44,510 nucleotides of DNA, taken from Candidatus Iainarchaeum sp. (GTDB lineage: Archaea; Micrarchaeota; Micrarchaeia; Anstonellales; Bilamarchaeaceae). Location: NCBI GenBank assembly GCA_028686985.1, contig JAQUBA010000009.1, forward strand, positions 1 through 44,510. Reading direction: 5' to 3'. The position numbers and the translations under genes were made by a program. Below the pieces are notes generated by a model. The model was given only the letters and a program-made list of their open reading frames with translations, had not been told where the DNA came from and searched no databases. Position 1 is the stretch's first letter; each line of letters opens with the position of its first letter. This document shows positions 1 to 44,510 of the stretch, one piece after another.

Positions 1-15
1 TGGAAAGCCTGGTGA
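1..15 (+). CDS. 3' end of an upstream gene (possible)
   Basis: In frame 1 the first five codons read W-K-A-W-stop, ending in TGA two bases before the first ATG of the next gene. This fits the tight gene spacing elsewhere in the window, but five codons allow no identification and it may be chance. Confidence 0.25.
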   Translation, partial: WKAW

Positions 16-16
16 T

Positions 17-727
17 ATGATGAACAACGAAGAAGGGTTCAGGGCGGTGTGCAGGCAGCTGTTCGGGGACGTTTCCCTTTCCCTGGAGGAAGGGGCGAAA
101 CTCTTCTCCGGCGGGATAGAGCTGCCTAAGGAGAGGAAGACGATGGAGGGCGGCTCCACCCACACCAATTACGGGGGCGGGAAGTACATCAACCCGGAGG
201 AGGTGCAGAAGCTCACCGATGCGGGGCACGTTTTCCCTGCGGAGAAGATAGAAAATATGGAGGACATCCAGCGGCTATACTCAGATTTGCGCTCCTTCCT
301 GGGCGACAAGTCCATAGACGCGCAGAACATGGAGAAATCCGACAACGTTCTGGCCAGCTCGGACGTGTACATGAGCGACAACATCGTGGAATGCAAGAAC
401 GTGGGCTTCTCGTTCTCCCTGTTCAGGTGCGAGTACGTCTATGGCTCAAGGAACCTGGACTCCTGCTCCTTCTCCATCAGGTGCCAGGACAGCCGGCTCC
501 TGAACAACTGCTTTGAAGTGAGCTGGAGCGCGAAATGCACGGATTCAATGTTCTGCCACGACTCCTTTGACCTGAGGGACTGCCTTTTCTGCTTCCACAT
601 CGCCTCCAAGCAGTACTGCATAGCGAACAGGCAGTATCCAAGGGAGGAGTATTTGCGCATAAAGGGGATGCTTCTGGAGCACCTGAAGAAAAACCAGTTC
701 AGGGCGGATTTCTTCCCGCAGCTGTGA
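17..727 (+). CDS. Cys-rich conserved hypothetical protein, possible beta-solenoid
   Basis: Function unknown. The 236-residue protein has a charged N-terminal half and a C-terminal half (about residues 125-205) with ten cysteines spaced mostly 6-13 apart, alternating with aromatic and Ser residues. The pattern resembles short repeats, so a right-handed beta-solenoid or a metal-binding fold is possible. Near the C-terminus is the motif SKQYCIANRQYPREEY. Similar K-x-Y-C-I-x-N-x-Q-Y-x-x-E-E-Y motifs are, from memory, found in uncharacterised proteins of CPR bacteria and DPANN archaea. The start is one of two adjacent ATGs (17 or 20), just after GGTGAT, which could act as a ribosome binding site. 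No signal peptide or membrane segment is visible, so it is probably cytoplasmic. Confidence 0.8.
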   Translation: MMNNEEGFRAVCRQLFGDVSLSLEEGAKLFSGGIELPKERKTMEGGSTHTNYGGGKYINPEEVQKLTDAGHVFPAEKIENMEDIQRLYSDLRSFLGDKSIDAQNMEKSDNVLASSDVYMSDNIVECKNVGFSFSLFRCEYVYGSRNLDSCSFSIRCQDSRLLNNCFEVSWSAKCTDSMFCHDSFDLRDCLFCFHIASKQYCIANRQYPREEYLRIKGMLLEHLKKNQFRADFFPQL

Positions 728-769
728 GCTTCCGCAGGATATAAAAAGAGTTGTTGCTTATATCTTTAT

Positions 770-1210
770 ATGGTTGAAGATAAAAGACCTAAATTTGCGG
801 TGATACCCGGCGGGCTGTCCGAGGCAGGCAAGGGCATGATAAGCCCAGCGAGGCAAGCCCACAGGGACTTCGCTTCCAAGTGCATACTGGACATACACGG
901 GATTATAGACCGGATGGCAGGGAGGACGGCGAACCCGGAGCTTTTCAAAGAAAGGATGAAGAGGCATTTTAACATGCCCACCACCCCGGATGACAGGGAG
1001 AGGAGGGGCCAGATGGAGGGCGCCCTCACCAAGATGCTGGCATTTGAGGACGCATTCAACGCCCATCTCGGGGCGAACGGCTATCCACCCGGCAAGCCCC
1101 TCCCAAAGGAAAAAATAGTCTCCACGGTGGAACACATCGCCCAGTCGGCGTGGAGCGGCTTCAGGCGAATTTCCGAGGGCTGGAAACGGCCCCCGCCTGA
1201 TTCTGCATAA
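770..1210 (+). CDS. hypothetical protein
   Basis: I do not recognise this 146-residue soluble protein. It is basic, rich in Met, Arg and Pro, and has no membrane segment or cysteine cluster. Residues 15-70 look helical, and a second helical stretch near 110-135 includes a VEHIAQSAW motif. A TATA-like box (GATATAAAAAG, about 738-748) lies 26-28 nt before the ATG at 770, so the transcript is probably leaderless and the start is well supported. It is followed by its own-promoter gene for deoxyhypusine synthase, so a shared operon is not implied. Confidence 0.7.
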   Translation: MVEDKRPKFAVIPGGLSEAGKGMISPARQAHRDFASKCILDIHGIIDRMAGRTANPELFKERMKRHFNMPTTPDDRERRGQMEGALTKMLAFEDAFNAHLGANGYPPGKPLPKEKIVSTVEHIAQSAWSGFRRISEGWKRPPPDSA

Positions 1211-1242
1211 CTATAAAAGAACTTTGAATGAATTTTCCACCC

Positions 1243-2268
1243 ATGCCTACGAAAGAGGAGTACCTGCAAGGGGAGATAGAGCACATAGACATCAAGAAGC
1301 ACAACACCATCCAGCTTGTGGAGGATTATTCGCACATGGCGTTCCAGGCGAGGAACCTCGCCCGCGCCTCGCACATCTACGACAAGATGCTTTCAGATGA
1401 GAAATGCTCGGTCATCCTCACGCTGGCCGGCTCGCTCTTCAGCGCCGGGCTGAAAGATGTGGTGGTGGACATGGTGCGCAACAACATGGTTGATGCGATA
1501 GTCTCCACGGGCGCAATCATGGTGGACCAGGACTTCTTTGAGGGGCTGGGCTTCAAGCACTACATGGGAACGCCCATGGTTGATGACGAGGATTTGCGCC
1601 AGAAGCACATAGACCGCATATACGATACATACATAGACGAGGATGAATTGCGCGTTTGCGACATGACAGTCGCGAAAATAGCGGACGGGCTCCCCCCGAA
1701 ACCCTACTCTTCAAGGGAGCTGCTCAGGGAAATGGGCAAATACCTGAAGGAGCACGGGAAGAACAAGCAATCCGTGGTTCTCGCATCCTACGAAATGGGG
1801 GTACCAATCTTCGTGCCCGCATTCTCCGATTGCAGCGCGGGCTTCGGCTTCGTGCACCACCAGTGGAACCACCCGGATGAGCATGCATCCATAGATTCCG
1901 CAAAGGATTTCCTGGAGCTCACTAAACTCAAGCTGGCGGCCGGGGAGACCGGAATCTTCATGATTGGGGGCGGTGTCCCCAAGAACTTCACCCAGGACGT
2001 GGTGGTCGCGGGAGAGGTGCTCGGCAAGGACGTTTCCATGCACAAGTATGCCGTGCAGGTCACGGTCGCGGACGAGAGGGACGGCGCGTGCTCCAGCTCC
2101 ACCCTGAAGGAGGCGCACTCCTGGGGCAAGGTGGACGAGGGCAACGAGCAGATGGTCTATGCGGAGGCGACCATGGCGATGCCCCTCATAGTCGGATATG
2201 CCTACCATAAGGGGAACTGGAGGAAGAGGAAGCCCAAGAACTTCGGGCCGATGCTTGACAAGGGTTAG
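1243..2268 (+). CDS. dys: deoxyhypusine synthase
   Basis: Transfers the aminobutyl group of spermidine to a lysine of translation factor aIF5A, using NAD, as the first step of hypusine formation in the cytoplasm. Family features seen are the Rossmann-like segment with STGA (VSTGAIMVDQDF), a GLGFKHYMG motif, the FMIGGGVPKNF glycine-rich stretch, and the catalytic lysine in SWGKV (Lys296 from this start). Length, 341 residues, fits the family. A longer reading from ATG 1228 adds five residues (MNFPP). I prefer 1243 because the TATA-like box CTATAAAAG (1211-1219) lies about 27 nt upstream of it, giving a leaderless transcript. aIF5A itself is not in this window. Confidence 0.93.
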   Translation: MPTKEEYLQGEIEHIDIKKHNTIQLVEDYSHMAFQARNLARASHIYDKMLSDEKCSVILTLAGSLFSAGLKDVVVDMVRNNMVDAIVSTGAIMVDQDFFEGLGFKHYMGTPMVDDEDLRQKHIDRIYDTYIDEDELRVCDMTVAKIADGLPPKPYSSRELLREMGKYLKEHGKNKQSVVLASYEMGVPIFVPAFSDCSAGFGFVHHQWNHPDEHASIDSAKDFLELTKLKLAAGETGIFMIGGGVPKNFTQDVVVAGEVLGKDVSMHKYAVQVTVADERDGACSSSTLKEAHSWGKVDEGNEQMVYAEATMAMPLIVGYAYHKGNWRKRKPKNFGPMLDKG

Positions 2269-2325
2269 ATATCCGAGCCCATAACCTATTAATATTCTCT
2301 AATCCCAATCCCCCCGGGTGTTTTC

Positions 2326-3906
2326 ATGCGTTATGTGTGCGATACAAGCGTAATCATAGACGGAAGGATATTGGAGCTCGTTGAAAAGGGCGAAGTAAAA
2401 GGAGAGATACTAATACACGAGGCCTCAATCGCCGAGATGGAGAACCAGTCCAACCTGAAGAAGGAAACGGGCTACGCGGGCTTCGCGGTGCTGAGGAAAC
2501 TCAGGGAAATGGAGAAGGAGCGCGGCATCACCGTAACCATAAAGGGGGAGAGGCCGTCCGCGGACGACATAAGGGGCGCAAAAAGGACCGGGCAGATAGA
2601 TTTCATGGTGCGCAAGCTGGCGAAGGCGGAAGGCGCAACTCTCATCACTGGAGACACCGTGCAGCACAATGCGGCAGAAGCGGAGGGGATAAAGACAATC
2701 TACCTGCATGCGCGCGAAGTGAAGGGGAGGCTCAGCTTTGAGCATTACTTTGACGCGCAAACCATGTCCCTCCACCTCAAGGAGGGGTGCAGGCCGGTGC
2801 TGAAGAAGGGCGGCCCGGCGCACGTTGAAATAATTGAGGCGCCGGAAATAATCTCAGAGGAGAGGATACGGAAGTTGGGCGAGGAGATAGTGGAGGCTAC
2901 GGGAAGGAACACCACCTATTATTTTGAGATAGACCGCATGGGCGCGAGCGTCATACAGATGGGCGAGTACAGGATTGTGATTGCGAAGCCGCCCTTCTCG
3001 GACGGGTTTGAGATTACAATCGTCCGCCCCATAAAGAAGAACACGATGGCGGATTACGACATAAGCGAAAAGCTGAAAGGGAGGATTGACCAGCAGGCAG
3101 AAGGGATAATAGTGTGCGGGCCGCCCGGCTCGGGAAAATCCACGTTCGCCGCGGCGCTCGCCGAATATTACCATTCCAAGAAATATATAGTCAAAACAAT
3201 GGAATCCCCCAGGGACATGCGCGTGATTCCGGAGATTACGCAATACACCGCGCTGGAGGGCGATTTCGACCTCACCAAGGACATCCTCCTCCTTGTCCGC
3301 CCAGACTACACATTCTACGATGAGATGAGGAAGAGCAAGGACTTCAACATCTACACGGACATGCGCCTCACTGGGATAGGGCTGGTCGGGGTGGTGCACG
3401 GAAGAAAGGCAATAGATGCAATACAAAGATTCATCGGAAAAGTGGATTTGGGCGTCATCCCGCAGGTGGTGGACACGGTCATAATGATTGACGGCGGGCA
3501 GGTAACCCAGGTGTATGAGCTGAGCCACACGGTGAAGGTGCCCGCGGGCATGAGGGAGCAGGACCTGGCACGCCCCGTGATAGAGGTGAAGGACTTTGAC
3601 AGCGGGGAGCCGGAATACGAGATTTACAAGTTCGGGGAGGAGACCGTGGTCCTCCCGCTTGGCGAAGCAGTCGCGCGCGGAAGGGGCAGGGGCAGGGACA
3701 GGGGAAGAGGCGGAGACAGGGGCGGCGGCTCCTTTGAGCGCGCGTTATCCCGGCTGATGCAGAGCGAATTCAAGGTGGAGAAGGTGCAGGGCGGTTTCCT
3801 TGTGCGCGCGAAGCCCAACGACATCACATACCTGTTCAAGCAGGGAAGGAAGAAGATGAAGAAGCTGGAGAACCGGTACGGAAGGATAGAGGTGCGGGAG
3901 CTTTGA
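2326..3906 (+). CDS. PIN-domain / PilT-type ATPase / KH-domain protein
   Basis: Archaeal PINc-VapC ATPase family (COG1855). Domains in order are: an N-terminal PIN nuclease-like domain beginning [10 protein letters not shown], with acidic Asp6 and Asp12 and a later TGDT; a linker; a VirB11/PilT-like ATPase with Walker [10 protein letters not shown] at 265-273; an Arg-Gly-rich tract at about 449-468; and a C-terminal basic region consistent with the KH domain of the family. Length (526) is typical for the fused form. The biological role in archaea is not settled; RNA processing or ribosome-linked functions have been proposed. The ATG at 2326 follows GGGTG, with a TATA-like ATTAATATT about 35 nt upstream. 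Its stop overlaps the TTG start of the Sua5 gene. Confidence 0.9.
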
Positions 3907-4490
3907 GGAAGGTAATCTCGCTGCACAAGGACTACCAGCTCGCGCTGGAGAGCGCGACAAAAGCGGTGCTGGACGGCAAGGTTTTCATCTATCCAACGGA
4001 CACGGTCTATGGGATTGGGGGGAACGCGCTGGACGAGGGTGTGTGCGAGCGCATAAGGGAGATGAAGAAGAGGGACGTGAAGCCCTTTTCCGTAATCGTC
4101 TCGGATTTCTCCATGCTCAGGAAATACTGCGAGGTGCCGGAGGACAGGGTGCGCTACCTTTTCCAATACCTTCCCGGCCCCTATACCTTCATCCTTGTAA
4201 AAAAAGCGGGCATCCTTTCCTGCCCGGGCGGAAGGATTGGCGTGCGCGTCCCCATGCACTCGTTCATAAGGAAAATCTCCGGAGACACAGGAATCCCCAT
4301 AATCGGGACGAGCGCGAACATCTCAGGGAAGGAACCTGTCTTCTCGTTCAAGAAAGTGAGCAGGGCACTAATCAGGCAGGCCGACCTCGCCATAGATGGC
4401 GGGGACACTTATTACAGGCAGGAATCCACGGTCGTGGACCTGGTGGACATGGAAGTAAAGCGGGAAGGCGCGGGCAAATTCCATTTCTGA
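3903..4490 (+). CDS. threonylcarbamoyl-AMP synthase (Sua5/YrdC family)
   Basis: Makes threonylcarbamoyl-AMP from threonine, bicarbonate and ATP, the first step of t6A37 modification of ANN-decoding tRNAs. The YrdC fold is evident from YPTDTVYGIGGNA near the N-terminus, the KKRDVKPFSV motif, LPGPYTFIL, RIGVRVP, and IIGTSANISGKEP, which are the nucleotide and substrate binding signatures. The 195-residue length means the YrdC domain alone, without the C-terminal Sua5 domain. The start is TTG at 3903, overlapping the TGA of the preceding PIN-ATPase gene by two bases, so the two are translationally coupled. The other t6A enzymes (Kae1, Bud32) are not in the window. Confidence 0.93.
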   Translation: MRKVISLHKDYQLALESATKAVLDGKVFIYPTDTVYGIGGNALDEGVCERIREMKKRDVKPFSVIVSDFSMLRKYCEVPEDRVRYLFQYLPGPYTFILVKKAGILSCPGGRIGVRVPMHSFIRKISGDTGIPIIGTSANISGKEPVFSFKKVSRALIRQADLAIDGGDTYYRQESTVVDLVDMEVKREGAGKFHF

Positions 4491-4544
4491 CTCCGAACGC
4501 GCGCGAAGGAAAAGGTATTTAAGCACTCACCGGGAAAACTAGGC

Positions 4545-4868
4545 ATGGCAAGCATGGCTGGGTCGGCACAAAAGCAGGCAAGCAGGGACCTCAGCCTGTT
4601 CGCCGTCCCCAAGCCCCTGAAGAAACAGGAGGAGGCGGAGGGGAGGGCGCGCGAGTTGCAGCTGGAGACCGTGAGGACGATAAACGGCATGCTGGACCTT
4701 GCAAGGAGGCACGAACGGGACCTGCCGAGGATAGACGAGGATAATTTCTCAATCAACTCATCCAACAGGAACGCCACGGTCGTGCAGAGCGGCGGCGTAA
4801 TAGTCGCGGTGGACATGCGGGGCGCGATTTCGGTCTACTGGGCCGGAAGGAAAGTCACTTTGGGGTGA
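4545..4868 (+). CDS. small hypothetical protein
   Basis: Unrecognised 107-residue protein. Residues 20-65 are charged and probably helical. The C-terminal 40 residues alternate hydrophobic and polar residues (VVQSGGVIVAVDMRG, ISVYWAG), suggesting a small beta-sheet. The ATG at 4545 sits about 26 nt after a TATA-like GTATTTAAG (4515-4523), supporting a leaderless start; a second ATG is at 4554. The next gene starts 4 bases after the stop, so the two are probably one operon. No membrane segment is present. Confidence 0.65.
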   Translation: MASMAGSAQKQASRDLSLFAVPKPLKKQEEAEGRARELQLETVRTINGMLDLARRHERDLPRIDEDNFSINSSNRNATVVQSGGVIVAVDMRGAISVYWAGRKVTLG

Positions 4869-4872
4869 ATCC

Positions 4873-5253
4873 ATGAGGGCGGTGAAAGAAAGGGAAGAGG
4901 AGGTTCCCCGGCTCAGCTACGTTCCGGTGGTGAGCGTCGCCCTGCAGGAAGCGGAGATGGCTGCCTTCAACGTGATGAACGACGCATGGAGGAACATTTT
5001 CGCGGGAAGGGTCACGGATTCACGGATTGGCGAGCTCGCCACAAGGCCAGACAGGTTTGAAGGCTGCTCGGTAAGATATGCAAGGATGGGCGATGCGGAC
5101 ATATACAGCGTTGAGGCGTCGCTCAACCGCGTGAAGAGGGTGCTTACGCTCAAGGTGAGCGACACATCCACGGAAATGATGCTTTCCACCCCGGATGGCA
5201 GGCAAGTTGAATACATAAGAGAGGCTGGCGGCGAAATCGTTGTAAGGCGCTAA
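4873..5253 (+). CDS. small hypothetical protein
   Basis: Unrecognised 126-residue protein, apparently co-transcribed with the preceding small gene (4-nt gap). The N-terminal third contains a likely helix (residues 25-45). The remainder alternates short strands (SVRYARMG, DIYSVEAS, RVLTLKVS), consistent with a compact alpha/beta protein. There is no signal peptide and no Cys motif. Its TAA stop overlaps by four bases the stop of the convergent zinc-protein gene, so the two transcripts must overlap at their 3' ends. Confidence 0.65.
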   Translation: MRAVKEREEEVPRLSYVPVVSVALQEAEMAAFNVMNDAWRNIFAGRVTDSRIGELATRPDRFEGCSVRYARMGDADIYSVEASLNRVKRVLTLKVSDTSTEMMLSTPDGRQVEYIREAGGEIVVRR

Positions 5254-5966
5254 TCCCGCTTCCACTGGCTCCAGTCAGGTTTCTTTTCCTCCTGTTCCTT
5301 TTCCTTTTTGCCCTTCCCTTCCTTCTCGGGCGCTTCTTTCCTTATGACCGGGGCGTTTTCCTTCTCCCCCCGCCCCTCTTTCCTTGCTGGCACGTGCTCC
5401 GCCTTCTTTTCGGGGACCTTTGACGGCACAGCGGTCTTGGCAGGAACGCCCTCCCTGCCACGCTTCTTTATGGGAACCACTTCGGCCGTGGAGACCACGG
5501 TCTCCTTTTCTTCCTCTTCCTTCCCCCCGGTGAGCACCCTCATGAGCCTGTGCACTATCCCCCTCCTCTTGCTCCTCTCGGCCCTGAGCTGCACGCGTAT
5601 CGCCCCGCCTGAGGGTCCAGCGCCCGAATAGTCTGTTGTGTTCTCATCATCGAGGCAGTACCAGCAGAGGTTCCTGTTGTTGAACCTGTAGAGTATCTTG
5701 GTCTCGCGCCCGCAGCGCTCGCACCTGCCCGGCTTCTCGTACATCCCGGGCCCCGCGCCTTCCTCCTCCTTTTTCTTTTCCGCGGTGTGCTCCTCCTCGC
5801 GCTCCGCATCCATCCTGCAATTAGGGCATATCCACTGGCCGCGCCACTGCTGCATCTCCGATTTGGGGATATACATGCGGCAGCGCCAGCACTGCTGGTT
5901 CTGCTCCCTGAACGAGCACTCGGGGCAGATGTCGTAGCCCTCACGGCCGCAGACACGGCAGTGCAT
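5250..5966 (-). CDS. multi-zinc-ribbon protein with charged disordered tail
   Basis: Unknown function. The N-terminal ~115 residues contain six CxxC pairs (CRVC, CPEC, CWRC, CPNC, CERC, CWYC), enough for three zinc sites of ribbon or treble-clef type. The C-terminal half is a low-complexity Lys/Glu-rich tail, probably disordered, ending KKPDWSQWKRD. Such an arrangement suits an adaptor that binds nucleic acid or a protein complex, but that is inference. A TATA-like AAAAATATA (minus strand, 5991-5999) about 28 nt before the ATG gives an almost leaderless message. A perfect 20-bp palindrome lies just upstream of that box, so the gene is probably under specific control. Confidence 0.8.
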   Translation of the reverse strand: MHCRVCGREGYDICPECSFREQNQQCWRCRMYIPKSEMQQWRGQWICPNCRMDAEREEEHTAEKKKEEEGAGPGMYEKPGRCERCGRETKILYRFNNRNLCWYCLDDENTTDYSGAGPSGGAIRVQLRAERSKRRGIVHRLMRVLTGGKEEEEKETVVSTAEVVPIKKRGREGVPAKTAVPSKVPEKKAEHVPARKEGRGEKENAPVIRKEAPEKEGKGKKEKEQEEKKPDWSQWKRD

Positions 5967-6003
5967 GCCCTATGTTAGATGGGATGGTGTTATATTTTTT
6001 CGT

Positions 6004-6023
6004 TTTGTAACCATGGTTACAAA
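6004..6023. promoter_or_regulatory. perfect 20-bp palindrome, probable operator
   Basis: TTTGTAACCATGGTTACAAA reads the same on both strands with no interruption. It lies directly upstream of the TATA-like box (5991-5999) of the minus-strand zinc-protein gene and touches the position expected for the BRE. A dimeric winged-helix or ribbon-helix-helix regulator is the usual binder of such a site. No regulator gene is adjacent, so the binding protein is unknown. Confidence 0.6.
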
Positions 6024-6092
6024 TAAGCAATATTGCACTAATTAAACAGTATTTCAGAGCTCCAGGTGCTCATCAACAGGCATCCCCCCTAT

Positions 6093-6147
6093 CTGTAGTC
6101 CAGGAGCCGAAGCTCCGGAAGAAACCCAGGGCATACCAGCCGGACTA
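6093..6147 (-). ncRNA. possible structured RNA or 3' UTR element downstream of carA
   Basis: On the minus strand, TAGTCC (6142-6147) can pair with GGACTA (6096-6101), enclosing the hairpin GGAGC-TTCG-GCTCC (6103-6116), whose loop is a classic cUUCGg tetraloop. The tetraloop exists only on the minus strand, the direction of carA transcription. I see no match to tRNA, RNase P RNA or SRP RNA. It could be a terminator-like or stabilising 3' element of carBA mRNA or a small independent RNA. Confidence 0.3.
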
Positions 6148-6217
6148 TGAGCCCCGAGAGTCTTTTGCAGGGAGGGAAGCCCTCAGCAAACCTGCATCTC
6201 TTCATTGGCTGCCTTTC

Positions 6218-7273
6218 TCAGAGAGCTTTTAAAAAGTGGTCGAAAAGGAAGCAGGCGTCATGCGGCCCCGGGGACGCCTCCGGATGGTACTGCACCGAGA
6301 ATATGGGCTTGGAGGAATGCCGCATCCTCTCCACTGTTTTATCGTTCAGCTCCACCTGCGTTACCACGAACTCATCCGGCACCCTCTCCACCGCGAACCC
6401 GTGGTTCTGCGTCGTTATGAACACCCTCCCCTTTTCCGAATCATAGACCGGATGGTTGGAGCCGCGATGCCCGAACTTCAGCTTGGATGTGCTCCCCCCG
6501 AACGCATGCGCGATGCACTGGTGCCCCAGGCAAATCCCGAACATCGGAAGCCCTGCCAACTCCCTTATGGCCGAATGCACATTGGTGAGAATTGCCGGGT
6601 CCCCCGGCCCGTTGGAAACCAATATTCCGTCCGGCTCAAATGCAAGCATCTCCTTCGCAGTTGAATTCCAGGGCACGGAAACAACGCCGATATTGCGCTT
6701 GTTCAGCTCCTTCACTATGCTCCTCTTCGCCCCCAAATCCAGCACCACCACCATCTTCTCCGCTTTCTCCGGAATAAACCTTTCCACATTTTTTGAGGAG
6801 GCCTTTTCCACGAAATTCACGGACGAATATTCAAAGGAAGCATCCCCCCCTTTCTCCGCGCCCTCAAAAACCTCCAGCGAGCACGGAAGCACACCGTGCT
6901 TCCTTATCCTTTTCACCAATGCCCTTGTGTCTACCCCGCAAATCCCCGGCACCCCATATTTTGCAAGGAAGGAGTCCAAATTCCGCGCCCCTTCCCTGTG
7001 GAAGAATGATTCGCTCGCCTCCCTCACCACGAAGCCTTCCGCCCAGATCCGCGGGCTTTCAAAATCCACGTTATTTACCCCATAATTCCCGATGAGCGGA
7101 TAGCTCATCGTCAATACCTGCCCCCCATAGCTTGGGTCAGTGAGCGCCTCCTGGTACCCCTGCATGGACGTGTTGAACACCAGCTCTCCCACGCGCCGCG
7201 TGGAAGCCCCTAACCCTTCGCCGAAGAAAACGCCCCCGTCCGCGAGCCGCAGCACTGCCTTCCTAGCCCCCAT
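6218..7273 (-). CDS. carA: carbamoyl-phosphate synthase small (glutaminase) subunit
   Basis: Hydrolyses glutamine and passes ammonia to CarB for carbamoyl phosphate, used for pyrimidines and arginine. The N-terminal CPSase small-chain domain begins AVLRLADGGVFFGEG and includes the conserved FNTSMQGYQE segment. The C-terminal class I amidotransferase domain has the nucleophile Cys248 in MFGICLGHQ, with His330 and Glu332 in YHPEAS completing the triad. The 351-residue length is slightly shorter than bacterial CarA but complete. The coding start overlaps the end of carB by 11 nt, so the pair is one operon transcribed carB then carA, the reverse of the common bacterial order. Confidence 0.96.
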   Translation of the reverse strand: MGARKAVLRLADGGVFFGEGLGASTRRVGELVFNTSMQGYQEALTDPSYGGQVLTMSYPLIGNYGVNNVDFESPRIWAEGFVVREASESFFHREGARNLDSFLAKYGVPGICGVDTRALVKRIRKHGVLPCSLEVFEGAEKGGDASFEYSSVNFVEKASSKNVERFIPEKAEKMVVVLDLGAKRSIVKELNKRNIGVVSVPWNSTAKEMLAFEPDGILVSNGPGDPAILTNVHSAIRELAGLPMFGICLGHQCIAHAFGGSTSKLKFGHRGSNHPVYDSEKGRVFITTQNHGFAVERVPDEFVVTQVELNDKTVERMRHSSKPIFSVQYHPEASPGPHDACFLFDHFLKAL

Positions 7274-10200
7274 ATTCCCCCAGCCTCCGTACTTCCGGCT
7301 CCCTGCCGCGCAGCTTCTCCAGCGCCTTCACGAATTCCATCGCGGTCCGTATGTTGGTCACGCATGGGATGCCCTTCTCTATGCTCCTCCTCCTTATCTT
7401 GAACCCGTCGCTGAAGGAGTTCCCGCTTTTCGTCGGCGTATTCACAACGAGCTGCACCTCCCCGGATGAAATCAGCTGCAGCACGTCCATCTCCCCCTGC
7501 TCGCACTTCTCGCCCATCCGCTTCGCCACATTCACGTTCGCCGCCCTTGTGAGCGCCACGCCCGTACCGGGCGTCGCATAAATCTCAAACCCCATCCCCG
7601 CCAGTTTCCTGGTGATCTCCACCCCGTCCTCCCTATCCTCCTTCCTCAGGGAAAGCAGCACCGCACCCCCTTTCGGGAGCGAAATCCCGCTTGCCTGCAG
7701 CGCCTTGAGATAGGCGCTCTCAAAATCCCCGCCAAGCCCCATGGTTTCCCCGGTGCTCTTCATCTCAGGCCCGAGGGAAATGTCCGCCCCAGAGATTTTG
7801 AGGAACGGGAACACCACCCCCTTGATTGCGTAATGGGTTACCGAGGGCTCGGAATTCTCCACTTTTTCCCCCAGCATCGCCCTAACCGCCATCTCCACCA
7901 GCGGAACGCCGGTCGCCTTGCTCAGGAAAGGGACGGTCCTGCTCGCCCGCGGGTTCGCCTCAATCATGAACAATTCCCCGCCCCTTACGGCGTACTGGAT
8001 GTTCACGAACCCCTTCACCCCCAGCTCCCTCGCGAGCAAACGCGTCGTCTCCCTTATCTTTCCCAGCATCTTCTCCGAAAGGTTCAGCGAAGGGATGGAG
8101 ATGTTCGCATCCCCGGAGTGCACGCCCGCGAACTCCACGTGCTCCATAATCCCTCCTATGTACGTATTCTCCGAGTCCGAAACCGCATCCACCTCGCACT
8201 CAAACGCATTGTCCAGGTACTTGTCAATCAGCACAGGCCTGTTCTCGCTCACGTCCACCGCCTGCCCGATGAATTTCTCCATCTCCTCCGGAGAAAATAC
8301 GATTTGCATCCCCCTCCCCGCAATCACGTAGCTCGGCCGCACCACAACCGGATACCCTATCTCCGAAGCCGCCTTAAGCGCCCCCTCCTTGCCCGTGGCG
8401 GTCGCATTCAGCGGCTGCCTTATCCCAAATTTTCCGCACAGCGCCCTGAACTTCTCCCGGTCCTCCGCAATATCTATTCCTTCTACTCCAGTGCCGAGCA
8501 CATTCACCCCGTTCTCCACGAGCCCCTCCGCAAGGTTTATGCTGGTCTGCCCCCCCAGCTGCACGATGACGCCCTCCGGCCCCTCGTTCTCAACGATGTT
8601 CATCACGTCCTCAAATGTGAGCGGCTCAAAATACAGGCGGTCGCTGGAATCAAAGTCCGTGCTCATCGTCTCCGGATTATTATTGACCATTATGGAGCGC
8701 AGCCCCATCCTCCGCAGCGCCATCGCAGCCTGCGAGCAGCAATAGTCAAATTCAATCCCCTGCCCTATCCGTATCGGCCCCGAGCCGATCACCAGTATCT
8801 TCTTCCCTTCCCCGCCCACTGCCTCGTTCTCATCCTCATAAGTTGAGTAGAAGTAAGGGGTAATCGCCTCAAACTCCCCCGCACAGCTATCCACTATTTT
8901 ATACGCAGGAATTATCCCGTTCTCCTTCCTGAACTCCCGCACCTCCTTCTCTTTCTTCCCCACCAGCCTCCCGACCTGCGCATCCGAGAAGCCCATCCTC
9001 TTCGCTTCCCTGAGCAAATCCGCCTTCAATCCACCTGCCGCAACCTTCTTCTCCATCTCCGTTATTTTCCGCACTTTTCCCAAAAACCAGGGGTTTATCC
9101 TGGTCTTCGCCCTTATCTCCTCAACGCCCGCCCCCCTCCTGAACGCTTCCAGTATCGCAAATATGCGAAGGTCCGTAGGCGGAAACAAATGCTCCTCAGG
9201 CTTCTCAATTTTCGGCTCCTTCAAATCCAACCCTCTTATCGCCTTCAATAATGATTCCTCAAAAGTGCGCCCAATCGCCATCGCTTCCCCGGTGCTCTTC
9301 ATCTGCGTCCCTATCCGCCTGTCCGAGCCCCTGAATTTCTCAAACGGCCATTTGGGAATCTTCGTAACCACGTAATCCAGCGCCGGCTCAAACGCCGCAG
9401 TTGTATTCGTAATCGGGTTCCTTATCCCGTCCAACGTCTTCCCGAGCGCAATCTTCGCCGCAACGCGCGCAATCGGGTATCCCGTCGCTTTGGAAGCAAG
9501 CGCAGAAGAACGGGAAAGCCTCGGATTCACTTCTATAACCCCATACTGCCCGGTCTCCTGGTTGAAATAGAACTGCACGTTGCATCCGCCCTCTATTTTG
9601 AGCGCACGCACAATCTTCAGCGCCGCATCCCTCAGCATTTGGTGGTCCCGGTCGCTCAAGGTCTGCGCAGGCGCCACCACTATGCTCTCGCCCGTGTGCA
9701 CTCCCATCGGGTCAAAGTTTTCCATATTGCAGATAACTATTGCATTATCCGCCGAATCCCGTATCACTTCGTACTCAAACTCGCCCCACCCGAGCGCGCT
9801 CTTCTCAATGAGCACCTCGCCGCTCCTGCTCAGCATGAATCCCTTCTCAAGAATGGGCTCCAGCTCCTCTCTGCAGGAGGCGAACCCCCCTCCGGTACCG
9901 CCTAGGGTATAAGCAGGGCGCGCAACCACCGGATACCCAATCCTCTCAGCCGCCTCCAGCCCTTCCTTCATATTCTTGGTGCAGAACCCCGGAAGGATGG
10001 GAATCCCCAATCCCTCCATAAGCGCGTTGAACTTCTCCCTGCTCTCCGCCTTCTCAATCGCCTCCAATCCCGTTCCAATAAGCCGCACATTATACTGCTC
10101 CAGCACGCCCCACTTATCCAATTCAATTGCCAGATTTAGGGCGGTCTGCCCACCCATCGTCGCAAGCAGGGCATCCGGCCTCTCCCTCTGGATGATTTTC

Positions 10201-10412
10201 TTAAGCGTAGGGACATCCAGCGGCTCAATATACACCACATCCGCTGTTTCCCTGTCCGTCTGAATCGTAGCAGGATTAGAATTCACAAGGATTACCTCCA
10301 CGCCTTCCTCGCGCAAAGCCTTGCACGCCTGCGTCCCCGAGTAGTCAAATTCCGCACTCTGTCCGATGACGATTGGGCCCGAACCTATCACTAATGCTCG
10401 CTTCACATCCAT
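7263..10412 (-). CDS. carB: carbamoyl-phosphate synthase large subunit
   Basis: ATP-dependent synthesis of carbamoyl phosphate from bicarbonate and ammonia. The 1049 residues show the expected duplicated architecture. The first half starts with LVIGSGPIVIGQSAEFDYSG and the second, after about residue 550, with LVIGSGPIRIGQGIEFDYC; each is followed by an ATP-grasp domain. The C-terminal ~130 residues form the MGS-like allosteric domain (FEIYATPGTGVAL and the TPTKSGNSF motif). The ATG at 10412 is preceded by GGTGGGCCA, a good ribosome binding site, and by a TATA-like ATTATAAAC (about 10450-10458, minus strand). It is followed by carA with an 11-nt overlap. UMP kinase lies elsewhere in the window; other pyrimidine genes are absent. 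Confidence 0.97.
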   Translation of the reverse strand: MDVKRALVIGSGPIVIGQSAEFDYSGTQACKALREEGVEVILVNSNPATIQTDRETADVVYIEPLDVPTLKKIIQRERPDALLATMGGQTALNLAIELDKWGVLEQYNVRLIGTGLEAIEKAESREKFNALMEGLGIPILPGFCTKNMKEGLEAAERIGYPVVARPAYTLGGTGGGFASCREELEPILEKGFMLSRSGEVLIEKSALGWGEFEYEVIRDSADNAIVICNMENFDPMGVHTGESIVVAPAQTLSDRDHQMLRDAALKIVRALKIEGGCNVQFYFNQETGQYGVIEVNPRLSRSSALASKATGYPIARVAAKIALGKTLDGIRNPITNTTAAFEPALDYVVTKIPKWPFEKFRGSDRRIGTQMKSTGEAMAIGRTFEESLLKAIRGLDLKEPKIEKPEEHLFPPTDLRIFAILEAFRRGAGVEEIRAKTRINPWFLGKVRKITEMEKKVAAGGLKADLLREAKRMGFSDAQVGRLVGKKEKEVREFRKENGIIPAYKIVDSCAGEFEAITPYFYSTYEDENEAVGGEGKKILVIGSGPIRIGQGIEFDYCCSQAAMALRRMGLRSIMVNNNPETMSTDFDSSDRLYFEPLTFEDVMNIVENEGPEGVIVQLGGQTSINLAEGLVENGVNVLGTGVEGIDIAEDREKFRALCGKFGIRQPLNATATGKEGALKAASEIGYPVVVRPSYVIAGRGMQIVFSPEEMEKFIGQAVDVSENRPVLIDKYLDNAFECEVDAVSDSENTYIGGIMEHVEFAGVHSGDANISIPSLNLSEKMLGKIRETTRLLARELGVKGFVNIQYAVRGGELFMIEANPRASRTVPFLSKATGVPLVEMAVRAMLGEKVENSEPSVTHYAIKGVVFPFLKISGADISLGPEMKSTGETMGLGGDFESAYLKALQASGISLPKGGAVLLSLRKEDREDGVEITRKLAGMGFEIYATPGTGVALTRAANVNVAKRMGEKCEQGEMDVLQLISSGEVQLVVNTPTKSGNSFSDGFKIRRRSIEKGIPCVTNIRTAMEFVKALEKLRGREPEVRRLGEYGG

Positions 10413-10453
10413 TGGCCCACCGACAATTAGATGCTTACAATGGGCGTGAAAGT

Positions 10454-10915
10454 TTATAATAGTTTAAGCATCCTGTCCCCTGCCAGATGCGAGAGATACC
10501 CCAACAGTGCAGCAACCCCGAAAACCCAATTGGAGAAGAACCAAATCGCAACCCCATACCCAGCCGCCAAGAGTAGAGTATGGGTAATCCCCCTGTGCCT
10601 CGGCTTCAGATACGTAATGAAAATCATGTACAGCCCGGTAATCGCCAGCGTATTTATGAGAATGGAATGCCAGTTGTCCACCCCGCACATAATTCCGTTG
10701 CAAGCAGCAGTATAGGAAAACAAAAACGCACAGATTGGAACCCCCAAGTCCGCATACCCCCTTATCTTGCTAGAGTCATGGTCTATGTCAGGCACTAAAG
10801 CGGAAAATGCAGCCACGAACACAATAGACGCAAAAAGGAATACATCCGCCCCGACAAGGAGCGCAAACGCAGCCCCGAAAACAATCCCAAGCAAAACATG
10901 CCCTGCCCAGTTCAC
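10454..10915 (-). CDS. YdjM/DUF457-like membrane-bound metal-dependent hydrolase
   Basis: A 153-residue integral membrane protein with about four hydrophobic segments. The family signatures are visible: His6 near the N-terminus (MNWAGHVLLG), VPDIDHDSS (about 42-50), and HRGITHT (about 108-114), followed by YLSHLAGD. These His/Asp residues are thought to bind metal in the YdjM (DUF457) family, whose substrates are not known. The start overlaps the preceding gene's stop by four bases, indicating co-translation with the 262-residue unknown protein. Confidence 0.8.
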   Translation of the reverse strand: MNWAGHVLLGIVFGAAFALLVGADVFLFASIVFVAAFSALVPDIDHDSSKIRGYADLGVPICAFLFSYTAACNGIMCGVDNWHSILINTLAITGLYMIFITYLKPRHRGITHTLLLAAGYGVAIWFFSNWVFGVAALLGYLSHLAGDRMLKLL

Positions 10916-11700
10916 AGCGATACCCCGTACTTCTCAAACACGACTTCCTTTTTGTGCCTGTACGAAATGGAATCAAACGCAATGGACAATACTATCAACC
11001 TATTCAGTATCGCGTCCAGCTCCTGCTCCTTTATCTCCTTCCCCGTCCTCTCCAGCACTATCCCCGCGTCCGTCGCCTTGAACGCGAAATGCGCCGCGGA
11101 ATTCCTGTACAGCCCGTCCCATACGGAAACGAACTCGCCAGCAAGCCCGTCCGTCCACTCGTTCCTCACCTTGCTGATGAACATCCCCACGGTGTCGTCC
11201 TTCCCCGCCTTTGAGAAGTCCGGCGAAGTGAGCAGCAGCATCTTGTGCCTCATGAACAGGTACTCGTAAAAATCGTTATACAGCTTGAATTTGAGGTACA
11301 TCCTCACCTTCGGGCTGACGTCCTCCCTGCCCGCGAGCGTGCGCACTCTCATGAGCAAATCCATCTTATCGGATGAGTCCGCCACGTAAGAATCCAGTAC
11401 ATTCACGACTTCCTCCTTCACCTGGAAAGGCACGCCTGCGAATGATTTGGAGAACAGCCACGAATACATCTCCTTGTACCTCCCATACTCCTCAAGCGAG
11501 GAAAGCTTCGCGCCCCCCACCACCATCTCCTCGCTCAAATCCTCAGCCTGGTCAAAATGAGAAAATGCTTTTTTCAGCTTCTCCGCCTCGCCTTCCGGCA
11601 GGGGCTCCGAGAACCGTATGGACGCAAGGAATGTATCCCCCTGCGAGATGTGCATCGCCATCTCCTTCCTCAGCTCCATCTCGTCCTGGCTTATCCGCAT
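10912..11700 (-). CDS. hypothetical protein, mostly helical
   Basis: Unrecognised 262-residue protein, soluble and helix-rich with many Lys, Glu and Leu; no catalytic motif is obvious. The tail is rich in aromatic and basic residues (SYRHKKEVVFEKYG). I chose the ATG at 11700, six bases after GAGGTG, rather than the GTG at 11706 in the same frame. The gene begins only about 15 nt past the 3' end of tRNA-Val on the same strand, so it may share the tRNA's promoter and be released by tRNA processing. It overlaps the downstream YdjM-like gene by four bases. Confidence 0.75.
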   Translation of the reverse strand: MRISQDEMELRKEMAMHISQGDTFLASIRFSEPLPEGEAEKLKKAFSHFDQAEDLSEEMVVGGAKLSSLEEYGRYKEMYSWLFSKSFAGVPFQVKEEVVNVLDSYVADSSDKMDLLMRVRTLAGREDVSPKVRMYLKFKLYNDFYEYLFMRHKMLLLTSPDFSKAGKDDTVGMFISKVRNEWTDGLAGEFVSVWDGLYRNSAAHFAFKATDAGIVLERTGKEIKEQELDAILNRLIVLSIAFDSISYRHKKEVVFEKYGVSL

Positions 11701-11714
11701 GCGCACACCTCTCT

Positions 11715-11786
11715 TGAGCCCGCCCGGAATCGGACCGGGTTCTCCAGCGTGTAAGGCTGGCGTCTTAGCCAGTGGACCACGGGCTC
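11715..11786 (-). tRNA. tRNA-Val (UAC)
   Basis: A 72-nt cloverleaf on the minus strand with a 7-bp acceptor stem (GAGCCCG/CGGGCTC), D arm with GGTCC...GGC, anticodon stem CCAGC/GCTGG with loop CTTACAC (anticodon TAC at 11753-11751), T stem CCCGG/CCGGG with loop TCCGATT, and discriminator A. CCA is not encoded and no intron is seen. Confidence 0.93.
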
Positions 11787-11830
11787 TGGCAGGATAAGGT
11801 ATAGTATTACCTAAAAGTTAAAAATAAGGT

Positions 11831-12388
11831 CTAGTACGGCTTCTTCAACTGCGGCTTCACGAACAGGTAGTACCTCTCCTTCCCCTCCATCTCCGAGATT
11901 ATCCTGTGCACGAAAACGACCGCAGGGTCGCCCAGGGTGGATACCCTCGCCTTGAGGTCCGCGAAGCTCTCAAACGGCTTCTTTTCCCTCTCCTTGAGTA
12001 TGAGCTCCATGTTCTTCTTCCCTATTCCCGGAATCAGGTCCAGCTGGTGCACCCTCATGGATATGGGCCCCGCCTTGTTTATGAAATTCACGAACACCGC
12101 CTCGCGTGAATCCACGATCTTCCTCACCACGTTGGGCACTATGTCCTTCGCCCCAGTGGTAAGCTCGGCATATTCTATCCTCCCCTTTATCCTGTCCACT
12201 TCCGTGCGGTCGCCCTTGCCCACGAATATCTTGGCGCCCACCGTGATGTTCGCGTCCGGCTTCGCCGTCGCTTCCAGGAGGGTGAAGAACTGGTCCCCCA
12301 CAAGCTGGACGATAGGCTCCTGCCTGAGCCCGACCGCCCTCCCCCGGGAGAGGTATTCAACAACCCACGCATAATCTTCCATACGCAT
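11831..12388 (-). CDS. DUF655 family RNA/DNA-binding protein
   Basis: Conserved archaeal protein of 185 residues. The N-terminal half is an OB/S1-like beta-rich domain (VVEYLSRGRA... ITVGAKIFVGKGDR). The C-terminal half has a helix-hairpin-helix motif (LIPGIGKKNMELIL), which binds nucleic acid without sequence specificity. The biochemical role of DUF655 is not known. Its position after eL21 and rpo4 is the standard archaeal gene order and suggests a link to transcription or ribosome assembly. The ATG overlaps the rpo4 TAA by one base (TAATG). Confidence 0.9.
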   Translation of the reverse strand: MRMEDYAWVVEYLSRGRAVGLRQEPIVQLVGDQFFTLLEATAKPDANITVGAKIFVGKGDRTEVDRIKGRIEYAELTTGAKDIVPNVVRKIVDSREAVFVNFINKAGPISMRVHQLDLIPGIGKKNMELILKEREKKPFESFADLKARVSTLGDPAVVFVHRIISEMEGKERYYLFVKPQLKKPY

Positions 12389-12711
12389 TACCCTAGTGCC
12401 TTAAGCACGTCTTTTATCTCCTCGTCGCTTATCTCTATCTTGTTCTTCAGGAGCACCGCCTTCAGCGCCGCTTCGTTCCCTGGCATGATATCAATTATCT
12501 TCACCGCCGTCTCCTCGTCTATCTTCGGGCTCGCCGCCTTCACCTTCTTCAGGATTGCCTCGGCTTTCTTCCTGTCGGTCTTCGCGAAGTTCGCCGCATG
12601 CTCCAGCGCGTTGGCCTGCTCGTAGCCCAGCTCCTCGCCCGCGTCCTTCCTCTCCTGCAGCACCTCAAGCACGTCCGCCATCGGCACCGGCCTGGAATTC
12701 GTTATCTTCAT
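12388..12711 (-). CDS. rpoF: RNA polymerase subunit Rpo4 (RpoF)
   Basis: Partner of Rpo7 in the stalk of archaeal RNA polymerase, which helps open the promoter and binds emerging RNA. The 107-residue sequence has the Rpb4/RpoF pattern: an N-terminal strand with the conserved start of the helical region (RPVPMADVLEVLQERKD), the EQANALEHAANFAK helix, and the C-terminal HRDC-like segment with IIDIMPGNEAAL. It begins immediately after the eL21 stop and ends in the DUF655 start, forming a three-gene operon. Its partner Rpo7 is encoded at 22.7 kb. Confidence 0.93.
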   Translation of the reverse strand: MKITNSRPVPMADVLEVLQERKDAGEELGYEQANALEHAANFAKTDRKKAEAILKKVKAASPKIDEETAVKIIDIMPGNEAALKAVLLKNKIEISDEEIKDVLKALG

Positions 12712-12984
12712 CTACATCCCCTTCAGGTGCACCGGTGATGCTATGAGCCTCTTCTTGGCGTTCATGTCCCTTATCTCCACCACGTACGCCTTCCCCCTCC
12801 GCTCCACAATCGTACCGTGCCTCCCGTCGTAACGGGGCGCGGGGAAGCCTGAGAAGCAGGGCTGCAGCGATATCACCACCTTGTCCCCTTTCTTGAAGGT
12901 CTTCACACGGTCCCCGACCGTGAGCTTTCTCTCCTTCTTGAACCTCTTGGTCCTCCTGACCATTATTCCCTTTGAGTTCTTCAA
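12712..12984 (-). CDS. rpl21e: 50S ribosomal protein eL21
   Basis: Large-subunit protein of archaea and eukaryotes, 90 residues. Family marks are the N-terminal SKG, the FKKGDKVVI strand, the F-P-A-P-R-Y-D-G-R-H-G-T turn, and the C-terminal SPVHLKG. The start is a TTG at 12984, kept because the KNSKG segment belongs to the family; an ATG at 12963 would remove it. A TATA-like ATTTAAAAAT (13020-13029, minus strand) is suitably placed, with a short inverted repeat (TCCGATTTCGGA) between it and the predicted transcript start. First gene of the eL21-rpo4-DUF655 operon. Confidence 0.92.
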   Translation of the reverse strand: MKNSKGIMVRRTKRFKKERKLTVGDRVKTFKKGDKVVISLQPCFSGFPAPRYDGRHGTIVERRGKAYVVEIRDMNAKKRLIASPVHLKGM

Positions 12985-13008
12985 TTTTCACACCCTGTTT
13001 CCATTATT

Positions 13009-13029
13009 TCCGATTTCGGATTTTTAAAT
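13009..13029 (-). promoter_or_regulatory. eL21 operon promoter with 12-bp inverted repeat
   Basis: The TATA-like ATTTAAAAAT is followed on the minus strand by the imperfectly spaced palindrome TCCGA-AA-TCGGA just before the expected start of transcription (about 13000). A protein bound there would block initiation. Assignment as an operator is inference. Confidence 0.4.
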
Positions 13030-13118
13030 CTGCCACTGTTGGGTATGCAGAATCCGTGCTAATTTATTTCTGCACCCCTTTATAAATGTTGCTGCCGGAT
13101 ATTTAAATAGGTGATTCT

Positions 13119-13694
13119 TTGTCTCCGAAGCTCAAGGGGATTGATTATACTATTACCAACATCGTGGCGTCCTCCAACCTCGGCCTCGAGCTGGACCTTT
13201 TCCTCATAGCCACCAAAATACCCCAGGTGGAATACGAGCCGGAACAGTTCCCGGGCGCAATCCTGAAGTTCGACGACCCGAAGGCCACAATCCTTCTGTT
13301 CAAGAACGGAAAGATAGTCTGCGTCGGGTGCAAGAGCGAGGCGAAGATTGCGGAGACCATCGCCAAGACAGTGAAGCTCCTCACACCCTATGCCAAGAAG
13401 ATAATAAAGAAGACCAAGAGGCCCGAGTTTGAGATAACGAACATCGTCGCCTCCGCGAACCTGGGCATGGGCCTGGACCTATACACTATCGCTTCGGAAG
13501 TGGAGAACGTGGAATACGAGCCGGAACAGTTCCCGGGCGCAATCCTCAAGTTCCGCGAGCCCAAGGCCTCGTTGCTGCTTTTCAAGAACGGGAAGGTCAT
13601 CTGCGCCGGTTCCAAGGACGAGAGGAGCATAGAGGCGGCCCTCATGAAGGCGAAGAAGATCCTCAAGCCCTTCTCCACGGTGAATCCACGGTGA
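13119..13694 (+). CDS. tbp: TATA-box-binding protein
   Basis: General transcription factor that binds TATA boxes and recruits TFB and RNA polymerase. The 191-residue protein is two direct repeats of about 90 residues, each starting with ITNIVAS-NLG, continuing with VEYEPEQFPGAILKF and ending with LLFKNGK. The paired Phe residues that kink DNA are in these repeats. The start is TTG at 13119 with AGGTGA four bases upstream; there is no in-frame ATG. TATA-like boxes (TTTATAAA near 13079 and ATTTAAAT at 13101) precede it. A 38-bp stretch is identical in the two repeats. The next gene starts inside its stop codon. Confidence 0.96.
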   Translation: MSPKLKGIDYTITNIVASSNLGLELDLFLIATKIPQVEYEPEQFPGAILKFDDPKATILLFKNGKIVCVGCKSEAKIAETIAKTVKLLTPYAKKIIKKTKRPEFEITNIVASANLGMGLDLYTIASEVENVEYEPEQFPGAILKFREPKASLLLFKNGKVICAGSKDERSIEAALMKAKKILKPFSTVNPR

Positions 13695-14002
13695 AAGGGA
13701 CAATGCCCACACAGAAGCAGGTGATGGGCAAGCTCAAGGAAGTGCTGGATCCCGAGATAGGCATAAACATAGTGGATTTAGGGCTAATTTACGAAGTTAA
13801 GGTGGAAAAGGAACATGTGAACATAAAGATGACCTTCACCACCCCAGCATGCCCCCTTCTTGGCTACATTGTGAATAATGTGCAGTCCAAGGTGAAGGAA
13901 TTGAAGGGCGTCTCAGAAGTGCAGGTCCAATTCGTATGGGAGCCGCGCTGGACTCCGGAAAGGATGAGCCCCGCAGCCAAAAAGCAGCTGGGATTGCAAT
14001 GA
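13691..14002 (+). CDS. MIP18/DUF59 family iron-sulfur assembly factor
   Basis: Related to SufT/Cia2 proteins that help deliver iron-sulfur clusters to target proteins. The 103 residues contain the DPEIGINIVDLGLIYEV signature, the TTPACPLLGYI motif with the conserved Cys, and the LKGVSEVQVQFVWEPRW strand. The start is GTG at 13691, overlapping the TBP stop in the sequence GTGA; an ATG at 13703 is an alternative that removes MKGT. The stop overlaps the CutA start (ATGA). The TBP-DUF59-CutA cluster is therefore a tightly coupled operon, although the functions are not obviously related beyond metal handling in the last two. Confidence 0.9.
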   Translation: MKGTMPTQKQVMGKLKEVLDPEIGINIVDLGLIYEVKVEKEHVNIKMTFTTPACPLLGYIVNNVQSKVKELKGVSEVQVQFVWEPRWTPERMSPAAKKQLGLQ

Positions 14003-14307
14003 TGGTCGTCCTCACAACCCTGCCCACATACATGAGCGCCGAATCCCTCGCCTCAAAAATCCTTGATGCGAAGCTGGCGGCCTGCTGCTCCATCCTACGC
14101 ATGGAACGCTCCATGTACAGGTGGAAGGGCAAAGTCCGCAGGGAAACCGAGCTCCTCCTCATGATAAAGGCCCGCAAATCCACCTACCCGAAGCTGGAGG
14201 CCTTCATAAAAAAGAACCATCCGCACAAATGCCCGGAGATAATCGCCCTCGCCGCTTCCAAGGTGAGCAAGGACTACAAAAAGTGGCTATATTCCGAAAC
14301 CCGCTAG
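13999..14307 (+). CDS. cutA: CutA1-like divalent cation tolerance protein
   Basis: Small trimeric protein of the PII-like ferredoxin fold associated with copper and divalent metal tolerance; its exact role is unclear. The 102 residues show the CutA pattern: VVLTTLPTY at the start, AKLAACCSI, YRWKGKV, ELLLMIKARKS, and the C-terminal HKCPEIIALA with a final YKKWL. I set the start at ATG 13999, which overlaps the DUF59 stop (ATGATGG); the open frame further upstream encodes non-family sequence. The convergent Hsp20-like gene ends four bases inside it. Confidence 0.88.
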   Translation: MMVVLTTLPTYMSAESLASKILDAKLAACCSILRMERSMYRWKGKVRRETELLLMIKARKSTYPKLEAFIKKNHPHKCPEIIALAASKVSKDYKKWLYSETR

Positions 14308-14969
14308 GAAAATACCAGCTCCAATACCCCGTTCCTGTACTTTTTCTCCATCTTCTTCCCAGAAACGTCGTCAGGAAGTTCCACCTTCCTATAATATTTG
14401 CGCGCCCCTTCCGCCTTTATCTCCAATTCCTTCCCGTTCACGCTGAGCTGCACGTCCTTCTCGCCCACTCCCGGCATCTCCGCAATGACGTTTATGCCCT
14501 TCTTGTCCCTGAAAACATCAACCAGGGGCTCCCTGCCCTCGGTTTCCTGTTCCGTATCGCTGCGGCGATAACTGGCAGAAACCTTCTGGTTTCCGCCATC
14601 CCTGTTTCCGGTTTCCTGAGCCCTCTCCCGCCCCGCGCCCTCATGCAGCCCTTCCCTGCCTTCATTGTCCAGGCCGGTCCCCCGCTCCTCTCCCCCCAGC
14701 GCCCTCATCTCCTGCTCCTTCCTCTTTATGTCCCCGAACTCCGTGACCACCGGCTTCCCGTCCGGCCCCACCCGTATGGAAAACCCATAAACCTGCGGCC
14801 CGCGCATCTGTGAAAGCCGCTTCACCTCGTCCTGCGGCATCCCCTTCATCATCCTTTCCATCATCTCCTCCATCTCCTCGCGCATCCGCTCAAACTCGTT
14901 GCCGAACCCGAACCCCTCATCATCAAGTCCGAAGAACCCGAAGGGTCTCCGTTTCCTCCTGTCCGCCAT
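14304..14969 (-). CDS. Hsp20-fold (alpha-crystallin-like) protein with long acidic linker
   Basis: Predicted chaperone-like protein of 221 residues. The N-terminal part is Met/Glu-rich and helical (EFERMREEMEEMMERMM). A variable Gly/Glu linker follows, then a C-terminal CS/alpha-crystallin domain (EPLVDVFRDKKGINVIAEMPG, ELEIKAEG, KVELPDDV, YRNGVLEL). This layout resembles the archaeal Hsp20/GvpH-like family. I start at ATG 14969; ATG 14984 is possible, but the TATA-like AAGTTAAATAC (15001-15012, minus) places transcription just inside it. The linker holds GTTTCC-type repeats also seen elsewhere in the window. Divergent from the TRAM gene. Confidence 0.82.
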   Translation of the reverse strand: MADRRKRRPFGFFGLDDEGFGFGNEFERMREEMEEMMERMMKGMPQDEVKRLSQMRGPQVYGFSIRVGPDGKPVVTEFGDIKRKEQEMRALGGEERGTGLDNEGREGLHEGAGRERAQETGNRDGGNQKVSASYRRSDTEQETEGREPLVDVFRDKKGINVIAEMPGVGEKDVQLSVNGKELEIKAEGARKYYRKVELPDDVSGKKMEKKYRNGVLELVFS

Positions 14970-14999
14970 GCCAATCCCAACCATACAGTCGCCACACAA

Positions 15000-15012
15000 G
15001 GTATTTAACTTT
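15000..15012. promoter_or_regulatory. shared bidirectional AT-rich promoter
   Basis: GGTATTTAACTTT lies between the minus-strand Hsp20-like gene (start 14969) and the plus-strand TRAM gene (start 15042). It can be read as a TATA-like box in both directions, at about 37 nt from either start. Confidence 0.45.
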
Positions 15013-15041
15013 TCTCCTGCCATCCCTCCAGTGGTGAGCAA

Positions 15042-15260
15042 GTGGACGAGGAGAAGAAAAGTTTCGAACTCCCTAAGCCGGTGAAGGATGGCGACATATT
15101 GGAAGTGACGATTGAATCGGTGGGCGGCAAAGGGGACGGCATGGCAAAGAAGGACGGCTTCGTGATTTTCGTGCCGAACGCGCAGAAGGGAGAAACAATC
15201 AAGGTCAGGATAACCTCCCTCAAGCGCACCTTCGGCATAGGCGAAAGGGTGGAGGAATAA
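15042..15260 (+). CDS. TRAM-domain protein
   Basis: A stand-alone TRAM domain of 72 residues, a small beta-barrel that binds RNA. Conserved features are the VKDGDILEVTIESVGGKGDGMAK core and FVIFVPNAQKGETIKVRI. Single-domain TRAM proteins are widespread in archaea, and some have been linked to RNA chaperone activity. The start is GTG at 15042, four bases after GGTGAG, and there is no in-frame ATG. The following Hsp20 gene starts directly after its TAA, suggesting one operon for RNA and protein chaperone functions under stress. Confidence 0.9.
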   Translation: MDEEKKSFELPKPVKDGDILEVTIESVGGKGDGMAKKDGFVIFVPNAQKGETIKVRITSLKRTFGIGERVEE

Positions 15261-15695
15261 ATGTACGTGCCCGACCCGTACGAAAAGCTGAAGAAGCTCC
15301 GCAAGAGGATGCACTGGGACTTCCCCGACATTTTCGGCAGGGAGTTCGACTTCTATACCGCTGAGGCGAGGATTCCCCTCGCGGACCTGCGCAAGTACAA
15401 GAACGAGCTTGTGCTTTCGGTGGAGATGCCCGGCCTGCGCAAGGAGGACATAAGGGTGGACCTGCACGAGGGCCGCGTCCGCATCTCCGGCGGCAGCAAG
15501 GCGGGCAAGGAAGAGAAGGGGAAGGGCTTCTACCACAAGGAGCGCCTCTTTTCCGCTTTCTCAAGGGAACTTGCGCTCCCCGAGGAGGTGGACCCCTCCA
15601 GCGCAAAGGCGAAGTACGAGAACGGGGTGCTGGAAATCCGGATGAAGGTGAAATCCGGGCAGAAAAGGAAGGGGAAGCAGCTGGTCATCCGATAG
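15261..15695 (+). CDS. hsp20: small heat shock protein (Hsp20)
   Basis: ATP-independent chaperone that forms oligomers and binds unfolding proteins. The 144 residues show a short N-terminal arm rich in aromatic residues (WDFPDIFGREFDF), the alpha-crystallin domain (ADLRKYKNELVLSVEMPGLRKEDIRVDL... RISGGSKAG), the F-Y-H-K-E-R-L-F-S-A-F-S-R segment, LPEEVDPSSAKAKYENGVLEI, and a basic C-terminal tail with a VIR ending, close to the I-x-I motif used in oligomer contacts. It is contiguous with the TRAM gene and probably co-expressed with it. Confidence 0.93.
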   Translation: MYVPDPYEKLKKLRKRMHWDFPDIFGREFDFYTAEARIPLADLRKYKNELVLSVEMPGLRKEDIRVDLHEGRVRISGGSKAGKEEKGKGFYHKERLFSAFSRELALPEEVDPSSAKAKYENGVLEIRMKVKSGQKRKGKQLVIR

Positions 15696-15783
15696 ACGTG
15701 GAGTGCAAATAACGTTCGCAAAAGTCGATTTTCTGCGAAACCTAACCATTTAAATACTCTTTTTGCGACTATTAGCTAATACT

Positions 15784-17169
15784 ATGTCCTCAAGTCCAGA
15801 TAGATCCAAGCAAATTCCACTATTCGAAGGCGGCGCCCCGGATGGCAATTCTCTGAGGAAGACCCCGCTGCCGCTCACTTCGAGGTATGGCCCGGCGAAG
15901 CGCGTCCCGGAGGAATTCTTCTTCCCGAAAGGCACCGTAACGCTCGACAGGATAGTCGCCACGATGCGGGAATGGGGCCACACGGAAGTGGACAGCTTCG
16001 TTAAGGCATATAATTTCCAGCGCGAGCTTTGCGCCGTGGAAGAGAAAAAAGCAGGCCGCCCGCTGCTAAGGGACGACGGCACGCCCTATGAACAGCACCT
16101 GGCCAGGGCTGCCTTCAGGGTCGCGGTGGTCGGCGGCAGCCCTGATGCGGTAACGCCCGCCTACCTGCACGATTGCATAGAAGACTGCTCAGCCCCGCTA
16201 GGGCGGCTCAGCACATTTGGCGCTGGTGTGCCGAGTAGGGTATCACTCCTCACAAAAGGGAAATGGAACCCGGCAGTATCTCCGGACTGGGTGTACCCGG
16301 AAAACCCCGACTACTATTTCATGGAGGACCTGTACGACCTCTCCATGTACGACCTGCGCGCGAGGAGCACCTACGACCGGCTCACCGATTCCGCGGACAT
16401 GCCCTGCATCATGATAAAGGGCATAGACAACATAGACAACCTGATTTTCCGCGACCCGATGAAGCAGCAGAGGAACATGCGCACCATGGTGCACAACACG
16501 CTCGCGATACTCATGCGCATGCTTGCGTGGGAGGACGTGAAAAGGCTCATAGAATTCATACACGACAAGACCGGGTTCGAGGTTCCGGAGGCGTTGCTCG
16601 CCCCTCCCGCGAACAGGTGGGTGGAGACGAACGAGCCGCGGGACATACTGCTCAGGAAGGGGCTGAGGGGCATGCTCACGGGCCTGCGCGCGCCGCGCTT
16701 AGGGCAGATAAACGTCTACGGGGCCAGCGCCAGGTACGTCCTCCCCATCGGGTGGTGCGAGATTGGGCTCCCGAACGACGGCCATGAATATACCTCCATT
16801 CTGCGGGACATGTTTCCAAACTATATGATTGTCCCGGTGGAAAGCAAGCTCCCGCCGGGCCTTCCTGCGAGCGAGCAGATGTTCCGCGTCTATGGGATGA
16901 GGGACGAAGCCATCGCCTCCCAGTATAGATTCGTTCTTGACGAGAAGAGCATGAGGTTTGGCATGGAGGTCGGCGGCACGAAGCTCAGCATCCGCCTGCA
17001 CGCCCTTGACACGCTCACCATGGACGACCGCCGCCTGGATACTGCCAGCCGCGAAATAGCCGCAAAATGCTACGACCTTGTTTACCGGCTGAGGGCGTTC
17101 CACAAGGAGCACATCCTGCCGCTCATAGAAAAGCCGGGGGAGACTCCGGAGCATCCGGGCCAAAGGTGA
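15784..17169 (+). CDS. HD-domain protein related to RelA/SpoT-type hydrolases
   Basis: A 461-residue soluble protein whose N-terminal region carries a metal-dependent HD phosphohydrolase core like that of (p)ppGpp hydrolases: YEQHLARAAFR with His105, YLHDCIEDC with His129-Asp130 and Glu133-Asp134, and MIKGIDNIDN with Lys212 and Asp215. The order and spacing match the SpoT/Mesh1 pattern. No RelA synthetase domain is recognisable in the C-terminal half, which I cannot assign. The substrate is unknown. The ATG at 15784 lies about 31 nt after a TATA-like ATTTAAATAC (15748-15757), favouring it over an upstream TTG. The next gene starts four bases past the stop. Confidence 0.72.
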   Translation: MSSSPDRSKQIPLFEGGAPDGNSLRKTPLPLTSRYGPAKRVPEEFFFPKGTVTLDRIVATMREWGHTEVDSFVKAYNFQRELCAVEEKKAGRPLLRDDGTPYEQHLARAAFRVAVVGGSPDAVTPAYLHDCIEDCSAPLGRLSTFGAGVPSRVSLLTKGKWNPAVSPDWVYPENPDYYFMEDLYDLSMYDLRARSTYDRLTDSADMPCIMIKGIDNIDNLIFRDPMKQQRNMRTMVHNTLAILMRMLAWEDVKRLIEFIHDKTGFEVPEALLAPPANRWVETNEPRDILLRKGLRGMLTGLRAPRLGQINVYGASARYVLPIGWCEIGLPNDGHEYTSILRDMFPNYMIVPVESKLPPGLPASEQMFRVYGMRDEAIASQYRFVLDEKSMRFGMEVGGTKLSIRLHALDTLTMDDRRLDTASREIAAKCYDLVYRLRAFHKEHILPLIEKPGETPEHPGQR

Positions 17170-17173
17170 TTTT

Positions 17174-17767
17174 GTGGAGCTTTTCGGCCTTTCCCTATCC
17201 GTTTCCCCGGACGTTTACGAGCCGGCGGAGGATTCCGGGCTCCTTGCCTTCCATTCCCGCAACCTTAAGGGAAGAATCCTTGAAATAGGCACCGGCTCAG
17301 GCCTCGCCTCCATCCTCAACGCGAAAACCAACCCCTCGAACGAAGTGCTCGCCACGGACATAAACCCCGCGGCAATGGAATGCGCAAGGAAGAATGCAGA
17401 GGCAAATAGCGTCAAAAACATCCATTTCCTCCAATCAAACCTTTTTGAAAAGGTGGAGGGGAAATTCGACCATATCCTGTTCAACCCGCCCTACCTCCCC
17501 ACCTCAAAAGATGAGAGAATCCCCGGCAATTTAAATTATGCATTTGACGGCGGGGAGGACGGAAGGAAAACCCTGGATAAATTCCTTGATGAATTTGACA
17601 AATTCCTCGCGCCCAGGGGAACCCTCCTGCTCGTCCAGAGCTCCCTAAACTCTTCGGAAAAGACATTCGCATCCCTGCAGTCCAAGGGCTTCGCAACAAG
17701 AATCCTTGAGGAGCAGCCCTTCTTCTTTGAAATAATCCATCTATTGGAAGCTCAGAGGATTATGTAG
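17174..17767 (+). CDS. HemK2/Mtq2-like protein N5-glutamine methyltransferase
   Basis: Class I SAM-dependent methyltransferase of 197 residues, of the archaeal/eukaryotic type that methylates the GGQ glutamine of release factor aRF1, usually with Trm112 as partner. Motifs seen are VYEPAEDSGLLA, motif I LEIGTGSGLAS, the ATDINPAAMECA acidic loop, and the catalytic NPPY at 104-107 (FNPPYLPTS). The start is GTG at 17174, five bases after AAAGGTG. It appears to be in an operon with the HD-domain gene. The end overlaps the convergent HEAT/OB gene by 16 bases. Other HemK-fold targets cannot be excluded. Confidence 0.88.
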   Translation: MELFGLSLSVSPDVYEPAEDSGLLAFHSRNLKGRILEIGTGSGLASILNAKTNPSNEVLATDINPAAMECARKNAEANSVKNIHFLQSNLFEKVEGKFDHILFNPPYLPTSKDERIPGNLNYAFDGGEDGRKTLDKFLDEFDKFLAPRGTLLLVQSSLNSSEKTFASLQSKGFATRILEEQPFFFEIIHLLEAQRIM

Positions 17768-18966
17768 GCGATCCCCTTCTTCCCAAGGGTGAGCGCAGTT
17801 TCGTTCGTGAAAGAGAACGTCTTCGCCAGCGCCTTCTCCACCTTTATCCTCATCCCCTCCCTCACGAGCGCGCCGCGGTTGTCAAACAGGTAAATCACGC
17901 CCTCGCTCCCCTCGTCGTCCGCAACCACTATCTTGGTGAAGGTGTCCCTGAGCTTCTTGGTCCTCTGGTATTCCCTCTGCTCCACGCCCTTCACGGTCAG
18001 CGGCGCCGTGTTCACGTTCCTCATGCCGCTTTTCAATTCCGTCAAATGAGTGATATTCATCTGCTTGTGCCTGTCCTTCGCGACCCTGAACGCGAGCTTT
18101 ATCTCCGCCTCAGCGTCCCTGAGCATGTTCTGCATCGCCTTCTTCATCACGTCCTCGTCGCCTTCCGAGGCCATCATAGTATCGTAAGCGAGCCTGAACA
18201 TCGTGCCCCCCCCTGCATCCTTCAGCTCCGGGAGCTCCTCCACCCTCACATCCTCAACGTCCGTTTCCATCTCGGCGAGCTCCCTGCCCGCCCTGCCCAT
18301 GTCCGGCTCCTTGGTGCCGACGCTCTCAAGCCCTATGTCGGCTTCCGGCCCCGGGCATCCGGTTTCCTCCCCGCCCCCATCCTTTCCGTTGTTCTCCCCC
18401 TTCTCAGGAATCCCCGGCTTCTGCCCCTTCGCCTCCCCCGCGTCGCTTATCACATGGGTGTCGGCCCCTGAAATGACGTCCAGATAATCCGTCAGCATCT
18501 CCTGCACGGCCTTCCCCTTCTGCTCGTTAACCTGGCCGTTCTTGCCGAGCGCCTTCATATATATCTTCTCAAGCGTCGGGAGCATCCTGCTCCTCATCGC
18601 CGCCGCCTTCTCCTTGCCCAGCTTCTTCTCCATGAGCTGCTGCAGCGGCTTCATCATCTTCTCCCGCGCGGTCTCCGCTTTCCTCTCCTCCTCCACGCTC
18701 TTCTTCTCCCCCGGCTTCTCGTCCGCCCCCTGCTTGAACACTTCCGCAAAGGACATCAGCTCCGGCTGCGCCACCTTCCTGCTGTCCAGCAGCGTCCTCG
18801 CGAGCGCGCTCACGCTCGCATCCTTGTCATATGTAAGCTCAAGGAGCGCGAAGTTCGCCGCAGGGTCCTCGTACCTTGCTAGTTCAGCGGCGGCCTGCTT
18901 CCTGATCTGCGGGTTAGAGTCAAAAGTGAGCGAGACAAGCTCATTGAGAGTCGGTTTGCGCGTCAT
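17752..18966 (-). CDS. HEAT-like repeat protein with C-terminal OB-like domain
   Basis: Unrecognised as a named family. From the ATG at 18966 the 404-residue protein has HEAT-like helices at the N-terminus (SNPQIRKQAAAELARYEDPAANFALLEL), a charged helical region, a Gly/Glu-rich linker (about 150-200), and a C-terminal strand-rich part resembling an OB fold (KIVVADDEGSEGVIYLFDNRG... ALTLGKKG). Such a C-terminus is common in single-strand DNA or RNA binding proteins. The coding start overlaps the end of trmJ by 26 nt; the open frame extends further upstream but there it only antisense-reads trmJ. RNA metabolism is a plausible context. Confidence 0.7.
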   Translation of the reverse strand: MTRKPTLNELVSLTFDSNPQIRKQAAAELARYEDPAANFALLELTYDKDASVSALARTLLDSRKVAQPELMSFAEVFKQGADEKPGEKKSVEEERKAETAREKMMKPLQQLMEKKLGKEKAAAMRSRMLPTLEKIYMKALGKNGQVNEQKGKAVQEMLTDYLDVISGADTHVISDAGEAKGQKPGIPEKGENNGKDGGGEETGCPGPEADIGLESVGTKEPDMGRAGRELAEMETDVEDVRVEELPELKDAGGGTMFRLAYDTMMASEGDEDVMKKAMQNMLRDAEAEIKLAFRVAKDRHKQMNITHLTELKSGMRNVNTAPLTVKGVEQREYQRTKKLRDTFTKIVVADDEGSEGVIYLFDNRGALVREGMRIKVEKALAKTFSFTNETALTLGKKGIAYIIL

Positions 18967-19699
18967 CCTTACCACCCAGTTCCTCCAGGGCCAAACGGAA
19001 CACGTTGAGGAGCGCATGCCCCTCATCTTTCGTTGGATTTGCCCTCGCGAGCACCCTCGCGAATGCAACCTTGCACCTTTTTGGATTACGAATCCTATAT
19101 CTCGCCGCCATCTTATTAAACATATGCGTGAGCGCGCGCCTCTCCGGCGGAGAAAGCCGTTCCTCCCTCACCCCGTTGCCCTTCCCCCGCGCGGCTCTCA
19201 CCGAATACAAAACAACCGCCACAGCATGGCCCAGGTTCAGCACCGGATAGCCGGAATCCGCCTCCACGTGCACCAGCAGGTCGCACGCGCTTATCTCCTT
19301 TTCATTCAGCCCTATGCCCTCCCTCCCGAAGACCAGCGCGACCTTCTCCCCGGCGTGCCCGCCCAGCCCGGCGCAGAACTTCTTCAAAGGAACCGCGGAC
19401 CGTATCGTCCCCTTGTTCCTCTTCAGGATGCCCGTCGTCCCCACGACGAAGCCGCAGCCCCGCACCGCCTCCCGCAGCGTCCTGTGCTTTCCCGCCTTTT
19501 TGAGCAGCCCCACCGCATGCTTCGAGTATTTCACCGCGTCGGGCATTATCCCGCCCCTGGGGCTCACCAGCCTCAAATCCGAAAACCCGAAATTCCTCAT
19601 TGCGCGCGCTGCCATGCCCACGTTCATGCCGTATTCCGGCCCGGCCAGCACCACGCAGAACTCCGGCGTGCCCCTCTTCTTTGCCCCCATCCGCCGCAT
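18941..19699 (-). CDS. trmJ: TrmJ/SpoU-family RNA 2'-O-methyltransferase
   Basis: SPOUT methyltransferase, likely modifying position 32 of tRNA with SAM; the target is inferred from the family. The 252 residues include the N-terminal motif GMNVGMAARAMRNFGFSDLRLVSPRG, the knot region VVGTTG, VALVFGREGIGLNEKEI, and the C-terminal YPVLNLGHAVAVVLY, the three SPOUT motifs. A C-terminal helical extension follows, as in TrmJ. The start is ATG 19699 or ATG 19690; GGAGAAGGAT lies just before the first and a TATA-like AAATATTTAA about 20 nt further. Divergent from the coiled-coil gene. Confidence 0.9.
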   Translation of the reverse strand: MRRMGAKKRGTPEFCVVLAGPEYGMNVGMAARAMRNFGFSDLRLVSPRGGIMPDAVKYSKHAVGLLKKAGKHRTLREAVRGCGFVVGTTGILKRNKGTIRSAVPLKKFCAGLGGHAGEKVALVFGREGIGLNEKEISACDLLVHVEADSGYPVLNLGHAVAVVLYSVRAARGKGNGVREERLSPPERRALTHMFNKMAARYRIRNPKRCKVAFARVLARANPTKDEGHALLNVFRLALEELGGKDDAQTDSQ

Positions 19700-19752
19700 T
19701 TTATAAATCCTTCTCCTTAAATATTTTCCACTTATTCGGTCTCAGTGGTACG

Positions 19753-20283
19753 ATGGAACTTGATGAACTGGAAGCACAGATAAAAACGCTTGAGGACAAG
19801 AAATCCGGCCTCATAGAGGAGATTAAGAAGAACTACGGCCGGATACGCTACAAGAAGTACGAGGAGAAAGCCCTCGACCCATTCCTTAAGGAGACCGAGC
19901 ACGTGATGGTGGGGCCGGTCAGGAAAAAGCTCCGCCAGCTCGAGTTCCGCATATCCACGCAGGCTTACACCCCGCAGATAGAGCGCCAGATGATAAAGGA
20001 GGTGCGCAAGGCGGAGGAGGAGCTCAAGGGGCTGAGGCAGGTAGAGCGCGCACGCAGGAAGAAGAAGCTCGTGCAGCAGGACATTATTGATGCGGAGAAC
20101 CGCATAAAGGAGATAGAGGAAGAGCTCAAGAAAATCCGCGAGACGCTCAAGGAATTATATGGAAAGGCGCGCACCGCCAAGTCCGCGAGCAAGCAGGGCG
20201 TCACCTTCGGCGAGAAGCACGACCACCTCGTCTCCATGGGCGACATCGTGATTATAGAGGAGGAAGGGAAGGACAAGAAATAG
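19753..20283 (+). CDS. archaeal coiled-coil protein
   Basis: A 176-residue protein that is almost entirely heptad-patterned helix (KTLEDKKSGLIEEIKKNYG, then residues 75-140 rich in Lys, Glu and Leu), ending in a short strand (HDHLVSMGDIVIIEEEG). It resembles the conserved archaeal coiled-coil proteins of the COG1340 type, whose role is unknown. The ATG at 19753 follows a TATA-like TTAAATATTTT (19717-19727); the longer open frame upstream is antisense to trmJ. No partner gene is evident. Confidence 0.82.
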   Translation: MELDELEAQIKTLEDKKSGLIEEIKKNYGRIRYKKYEEKALDPFLKETEHVMVGPVRKKLRQLEFRISTQAYTPQIERQMIKEVRKAEEELKGLRQVERARRKKKLVQQDIIDAENRIKEIEEELKKIRETLKELYGKARTAKSASKQGVTFGEKHDHLVSMGDIVIIEEEGKDKK

Positions 20284-20670
20284 TCATCTGATTAGTTTTC
20301 TTGCTTCCCCTATTATTTTCCCGTGGTCGAATCCAAGCTCAGGCAGCTCGTCCAGCGGAAACCATTTCGCCTCCTTCGCATCGTCCCCGCCCTTCAGTTC
20401 CCCGCCAACGGCTTCGCACAGGTAAGCGGCAGCCACCGTCCCCCTCGGGTCCCTCTCAGGGCTTGAGAAAACCCCCACAAGTTTTTTTACGCGCACGCTC
20501 AGCCCCGTTTCCTCGAGCGCCTCCCGTGCGCAGCACTGCTCAGCCGTCTCGTTCTCTTCCGCGAAGCCTCCCGGAAGCGCCCATTTCCCCTTGAACGGCT
20601 CGTTCTTCCTCCTGACCAGCACTATTCTCTCGTTCCTTACAATCACCGCATCCGTTACGAAGGGCCTCAT
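20284..20670 (-). CDS. Nudix hydrolase
   Basis: A 128-residue Nudix-fold pyrophosphohydrolase. The Nudix box begins with Gly in GGFAEENETAEQCC and continues AREALEETGL, giving the GX5EX7REUXEEXGU pattern intact, including the metal-binding glutamates. An RRKNEPFKGKWALPGG segment precedes it, typical of ADP-ribose or 8-oxo-dGTP type enzymes; the substrate cannot be told from sequence. The C-terminus has the usual AKWFPLDELPEL. It converges on the coiled-coil gene with no gap. Confidence 0.92.
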   Translation of the reverse strand: MRPFVTDAVIVRNERIVLVRRKNEPFKGKWALPGGFAEENETAEQCCAREALEETGLSVRVKKLVGVFSSPERDPRGTVAAAYLCEAVGGELKGGDDAKEAKWFPLDELPELGFDHGKIIGEARKLIR

Positions 20671-20749
20671 GAGAATGTGTTAGAAAGAGTATGCTAATAA
20701 ATCTAATCGCGCTGAATACTATACTATTAGTGCACGTTGAGCTGATGCA

Positions 20750-21310
20750 ATGAGGCCAATTCCAAAACCCGAGCCCGCGGAATGCCCCCAAAACCCTTCA
20801 AGGAGGCGCTTCCTACGCACCGCTTTTCTAGCAGGTGTGGCATTCGCAGCCGGCTGCAAGCCCAAGGTTTCGGATTCGCAAACTTCCGCACGCATATTCC
20901 GGAACAGGCCCTTTCCGCTCGGCAACACGTCCGTTTCCTTCAAAGGGTGCAGCAATACGGAGCAGACCGCCACATTTGAAGTTTCAAGGCCGGCAGGCCT
21001 TCCCGATTCCATAACCCTCAGCATTCCCGGCTCCTTTTCCATCCCCGGCCCCGGCTCAAAGCACGAAATCTATGTTGAAGGCATCTCCTGCAACACCGAC
21101 CCCCCGTCCGCGGAAGTTTCCATCTCCACGGAATCCGCGCCACTTGAAAATGCCCAGAATACCCCGCGCCTGTTCGCAGACCTCCCCGCCATAGTGGCGG
21201 CAATCGCTTTCTTCGGCGCGGTGGCCTTCTGGATTACGCACCGCCGCAAGCCGGAAGAAAAGGGGGGTGCCCTCCTTGGCCCCAGGAACGGCAAAACCAC
21301 AACCATTTAA
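20750..21310 (+). CDS. predicted Tat-exported lipoprotein with C-terminal membrane anchor
   Basis: Unknown function. The N-terminus has a twin-arginine motif (SRRRFL, residues 17-22), a hydrophobic stretch, and a lipobox-like FAAGC with Cys36, indicating folded export through Tat and lipid attachment. Residues 40-135 look like a beta-sandwich surface domain with further Cys residues (KGCSN, ISCNT). A transmembrane helix follows (about 145-162) and then a basic tail, so it may be held at both ends or cleaved only at the N-terminus. The ATG at 20750 lies about 28 nt after CTATACTATTA, suggesting a leaderless message. Confidence 0.72.
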   Translation: MRPIPKPEPAECPQNPSRRRFLRTAFLAGVAFAAGCKPKVSDSQTSARIFRNRPFPLGNTSVSFKGCSNTEQTATFEVSRPAGLPDSITLSIPGSFSIPGPGSKHEIYVEGISCNTDPPSAEVSISTESAPLENAQNTPRLFADLPAIVAAIAFFGAVAFWITHRRKPEEKGGALLGPRNGKTTTI

Positions 21311-21333
21311 TTACTCGCTGAGGAATTTAACCC

Positions 21334-22653
21334 ATGGATTTGGGCAAGAGCCTCCGCGCTCTAATCAACAAGATTACCAACGCCCCAGTCGTAGACGAGG
21401 CGACGCTCAAGTCCTTCATCAAGGAACTCCAGCGCATCCTTATCGCGTCGGACGTGAATGTAAAACTGGTTTTCGAGCTCTCAAAAAAGATAGAGAAGCG
21501 CGCGTCCGCTGGCGAAGTCCCCAAGGGCTTGACCATGCGCGAGCACCTCCTCAAGGTGGTGTATGACGAGCTGGTCTCGTTCATGGGCACCTCCTACGAG
21601 CCCCGTTTGGACAGGCACAAGGTCCTCCTCTGCGGCCTGTTCGGCTCCGGAAAAACAACGAGCGCGGCAAAGGTCGCCTACTTCTACAAGAAGAAGGGCA
21701 TGAAGGTCGGCATGGTCGGCGCGGACGTGGAGCGCCCCGCGGCCCAGGAGCAATTGCAGCAGCTTGCGGAGCAGATTGGCGTCAATTACTATACTGTAAA
21801 GGGCGAGAAGGAAGCGTACAAGGTAGTGGAGGACGCCCTCCGCAGGAGCAAGGATGACATACTCATAGTGGATTCTGCGGGCAGGAGCGCATTTGATTCC
21901 CGCCTCGCGGACGAATTGAGCAAAATAATCCGCGTCCTCAGGCCGGACGAATCCTATTTAGTAGTAAGCGGGGACATCGGCCAAATAGCCGGAAAGCAGG
22001 CAGAAGAGTTCAACAAGCTCACCCCGATAACCGGCGTATTGGTAACAAAGATGGACGGAAGCGGAAAAGGGGGCGGAGCCCTCTCCGCTGTCGCAGCCAC
22101 GGGCTCCAAAATCGCCTTCATCGGCGTGGGCGAAAAGATGGAGGACCTCCAGGCCTATGATTCCGAAAGGTTCGTGGGCCGCCTCCTGGGGATTCCGGAT
22201 ATCCAGGGCCTTATGGAAAAGGTGAAGGAGATTTCCGAGTCCGGGGAGATGCAGGCGCCAGAGGAAGTGACCGAACTCACGGTTGATGTCTTCTACCAAC
22301 AGCTCAAGGCCGCGAAGAAGCTCGGCCCATTGGATTCCGTCTTCTCCATGATGGGAATGTCCGACATGCCCCGCGAGGTGATGGATCAGGGCCAGGACAA
22401 GCTGAAGAAATACGAATCCATAATATCATCCATGACAAAGGCGGAAAGAAAAGACGCTTCCCTGGTGCGCAAGAGCCGCGCCCGCATGGAGCGCATCGCG
22501 AAGGGCGCGGGCTGCGAACTGGAGGACGTGCGCCGCTTCCTCTCCGAATTCTCCAAGATGGAGCAGATGTTCACGCGCTTCCGCAAGGACCGCGGGCTGC
22601 GCAAAAAGCTGGAAAAGATGATGAAAGGCAAGGGGCTTCCGCTAGGCATGTAG
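21334..22653 (+). CDS. srp54: signal recognition particle protein SRP54
   Basis: GTPase of the signal recognition particle that binds signal sequences and 7S RNA and targets ribosomes to the membrane. The 439 residues have the N domain (1-90), G domain with G1 GLFGSGKTT (about 101-109), ADVERPAAQEQL, DSAGRSA, TKMDGSGKGGG, and the Met-rich M domain (from about 300, with VFSMMGMSDMP, the SMTKAERKD motif and the RFRKDRGLRKK region). Residue 3 of G1 is Phe where Gln is usual. A TTTAAT box lies about 24 nt before the start. The SRP RNA gene is not in the window. Confidence 0.96.
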   Translation: MDLGKSLRALINKITNAPVVDEATLKSFIKELQRILIASDVNVKLVFELSKKIEKRASAGEVPKGLTMREHLLKVVYDELVSFMGTSYEPRLDRHKVLLCGLFGSGKTTSAAKVAYFYKKKGMKVGMVGADVERPAAQEQLQQLAEQIGVNYYTVKGEKEAYKVVEDALRRSKDDILIVDSAGRSAFDSRLADELSKIIRVLRPDESYLVVSGDIGQIAGKQAEEFNKLTPITGVLVTKMDGSGKGGGALSAVAATGSKIAFIGVGEKMEDLQAYDSERFVGRLLGIPDIQGLMEKVKEISESGEMQAPEEVTELTVDVFYQQLKAAKKLGPLDSVFSMMGMSDMPREVMDQGQDKLKKYESIISSMTKAERKDASLVRKSRARMERIAKGAGCELEDVRRFLSEFSKMEQMFTRFRKDRGLRKKLEKMMKGKGLPLGM

Positions 22654-22706
22654 TTTTTAAGCTTTTCACCACACAATCTAACCACTAATCTCTCTGAGGT
22701 TTTACC

Positions 22707-23312
22707 ATGTATTACAGGACGTCCGTAGAAGAGAAGGTAAGGCTTCCGCCCAAATTCCTGGTGATGAAGCTCACAGATGCGGTCACCAAGATGCTCCGCG
22801 AGAAGTACGAGAGGAGGATAATCCGCGACATGGGGCTCGTCATAGCCGTGGAGAATGTTGATGTGGGCGGAGACGGCACCGTAATCCCCGGGGACGGGGG
22901 CATCTACTACGATGCGACGTTTGACGCGATAACGTTCATGCCATACGTGAATGAGGTGTTCAGCGGCGAGGTGAAGGAGGTCGTGGAGTTCGGCGCATTC
23001 GCGTCCATCGGCCCGCTTGACGCGCTCATACACATCTCGCAGATAGGCAACGACAAATACTCATACGACAAGAAGAACAAGTATCTCACCACCCGGAGGG
23101 GCTCGTCCCTCAAGAAGGGCGACAAGGTGATAGTGAAGGTCTCCACAGTGAGCATGAGGGCGACGACCTCGGACACGAAGATAGGGCTCACCATGCGCGC
23201 CGATGGCCTCGGCCCGGAGAAGGAGAAGCGCGGCGAGAAGAAGGCCGCAAAGAAACCTGCGAAGGGCAAGGCGAAGGAAGCCAAGGAAGAGAAGAAGGGT
23301 GAGGGCAAATGA
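22707..23312 (+). CDS. rpoE: RNA polymerase subunit Rpo7 (RpoE1)
   Basis: Stalk subunit that pairs with Rpo4. The N-terminal RNP-like tip domain (MYYRTSVEEKVRLPP) is followed by the S1/OB domain (about 82-165) with GEVKEVVEFGAFASIGPLD and HISQI. A Lys/Ala/Glu-rich tail of about 35 residues is added at the C-terminus, longer than in most archaeal Rpo7. The gene is first in a close cluster: its stop overlaps the Spt4 start by four bases, and Spt4 overlaps the phosphoesterase gene. The spacing indicates one transcript carrying transcription and translation genes. Confidence 0.95.
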   Translation: MYYRTSVEEKVRLPPKFLVMKLTDAVTKMLREKYERRIIRDMGLVIAVENVDVGGDGTVIPGDGGIYYDATFDAITFMPYVNEVFSGEVKEVVEFGAFASIGPLDALIHISQIGNDKYSYDKKNKYLTTRRGSSLKKGDKVIVKVSTVSMRATTSDTKIGLTMRADGLGPEKEKRGEKKAAKKPAKGKAKEAKEEKKGEGK

Positions 23313-23491
23313 AGGTTTGCAGGGAGTGCAGGTTCGTCGTTGAAGGCTCGGACAAGTGCCCCAAGTGCGGCTCCATGGAGCTCACCGACCGTTTCTCGGG
23401 AATGTTGATTGTGCTTGACCCGGAGAAGTCGGAGATCGCGAAGGTGGCGCAGGTAAATTCGGTGGGAAGATACGCGCTGAAGGTAAGATGA
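23309..23491 (+). CDS. spt4: transcription elongation factor Spt4
   Basis: A 60-residue zinc protein (older name RpoE2) that binds Spt5 and increases polymerase processivity. Two CxxC pairs (CREC and CPKC) coordinate zinc, followed by the family's short strands (SGMLIVLDPEKSEIAK, GRYALKVR). ATG overlaps the rpoE stop in ATGA, and its own TGA overlaps the next ATG. This rpoE-spt4 order is standard in archaea. Confidence 0.94.
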   Translation: MKVCRECRFVVEGSDKCPKCGSMELTDRFSGMLIVLDPEKSEIAKVAQVNSVGRYALKVR

Positions 23492-24201
23492 AGTTCGTTT
23501 CCGGCGCGGAAGCCGCGGTAGTTGAAGACTCCCTAATCATAGCCGACCTCCACCTTGGGATGGAGCGGGAGCTTTTCCGCAGGGGCATCCGCATCGGCGA
23601 CTTCACGGATTACCTTATTGACAGAACATTGCTTCTTCTCCGCGAGACAAAATGCAGGGATCTCATCGTACTGGGCGACATAAAGGAGAACGTGGTCTCG
23701 CTTGAGGGCGAGGTGCGCCGCTATTTCAATTCCGTCCTTCAGCACGCGTCAGTTACCGTTTGCAAGGGCAACCACGATGGCAACATAGAGAGGATAAGCG
23801 GGATAAAAACAGTTGGCCCGGAAGGCTTCGTGCTGCATGGCGTTGGCATGTTCCATGGCCACGCATGGCCTGCGCCCGAACTGATGCGGTGCAAGACAAT
23901 CCTCATGGGGCACAACCACCCCCAGCTCACTTTTTTTGAGGGCGGGAAGAAAGGGCCGCGCCCGGTCTGGGTTTTCTGCCCACCGCTGAAATCCGCAATC
24001 CGCAAGAAATATCCGTCGTTGCGCAAATATCCGCAACTCGTGCTCATGCCTTCCTTCAACCAGCTTTTGGGCAACGATATCGAGAGATTTGGGGGGCTCG
24101 GGCCGATTTTTCGCAATAAGCTATTTAAAATGAGCAGAGCAATAGTCTATACGCTCCACGGGACAAGGTTGGGAACGGTGGAAGAAGTGACCAAGAGGTA
24201 A
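23488..24201 (+). CDS. ICC-like metallophosphoesterase (COG1407)
   Basis: Calcineurin-like phosphoesterase of 237 residues. The metal-ligand blocks appear in order: IADLHLG (Asp20, His22), VLGDIKEN, CKGNHDGN, FHGHAWP and MGHNHPQ. Position four of GDIKE is Glu where His is common, which may alter metal binding. Substrate unknown; relatives in archaea are often near replication or repair genes, but here the neighbours are transcription and ribosomal genes. The C-terminal ~70 residues close the fold (VVYTLHG-like YTLHGTRLGTVEE). The start overlaps the Spt4 stop by four bases. Confidence 0.87.
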   Translation: MKFVSGAEAAVVEDSLIIADLHLGMERELFRRGIRIGDFTDYLIDRTLLLLRETKCRDLIVLGDIKENVVSLEGEVRRYFNSVLQHASVTVCKGNHDGNIERISGIKTVGPEGFVLHGVGMFHGHAWPAPELMRCKTILMGHNHPQLTFFEGGKKGPRPVWVFCPPLKSAIRKKYPSLRKYPQLVLMPSFNQLLGNDIERFGGLGPIFRNKLFKMSRAIVYTLHGTRLGTVEEVTKR

Positions 24202-24205
24202 TTTG

Positions 24206-24445
24206 ATGGGAAGCCGAAGGGGAAAGGACAAGCTTCTTTATTGCGAATCGTGCGGAAGGGCGGTCCCGCGGACGAAGGCGGTTGATTTCAACAAGAGGAG
24301 CGCCTACAGCACGGATTTGCGCGGGGATGACAACGTTACTGCTTTTGCGGACCGTACTGTCTATTACTGCATAAGCTGCGCAAAGCACAGGAAAATTTTC
24401 GAGCGGAAGAAGGAAATCGCCGCGAGGAGGAGGACGAGGTTTTGA
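24206..24445 (+). CDS. rps26e: 30S ribosomal protein eS26
   Basis: Small-subunit zinc protein that in eukaryotes sits at the mRNA exit channel. The 79 residues match the family with YCESCGRAVPRTKAV (Cys13, Cys16), and YYCISCAKHRK (Cys55, Cys58), which form the zinc site, and a basic C-terminus. eS26 occurs in only some archaeal lineages, so its presence is a useful phylogenetic mark. The start is ATG 24206, shortly after AGAGGTAA; a TTG at 24203 would add one Met. It lies one base from the next gene. Confidence 0.85.
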   Translation: MGSRRGKDKLLYCESCGRAVPRTKAVDFNKRSAYSTDLRGDDNVTAFADRTVYYCISCAKHRKIFERKKEIAARRRTRF

Positions 24446-24446
24446 G

Positions 24447-24740
24447 ATGGACGACGTGGAGTTTTGCGGAAGGAAGTACAAAGCTTTCCAACAAACTCTG
24501 GGCAACCTCCCAATGATAGTCGTCAAGGCAAAGCGCGGATATATCGCATGCAGCTACATAAACAAGGATACCGCGGAGCGGGTGGGCGACATCGCCGCAT
24601 TCGTTTCCGGGGTGAAGTGCGTGAATGACATCTTTTCGGCCAAGGTAAAAGGCACCACCACATGGGCGGAAGACCTTGGCATACGCGAGGGCATGAGCGT
24701 CAAGAAGGCCCTCGAGCTCATGGACAGGGAAGAGGAGTAG
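24447..24740 (+). CDS. DUF1805 family protein
   Basis: Conserved small protein of 97 residues with the family pattern LPMIVVKAKRGYIACSYIN, then AERVGDIAAFVSGVKCVND, and TTWAEDLGIREGMSVKKALEL. The function is not known; structures of the family show a small alpha/beta fold. The gene follows eS26 by one base, so it ends the rpo7-spt4-phosphoesterase-eS26 transcript. tRNA-Leu follows after about 47 nt with its own AT-rich box. Confidence 0.87.
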   Translation: MDDVEFCGRKYKAFQQTLGNLPMIVVKAKRGYIACSYINKDTAERVGDIAAFVSGVKCVNDIFSAKVKGTTTWAEDLGIREGMSVKKALELMDREEE

Positions 24741-24787
24741 ACCCGGATATTTCTTTTTAATTTCTTCCCCCCACAGATAAGTTCCCA

Positions 24788-24871
24788 GCAGGGGTAGCCA
24801 AGTGGCCAACGGCGCGGGCTTCAGGAGCCCGTCTCTTAGTGGGTTCGGGGGTTCGAATCCCCTCCCCTGCA
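24788..24871 (+). tRNA. tRNA-Leu (CAG)
   Basis: An 84-nt type II tRNA with acceptor stem GCAGGGG/CCCCTGC, D arm with AGCCAAGTGGCCAACGG, anticodon stem CGGGC/GCCCG with loop TTCAGGA (anticodon CAG), a long variable arm (TCTCTTAGTGGGTTC region) and T arm GGGGG-TTCGAAT-CCCCT. Discriminator A, no CCA encoded, no intron. A TATA-like TTTTTAAT lies about 30 nt upstream. Confidence 0.95.
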
Positions 24872-24891
24872 TACAAAAATAATACTCTTCC

Positions 24892-27465
24892 TTACGCAAC
24901 GTGCCTGTTGCGCATCCCCATCCACTTCCTGATTTCCATGTATGCGAAAAGCAGCACGCTCAGCCCGAACACCACCGCCCAGTTATCAATGGATAATGGC
25001 TTCACCCCGAACAATGTGTTTAGCGTCGGCTCGTATATTATCGCGAAATGCATGCCCACAGTTAGCAGGGTGGTCAGCACCACCCACCTGTTCTTCAGCA
25101 GTGCGTTCCACACCGGCTTCTCCAGCGACCGGGCGCAGAACACCTGCACCTTCTCCATCATCACCATCATGGTGAACGCCATGGTCTGCGCAAGGAGTAT
25201 GTCCCCCCGCACTACAATCCCTTCGAATACCGCAAGCACCACAAAAGTGACTATGATTGGCGACTCCACAAGGAAAAGCCCCATCCCCTTCCAGACGCTC
25301 TCGTGCTTCTTGCGCGGCTTCCTTTTCATCACGTCCCCGTCTATGGGGTCCACCGCCAGCGCAATCGCCGGCAGCCCGTCCGTTACAAGGTTTATCCACA
25401 ATATCTGTATCGCAACGAGCGGAAGGGGCATCCCGAGCATCACCGCAAGGAATATCACCCCGACCTCCGCGATGTTCCCGGAAAGCAGGAATGCAATCGT
25501 CTTCCTTATATTATCATAAATCCCGCGGCCCTCCTCCGCCGCGGCAACGATTGTCGCGAAATTGTCGTCTGCGAGCACGATGTCCGAGCTCTCCTTCGCG
25601 ACCTCGGTGCCTGTGATGCCCATGGAGACCCCTATATCCGCCTTTTTGAGCGCGGGCGCATCGTTCACCCCATCGCCCGTCATCGCCACCACATGGCCGT
25701 TCGCATTCAGCGCATTCACTATCCTCAGCTTGTGGGCCGGGGAAACGCGCGCATATACCGATATCCCCTCAACCCTCTCCTCGAACTCCTTCTGGCCCAT
25801 CCCGTCCAGCTCCTCCCCTGTAATGACCCTGCCATTCCCTATCCCCAGCTCCTCAGCGACCGCCTTCGCAGTGAGCGGATGGTCGCCGGTAATCATGACC
25901 ACGCGTATCCCCGCGCCCCTGCAGAGCGAGACCGCCCCCTTCGCCTCGGGCCGCGGGCTATCCATCATGGCGGCTATGCCCACGAATACGAGCGCCTTCT
26001 CCACATCCGCCTTCTTTGTCTTCCCGTCTATGTCCCTGTATGCGAGCGCAAGCGTCCGGTATCCCCTTGACGTGAGGGCGTCATTCTCCTTCATTATCGC
26101 CTCTGCCTCGCCCCTGCCCAGGGGCCTGCTTCCCCCCTCAGCCCAAATCCTCGCGCATTTCCCGAGCACCACTTCCGGCGCCCCCTTCGCATAGGCGATA
26201 TGCTTCCTGCCGCTCGACCTCACGACCGTCATCATCTTCCTGTCCGAGTCGAACGGGAACTCAAACATCACGGGGTTCTTCCCCTCCATCTCTTCCTTCC
26301 ACATACCGCCCTTGGCCGCGAGTACGAGCAGTGCGCCCTCCGTAGGGTCTCCTACCACGCCCCAATCCTGCTTCTTCTCCAGCCACGCGCTGTTGCAGAG
26401 CGTGCCTATCCGCATCGCCATGCGCAGCCCCTCCCCCTTCCCCGCCGCCTTGCCATCCAGCCTTATCTCGCCTTTCGGTTCATACCCCGCCCCGCCGACT
26501 TCGTATGCCTTTCCGCCCACCAGCACCATGCGCACTGTCATCTCGTTCCTTGTGAGCGTCCCGGTCTTGTCCGTGCAGATGACGTCCGCGCACCCGAGCG
26601 TCTCCACGGATTTCAGCTTCTTCACTATCGCGTTCTTCCTGCTCATCCTCTGCACGCCCACCGCAAGCGTGATTACGACCACCGCCGGCAGCCCCTCGGG
26701 AATCGCCGCAACCGCAAGGCTCACCGCCGTGAGGAACATCTCCACCGGCTCAAAGCCCCTGAACAGCCCAGCCAAAAATATGAACGCGCAGAGAACCAGC
26801 ACCCCTACGCCCAGCTGCCTGCCCATCCTGTCCAAATCAATCTCAAGCGGCGTTCTCTCCTTCTGCACAGTCTGCACCATCTCGGTTATGCCGCCCATCC
26901 TGGTTGACATCCCCGTTTTCTCCACCAGCATCCTTCCCCTGCCCGCGACTATTGAGGTGCCCATCCATGCCCTGCTCTCCCCAGCCTCGTGCTTGTGCAC
27001 TGGGACGCTCTCGCCCGTGAGCGCCGCCTCGTCCGCCGCCATCCCATACTGCTCCACGACCAGCCCGTCGGCGGGCACGCGGTCCCCGGCCTCCAGCAGC
27101 ACCATGTCCCCGGGCACCACCTCCCGCGCATCTATGTTCGTAACCTTCCCGTCCCTGAGCACGTTCGCGCGGGGAGAGACCATCCTCCGCAGCGCCTCAA
27201 ACGACTTCTCGGCCTTGTACTCCTGCACGAACCCGATTATGCCGTGCAGCAGCACAATCGCCATTATCATGTACATGTCCAGCGTCTCGCCAAGGAACGC
27301 AGCAACTATGGCCGCCGCAACCAAAAGCAGCACCAGGAAGTCCTTGAACTGCCTGAGGAATTTGACTATTGCGTGCTCCCCCTTCTTTTCCTTCAATTCG
27401 TTGGGGCCGTATTTTTTGAAGAGCCGGGCCGCCTCATCGCTGTCCAGGCCGGTATGCCTTGCCAT
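24892..27465 (-). CDS. P-type calcium-transporting ATPase (type IIA)
   Basis: ATP-driven cation pump of the SERCA/PMR1 class, 857 residues. Motifs are TGES in the actuator domain, IPEGLPA in M4, the phosphorylated Asp299 in DKTGTLT, the nucleotide-binding FPFDSDRKMMTVV, TGDHPLTA, MTGDGVNDAPALKKADIGVSMG, and M6 LWINLVTDGLPA, which carries the Asn and Asp ligands typical of calcium pumps. About ten membrane helices are present. I start at ATG 27465 because it lies 26 nt from the AT-rich box shared with psmA; ATG 27483 would add MPEQKA. It probably exports calcium or manganese. Confidence 0.93.
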   Translation of the reverse strand: MARHTGLDSDEAARLFKKYGPNELKEKKGEHAIVKFLRQFKDFLVLLLVAAAIVAAFLGETLDMYMIMAIVLLHGIIGFVQEYKAEKSFEALRRMVSPRANVLRDGKVTNIDAREVVPGDMVLLEAGDRVPADGLVVEQYGMAADEAALTGESVPVHKHEAGESRAWMGTSIVAGRGRMLVEKTGMSTRMGGITEMVQTVQKERTPLEIDLDRMGRQLGVGVLVLCAFIFLAGLFRGFEPVEMFLTAVSLAVAAIPEGLPAVVVITLAVGVQRMSRKNAIVKKLKSVETLGCADVICTDKTGTLTRNEMTVRMVLVGGKAYEVGGAGYEPKGEIRLDGKAAGKGEGLRMAMRIGTLCNSAWLEKKQDWGVVGDPTEGALLVLAAKGGMWKEEMEGKNPVMFEFPFDSDRKMMTVVRSSGRKHIAYAKGAPEVVLGKCARIWAEGGSRPLGRGEAEAIMKENDALTSRGYRTLALAYRDIDGKTKKADVEKALVFVGIAAMMDSPRPEAKGAVSLCRGAGIRVVMITGDHPLTAKAVAEELGIGNGRVITGEELDGMGQKEFEERVEGISVYARVSPAHKLRIVNALNANGHVVAMTGDGVNDAPALKKADIGVSMGITGTEVAKESSDIVLADDNFATIVAAAEEGRGIYDNIRKTIAFLLSGNIAEVGVIFLAVMLGMPLPLVAIQILWINLVTDGLPAIALAVDPIDGDVMKRKPRKKHESVWKGMGLFLVESPIIVTFVVLAVFEGIVVRGDILLAQTMAFTMMVMMEKVQVFCARSLEKPVWNALLKNRWVVLTTLLTVGMHFAIIYEPTLNTLFGVKPLSIDNWAVVFGLSVLLFAYMEIRKWMGMRNRHVA

Positions 27466-27483
27466 CGCTTTTTGTTCAGGCAT

Positions 27484-27498
27484 GAGTTTTATAAACTC
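27484..27498. promoter_or_regulatory. shared bidirectional TATA box (Ca-ATPase / psmA)
   Basis: GAGTTTTATAAACTC is a symmetric element with arms GAGTTT and AAACTC around TAT. It lies 26 nt from the leaderless ATG of the P-type ATPase on the minus strand. On the plus strand it predicts a start near 27517, giving psmA a short leader that includes GAGGTG. One box can serve both genes. Confidence 0.6.
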
Positions 27499-27529
27499 TT
27501 ACTTATCAATTATGCGCGAGGTGCTCGTT

Positions 27530-28240
27530 ATGTATGGTGTAACTCCACAAGCTTATGACCGGGCAATCACGGTCTTCAGCCCGGACGGGAGGCTTTTCCA
27601 GGTAGAATACGCAAAGGAAGCGGTCAAGAGGGGGGCAACCGCGGTCGGCGTCTGCACAATGGACGCGGTCGCGCTGGTCGCGTACAAGGCGGCCCACTCG
27701 CGCCTCGTCGTCCCCGAATCCATGCAGAAGATTTTTGACGTGGACAATCACGTCTGCGTCACGGCAAGCGGCCTGATTGCGGACGCGCGCCGCCTGGTGG
27801 ACATCGCACGCACCCAGGCGCAGAGGCACCACATGACCTTCAACGAGCCGGTGCCCACCGAGTCCATAGCGAAGCACGTGTGCGATCTCATGCAGCTCTA
27901 CACCCAGTACGGCGGCATAAGGCCCTTCGGCGTCTCCCTCCTCGTTGCAGGGGTTGGGAAGGGCGGCCCAGAGCTCTATGAGGCGGAGCCGAGCGGCGCC
28001 ATGACCGGCTACTACGCCGATTCGGTAGGCAACGCGAAGAAGGAGGTGGACGAGCTCCTTGAGAAGAAGTTCGACAGGAAGATGGACATAAAGGATGCGA
28101 TAGGGGTCGCGGTTGATGCGCTCAAGCAGACCAGCGAGACCAAGCTCACCGCGGACAACATTGAGGTGCGCTACGCAACCGTATCCTCGCCCAAATTCGT
28201 TTCCATGTCCGAGAAGGAAATCGCGAAATACCTGAAGTAG
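27530..28240 (+). CDS. psmA: proteasome subunit alpha
   Basis: Outer-ring subunit of the 20S proteasome, which gates access of unfolded proteins. The 236 residues start YGVTPQAYDRAITVFSPDGRLFQVEYAKEAV in pattern (gate YDR, then the FSPDGRL and QVEYA signatures), with GTTAVG-like GATAVGV and FGVSLLVAG. The ATG at 27530 is five bases after GAGGTG; an upstream ATG at 27512 would add MREVLV, which lacks family support. The beta subunit and PAN ATPase are not in this window. Confidence 0.96.
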   Translation: MYGVTPQAYDRAITVFSPDGRLFQVEYAKEAVKRGATAVGVCTMDAVALVAYKAAHSRLVVPESMQKIFDVDNHVCVTASGLIADARRLVDIARTQAQRHHMTFNEPVPTESIAKHVCDLMQLYTQYGGIRPFGVSLLVAGVGKGGPELYEAEPSGAMTGYYADSVGNAKKEVDELLEKKFDRKMDIKDAIGVAVDALKQTSETKLTADNIEVRYATVSSPKFVSMSEKEIAKYLK

Positions 28241-28249
28241 ATTTCCAAT

Positions 28250-28933
28250 TCAGGGCGCGCCGACAATGGTCCCGGCGTGCCTCTTCCCTTTTATCGCATT
28301 CCCCAAATCCTTGATATTTTTCCCGCCCACGAAATGCAGCTCCAGCCCGCTCCTCGCCGCGAGCTTGCACGCGACCACGTCAAACACGAAATTCGTGCCT
28401 GGCATCCTCTGGTCGTACTTCTGCGCCATCTCCACAAGCTGGGCGTGCGTCATCCTGTCAAATTTCTTCGCTGAGGGATTCGTCTTCGGGTCCGAATCAT
28501 ACACCCCAGCCACGTTGCTCAGGTTTACCACCCTCTTCGCGCCAACCGCCTCCGCGAGCAATACGGAATCAGTATCAGTAGTAATTCCCGGGACCGTTCC
28601 GCCCATGACCACAATCCTGTGCCCGCCCAGCGCTCCGGCGGCCTTCTCAAAATCCCTGAAAACCCTTGGGTACGCCGTCCCCCTCAGGAGGGAAACCACG
28701 AGCGCAGCGTTCAGCCGCGTCCCCGCGACCGCAACCTCGTCCGCAACGAAATTGTTGCCGCAGAACTCCCGCGCCGCGGAAGCATAATCCCGCGCGACCT
28801 TCCCTCCGCCCGTGACAATGCCCAGCTCCTCGCCGCCCTTCAGCACGATGTCCCTGAACTGCTTGAGGAACTTCCTGTCTATGCTTCCCATGCCGTTTAT
28901 GAGGCTCCCGCCCAAAGAGATTACGACTGCCAT
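28250..28933 (-). CDS. pyrH: UMP kinase
   Basis: Amino-acid-kinase-fold enzyme that phosphorylates UMP to UDP, 227 residues, the archaeal length. Motifs are VVISLGGSLI at the N-terminus, IVTGGGKVARDYASAA, VMGGTVPGITTDTDSVLLAE, VVNLSNVAGVYDSDPK and KFDRMTH. The ATG at 28933 is 25-26 nt from a TATA-like TTTTTAAT (28955-28962, minus), so a leaderless message is likely; a GTG at 28939 would add two residues. It follows the pyrimidine theme of carAB but is far away and separately transcribed. Confidence 0.94.
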   Translation of the reverse strand: MAVVISLGGSLINGMGSIDRKFLKQFRDIVLKGGEELGIVTGGGKVARDYASAAREFCGNNFVADEVAVAGTRLNAALVVSLLRGTAYPRVFRDFEKAAGALGGHRIVVMGGTVPGITTDTDSVLLAEAVGAKRVVNLSNVAGVYDSDPKTNPSAKKFDRMTHAQLVEMAQKYDQRMPGTNFVFDVVACKLAARSGLELHFVGGKNIKDLGNAIKGKRHAGTIVGAP

Positions 28934-29025
28934 GCGCACCCTACCCCGAGCACAATTAAAAAGATATTAGTCTGCGGGTTGCCCCGGCTTCGGGATGCGC
29001 CCGAATCATGCACGTTGCGGCCGGA

Positions 29026-29520
29026 TTACAGGACCTTCTTCATTATCTCATTGTCCGCAAACATTTTCGTGAACGGCTTTATGTAAGCCAAAAACTTCGC
29101 CGGCTTCACTATATACATTTTCCCGTTCTTCCACAGCGGCTTGAACCCCAGCCGGTACACCACCATCTCGTCCGTCTTGGTGCATTTCCTGAAATAGACC
29201 GTCCCGTCCGCCCCTATCCCGCCCATTGAATCAAACAATCCCGCCAAAAAAGAAGCACTGTACTCGTTCTTGTACTTGAACCTCTCCCCCTCTTCTTCCA
29301 CGGTCTTCTGGAAAAACCGCCTATAAGCCGTATTATAGAAGTATACAGTATCCTCGCCGCCCAGTATCTTCCCGGCCTCGGCAATCTTCGCCTTCATGCA
29401 CGCATCAGTAAAAGCAGCAAGAATCTCCTCGCTCCCGCTCACTCCCAGCCCCGACGGGGCCCGCCTTTCCTTCCACAATCCTATAATATAGGATAATTCC
29501 GGAGTGAGCTTTACCTTCAT
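29026..29520 (-). CDS. stand-alone LAGLIDADG-fold protein, probably degenerate
   Basis: A 164-residue protein with two helices resembling LAGLIDADG dodecapeptides: LSYIIGLWKERR (about 9-20), in which the catalytic acid position is basic, and SFLAGLFDSMGG (about 90-101), which keeps Asp97. Between them lies an alpha/beta region as in homing endonucleases. There is no intron or intein in any neighbouring gene. Loss of one acidic residue suggests a DNA- or RNA-binding protein without cleavage activity, as for domesticated members; this is inference. Its start overlaps the preceding gene's stop by four bases, so the pair is co-translated. Confidence 0.7.
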   Translation of the reverse strand: MKVKLTPELSYIIGLWKERRAPSGLGVSGSEEILAAFTDACMKAKIAEAGKILGGEDTVYFYNTAYRRFFQKTVEEEGERFKYKNEYSASFLAGLFDSMGGIGADGTVYFRKCTKTDEMVVYRLGFKPLWKNGKMYIVKPAKFLAYIKPFTKMFADNEIMKKVL

Positions 29521-30005
29521 CCCTTTGCCCTCTTCCTCACCTTCTCCTCCTCTTCCTCCTCAAACCTGACGACCGGCACCCTTTTCTCCGGCACGAACCC
29601 TTTCAGCCTCTGCGAGGTGCTCATGATTATGGAATTGACTATCTCCCCGGCCAGCAGGTCGTCCCTGTCGCCCTGCACATTGTGCTTGAGCTTCTTCTCC
29701 GCGCTGAGCGGCATCTTCGCGTCGTTGAAAATGCGCTCCAGGATGCCTTCATCCGCCTTCGTGAACGGCTCCTTCCCCTCAAGGATTCGCACGTGCGCCT
29801 TCTCCAGCACCCCTGCGAACCTGTCTATTTCCGCCTTGCTGGCTCCGCCAACCTTGAGCGCGGAGAGCAGCCCGGCGGCAAGCACCACATTCCTTTTCTT
29901 GGTCCTGTTCAGCAGCCGTGAGAGGGTGCCCGCCTCCTTCCTGGAGAGCTTGCCCTTCACCGCCGCGAGAACCTTCGCGGAAAATCTTGAGAAATCCTCT
30001 GGCAT
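29517..30005 (-). CDS. hypothetical basic protein
   Basis: Unrecognised 162-residue protein, strongly basic in its first 60 residues (LSRKEAGTLSRLLNRTKKRN) and ending in an acidic run of Glu followed by a basic tail. Predicted mainly helical and without membrane segments or cysteines. The ATG at 30005 is about 25 nt from a TATA-like CTTATAAATG (minus strand, near 30027-30036), so the transcript is leaderless. It is the first gene of an operon with the LAGLIDADG-like gene, which hints at nucleic acid binding, but nothing in the sequence proves it. Confidence 0.7.
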   Translation of the reverse strand: MPEDFSRFSAKVLAAVKGKLSRKEAGTLSRLLNRTKKRNVVLAAGLLSALKVGGASKAEIDRFAGVLEKAHVRILEGKEPFTKADEGILERIFNDAKMPLSAEKKLKHNVQGDRDDLLAGEIVNSIIMSTSQRLKGFVPEKRVPVVRFEEEEEEKVRKRAKG

Positions 30006-30088
30006 GGGCGTCTTTCTTTTAGCACATTTATAAGATTTCCGGCGTCAGCGTTGCAGGCCCTGCCCTCCATCATGGGTTCCACCCCAGG

Positions 30089-30463
30089 CTATTCCGGCCC
30101 CATCCTGAATATGACCGGAATGGGCGCAGGCGCCATCACGTTCTTGTGCAGCACGATCGCCCCCTCGCCCGGAATGCAGGAAGTCGCCTGCAGCGCGTCC
30201 ATCTCCACACACAGCCCGGTCAGTTCCGTTATCCTGTCGGCGTCCTCATCAATCCTGCGTTCATTGATGCCGAACACCCCGCCCATCCATTCATCGTGCA
30301 TTGCGGGCTGCAGCCCGCCCCTGAGCCATATGACCCTCCACGCATCCTCGGCAAGCTCGTATTGGTAGATGGAGGAGTGCTGGACCGGATGGTGCAGGAG
30401 CTGAAAAGACGAAAAAGAGAGCAGAACTGTAAGCGCAATCAGCGCCTCCACCGTCTTCAGCAT
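30089..30463 (-). CDS. hypothetical membrane-anchored protein, pilin-like N-terminus
   Basis: A 124-residue protein with one hydrophobic helix at the N-terminus (LKTVEALIALTVLLSF) followed by a mainly polar extracellular part containing two cysteines (LCVEM, SCIPG). The EALIALTVLL pattern resembles archaeal class III (pilin-type) signals, but no clear Gly before the cleavage site is present, so processing by PibD-type peptidase is uncertain. ATG 30463 lies 26 nt from GATTTAATTGG (minus), supporting it over TTG 30472. The gene stands alone between the LAGLIDADG operon and rfcL. Confidence 0.6.
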   Translation of the reverse strand: MLKTVEALIALTVLLSFSSFQLLHHPVQHSSIYQYELAEDAWRVIWLRGGLQPAMHDEWMGGVFGINERRIDEDADRITELTGLCVEMDALQATSCIPGEGAIVLHKNVMAPAPIPVIFRMGPE

Positions 30464-30512
30464 GCATATCAATTAGCCCGAAACCAATTAAATCATTATA
30501 TGCATAATCCCC

Positions 30513-31925
30513 ATGATGCTCCTAACCGAGAAATACGCCCCTCAAAAAATTGAGGAAATACCCGGCAACACCGAGCTTAAGCAGAAGCTCAGGCGCTGGG
30601 CTCTCAACTGGAGCAGGGGCGAGCCGGGCAAGCCCATCCTCCTCGCCGGCCCCACCGGAACTGGGAAGACGGCGCTCGCGGTCGCCCTGGCCGCAGAAAT
30701 GGGGCTGGAGCTCGTGCAGATGGGCGCAAGCGAACTCCGCAACAGGGAGCGCGTGGAAAAAGTGATGCACGGCGCGATGCTCGCCTCCACCCTCTCCGGG
30801 AGAGGCAAGCTGGTGCTGATAGATGACGTGGATGCGATGTCCGGCAGGGAGGACTCTGGCGGCATATCCTCCATCGCATCCGTGCTCCGCTCCCCGGCGC
30901 AACCCATAATACTCACGGCGACGAACGCATGGGAAAAGAAAATCTCTTCCCTCCGCTTCCTGTGCGACATCCTCACGCTCAAGAGGGCGATAGCCCCATC
31001 CATTGCGCGCCTGCTCTCCAGCATCGCGGAGAAGGAGGGGCTGGAATGCCCCATAGGAAAAATAGGGGAAATCTCCGAGAACGCGAACGGCGACATACGG
31101 GGCGCCATAAACGACCTGCAGGCATGCTCGCCCGGCATGCGCGACCGCGGGAAGGACATGTTCGCCAGGATGTCCGCCCTCTACCGCTCCACCACCTACT
31201 CGGAGGCGAGGGAGGCGGGCTTCGGCGACGTGGAGCACGATTACTTCAAGCTCTGGATAGACGAGAACCTCCCAACGGTCTTCTCCGGGAATGAGCTCGC
31301 GGAGGCCTACTCCTCCCTCTCCCGCGCCGACATCTTTGACGGCAGGATACGTTCCCGCCAGTACTGGGGCTTCCTCCGCTACTCCGGGGACCTGATGTGC
31401 GCCGGCACCGCGCTCGCGCGCCCCGGCGCGGGCCAGAAATTCATACGCTTTTCCTTCCCCACGTACCTGCGCCAGATGTCCGCGACCACGGCCACGCGCG
31501 CAACCCTCCGCTCCCTCCGCGCAAAGGCCGGCAGGCGGCTCCACACTTCCGGCAAGGAGGCGGAGGGCTTCCTCCCGATCCTCGCATGGATGCACGCAAA
31601 CCGCCCGGGCGAGGTGGAGTCCCTCTACGGGCTTGACGAGAAGGAGGCGGAGTTCCTCTCCACGCTGCTCCCCAGGGGCGTGCTCGTGGAGAAGCCGGAA
31701 AAGAAGGGGCGGGAGAAAAAGACAGGCAAAAAAGATGCGGAACCGGAAAAGGGAGGAGAAGAGAAGGGGAGGGGCGCTGCACCCCCATCCGAAGCCGCCA
31801 CGGATAAGGCAAAGCCCGCAAAGCGCGAGGAGAGAGAAGAAGGAGGCGGATCTGCGAAGAAAGACGCCCCCCCTCTGGAGAGGCAGCAGCGCGCCCGCCA
31901 CTCCAAGCTTTCCGAATTTTTTTGA
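30513..31925 (+). CDS. rfcL: replication factor C large subunit
   Basis: Clamp-loader subunit that opens and loads PCNA at primer ends. The 470 residues begin LLTEKYAPQKIEEIPGN (RFC box), with Walker A GPTGTGKT (about 46-53), Walker B LVLIDDVD, an SRC-less sensor region with LTATNAWEKK, and GDIRGAINDLQ. A charged linker rich in Lys and Glu leads to a C-terminal PCNA-interacting motif KLSEFF. Two adjacent ATGs (30513, 30516) follow AT-rich boxes at 26-28 nt, so the message is probably leaderless. The small RFC subunit is not in the window. Confidence 0.94.
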   Translation: MMLLTEKYAPQKIEEIPGNTELKQKLRRWALNWSRGEPGKPILLAGPTGTGKTALAVALAAEMGLELVQMGASELRNRERVEKVMHGAMLASTLSGRGKLVLIDDVDAMSGREDSGGISSIASVLRSPAQPIILTATNAWEKKISSLRFLCDILTLKRAIAPSIARLLSSIAEKEGLECPIGKIGEISENANGDIRGAINDLQACSPGMRDRGKDMFARMSALYRSTTYSEAREAGFGDVEHDYFKLWIDENLPTVFSGNELAEAYSSLSRADIFDGRIRSRQYWGFLRYSGDLMCAGTALARPGAGQKFIRFSFPTYLRQMSATTATRATLRSLRAKAGRRLHTSGKEAEGFLPILAWMHANRPGEVESLYGLDEKEAEFLSTLLPRGVLVEKPEKKGREKKTGKKDAEPEKGGEEKGRGAAPPSEAATDKAKPAKREEREEGGGSAKKDAPPLERQQRARHSKLSEFF

Positions 31926-31933
31926 TTGTGCGT

Positions 31934-31973
31934 CGTGAGCGCCCGTGTCCGAACGCGTAGGAAAACGCTCACG
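31934..31973. repeat. inverted repeat downstream of rfcL
   Basis: CGTGAGCG (31934-31941) and CGCTCACG (31966-31973) form an 8-bp perfect stem with a 24-nt loop, just past the rfcL stop and before the promoter of the next gene. There is no T-run after it. It may be a 3' mRNA structure; function unknown. Confidence 0.45.
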
Positions 31974-32043
31974 TCGGTCTCGACGATAGCTTTATATTTC
32001 TTGTCTTCCGAATAGGCGCAGCGTAACTTTAAGGGTGTAAACC

Positions 32044-32259
32044 ATGGGATCCAAAATCGGAACAGAGAAAATAATGAGGGAGGACGGGTACCTCTACTTC
32101 GTCGGCAAGGACGGCTACGTCTGGAGGGTGCCGATGAAGCACAACAAGAGGGGCTCCAAGAAGAAGGTAGGGACCCAGAAGGTCGACAAGAAGAGGGGCC
32201 ACCTCTACTATGTCGGCGACGATGGGTACGTGTATCAGGCCAAAATGAAGAACGCCTGA
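32044..32259 (+). CDS. small tandem-repeat protein (YLYxVGxDGYV repeats)
   Basis: A 71-residue basic protein built from two copies of a ~20-residue unit: GYLYFVGKDGYVWRVPMK and GHLYYVGDDGYVYQAKMK, joined by a Lys-rich linker (NKRGSKKKVGTQKVDKK). Each unit suggests two beta strands with a tight turn. Similar small proteins are, from memory, common and uncharacterised in DPANN archaea and CPR bacteria. A TATA-like CTTTATATT (about 31988-31996) predicts a start near 32018, giving a ~25-nt leader with AAGGGTGTAAACC before the ATG. A T-rich stretch follows the stop. Confidence 0.75.
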   Translation: MGSKIGTEKIMREDGYLYFVGKDGYVWRVPMKHNKRGSKKKVGTQKVDKKRGHLYYVGDDGYVYQAKMKNA

Positions 32260-32267
32260 GTTCACTA

Positions 32268-32298
32268 CTCCCTTTTTATTTTTTCCTCCTTATTTTAT
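32268..32298 (+). terminator. T-rich intrinsic terminator
   Basis: After the small repeat-protein stop the plus strand has CCCTTTTTATTTTTTCC and a further TTATTTTATT. Oligo-T runs of this type terminate archaeal transcription without a hairpin. Confidence 0.45.
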
Positions 32299-32320
32299 TC
32301 CCCTATTATAGGTGGTTTAA

Positions 32321-32704
32321 TTGAAATTAGTTGTATCTGACAAAAAGACAGGCAAATCGTATTCCGTCGAAGTCGCGGAGGACAAGCGCTCCCTCTTCGT
32401 TGGGAAGAGGATGGGCGACACGGTCCAGGGCGACGACTTCGGGCTTTTCGGCTACACGCTGAAGCTCAGCGGCGGCAGCGACACGAGCGGCATGCCCATG
32501 AGGCGCGACATCTCCGGCTCAAGGAAGATGAAGGTCCTCCTCTCCGGCGGCCAGGGCTTCAACCCAACCCGCAAGGGGATGAGGAAGAAGAAGATGGTGC
32601 GCGGCAACCTCTTCAGCGCGGACAACGCGCAGGTGAATGTCGTCGTAGAATCGTACGGCCAGGCCGCGCTGGACGGGCTCCTGAAGAAGGAGGAGAAGAA
32701 GTGA
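32321..32704 (+). CDS. rps6e: 30S ribosomal protein eS6
   Basis: Small-subunit protein of 127 residues, matching the archaeal length. Family features are the N-terminal MKLVVSDKKTGKSYSVEV, LFGYTLKLSGGSDTSGMPMR (the conserved G-G-S-D-x-x-G-x-P-M block), and GQGFNPTRKGMRKKKMVRGN. The start is TTG at 32321, seven bases after GGTGG. The stop overlaps the GTG start of aIF2-gamma (GTGA), the usual archaeal pairing of these two genes. Confidence 0.95.
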   Translation: MKLVVSDKKTGKSYSVEVAEDKRSLFVGKRMGDTVQGDDFGLFGYTLKLSGGSDTSGMPMRRDISGSRKMKVLLSGGQGFNPTRKGMRKKKMVRGNLFSADNAQVNVVVESYGQAALDGLLKKEEKK

Positions 32705-33903
32705 CCGGCTCCTCCCCGCAGGCGTTGGTGAACATAGGCCTGCTCGGCCACGTGGACCACGGGAAGACCAGCCTCACAAAGGCGCTCACCGGCAAATGGA
32801 CCGACACGCACAGCGAGGAGGTCAAGCGGGGAATCTCCATACGCCTCGGCTACGCGGACACCAACATCTATTTCTGCCCCAAATGCGATCTGCACACACT
32901 CAAGGACAACTGCCCCAAGTGCGGCGGGAAGGCCGAACTGAAGAGGCGCGTCTCTTTCCTGGATGCGCCTGGCCACGAAACGCTGATGACAATAGTGCTT
33001 TCAGCTTCCAGCATAATGGATGGCGCGCTATTGCTAATCGCCGCGAACGAGCCGTGCCCGCAGCCGCAGACCGCGGAGCACCTCATGATACTCAACATAG
33101 CCGGCATAAAGAACGTCGTGGTGGTGCAGACCAAGATAGACCTCGTCACGAAAGAGCAGGCGAAGGCGCACTACGAATCCATACGGAATTTCCTGAAGGG
33201 CTCGGTAGCGGAAAACGCGCCCATAATCCCCGTAGTTTCCAACTACGGGATAAACATTGATGCGGTCGCGGACGCGATAGAGCGGTCAATCCCGACGCCG
33301 CACCGCGACACTTCGTTGCCGCCCATAATGTTCATCTCCCGCTCATTTGACATAAACAAGCCCGGCACCCCCATCCCGAACCTGAAGGGGGGCGTCCTCG
33401 GCGGCTCCCTGGTCCAGGGAACAATGAAGAAGGGGGATATGGTGCTCATACGCCCGGGCTTTGAGACTTCAAAAAAGGTGGTGAAGGAGGTGCAAGTGAA
33501 GGTGGAATCCCTCATGTGCGAGGGCGGCCCGCTTGAATCCGCTGCACCCGGCGGCCTCATTGCGATCGGCACTCCCCTGGACCCGAACGTAGCGAAGGCG
33601 GACTCGCTCGTCGGCTGCCTTTTGGGAAAGCCGGGTTCGCTTCCCGACGCGAAGGCCGAGATTGCGTTTGACCACCACCTCATACAGAGGGAGGGCTTTG
33701 ACAACCCGCCCCTGAAGATGGGCGAGCCCATAGTCATAAACGTGGGCACCGCCACGGGCATAGGCGTGATTGCCGCTATAAAAAAGGGGCAGGTCCTAAC
33801 GAAGCTCAAGAAGCCGGTGTGCGTCGTGAAGGGCTCCACGGTTGCGGTAAGCAGGCGCGTGGGCCAGAGATGGAGATTGGCGGCCTGGGGCAAGTCCATC
33901 TAA
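32701..33903 (+). CDS. aif2g: translation initiation factor aIF2 subunit gamma
   Basis: GTPase subunit that carries initiator Met-tRNA to the ribosome. The 400 residues have G1 GHVDHGKTS (16-24), a zinc knuckle of two CPKC pairs (about 59-76), G3 DAPGH, and domains II and III with CEGGPLESAAPGGLIAIGT. G4 reads TKID where NKID is usual, so the base-contacting Asn is Thr. The start is GTG overlapping the eS6 stop. The alpha and beta subunits are not in the window. Confidence 0.95.
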   Translation: MTGSSPQALVNIGLLGHVDHGKTSLTKALTGKWTDTHSEEVKRGISIRLGYADTNIYFCPKCDLHTLKDNCPKCGGKAELKRRVSFLDAPGHETLMTIVLSASSIMDGALLLIAANEPCPQPQTAEHLMILNIAGIKNVVVVQTKIDLVTKEQAKAHYESIRNFLKGSVAENAPIIPVVSNYGINIDAVADAIERSIPTPHRDTSLPPIMFISRSFDINKPGTPIPNLKGGVLGGSLVQGTMKKGDMVLIRPGFETSKKVVKEVQVKVESLMCEGGPLESAAPGGLIAIGTPLDPNVAKADSLVGCLLGKPGSLPDAKAEIAFDHHLIQREGFDNPPLKMGEPIVINVGTATGIGVIAAIKKGQVLTKLKKPVCVVKGSTVAVSRRVGQRWRLAAWGKSI

Positions 33904-34316
33904 TCCGCGCAGAAGTACAGTTTCTCTATATTCTCATTATAGACTACTAATCTGTAGATGCAGTTCTTTCCATCCGCATCAAACCCGATTTCCAGGTTTT
34001 CCAGCCCCATCTCCCTTTCCAGCGCGGCGACGTCCACTGCGCCCAATTCATCGCCATCAATAAGATTCGGCCGGTAGCTTGCGGCGAAACCGAAGCCCCC
34101 GTCCTTCTCCACTCCCGCGTACTCCACCACGTAATCCGATACCGCCAGCAATCTCCCCTCCTTCGCAAGCAGGGAAATGTCGGATTCCGCCTTGTGCTCG
34201 GCGAGCGCAGAGAAGAGCAGGATGTTGCTAAGCATAAGTATGACTGGAATGGTTGCGAAAAGCAAATCAAACGTCGCCACCGCCTTCATGCACCGTGCGT
34301 GCATCCCCTCCGTCAT
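33900..34316 (-). CDS. pilin-like membrane-anchored protein
   Basis: Third gene of a minus-strand operon. From ATG 34316 (overlapping the preceding stop in ATGA) the 138-residue protein has an N-terminal hydrophobic helix (FDLLFATIPVILMLSNILLF) after a short basic segment, then a soluble part with strands and a Cys near each end of the last domain (KNCIYRLVVY, YFCAD). This is the layout of minor pilins and other membrane-anchored surface proteins. A class III cleavage motif is not clear. Its stop overlaps the aIF2-gamma stop region on the other strand by four bases. Confidence 0.7.
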   Translation of the reverse strand: MTEGMHARCMKAVATFDLLFATIPVILMLSNILLFSALAEHKAESDISLLAKEGRLLAVSDYVVEYAGVEKDGGFGFAASYRPNLIDGDELGAVDVAALEREMGLENLEIGFDADGKNCIYRLVVYNENIEKLYFCAD

Positions 34317-34627
34317 ACTGGCTCCCCCTCCACTCCACCGCACCCCGTGATTATCATCCCGGACGACCCGCCCACGCTCACCCTCTCCCCGGAAACCACA
34401 TGCGCGAGCGGCAAGTCCGCGCTTGCCCTCCCTGCCCAGCACCCCGCGCCCATCGCAGAGGAGGACTCCTCGGCAAGCACCCTGTCCGCGGCCGCATCCT
34501 GCATTCCCCTCTCGCCCGCCTCCAGCGCCCTCGCACCTGCAACAATGACCCCTACCAGCACGAGGAATGCGGCAAACGCGAGCAGGAATTCCGCCGCAAC
34601 CTGCCCCTTCCGGTTTTTCGCTTTCAT
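34313..34627 (-). CDS. type IV pilin-like protein with class III signal
   Basis: A 104-residue archaeal pilin-type protein. The N-terminus is basic (MKAKNRKG), followed by QVAAEFLLAFAAFLVLVGVI. Cleavage after Gly8 would put Glu at +5, the hallmark of prepilin peptidase substrates, and the Q-x-A-x-E pattern resembles archaeal Q-x-S-x-E-x-x-x-L pilins. The soluble domain is short, with Cys residues (GAGCWAG, ITGCGG). It overlaps both neighbours by four bases in a three-gene operon. No PibD peptidase, assembly ATPase or TadC-like protein is in the window. Confidence 0.75.
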   Translation of the reverse strand: MKAKNRKGQVAAEFLLAFAAFLVLVGVIVAGARALEAGERGMQDAAADRVLAEESSSAMGAGCWAGRASADLPLAHVVSGERVSVGGSSGMIITGCGGVEGEPV

Positions 34628-35244
34628 CGTATCACTTCACCGGTGGGAAAAACCGAAACCCCCGCAACATCATACTTTGATGAATACACGGAAATCCCCA
34701 CCACCCCGCCCAGTATGGGGTTCGGCGGCTCAGGCCCCTTCAGCTGGATGGAGTCCTCCAGCCCGGCCCCGTACGGCGCGACCTGATTTATCTGTATGAA
34801 AGGTGCGCACGCGGGGCTCGCAATGGATTGGCACGCCGCGCACATCCTTACCCCCCCCGCATCCCTCATCCTTCCGGGCAGCGCGTCCAGCTCCCCCGAA
34901 GCAGCATATCCGCACCACACCTGCACCTCGTAATCCTCGTCCCACAAATCCGCGCCGAGCTGCGCCAGCGAGGCATAGGCAGCCGCCCTTACCGCAACTT
35001 CCCTCTCCTGCGGCACCCGCATCTCCGGAGGCACCGCCAAATCATACGCATCCGCGCCTGCACGCATTCCGTAAGAGGTTGCCTGCAATATGTTCTCTTT
35101 CACGTTCCTTTCTATGTGCTCCATCCTCATGACGCTTATCGCCTTTTCGTTGGAATAGTAATGCGGCTCGGCCAGGAGCGCGGCCGCTGCCACGAACACG
35201 CCCAGCGCGGCGAGCACAATCAGGAAAGAAACGTAGCCCCTCAC
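34624..35244 (-). CDS. membrane-anchored surface protein, pilin operon gene 1
   Basis: First gene of the three-gene operon, 206 residues. It begins MRGYVSFLIVLAALGVFVAAAALL, one N-terminal helix after a single Arg-Gly, then an extracellular region with a Cys-rich segment (VRMCAACQSIASPAC). Gly3 could precede a pilin-type cleavage but +5 is not Glu, so this may be a pilus-associated protein rather than a standard pilin. The start is GTG at 35244, 26 nt from an AT-rich box shared with the divergent acyltransferase gene, giving a leaderless message. Confidence 0.7.
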   Translation of the reverse strand: MRGYVSFLIVLAALGVFVAAAALLAEPHYYSNEKAISVMRMEHIERNVKENILQATSYGMRAGADAYDLAVPPEMRVPQEREVAVRAAAYASLAQLGADLWDEDYEVQVWCGYAASGELDALPGRMRDAGGVRMCAACQSIASPACAPFIQINQVAPYGAGLEDSIQLKGPEPPNPILGGVVGISVYSSKYDVAGVSVFPTGEVIR

Positions 35245-35262
35245 AGCATTATTCCTGCAAAT

Positions 35263-35276
35263 GGGATAAAATACCT
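35263..35276. promoter_or_regulatory. shared bidirectional TATA box (pilin operon / acyltransferase)
   Basis: GGGATAAAATACCT centred near 35270 lies 26 nt from the GTG at 35244 on the minus strand and 26 nt from the ATG at 35296 on the plus strand. One AT-rich box placed midway can support both leaderless transcripts. Confidence 0.55.
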
Positions 35277-35295
35277 ATCGTGCATCCCTAATCCG

Positions 35296-36252
35296 ATGAG
35301 GCTTCGCCAGATAGACGCCTTCCGCGGGCTTGCAATCGTGCTGATGGTCTTCTTCACGCTTTACGCGCTGCTCAGCGGAGGCCCCGACTTCCTTATGCAC
35401 AATAAGCAAGATTCGCTGCACGCAGGCGATTTCGTGCTTCCCCTATTCATTTTCGCAAGCGGCATGTCCCTTTTCTTCTTCGCCCAAAAGAGGAAAGGCA
35501 GCCCCAAAAATTATGCATTGGACTCCATCGGGAGGTTCGGCAAGCTCGTGCTCATCTCATTCTTCCTCATGCTCCTCGCAGGGGCAGCCCCATTTACCAT
35601 GGACGAGGTCATGCTCATCGCCCTCCTTTCGCTGCCCACCCTCCTGATTGCAGTCCTCCCGGAACTTTTCATTTATGCGGGCATCCTTCTCCCGCCCGCC
35701 CTTTACCTCGCCCTCCTCTCCGCGGACGCCCTCCCGGATTTCAGCGCCGCATACCTCGGCGGCTACCCCGCCGCAGTCTTCTACCTCCCGGTGATGCTCT
35801 TCGGGTTCCTTGCGGGCAAATCAATATATGAAAAGAAGGGCCTCCTGCCAATATTCGCGGCAACCCTCTTCCTATCCGTCGCCCTCCTCTTTCTTGTCCC
35901 GCCCTACAAGATGGGGGCGTCCCCCTCCTTCATGGCGCTCGCCTCCCTCCTATCCATCATGCTCTACATCTGCGTGGGACGCGCAATCCGCATCCGGTCC
36001 CTGTCCGCGCTCTCCCCCTTCTTTTTCGAATACCTCGGCAGGAGGCCCATACGCTATTGGGCGCTGATGTTCGTTTTCTTCGTAATCCCCGTAAGATTCT
36101 ACCTGTTCGCAAACCAGATGCCCGCCCCGGTCGGACTTGGGCCCGTGCAGGCGGCGTCGGTATCCATGGCATTTTTGTTGTTCTTATTCCTAGTTTCAAA
36201 GCTGACAGATGGGATTGTCGGTTTTATAGAAACAGCATCCGAGAAAAACTAA
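35296..36252 (+). CDS. HGSNAT-like membrane acyltransferase (DUF1624 type)
   Basis: A 318-residue protein with about ten membrane segments. The N-terminus RLRQIDAFRGLAIVLMVFF carries the R-x-x-x-x-D-x-x-R-G motif of heparan-alpha-glucosaminide acetyltransferase relatives, which move acetyl groups from cytoplasmic acetyl-CoA to sugars outside the membrane. The substrate is unknown. The position beside surface-protein and glycosyltransferase genes suggests modification of a surface glycan. ATG 35296 is leaderless by the shared promoter. A hairpin terminator separates it from the convergent VirB2-like gene. Confidence 0.78.
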   Translation: MRLRQIDAFRGLAIVLMVFFTLYALLSGGPDFLMHNKQDSLHAGDFVLPLFIFASGMSLFFFAQKRKGSPKNYALDSIGRFGKLVLISFFLMLLAGAAPFTMDEVMLIALLSLPTLLIAVLPELFIYAGILLPPALYLALLSADALPDFSAAYLGGYPAAVFYLPVMLFGFLAGKSIYEKKGLLPIFAATLFLSVALLFLVPPYKMGASPSFMALASLLSIMLYICVGRAIRIRSLSALSPFFFEYLGRRPIRYWALMFVFFVIPVRFYLFANQMPAPVGLGPVQAASVSMAFLLFLFLVSKLTDGIVGFIETASEKN

Positions 36253-36262
36253 AACATAAGGT

Positions 36263-36289
36263 GGCGGGAGCCTAAGCCCCCGCCCTTTT
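36263..36289. terminator. hairpin terminator between convergent genes
   Basis: GGCGGG (36263-36268) pairs with CCCGCC (36279-36284) across a 10-nt loop, followed by CTTTTG on the plus strand. On the minus strand the same stem leads into a T-rich stretch. It can serve both the acyltransferase gene and the VirB2-like gene. Confidence 0.6.
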
Positions 36290-36296
36290 GCAATCT

Positions 36297-36662
36297 TCAG
36301 AGGGTGCCGGTACCGGTGCCGCTACCGCATGCAATAGTCACATTTGTGCCTACCATTGCCTGCAGCACAGGCGGAACCAGAACCAGGATTATTATGCCGA
36401 TGACGGCACCGATAATCATGGAGGTTGCCCAGACCGAGGCCCTTGCCCTGGTCTCGGCGCCCATAACCTGGCCCGCAGCGTATACGACCGCCGCCAGCAC
36501 GATGAGCACGAATATGACCGCGCCCAGCACCGCATTAACGGTTTCGTAGAGCGTGCAAATGCCGGATATTATGCCCGTGCTTGCAGCAGTGCTCGCAAAG
36601 CCAACGCTTGAAAGGACCAACGCAGCCAGCATCAGCCCGCTAATCATCTTTGTCAAATCCAT
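36297..36662 (-). CDS. VirB2/TrbC-like (Ced/Ted-like) pilin subunit, paralog 1
   Basis: A 121-residue protein with a cleavable signal (MISGLMLAALVLSSVGFA, then STAAS), followed by two membrane helices (about 43-63 and 77-98) separated by a short polar loop GAETRARAS. This hairpin layout is that of conjugative pilins VirB2/TrbC and of archaeal Ced/Ted DNA-import pilins. A Cys near the mature N-terminus (GIC) and one near the C-terminus (IAC) may form a disulfide. The tail is Gly/Thr repeats. An unusually strong ribosome binding site AAGGAGGT lies seven bases before the ATG, implying high expression. A paralog is at 40.1 kb. Confidence 0.75.
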   Translation of the reverse strand: MDLTKMISGLMLAALVLSSVGFASTAASTGIISGICTLYETVNAVLGAVIFVLIVLAAVVYAAGQVMGAETRARASVWATSMIIGAVIGIIILVLVPPVLQAMVGTNVTIACGSGTGTGTL

Positions 36663-36763
36663 TTTCTGACCTCCTTGCTTCTGTATAGTTCCTAGTAACG
36701 TTTTTAATGTGCTCGGTCACCTTCAGGGAACAGTTATTAACCTCCCGCACCATCCAAGAAACT

Positions 36764-38233
36764 ATGTTCCGCAAGATAATCCTCGCCCTTTTCACCATCG
36801 TATTCATCTCCAAATTCGCATACCTTGGTGCGATGCCCTTCTCCTTTGATGAAACATTATACACGGAGATGATTGCCGAGGAGGCGGAACACCCCTCCTT
36901 CCTCCCCACCTGGTTCGGCTACCCCGCCCCCTGGAAGCCAGGCTTATTCTTTTTTGCATCTTCCCTTTTTCTGCCCATAACATCGGCCATTTTCAGTTCC
37001 CCGGAATATGCGTACCGCATTCCCCTGATGGTATTCGGCCTCCTCAACGCCGCGCTCCTGTATCTCATAATAAAGCGCTTCTCCGGGGAAGGCACCGCGC
37101 TCGCCGCCTCCCTCATCTTCTATTCCGCCCTCCCTTCCTTCAGCGTGGAGAGCCGACTCCTCATGGAAACGTTCATGCTATCCACAATCCTCGCCTCCCT
37201 GTATTTCTATACAAGGGAGAAACCAGGCCCATCCAACTTCATTCTCGGAGGCATCTTCGCCTTCCTCGCAGCCATCACCAAATCGGTCGTGGCCCTTCTG
37301 ATCCCGGCCCTCGCCATCGCATACGTGTTCCAGTTTGACCGGAAGAGCCTGCGCAGCCCCGCATTCCTCATTTCCCTCCTTGCGGTTCCCGCCGGCCTCG
37401 CGCTATTCTGGCTCTCGCTATCCGGCCTGGGCCTTTCGGAAAGCATTTTCTTCACCGACACAGGAAAGATGTTCGTATATGACTATTCAAGCGAGCTCTT
37501 GTCCAATGTGGTCTGGGGCGCCACCCTCATCCTGCTATTCATGCTCCCGGTGCTCGCCGCCTCCCTCATCTCATTTGCCTCCACGTGGAGGAAAAACCTC
37601 ATGTTCTCCGCATGGATGCTCCTGCTCTTTTTCCTGCTGCTTCTTGGGCAGAGGCCATGGTACTACTACTATGCGATGCCGCCCGTCGCATTCTTCTCGG
37701 CCCTCCTGCTGGTCCCTTCCGGAAAAAAGCTGGATGCGTTCGCAGCCCTCATACTGGCGATACTGGCGGCGGTCTCCTGCTCCGTCGCCCTCTTCACGGA
37801 ATGGAACCCTAGCTACATCCCATCCTTCGGCGAGGGAAAGGAAATAGGGCTCATGCTCTCCGGCAAGGAGAACGTCCTTTTCATCGGGCAGTACCAGGTC
37901 AATACAATCTCCATCTCCTACAAATCCATAGAAGAGAGGAGGGATTACGGCAATCCGCTGGACTTCGGCTGGATACTCTTTGACTACAGGAAGAACAACC
38001 TCACTTCCGCATCTGCGCAGGATTTCGTGCAGGACTACTGGAGGGCGGATTACGATGTGGAAGAAAGCGATTTCGCCGCCATCTTCTGGCAGGACAGGAT
38101 TTTCAGGAAGAACACGTCCATAACGGAATTTGATTACGTGGTCGTTTCCCCTCCTATTGAAAACTTCACACCCGCCGGCTATTCGAGATATTATGCAGGG
38201 AATTACTCCACAGTTTATGGGAGGATTGGCTAG
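36764..38233 (+). CDS. PMT/ArnT-like membrane glycosyltransferase
   Basis: A 489-residue GT-C type transferase using a lipid-linked sugar. The first extracytoplasmic loop has Asp29-Glu30 (PFSFDETLY), the acidic pair typical of PMT/ArnT and GT83 enzymes, followed by about ten hydrophobic helices and a C-terminal soluble domain of ~150 residues. The acceptor is unknown. ATG 36764 lies 26 nt from GTTATTAAC, so it is leaderless; a longer frame from 36707 is not needed. The DPM-like GT2 gene follows immediately and probably provides its lipid-sugar donor. Confidence 0.85.
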   Translation: MFRKIILALFTIVFISKFAYLGAMPFSFDETLYTEMIAEEAEHPSFLPTWFGYPAPWKPGLFFFASSLFLPITSAIFSSPEYAYRIPLMVFGLLNAALLYLIIKRFSGEGTALAASLIFYSALPSFSVESRLLMETFMLSTILASLYFYTREKPGPSNFILGGIFAFLAAITKSVVALLIPALAIAYVFQFDRKSLRSPAFLISLLAVPAGLALFWLSLSGLGLSESIFFTDTGKMFVYDYSSELLSNVVWGATLILLFMLPVLAASLISFASTWRKNLMFSAWMLLLFFLLLLGQRPWYYYYAMPPVAFFSALLLVPSGKKLDAFAALILAILAAVSCSVALFTEWNPSYIPSFGEGKEIGLMLSGKENVLFIGQYQVNTISISYKSIEERRDYGNPLDFGWILFDYRKNNLTSASAQDFVQDYWRADYDVEESDFAAIFWQDRIFRKNTSITEFDYVVVSPPIENFTPAGYSRYYAGNYSTVYGRIG

Positions 38234-38926
38234 ATGGGGGATTACGGCAACCTCACGGTCATCCTGCCGACCCTCAATGAAGGGGCCAACATTGCGTCCC
38301 TGCTGGATTTCCTGATTGCGGGCTATCCCGGCATCCACGTGCTGGTGGTTGACGATGCCAGCACCGATTCAACCGCCCGCACCGTAAAATCCAAGGCCGG
38401 CAAAAATCTCAAATTGATTGAAAGGAGGGGGAAACGCGGCCTCACGGCAAGCATAATTGACGGCATAAAGGCGGCGCAAACGCCGTTCGTGATCGTGATG
38501 GATTCCGACTTCCAGCACCCTCCGGAAAAGATTCCGGAAATTTACAAACTTCTCCGTGACGGCTCGGACCTTGCCATCGCATGCAGGGAAGAGGTGAAGG
38601 GCTGGCCCGCCCACAGGAGGTTAATCTCATGGGGCGCGTCCTTCCTTGCCGATGCCCGCCTTTCAATCTGCGGCTGCCCGAAGGTTTCCGACATCCTTTC
38701 CGGCTATTTCGGCGCGAAACGTGAATGGGCCCTCAAAAGCATCGCTTCCAATACCAAAAGATTCGAGCCGCAGGGCTACAAGTTCCTTTTTGACCTCCTC
38801 AAGGGCGTGAAGCCCGGGAGCGTAAAAATCTCCGAGGCCGGCTATGTTTTCGGCGGCAGGAAGGCGGGCAACTCAAAGATCGGGCCGGGCCACATGCTCC
38901 GCTTTCTCCATTCCCTTTTCATTTAG
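38234..38926 (+). CDS. GT2 family, dolichol-phosphate mannosyltransferase-like
   Basis: Cytoplasmic enzyme of 230 residues that would transfer a sugar from a nucleotide donor to dolichol phosphate. Visible are VILPTLNEGANIASLL, VVDDASTDSTART, VMDSDFQHPPE with the metal-binding DSD, and a ~GYKFLFDLLK segment seen in DPM1-type proteins. No membrane domain is fused. The ATG directly follows the stop of the PMT-like gene, so the two form an operon. Its 3' end overlaps the convergent GT87-like coding region by 54 nt. Confidence 0.9.
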   Translation: MGDYGNLTVILPTLNEGANIASLLDFLIAGYPGIHVLVVDDASTDSTARTVKSKAGKNLKLIERRGKRGLTASIIDGIKAAQTPFVIVMDSDFQHPPEKIPEIYKLLRDGSDLAIACREEVKGWPAHRRLISWGASFLADARLSICGCPKVSDILSGYFGAKREWALKSIASNTKRFEPQGYKFLFDLLKGVKPGSVKISEAGYVFGGRKAGNSKIGPGHMLRFLHSLFI

Positions 38927-40036
38927 CCGCAGGCCGACGTGCGCAACCATGCCGGCCAGCACAAGGTTCCTCGCGGCCAGCACCGCTATCGGGAGCGTTT
39001 CCATCATGTAAAGGGAGTACCATCCGTACGGAAAAACCAGTATCGCAAACACGGCCAGCGCGATGCACATCGCATAGAGCCGCATATCCCCTTTCCCGAT
39101 AAGCGGCACCGCGAACGCAACCGGCCAGAGCATGAATTGCGTGGAGCCGATTTTCCCGAAAAGGACGCCAACCGCAAGCACGAGGAAGCAGTATTCCCAG
39201 AACCTGCTCCCCCTGCGCTTGTCCAGCGCGTATGCGAGGATGACCGCGCCCACAGCCGCCGCCTGCAGAAGGGTGGATGCAGGCACGAGCCACTGCAGGC
39301 CTTCGGGCAGCACAAGGTGCACCGAGCCCCAGCTCTCCTGCGTCCGTATGCCCATGTCCAGGAATTGATTGGCGGCCAGCAGCACGCTTGAATACACGCT
39401 CTCAACCTGCAGCCCCCTTTGTGACTGGTACATGAGGGAATTGATGGTTGCCGGGCTTGCGAGCAGCAGGAGCACGCAAACCGCGCCGGCAATCCCCACT
39501 CTTTTCGCCCCGCCCTTCTTTCCCCACTCCGGTATCGCGAACAGGGGCAGCAGGAACACGGGGAATACCTTCACGAACGCTCCGGCGATTGCGGCAAGCC
39601 ATCCCCCCATCCTCTTCCCTTCGGAAAAGAGATACGCGCCTGAGAATGCGAGCGCCACCGCGACAATCTCCACCCGGTCTATCACGAAATAGATGAGGAT
39701 TGCGAATATGATGGAAACCATCAGCAGCCGCTCAATGCGCATCATCTTCCCGTATATGAAGAACAGCAGCCCGAGCCATGCGAGCGAAAGGGCATGGAAT
39801 GCAACCGTGAATGATTCCGGCGTCCCGGCGAAGCTCCGTATGAACGCGAAATAAGCCATCGCACCGAGCGGGTAGGCGAGGGTTCCGCCCTCCGGATTTT
39901 CCTCCAGGAAATACCAGGCCATGTCAAATGTCGGCCCGCTGCTGAATAGGTTGTAGGCGTATATCCCGATGAAGGTTGCCCATACGACTATGGTGATAGT
40001 GAGCGTTATCGCGAGCTCCCTCCCCCCATAATCCAT
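38873..40036 (-). CDS. GT87-like (DUF2029) polyprenol-phosphate mannosyltransferase
   Basis: A 387-residue membrane protein with about 10-11 helices. Early acidic residues in the first loop (SGPTFDMAWYFLEENPEGG) match the GT-C pattern of DUF2029/GT87 enzymes that use polyprenol-phosphate-mannose outside the membrane. I start at ATG 40036, with AGGGGTG eight bases upstream; GTG 40048 and GTG 40078 are possible. It follows the second VirB2-like gene on the same strand by 48 nt, so the two may be co-transcribed. The tail overlaps the GT2 gene antisense by 54 nt. Confidence 0.75.
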   Translation of the reverse strand: MDYGGRELAITLTITIVVWATFIGIYAYNLFSSGPTFDMAWYFLEENPEGGTLAYPLGAMAYFAFIRSFAGTPESFTVAFHALSLAWLGLLFFIYGKMMRIERLLMVSIIFAILIYFVIDRVEIVAVALAFSGAYLFSEGKRMGGWLAAIAGAFVKVFPVFLLPLFAIPEWGKKGGAKRVGIAGAVCVLLLLASPATINSLMYQSQRGLQVESVYSSVLLAANQFLDMGIRTQESWGSVHLVLPEGLQWLVPASTLLQAAAVGAVILAYALDKRRGSRFWEYCFLVLAVGVLFGKIGSTQFMLWPVAFAVPLIGKGDMRLYAMCIALAVFAILVFPYGWYSLYMMETLPIAVLAARNLVLAGMVAHVGLRLNEKGMEKAEHVARPDL

Positions 40037-40084
40037 CTTCCTATGCACCCCTGCAGCATGCCGCAGGCATCCGCCCACCGTTTA

Positions 40085-40426
40085 TCAGCATGCCCCCTGC
40101 ACGTCCACTTGCACCCCGGCGAACGTGTCCAGTATCTGCGGCACGAGCACGTAGATGAGTATCCCAATAACAGCGCCGATCAGCATCGCGGTCGCCCAAA
40201 CGGTCGCGCGTGAGCGGGTTTCCGCCCCGAACACCTGCCCTGCCGCATACACGACAGCGGCCATTATGATTAGCGCGAATATAACGGAGGCCATTATCGC
40301 GCGGGCAGTGTCCGCGAGCATGCAAATCCCTTCCTTTATGGAATTTCCATTGCTGAAGTCCGACTGTGCCGCAATGATGCCAATGAAAATTGCAAACAAC
40401 GCAAGCTTGATGGCTGTACCCGACAT
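40085..40426 (-). CDS. VirB2/TrbC-like (Ced/Ted-like) pilin subunit, paralog 2
   Basis: A 113-residue paralog of the 36.3-kb gene. The two-helix core is closely similar, sharing VVYAAGQV, GAETRxRAxVWAT and IGAVIGI. It too has a Cys after the signal region (EGIC) and one at the extreme C-terminus (QGAC). From ATG 40426 it starts with a signal-like hydrophobic helix (IKLALFAIFIGIIAA); a GTG at 40453 would put extra aromatic residues ahead of it. The AT-rich box at 40455-40468 places transcription just before ATG 40426. It precedes the GT87-like gene in the same direction. Confidence 0.72.
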   Translation of the reverse strand: MSGTAIKLALFAIFIGIIAAQSDFSNGNSIKEGICMLADTARAIMASVIFALIIMAAVVYAAGQVFGAETRSRATVWATAMLIGAVIGILIYVLVPQILDTFAGVQVDVQGAC

Positions 40427-40454
40427 AAGTATTACCCATATCCATTCCTGCACA

Positions 40455-40468
40455 ATATCTTTTTAACC
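40455..40468. promoter_or_regulatory. shared bidirectional AT-rich promoter (VirB2-like 2 / VTT gene)
   Basis: ATATCTTTTTAACC lies 26 nt before the plus-strand GTG at 40489 and about 36 nt before the minus-strand ATG at 40426, consistent with one leaderless and one short-leader transcript. Confidence 0.45.
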
Positions 40469-40488
40469 CATCCCGCGGCATTTAACCC

Positions 40489-41001
40489 GTGAAAGAGAAG
40501 GCAAAGGCGATAATACAGATATTATTCGGGCTGGCAATCGCAGCCGCAGTGATACTCCTAAATGACAGGATAGCCGCGCTGGGAAATTACGGATACGCCG
40601 GTGTCTTCATAATCTCCGCGCTCTCCTCCGCAACCCTCTTCATCCCGGCTCCGGGCTGGGCGGTGGTCGCGGCGATGGCCACCATCCTGGACCCCATATA
40701 TGTAGGATTAGCTGCAGGAATCGGCTCCGCTTTCGGCGAATTGACCGGCTACATGGTCGGGGACGGGGCGCTAAGCCTCGCGCACCGTAAAAAATATGAG
40801 AAATTCCTCGCCCTCATAAAGAAGAACGACGCAGCCGCAATCTTGGTATTCTCCTTCCTCCCGAACCCATTCTTTGACATCGCTGGAATAGCGGCGGGCG
40901 CGGCAAAGGTGCCGGTCTGGAGATACGTGCTCTTCTGCGCGGCCGGGAGGAGCCTGCGCTATGTGCTGCTCGCGTGGCTTGCCGTGCAATTCTTCCCATA
41001 G
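40489..41001 (+). CDS. DedA/VTT-domain membrane protein
   Basis: A 170-residue integral membrane protein of the VTT (SNARE-associated/DedA) superfamily. The core signature is present: FIPAPGWAVVAAMATILDPIYVG, the AGIGSAFGELTGYMVGDG re-entrant-type segment, and FLPNPFFDIAGIAAGAAKVP. Members act as lipid scramblases or transporters; recent work links DedA proteins to recycling of polyprenyl phosphate, which would suit the neighbouring lipid-sugar enzymes, but this is inference. The start is GTG at 40489, 26 nt from the AT-rich box. A hairpin terminator follows the gene. Confidence 0.87.
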   Translation: MKEKAKAIIQILFGLAIAAAVILLNDRIAALGNYGYAGVFIISALSSATLFIPAPGWAVVAAMATILDPIYVGLAAGIGSAFGELTGYMVGDGALSLAHRKKYEKFLALIKKNDAAAILVFSFLPNPFFDIAGIAAGAAKVPVWRYVLFCAAGRSLRYVLLAWLAVQFFP

Positions 41002-41010
41002 AAGAAACGC

Positions 41011-41046
41011 GGGGAGGGCGCTCCCCCCATTTCTTTCTATTTTTCT
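41011..41046 (+). terminator. hairpin plus T-rich terminator after VTT gene
   Basis: GGGGAG (41011-41016) pairs with CTCCCC (41021-41026), followed by a T-rich CATTTCTTTCTATTTTTC stretch, the form of an intrinsic terminator. Confidence 0.55.
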
Positions 41047-41153
41047 GACCCCCTCCCACTGCACTCTGAGACTCCTTGAACGGCTCCTTACGCACCCCAC
41101 CCTTTTTGTCCCCTGCCAGCACCCATTTTAAAGTTTCTCTGCCTTCCAATCCC

Positions 41154-41489
41154 ATGCTTCCGGCGGAAATCGCATATCTGCTCGACCTGGCAACCGTCCT
41201 CATAGCATCCGTTGGCGTCATAATACTCATATACGGTGTCGCGCATGCGGTCTACCGCCTCGTGCGCGCGGAGCTCTTCCTGAAGCAGAAGTTCAGGGAA
41301 TACGAGCACATAAAGCGCATCCTCATCCAGAAGATAATCTTCGCCCTGGACTTCTTCGTCGCCGCGGACCTGATAAGGCTCATGGTCGCCGTGACGCTGG
41401 ACGAGCTGACGTCCATCGCCCTCATAGTCGCGATAAGGACCGTCCTCAGCTGGTCGCTGAGCAGGGAAGTGCAGTTGCACGAGGAATGA
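41154..41489 (+). CDS. DUF1622 family membrane protein
   Basis: A 111-residue membrane protein with three hydrophobic segments (about 5-30, 58-75, 80-97) and a basic cytoplasmic loop KQKFREYEHIKR. The pattern VILIYGVAHAVYRLV and LIQKIIFALDFFVAADLIRL is that of DUF1622, whose function is unknown. ATG 41154 lies 26 nt after a TATA-like TTTTAAAG (about 41126-41133), so the message is leaderless; the longer open frame upstream is unsupported. The next feature is the 23S rRNA promoter. Confidence 0.85.
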   Translation: MLPAEIAYLLDLATVLIASVGVIILIYGVAHAVYRLVRAELFLKQKFREYEHIKRILIQKIIFALDFFVAADLIRLMVAVTLDELTSIALIVAIRTVLSWSLSREVQLHEE

Positions 41490-41576
41490 AACTCCTTCCC
41501 TTCCCGCGCGTTCTGTGCAATATTCGGTGGAGCGCGCCCTTCCCGGCACCAATTCTTACGTCGGAGCAAGAAAACC

Positions 41577-41587
41577 TTTTTAAATAG
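41577..41587 (+). promoter_or_regulatory. 23S rRNA promoter
   Basis: TTTTTAAATAG, preceded by the purine-rich GCAAGAAAACC suited to a BRE, predicts transcription from about 41609. There is no 16S rRNA gene upstream, so the 23S gene appears to have its own promoter. Confidence 0.6.
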
Positions 41588-41608
41588 TTCAGCTCTTATA
41601 AGTAGACC

Positions 41609-41869
41609 TCCGTTAGGGGGAGTGCTCTTTTGAGCGCCCGCTTGCTTCGGCAATGGCGCGTTGACAAAAGCATTAGGCTTTTCCTTCTCTGAAGGAAGGC
41701 CGGACAATCCCGTTTCCGGTTTCGGGTTTCCCGTTTCCGGTACCGGTGGAAAAGGCCTCATCTACTCTGGTCTTGCCGCCGTTCGGGTGCCGTCCATCAT
41801 GAGTACGAAAGGATAGCAAGGAAGTTTGAGTTAAAGCCGGATTCGTCCGGTGGAAACTCAAAGTGTGGA
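41609..41869 (+). other. 23S rRNA leader (processing region) with hairpins
   Basis: About 260 nt between promoter and domain I without a credible protein gene. It holds two copies of CCCGTTTCCGGT (41709-41720 and 41730-41741), inside a possible stem AGGCC/GGCCT (41697-41701 with 41754-41758). It also holds a strong hairpin just before domain I (TTTGAGTT 41825-41832 with AACTCAAA 41855-41862, enclosing GCCGGA-TTCG-TCCGGT). At 41802-41813 lies AGTACGAAAGGA, one base from the universal sarcin-ricin loop core. Archaeal leaders normally pair with the 3' flank to form a processing stem; that flank lies outside the window. Confidence 0.6.
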
Positions 41870-44510
41870 TATTGCTGCAATCCATGTAGTGGATGGCTTG
41901 GCTAGTGCCCGCAAAGCTCCGCGGTAAGCTGCGATAAGTCCAGGGTAGGTGCACGCAACCTGTGATCCTGGAATTGAGCCGTGTACACCTCGGGCAACTG
42001 AGGCGTACAACAACCCCGGGAATTGAAATATCTTAGTACCGGGTGGAAGAGAAACCAATCGGGATCCGGTCAGTAAGGTGACTGAACGCCGGCCAGACCA
42101 AGCCGAATTCCCCACAGCAATGTGGGGTAGATGTGGCGGGGAGCATCCTCCGAGCGAGCAAAAGTCGGCTGGAAAGCCGCACCATAGCGGGTGACAGTCC
42201 CGTATGCGAAACGAGGGGGAGCGATCCAGGAAGAGTACCGTCCTCCGGATTGAGGGCGGGAACATGGGGCTACCAAGCTCCAAGTCTAAACATGTGGCGC
42301 TAGACCGATAGCGAATTAGTAACGCGAGTGAATGCTGAAAAGGACTCCGGAAGGAGAGTCAAAAGAACCTGAAACTACATGGAGACAGGCAGGCAAGGCA
42401 TGAAAGGGTTCAGGTCCGCCGAAGTGAATTCCCGCAAGGGTTGGATCGAGGCGGATTAACCGGTGTCTTGTCTTTCTTCTCGAAGCAAGAGCCAGGGAGT
42501 TGAGATGTGTGGCGAAGCGAAAACTGAAGCGAAAGCGAGCGCCCGCAGGCAACCAGGGGCGACCTCGGAAACGGGGTTCAGTCACCCATCTCAGACCCGA
42601 ATTCGAGTGATCTACACCTGGGCAGGGCGAAGCCAGCTTGATCGCTGGTGGAGGCCCGCAACCATTGATGGTATATCCTCTTGGGTGACCTAGGCGTAGG
42701 GGTGATAGTCCAGTCGAACTCGGCAATAGCGGGTTCCCTCCGAAATGTCTCTCAGGACAGCGTCGCTGGAGGACGGTGATGGGGTAGAGCACTGAATGGA
42801 AAGAGCGGCTCCGAAAGGAGTCACTTTCCTATCAAACTCCGAATCCATCCCCTCCGTAGAAGGCGGCAGTCGGGTTTCACAGGGTAAGCCGGTGAGCCCT
42901 TTCGGGAACGACCGTACGTGGGGTTAAGGGCCCTAAGTTCTAGCTAAGTGTCAATCTTAAAGGCGTCTCTATCCTTAGACAGCTGGAAGGTAGGCTTAGA
43001 AGCAGCCATCCTTCAAACAACGCGTAATAGCGGACCAGCCGAGGATGCGGATTCCGAAAATATACGGGGCTAAGCTAGATCCCGATACCCCACCCAAGCC
43101 ACAAGCTTGTGGAGTAGGGGGGCGACCGGGGCGGGCAGAAGCGGGTGCGTAAGCTCCCGTGGACCGCTCTGGTATGAATATCCTGGCGCTAGTAGCAGCA
43201 TATCTAGGTGAGAATCCTAGACACCTGATAGGGCACGGATTCCTCAGCCATGTTTGTCAGCTGAGGGTTAGGCGATCCTAAGTGCATAGGCAATTCCGAA
43301 TGCACGAAAGGGAAACGGGTCAATATTCCCGTCCCGCGAAAGTAGACGCGGCAACGCAAGTTCCGTTCCTGACATCCTGGGATAGGCCGAGCAGGGGAGA
43401 CCCTGCTTAACAGCCATAAATCAATGGAGTCTTATCATGAGGAGAAGTTGATTAAAGGCTGGAATGGGAGCAATCTTCGGCTAATTCCTGGGATCCATGA
43501 AAAGGGAACGGTTCCGATCTTTCGCGACCGTACCTAGAACTAATACAGGTGCCCCTAGCTGAAAAGGCTCAGGTGTGTCAGGATAACCCAGGCAAGGGAA
43601 CTCGGCAAAATGGTCCCGTAACTTCGGAAGAAGGGATGCCTGCCTCTGCGAAGAGGCAGGTGGCACAGACCAGGGGAGAGCGACTGTTTACCAAAAACAC
43701 AGATCTCCGCAAAGTCGAGAGGCTTAGTATGGAGGTCGACGCCTGCTCACTGCCAGCACCCGAACACCCCGTTCAAGGGGAAAAAGGACTGGTAAAGAGC
43801 GGGGGTAACTCTGACCCTCTTAAGGTAGCGTAATACCTCGCCGCTTAATTGGCGGCTTGCATGAATGGCGTAACGCCTCTCCCACTGTCCCTGCCTGGGA
43901 CCTGGTGAAGTCACTTCCCGGTGAAGATGCCGGGGACTTCCAGAGGGAAACGAAGACCCCATGGAGCTTTACTATAGCCTGTTGTTGTGATATTGGTGCG
44001 GTTACCCAGCGTAAGTGGGAGCCGTCGAAGCCGTCCTTCCGGGGGCGGCTGAGGCAAAAGTGAAACACCACTTAATCGTACTAATATTGCTTACCCGCAA
44101 GGGGACAGCATCAGGTGGATAGTTTGGCTGGGGCGGTACGCCTTCGATAGGAAAACAAAGGCGCCCAATGCTCTGCTCAGTCCGGTCAGAAATCGGATGT
44201 AGAGGGTTAAAGACAAATGCAGGGCTGACTGTATCTCTAAAAGCGTGGGATGCAGAGGCGAAAGCCGGGCTTAACGAACATTAATAACCTATTGGTGAGG
44301 TTTTAATCTGTCAGACAAGCTACCCTGGGGGTAACAGGCTCGTCGCGGGCGAGAGTACACATCGACCTCGCGGCTTGGTACATCGCTGTCGGCTTGGGAC
44401 ATCCTGGCTGTGTAGGAGCAGCCAAGGGTTGGGTTGTACATCCATTAAAGTCCCACATGAGCTGGGTTCAGTACGTCGCGAGACAGTACGGTAGTATCTT
44501 CTGGAAGTGT
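41870..44510 (+). rRNA. rrl: 23S ribosomal RNA, 5' ~2.6 kb (3' end beyond window)
   Basis: Domains I to V are present in normal order, without introns. Landmarks are TAGTGGATGGCTTGG and GCTGCGATAAG at the 5' end; helix 2 formed by TCCATGTAG (41881-41889) and CTACATGGA (42375-42383); GTAACTCTGACCCTCTTAAG (43804-43823); CATGAATGGCG; CTTTACTATAGCC; and the peptidyl-transferase region with GGGGGTAACAGGC, CATTAAAG and GAGCTGGGTTCAGTACGTC. The sequence is divergent at places usually fixed, for example GGTAACAG for GATAACAG. The 5' boundary is approximate. The window ends near E. coli position 2630, before the sarcin-ricin loop and domain VI. No 16S gene lies in the 40 kb upstream. Confidence 0.95.

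Follow-up and report, generated by a model that had tools for sequence, protein, structure and literature searches.

VirB2/TrbC-like pilins with predicted signal peptides suggest a Ced/Ted-like derivative of type IV secretion on the chromosome of Micrarchaeota

Two small paralogous proteins encoded in a 44,510-nucleotide stretch of a Candidatus Micrarchaeota genome (the window, hereafter) are probably secreted pilins of the VirB2/TrbC superfamily, belonging to a Ced/Ted-like derivative of type IV secretion that this lineage carries on its chromosome. As the pilins share one genome with the remaining parts of a DNA-transfer-like machine, a permanent, home-built device for contact or exchange with other cells is suggested. 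This bears on the physical and genetic dealings with hosts of those DPANN archaea whose genomes are under about 1.5 Mb. If the reading holds, Micrarchaeota would have an almost universal conjugation-type apparatus on the chromosome, Ced/Ted-like systems would reach beyond Crenarchaeota into DPANN, and there would be a parallel to the type IV secretion system (T4SS) kept by Patescibacteria. A few genes (pilins, VirB6-like and VirB4-type) are thereby singled out for direct tests.

Pilin 1 (36297..36662, minus strand, 121 aa) and pilin 2 (40085..40426, minus strand, 113 aa) are intact open reading frames, as a first-pass annotation of this DNA had placed them, and GGAGGT lies immediately 5' of the pilin 1 ATG on the minus strand. 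The proteins are 59% identical across 86 residues (E=1e-33), thus their likeness is not due to chance. The motifs VVYAAGQV, GAETRxRA and IGAVIGI, a hydrophobic N-terminal segment, and a pair of cysteines, all noticed at first pass, were found in both, with exactly two cysteines per pilin, one where helix 1 begins and the other at the C-terminus (C36 and C112 in pilin 1). From the hydrophobic segment (residues 6-24), a signal peptide (~1-23) is predicted, by hydropathy and helix prediction only. AF2 models (pLDDT 84.6 and 87.7) give a two-helix hairpin, with helices at 25-66 and 69-104 and the turn GAETR between them (pilin 1 numbering); both paralogs share this layout, and the invariant turn reads G-A-E-T-R-x-R-A-x-V-W-A-T in full. 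Long hydrophobic helices of this kind, paired through a tight and charged turn, are a feature of TrbC/VirB2 pilins. Among the 93 pilin family members, 90 contain both cysteines, two contain neither and one contains a single cysteine. This co-conserved pair, new here, suggests an intrachain disulfide clasp joining the outer ends of the pilin.

The pilin family occurs in 58 of 59 relatives, often in tandem arrays reaching 4-5 divergent copies, and in 120 of the 147 genomes of the class. At E<=0.01, 30 of the 93 members match PF18895 (T4SS_pilin; best 9.5e-7) and 23 match PF04956 (TrbC; best 3.6e-7), while the window pilins alone fall below every Pfam cut-off (pilin 1 against T4SS_pilin, E=0.7). 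Profile searches of the pilin alignments against the PDB gave chance-level matches only, the best relevant one being TrwL (E=0.15), and no significant match in sequence or fold to the solved CedA1, TedC and VirB2 was obtained. The comparison with solved pilin structures proposed in the first-pass annotation was uninformative, as Foldseek returned no match at E<1 for the full-length or mature models; such a comparison discriminates poorly among helical hairpins. Matches of the Yip1, DUF and proteasome types were weak and put down to hydrophobicity or chance, and a plasmid search with the pilin found no relative.

No VirB4 or VirB6 relative is encoded within the window, as had been observed previously; both are encoded elsewhere in the same genome. 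The CedB/CedD/VirB4-type ATPase of this genome (L072:9552-11123) matches Pfam AAA_10 (3e-14) and P-loop_TraG (4e-10). Its best NCBIfam models are CedD (2e-20) and CedB (3e-20), yet below their equivalog cut-offs, followed by VirB4-like (4e-19), all ahead of HerA (6e-13). The bona fide HerA of the same genome matches DUF87 and HAS-barrel only. VirB4-type enzymes were told from HerA by Pfam and NCBIfam models together; a DUF87 survey alone mixed both. The genome search for such an ATPase alongside the pilins, suggested at first pass, recovered it in 59 of 59 genomes. The ATPase falls between VirB4 and HerA, with HerA entries at the top of PDB searches, and a plasmid search with it yielded VirB4/TraC/TraG and DUF87 proteins that are distant from it, at <27% identity. 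It is ~480-525 aa in length and has a separate partner protein with two transmembrane helices (2TM). From the layout, this partner was suspected to be VirB3 or the N-terminal domain of VirB4, an assignment dropped for want of profile support.

The window's own genome also encodes about a dozen paralogous CedA/VirB6-like proteins with 5-7 transmembrane helices. Neither Pfam nor NCBIfam has a model that matches this family, so it is called VirB6-like for its topology, its place in the operon and the pilin-like N-termini that its members share. In relatives, there is a conserved five-gene operon encoding an 81-aa pilin, a VirB6-like protein, the 2TM protein, the VirB4-type ATPase and c55. The operon is complete in four relatives (L208, L209, L211 and L212); in L210 the pilin was not called, and in L213 only the first two genes lie together. 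Across the genomes, a VirB6-like gene is found within 5 kb of the ATPase in 26. By hhalign, the 81-aa operon pilin and the window family are homologous (probability 95, E=3.8e-8), and the HMM of the operon pilin, run against 5312 six-frame ORFs, matched window-type pilins solely. Homology also joins the polytopic paralogs to the operon VirB6-like protein (probability 99.6, E=9e-24). Three window-type pilins lie directly upstream of the VirB4-type operon in L122, and three genomes (G028, G023 and G020) carry a VirB6-like array and pilins on one contig; in the genome from which the window comes, pilins and ATPase are unlinked. A direct comparison of the pilin and polytopic profiles gave no match (probability 0.3); nonetheless, fusion proteins in which two pilin domains precede VirB6-like domains link both families. 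These fusions support the published idea of a common origin for pilin and channel, and they parallel the resemblance of CedA1 to the N-terminus of CedA in the Ced system (PMC9905601). A plasmid search with the VirB6-like protein found no relative.

The first-pass reading of the paralogs as VirB2/TrbC-like, Ced/Ted-like pilins is therefore supported by the TrbC and T4SS_pilin matches of family members, the homologous operon pilin and the ATPase in every genome examined. Neither placement in an unrelated family nor the lack of a VirB4/CedB-type ATPase, named at first pass as grounds for abandoning it, was observed. More tentatively, and with less than even confidence, we propose two parallel type IV secretion derivatives in Micrarchaeota, forming an organelle found across the lineage by which cells would exchange with hosts, cell to cell. 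The compact, Ced-like one would consist of the 81-aa pilin, VirB6-like, 2TM, VirB4-type and c55 proteins. The expanded one would combine an array of about six distinct VirB6-like proteins with a giant lipoprotein at the surface, a Cdc48-like AAA ATPase anchored in the membrane, and signal-peptide pilins that are clasped by disulfides and encoded in arrays.

From the pilin reading, we infer a course of processing, disulfide formation, polymerization and transport. The pilin would be exported by Sec, and signal peptidase is predicted to remove ~23 residues. Judging by topology, the two long helices of the mature chain would enter the membrane as a hairpin, with the GAETRxRA turn in the cytoplasm and the cysteine-bearing ends outside. 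Head-to-tail cyclization occurs in some bacterial TrbC/VirB2 pilins, and the intrachain disulfide suggested by cysteine co-conservation could replace it by clasping the outer ends; if so, the clasp would be an archaeal alternative to cyclization. By analogy with Ced/Ted and bacterial T4SS, VirB6/CedA-like membrane proteins would form the platform and channel, and the CedB/CedD/VirB4-type ATPase, probably aided by the conserved 2TM partner, would pull subunits into the filament and drive the cargo. The likeliest putative cargo is DNA that would pass from cell to cell or between the cell and its host, though host contact or protein delivery is possible.

Between the two pilin genes lie a PMT_2-family GT-C glycosyltransferase (36764..38233, plus strand; PF13231 E=2e-10), divergent from pilin 1, and an AglJ-like GT2 of the dolichyl-phosphate-sugar-synthase type (38234..38926, plus strand; PF00535 E=6e-26), whose best NCBIfam model is AglJ (5e-15, far below its cut-off). 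The start of the PMT_2 gene was moved from 36707 to 36764, an ATG matching that of its relative in the related locus L040. On either side are a VTT/DedA-type membrane protein (40489..41001, plus strand; PF09335 E=7e-13) and an HGSNAT-type membrane acyltransferase (35296..36252, plus strand, start corrected from 34828; PF07786 E=9e-5, just over the cut-off). These Pfam matches agree with the four neighbors as previously named, whereas the enzyme called GT87-like, a polytopic protein of 401 aa (38873..40078, minus strand), has no Pfam or NCBIfam match; L040 encodes a 402-aa protein at this place, flanked by the same genes. The PMT/AglJ-like genes near the pilins probably supply the cell surface with lipid-linked sugars, with or without a part in decorating the pilus. 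The earlier suggestion of a pilus with glycosylated subunits is backed by gene adjacency only: a PMT gene immediately adjoins a pilin in 15 of 69 loci (11 divergent) in comparison to 3.1 expected, with a maximum of 7 across 500 shuffles. The pilin sequences themselves lend it no support, as the tails of the 93 pilins contain 13 N-glycosylation sequons against 15.2 expected. Given this lack of enrichment, the glycosylation genes may serve something else, and on balance we lean towards S-layer or membrane glycans, with the genes being neighbors of the pilins by history, which is compatible with the pilin reading. Many pilin loci are without any PMT/GT2, the adjacency of HGSNAT and GT2 to pilins is weak or not above chance, and another part of the genome encodes a candidate STT3/AglB; against this stands the PMT adjacency.

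It is possible, though less likely, that the same machine is used not to exchange DNA but to attach to an archaeal host or to deliver proteins into it. Dependence on a host is probable for Micrarchaeota, and pili-like structures are the means of host contact in some small cells (PMC5498576). Additionally, the VirB6-like arrays end in giant lipobox-bearing proteins of about 1400-1900 aa, and for Nanohaloarchaea, effector secretion through giant surface proteins linked to VirB4 has been proposed (PMC10266531). The pilin arrays vary, as do those of Patescibacteria, which have been discussed in terms of antigenic variation or of wider contact (PMC12102498). However, the nearest models of the ATPase are the DNA-transfer ATPases CedB and CedD.

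Less probable still is that the two-helix proteins are non-polymerizing membrane subunits of a VirB6-like complex, whether CedA2-like or channel accessories, with no pilus formed. VirB6-like proteins do hold N-terminal pilin-like hairpins as fixed parts, and CedA2 of Sulfolobales is a two-helix membrane protein of unknown role (PMC9905601). However, the cleavable-looking signal peptides, divergent tandem arrays and conserved outside cysteine pair mean that a secreted, abundant structural subunit fits better. The coat proteins of spindle-shaped viruses have the same two-helix, hydrophobic build, and one family member weakly matches His1_capsid (E=0.019), but a remnant of such a virus or another provirus is very improbable and a coat identity was rejected on distribution, given that the pilins occur in nearly all relatives beside housekeeping genes, have no relative among the viral contigs searched and are linked to VirB4- and VirB6-like genes.

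Among known systems, the Micrarchaeota pilins and their partners resemble Ced of Sulfolobales (CedA, CedA1, CedB; CedD, CedE), which is likewise chromosomal, with CedB/CedD being the best models of the ATPase. Both have 5-7-TM CedA-like proteins, paralogous CedA/CedE-like proteins and a two-helix pilin, the hairpin of which also occurs at the N-terminus of channel-type proteins. Unlike Ced, the window pilins have predicted signal peptides, a cysteine pair and arrays, the VirB6-like proteins are more numerous, the ATPase has the length and separate partner described above, and the phylum is another. Ted of Thermoproteales encodes the signal-peptide-bearing two-helix pilin TedC, the 7-TM TedA and the VirB4-like TedB at one locus (PMC9905601), and thus shares a pilin of this build, a polytopic protein and a VirB4-like ATPase. 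However, window-type pilins lack detectable sequence similarity to solved pilin chains, and the cysteine pair and arrays are not described for Ted in the available part of that account (PMC9905601). Bacterial TrbC/VirB2 conjugative pilins share the layout of a signal peptide, predicted here, followed by a two-helix hairpin, as well as PF04956 and PF18895 matches among family members, but the window copies lie below cut-offs and have a predicted disulfide rather than cyclization or free ends. Patescibacteria, a reduced-genome, largely epibiotic lineage, widely keep a chromosomal T4SS with VirB4, VirB6 and VirB2 arrays of 2-11 genes (PMC12102498); that system is bacterial with a VirB4 related to the MPF-FATA class, whereas the one here is archaeal with a CedB/CedD-like ATPase. 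In Nanohaloarchaeota, also a DPANN group, VirB4/TraG-based secretion has been proposed, but the ATPase is fused to an Ig-domain giant protein, and VirB2, VirB6 and a pilin are not mentioned (PMC10266531).

Upstream of the acyltransferase gene, the window encodes an MRGY-type small membrane-anchored protein (34624..35244, minus strand), assigned to its cluster by N-terminus and position, of a type that recurs beside pilins in relatives, within two genes of a pilin in 8 loci as opposed to 3.5 expected. A class III signal-peptide (type IV pilin-like) protein (34313..34627, minus strand; PF04021 E=0.0011, below the cut-off) and two small membrane-anchored proteins without a Pfam match, of the FDLLFA type (33900..34442, minus strand) and the K-T-(I/V)-E-A-L type (30089..30472, minus strand), form one conserved cluster with the MRGY-type protein.

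Both small open reading frames described by the first-pass annotation as VirB2/TrbC-like pilins (36297-36662 and 40085-40426, minus strand) are present in the window, and they are paralogs with 59% identity over 86 residues (E=1e-33). Each carries an N-terminal hydrophobic segment, two hydrophobic helices separated by the motif YAaGQ-x-x-GAETR-x-RA-x-VWAT, and exactly two cysteines. AlphaFold2 models show two long helices that meet in a tight turn; their confidence is good (pLDDT 84.6 at full length, 87.7 for the mature form). Foldseek searches with the pilin models returned nothing significant; such null results are common for helical hairpins. The family was found in 58 of 59 relatives, where tandem arrays are frequent, and in 120 of the 147 sampled genomes of the class, and the named relatives retrieved with the pilin profile are overwhelmingly Candidatus Micrarchaeota. 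Across a 93-member alignment the turn motif is nearly invariant; at E<=0.01, T4SS_pilin recognises 30 members and TrbC/VirB2 23. Searched alone, the window pilins reach neither profile, and thus the membership signal is carried by the family, not by the individual copies. In one relative, a 573-aa protein (L039:11464-13185) has a long cysteine-rich region after its pilin domain.

Among the 93 pilins, the N-side cysteine occurs in 90 (at position 36, or shifted by a helical turn to 39) and the C-side cysteine in 91, with both present in 90, a single one in 1 and neither in 2. As cleavage of the signal peptide would leave both ends of the hairpin outside the cell, this co-conservation makes an intrachain disulfide plausible in window-type pilins.

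The rest of the machine was sought outside the window, as the first-pass annotation had anticipated, and a VirB4/CedB-type ATPase was found in the same genome (archaeal, 844 kb, 85% complete, with the window as one of its contigs). This 523-aa protein (contig C13, L072:9552-11123) matches AAA_10 and the TraG P-loop domain. Among its NCBIfam matches, all below equivalog cut-offs, CedD (2e-20), CedB (3e-20) and VirB4-like conjugation ATPases (4e-19) score better than HerA (6e-13); the genome's real HerA matches DUF87 and HAS-barrel only. A VirB4-type ATPase is encoded in 59 of 59 genomes, most of which have a second paralog of ~480 aa. Several genomes have, next to the VirB4-type ATPase gene, a detached second copy of its C-terminal ~100 residues (G053:C5, G005:C33, G058:C29, G040:C5, G056:C26, G017:C63 and G054:C29).

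In relatives, whose genes were called by a simple ORF script, a five-gene operon encodes an 81-aa two-helix pilin without cysteine or signal peptide, a VirB6-like protein of 309-318 aa, a 2TM protein, the ATPase of ~480 aa and a protein of 231-256 aa labelled c55 (a cluster name coined in this analysis, as is "MRGY" for one of the small membrane proteins at 30089-35244). The operon is complete in L208, L209, L211 and L212; in L210 the 81-aa pilin was not called, and in L213 just the first two genes, pilin and VirB6-like, were found side by side. In 26 genomes a VirB6-like gene lies <=5 kb from the ATPase gene. The end of contig C12 in the window's genome (L083:3-998) carries an unsignalled 81-aa pilin and a VirB6-like gene, and the operon's truncation there probably explains why a second ATPase was not seen. 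Channel candidates in the window's genome form a family of 5-7-TM proteins with a common LPxGxxxRxxxxTRxxGGxxIA-type segment; contigs C2, C6, C12 and C14 together encode about a dozen of them, an approximate count because contig ends cut several arrays. On C2 (L080:2385-19119), a membrane Cdc48-like AAA gene precedes about six VirB6-like genes, and the array closes with a protein of 1402 aa that has a lipobox-like start and matches nothing in Pfam. At L042:13651-17886, the membrane AAA ATPase is interrupted by an intein that includes a LAGLIDADG domain (PF14890, PF14528).

Several observations connect the window pilins to these components. The 81-aa pilin profile matches the window-family profile (probability 95, E=3.8e-8), and among 5312 six-frame ORFs its only matches are window-type pilins; the polytopic family likewise matches the operon VirB6-like protein (probability 99.6, E=9e-24). 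Three window-type pilin genes immediately precede, in the same orientation, the ATPase operon of a Candidatus Micrarchaeum contig (L122). In G028, G023 and G020, pilins and a six-gene VirB6-like array share a contig, ~7-12 kb apart, with the Cdc48-like membrane AAA gene and small membrane proteins of the type at 30089-35244 in the window between them; this array and this AAA gene also stand next to each other on C2 of the window's genome. Three relatives encode 513-519-aa proteins in which two tandem pilin hairpins precede VirB6-like transmembrane domains (L034:7347-8906, L035:8685-10226 and L036:8311-9858), and one VirB6-like protein (L217:13657-14619) matches the pilin profile (E=2.6e-5). 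Because direct comparison of the pilin and polytopic profiles found no link, the connection rests on these intermediates. The fusions echo the Ced system, where CedA1 is reported to resemble the CedA N-terminus (PMC9905601).

We propose that secreted, disulfide-clasped two-helix pilins would be assembled at VirB6-like channels by the VirB4/CedB-type ATPase. By analogy with Ced, which imports DNA and also exports it with CedE/CedA1 (PMC11868833), the cargo is probably DNA. The main alternative is that the apparatus serves host contact or protein delivery, as has been argued for nanohaloarchaea (PMC10266531). Four small membrane-anchored proteins at 30089-35244 (minus strand), recurrent beside pilins in relatives and including one match to the class III signal peptide, are possible type IV pilin-like partners. 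Together with a T2SSE-type ATPase encoded elsewhere in the genome, they recall the Ups-Ced partnership of Sulfolobales, as a parallel only. Searches of open-access literature that combined Micrarchaeota or DPANN with conjugative pili, T4SS, VirB2 or VirB4 turned up no account of the system; as subscription papers and preprints fell outside this coverage, that does not prove it new.

The PMT_2, GT2, VTT and HGSNAT-type acyltransferase calls around the pilins are correct by family search, with starts better set at 36764 for the PMT and 35296 for the acyltransferase; the 401-aa protein at 38873-40078, called GT87-like, has no family match. The tie between pilin and PMT holds as gene order: in 15 of 69 loci a PMT gene, usually divergent, directly adjoins a pilin gene, where 3.1 such cases would be expected from 500 within-locus shuffles (maximum 7). 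Like the other adjacency statistics, this one counts loci as independent though some come from related genomes. For GT2 and acyltransferase genes, proximity to a pilin at a distance of one gene exceeds chance weakly or not at all. Glycosylation of the pilus itself draws no support from sequence, with N-glycosylation sequons not enriched in the pilin tails (13 against 15.2 expected); an STT3-type transferase is encoded elsewhere in the genome. A KaiC-like ATPase gene adjoins a pilin in 7 loci (1.8 expected), and the pair of this ATPase and a 107-aa protein recurs 3' of the pilin gene (L108, L113, L147, L151 and L157). Within the window, an archaeal 23S rRNA occupies 41866-44510, and a DUF1622 membrane protein (41076-41489, plus strand) adjoins the VTT gene.
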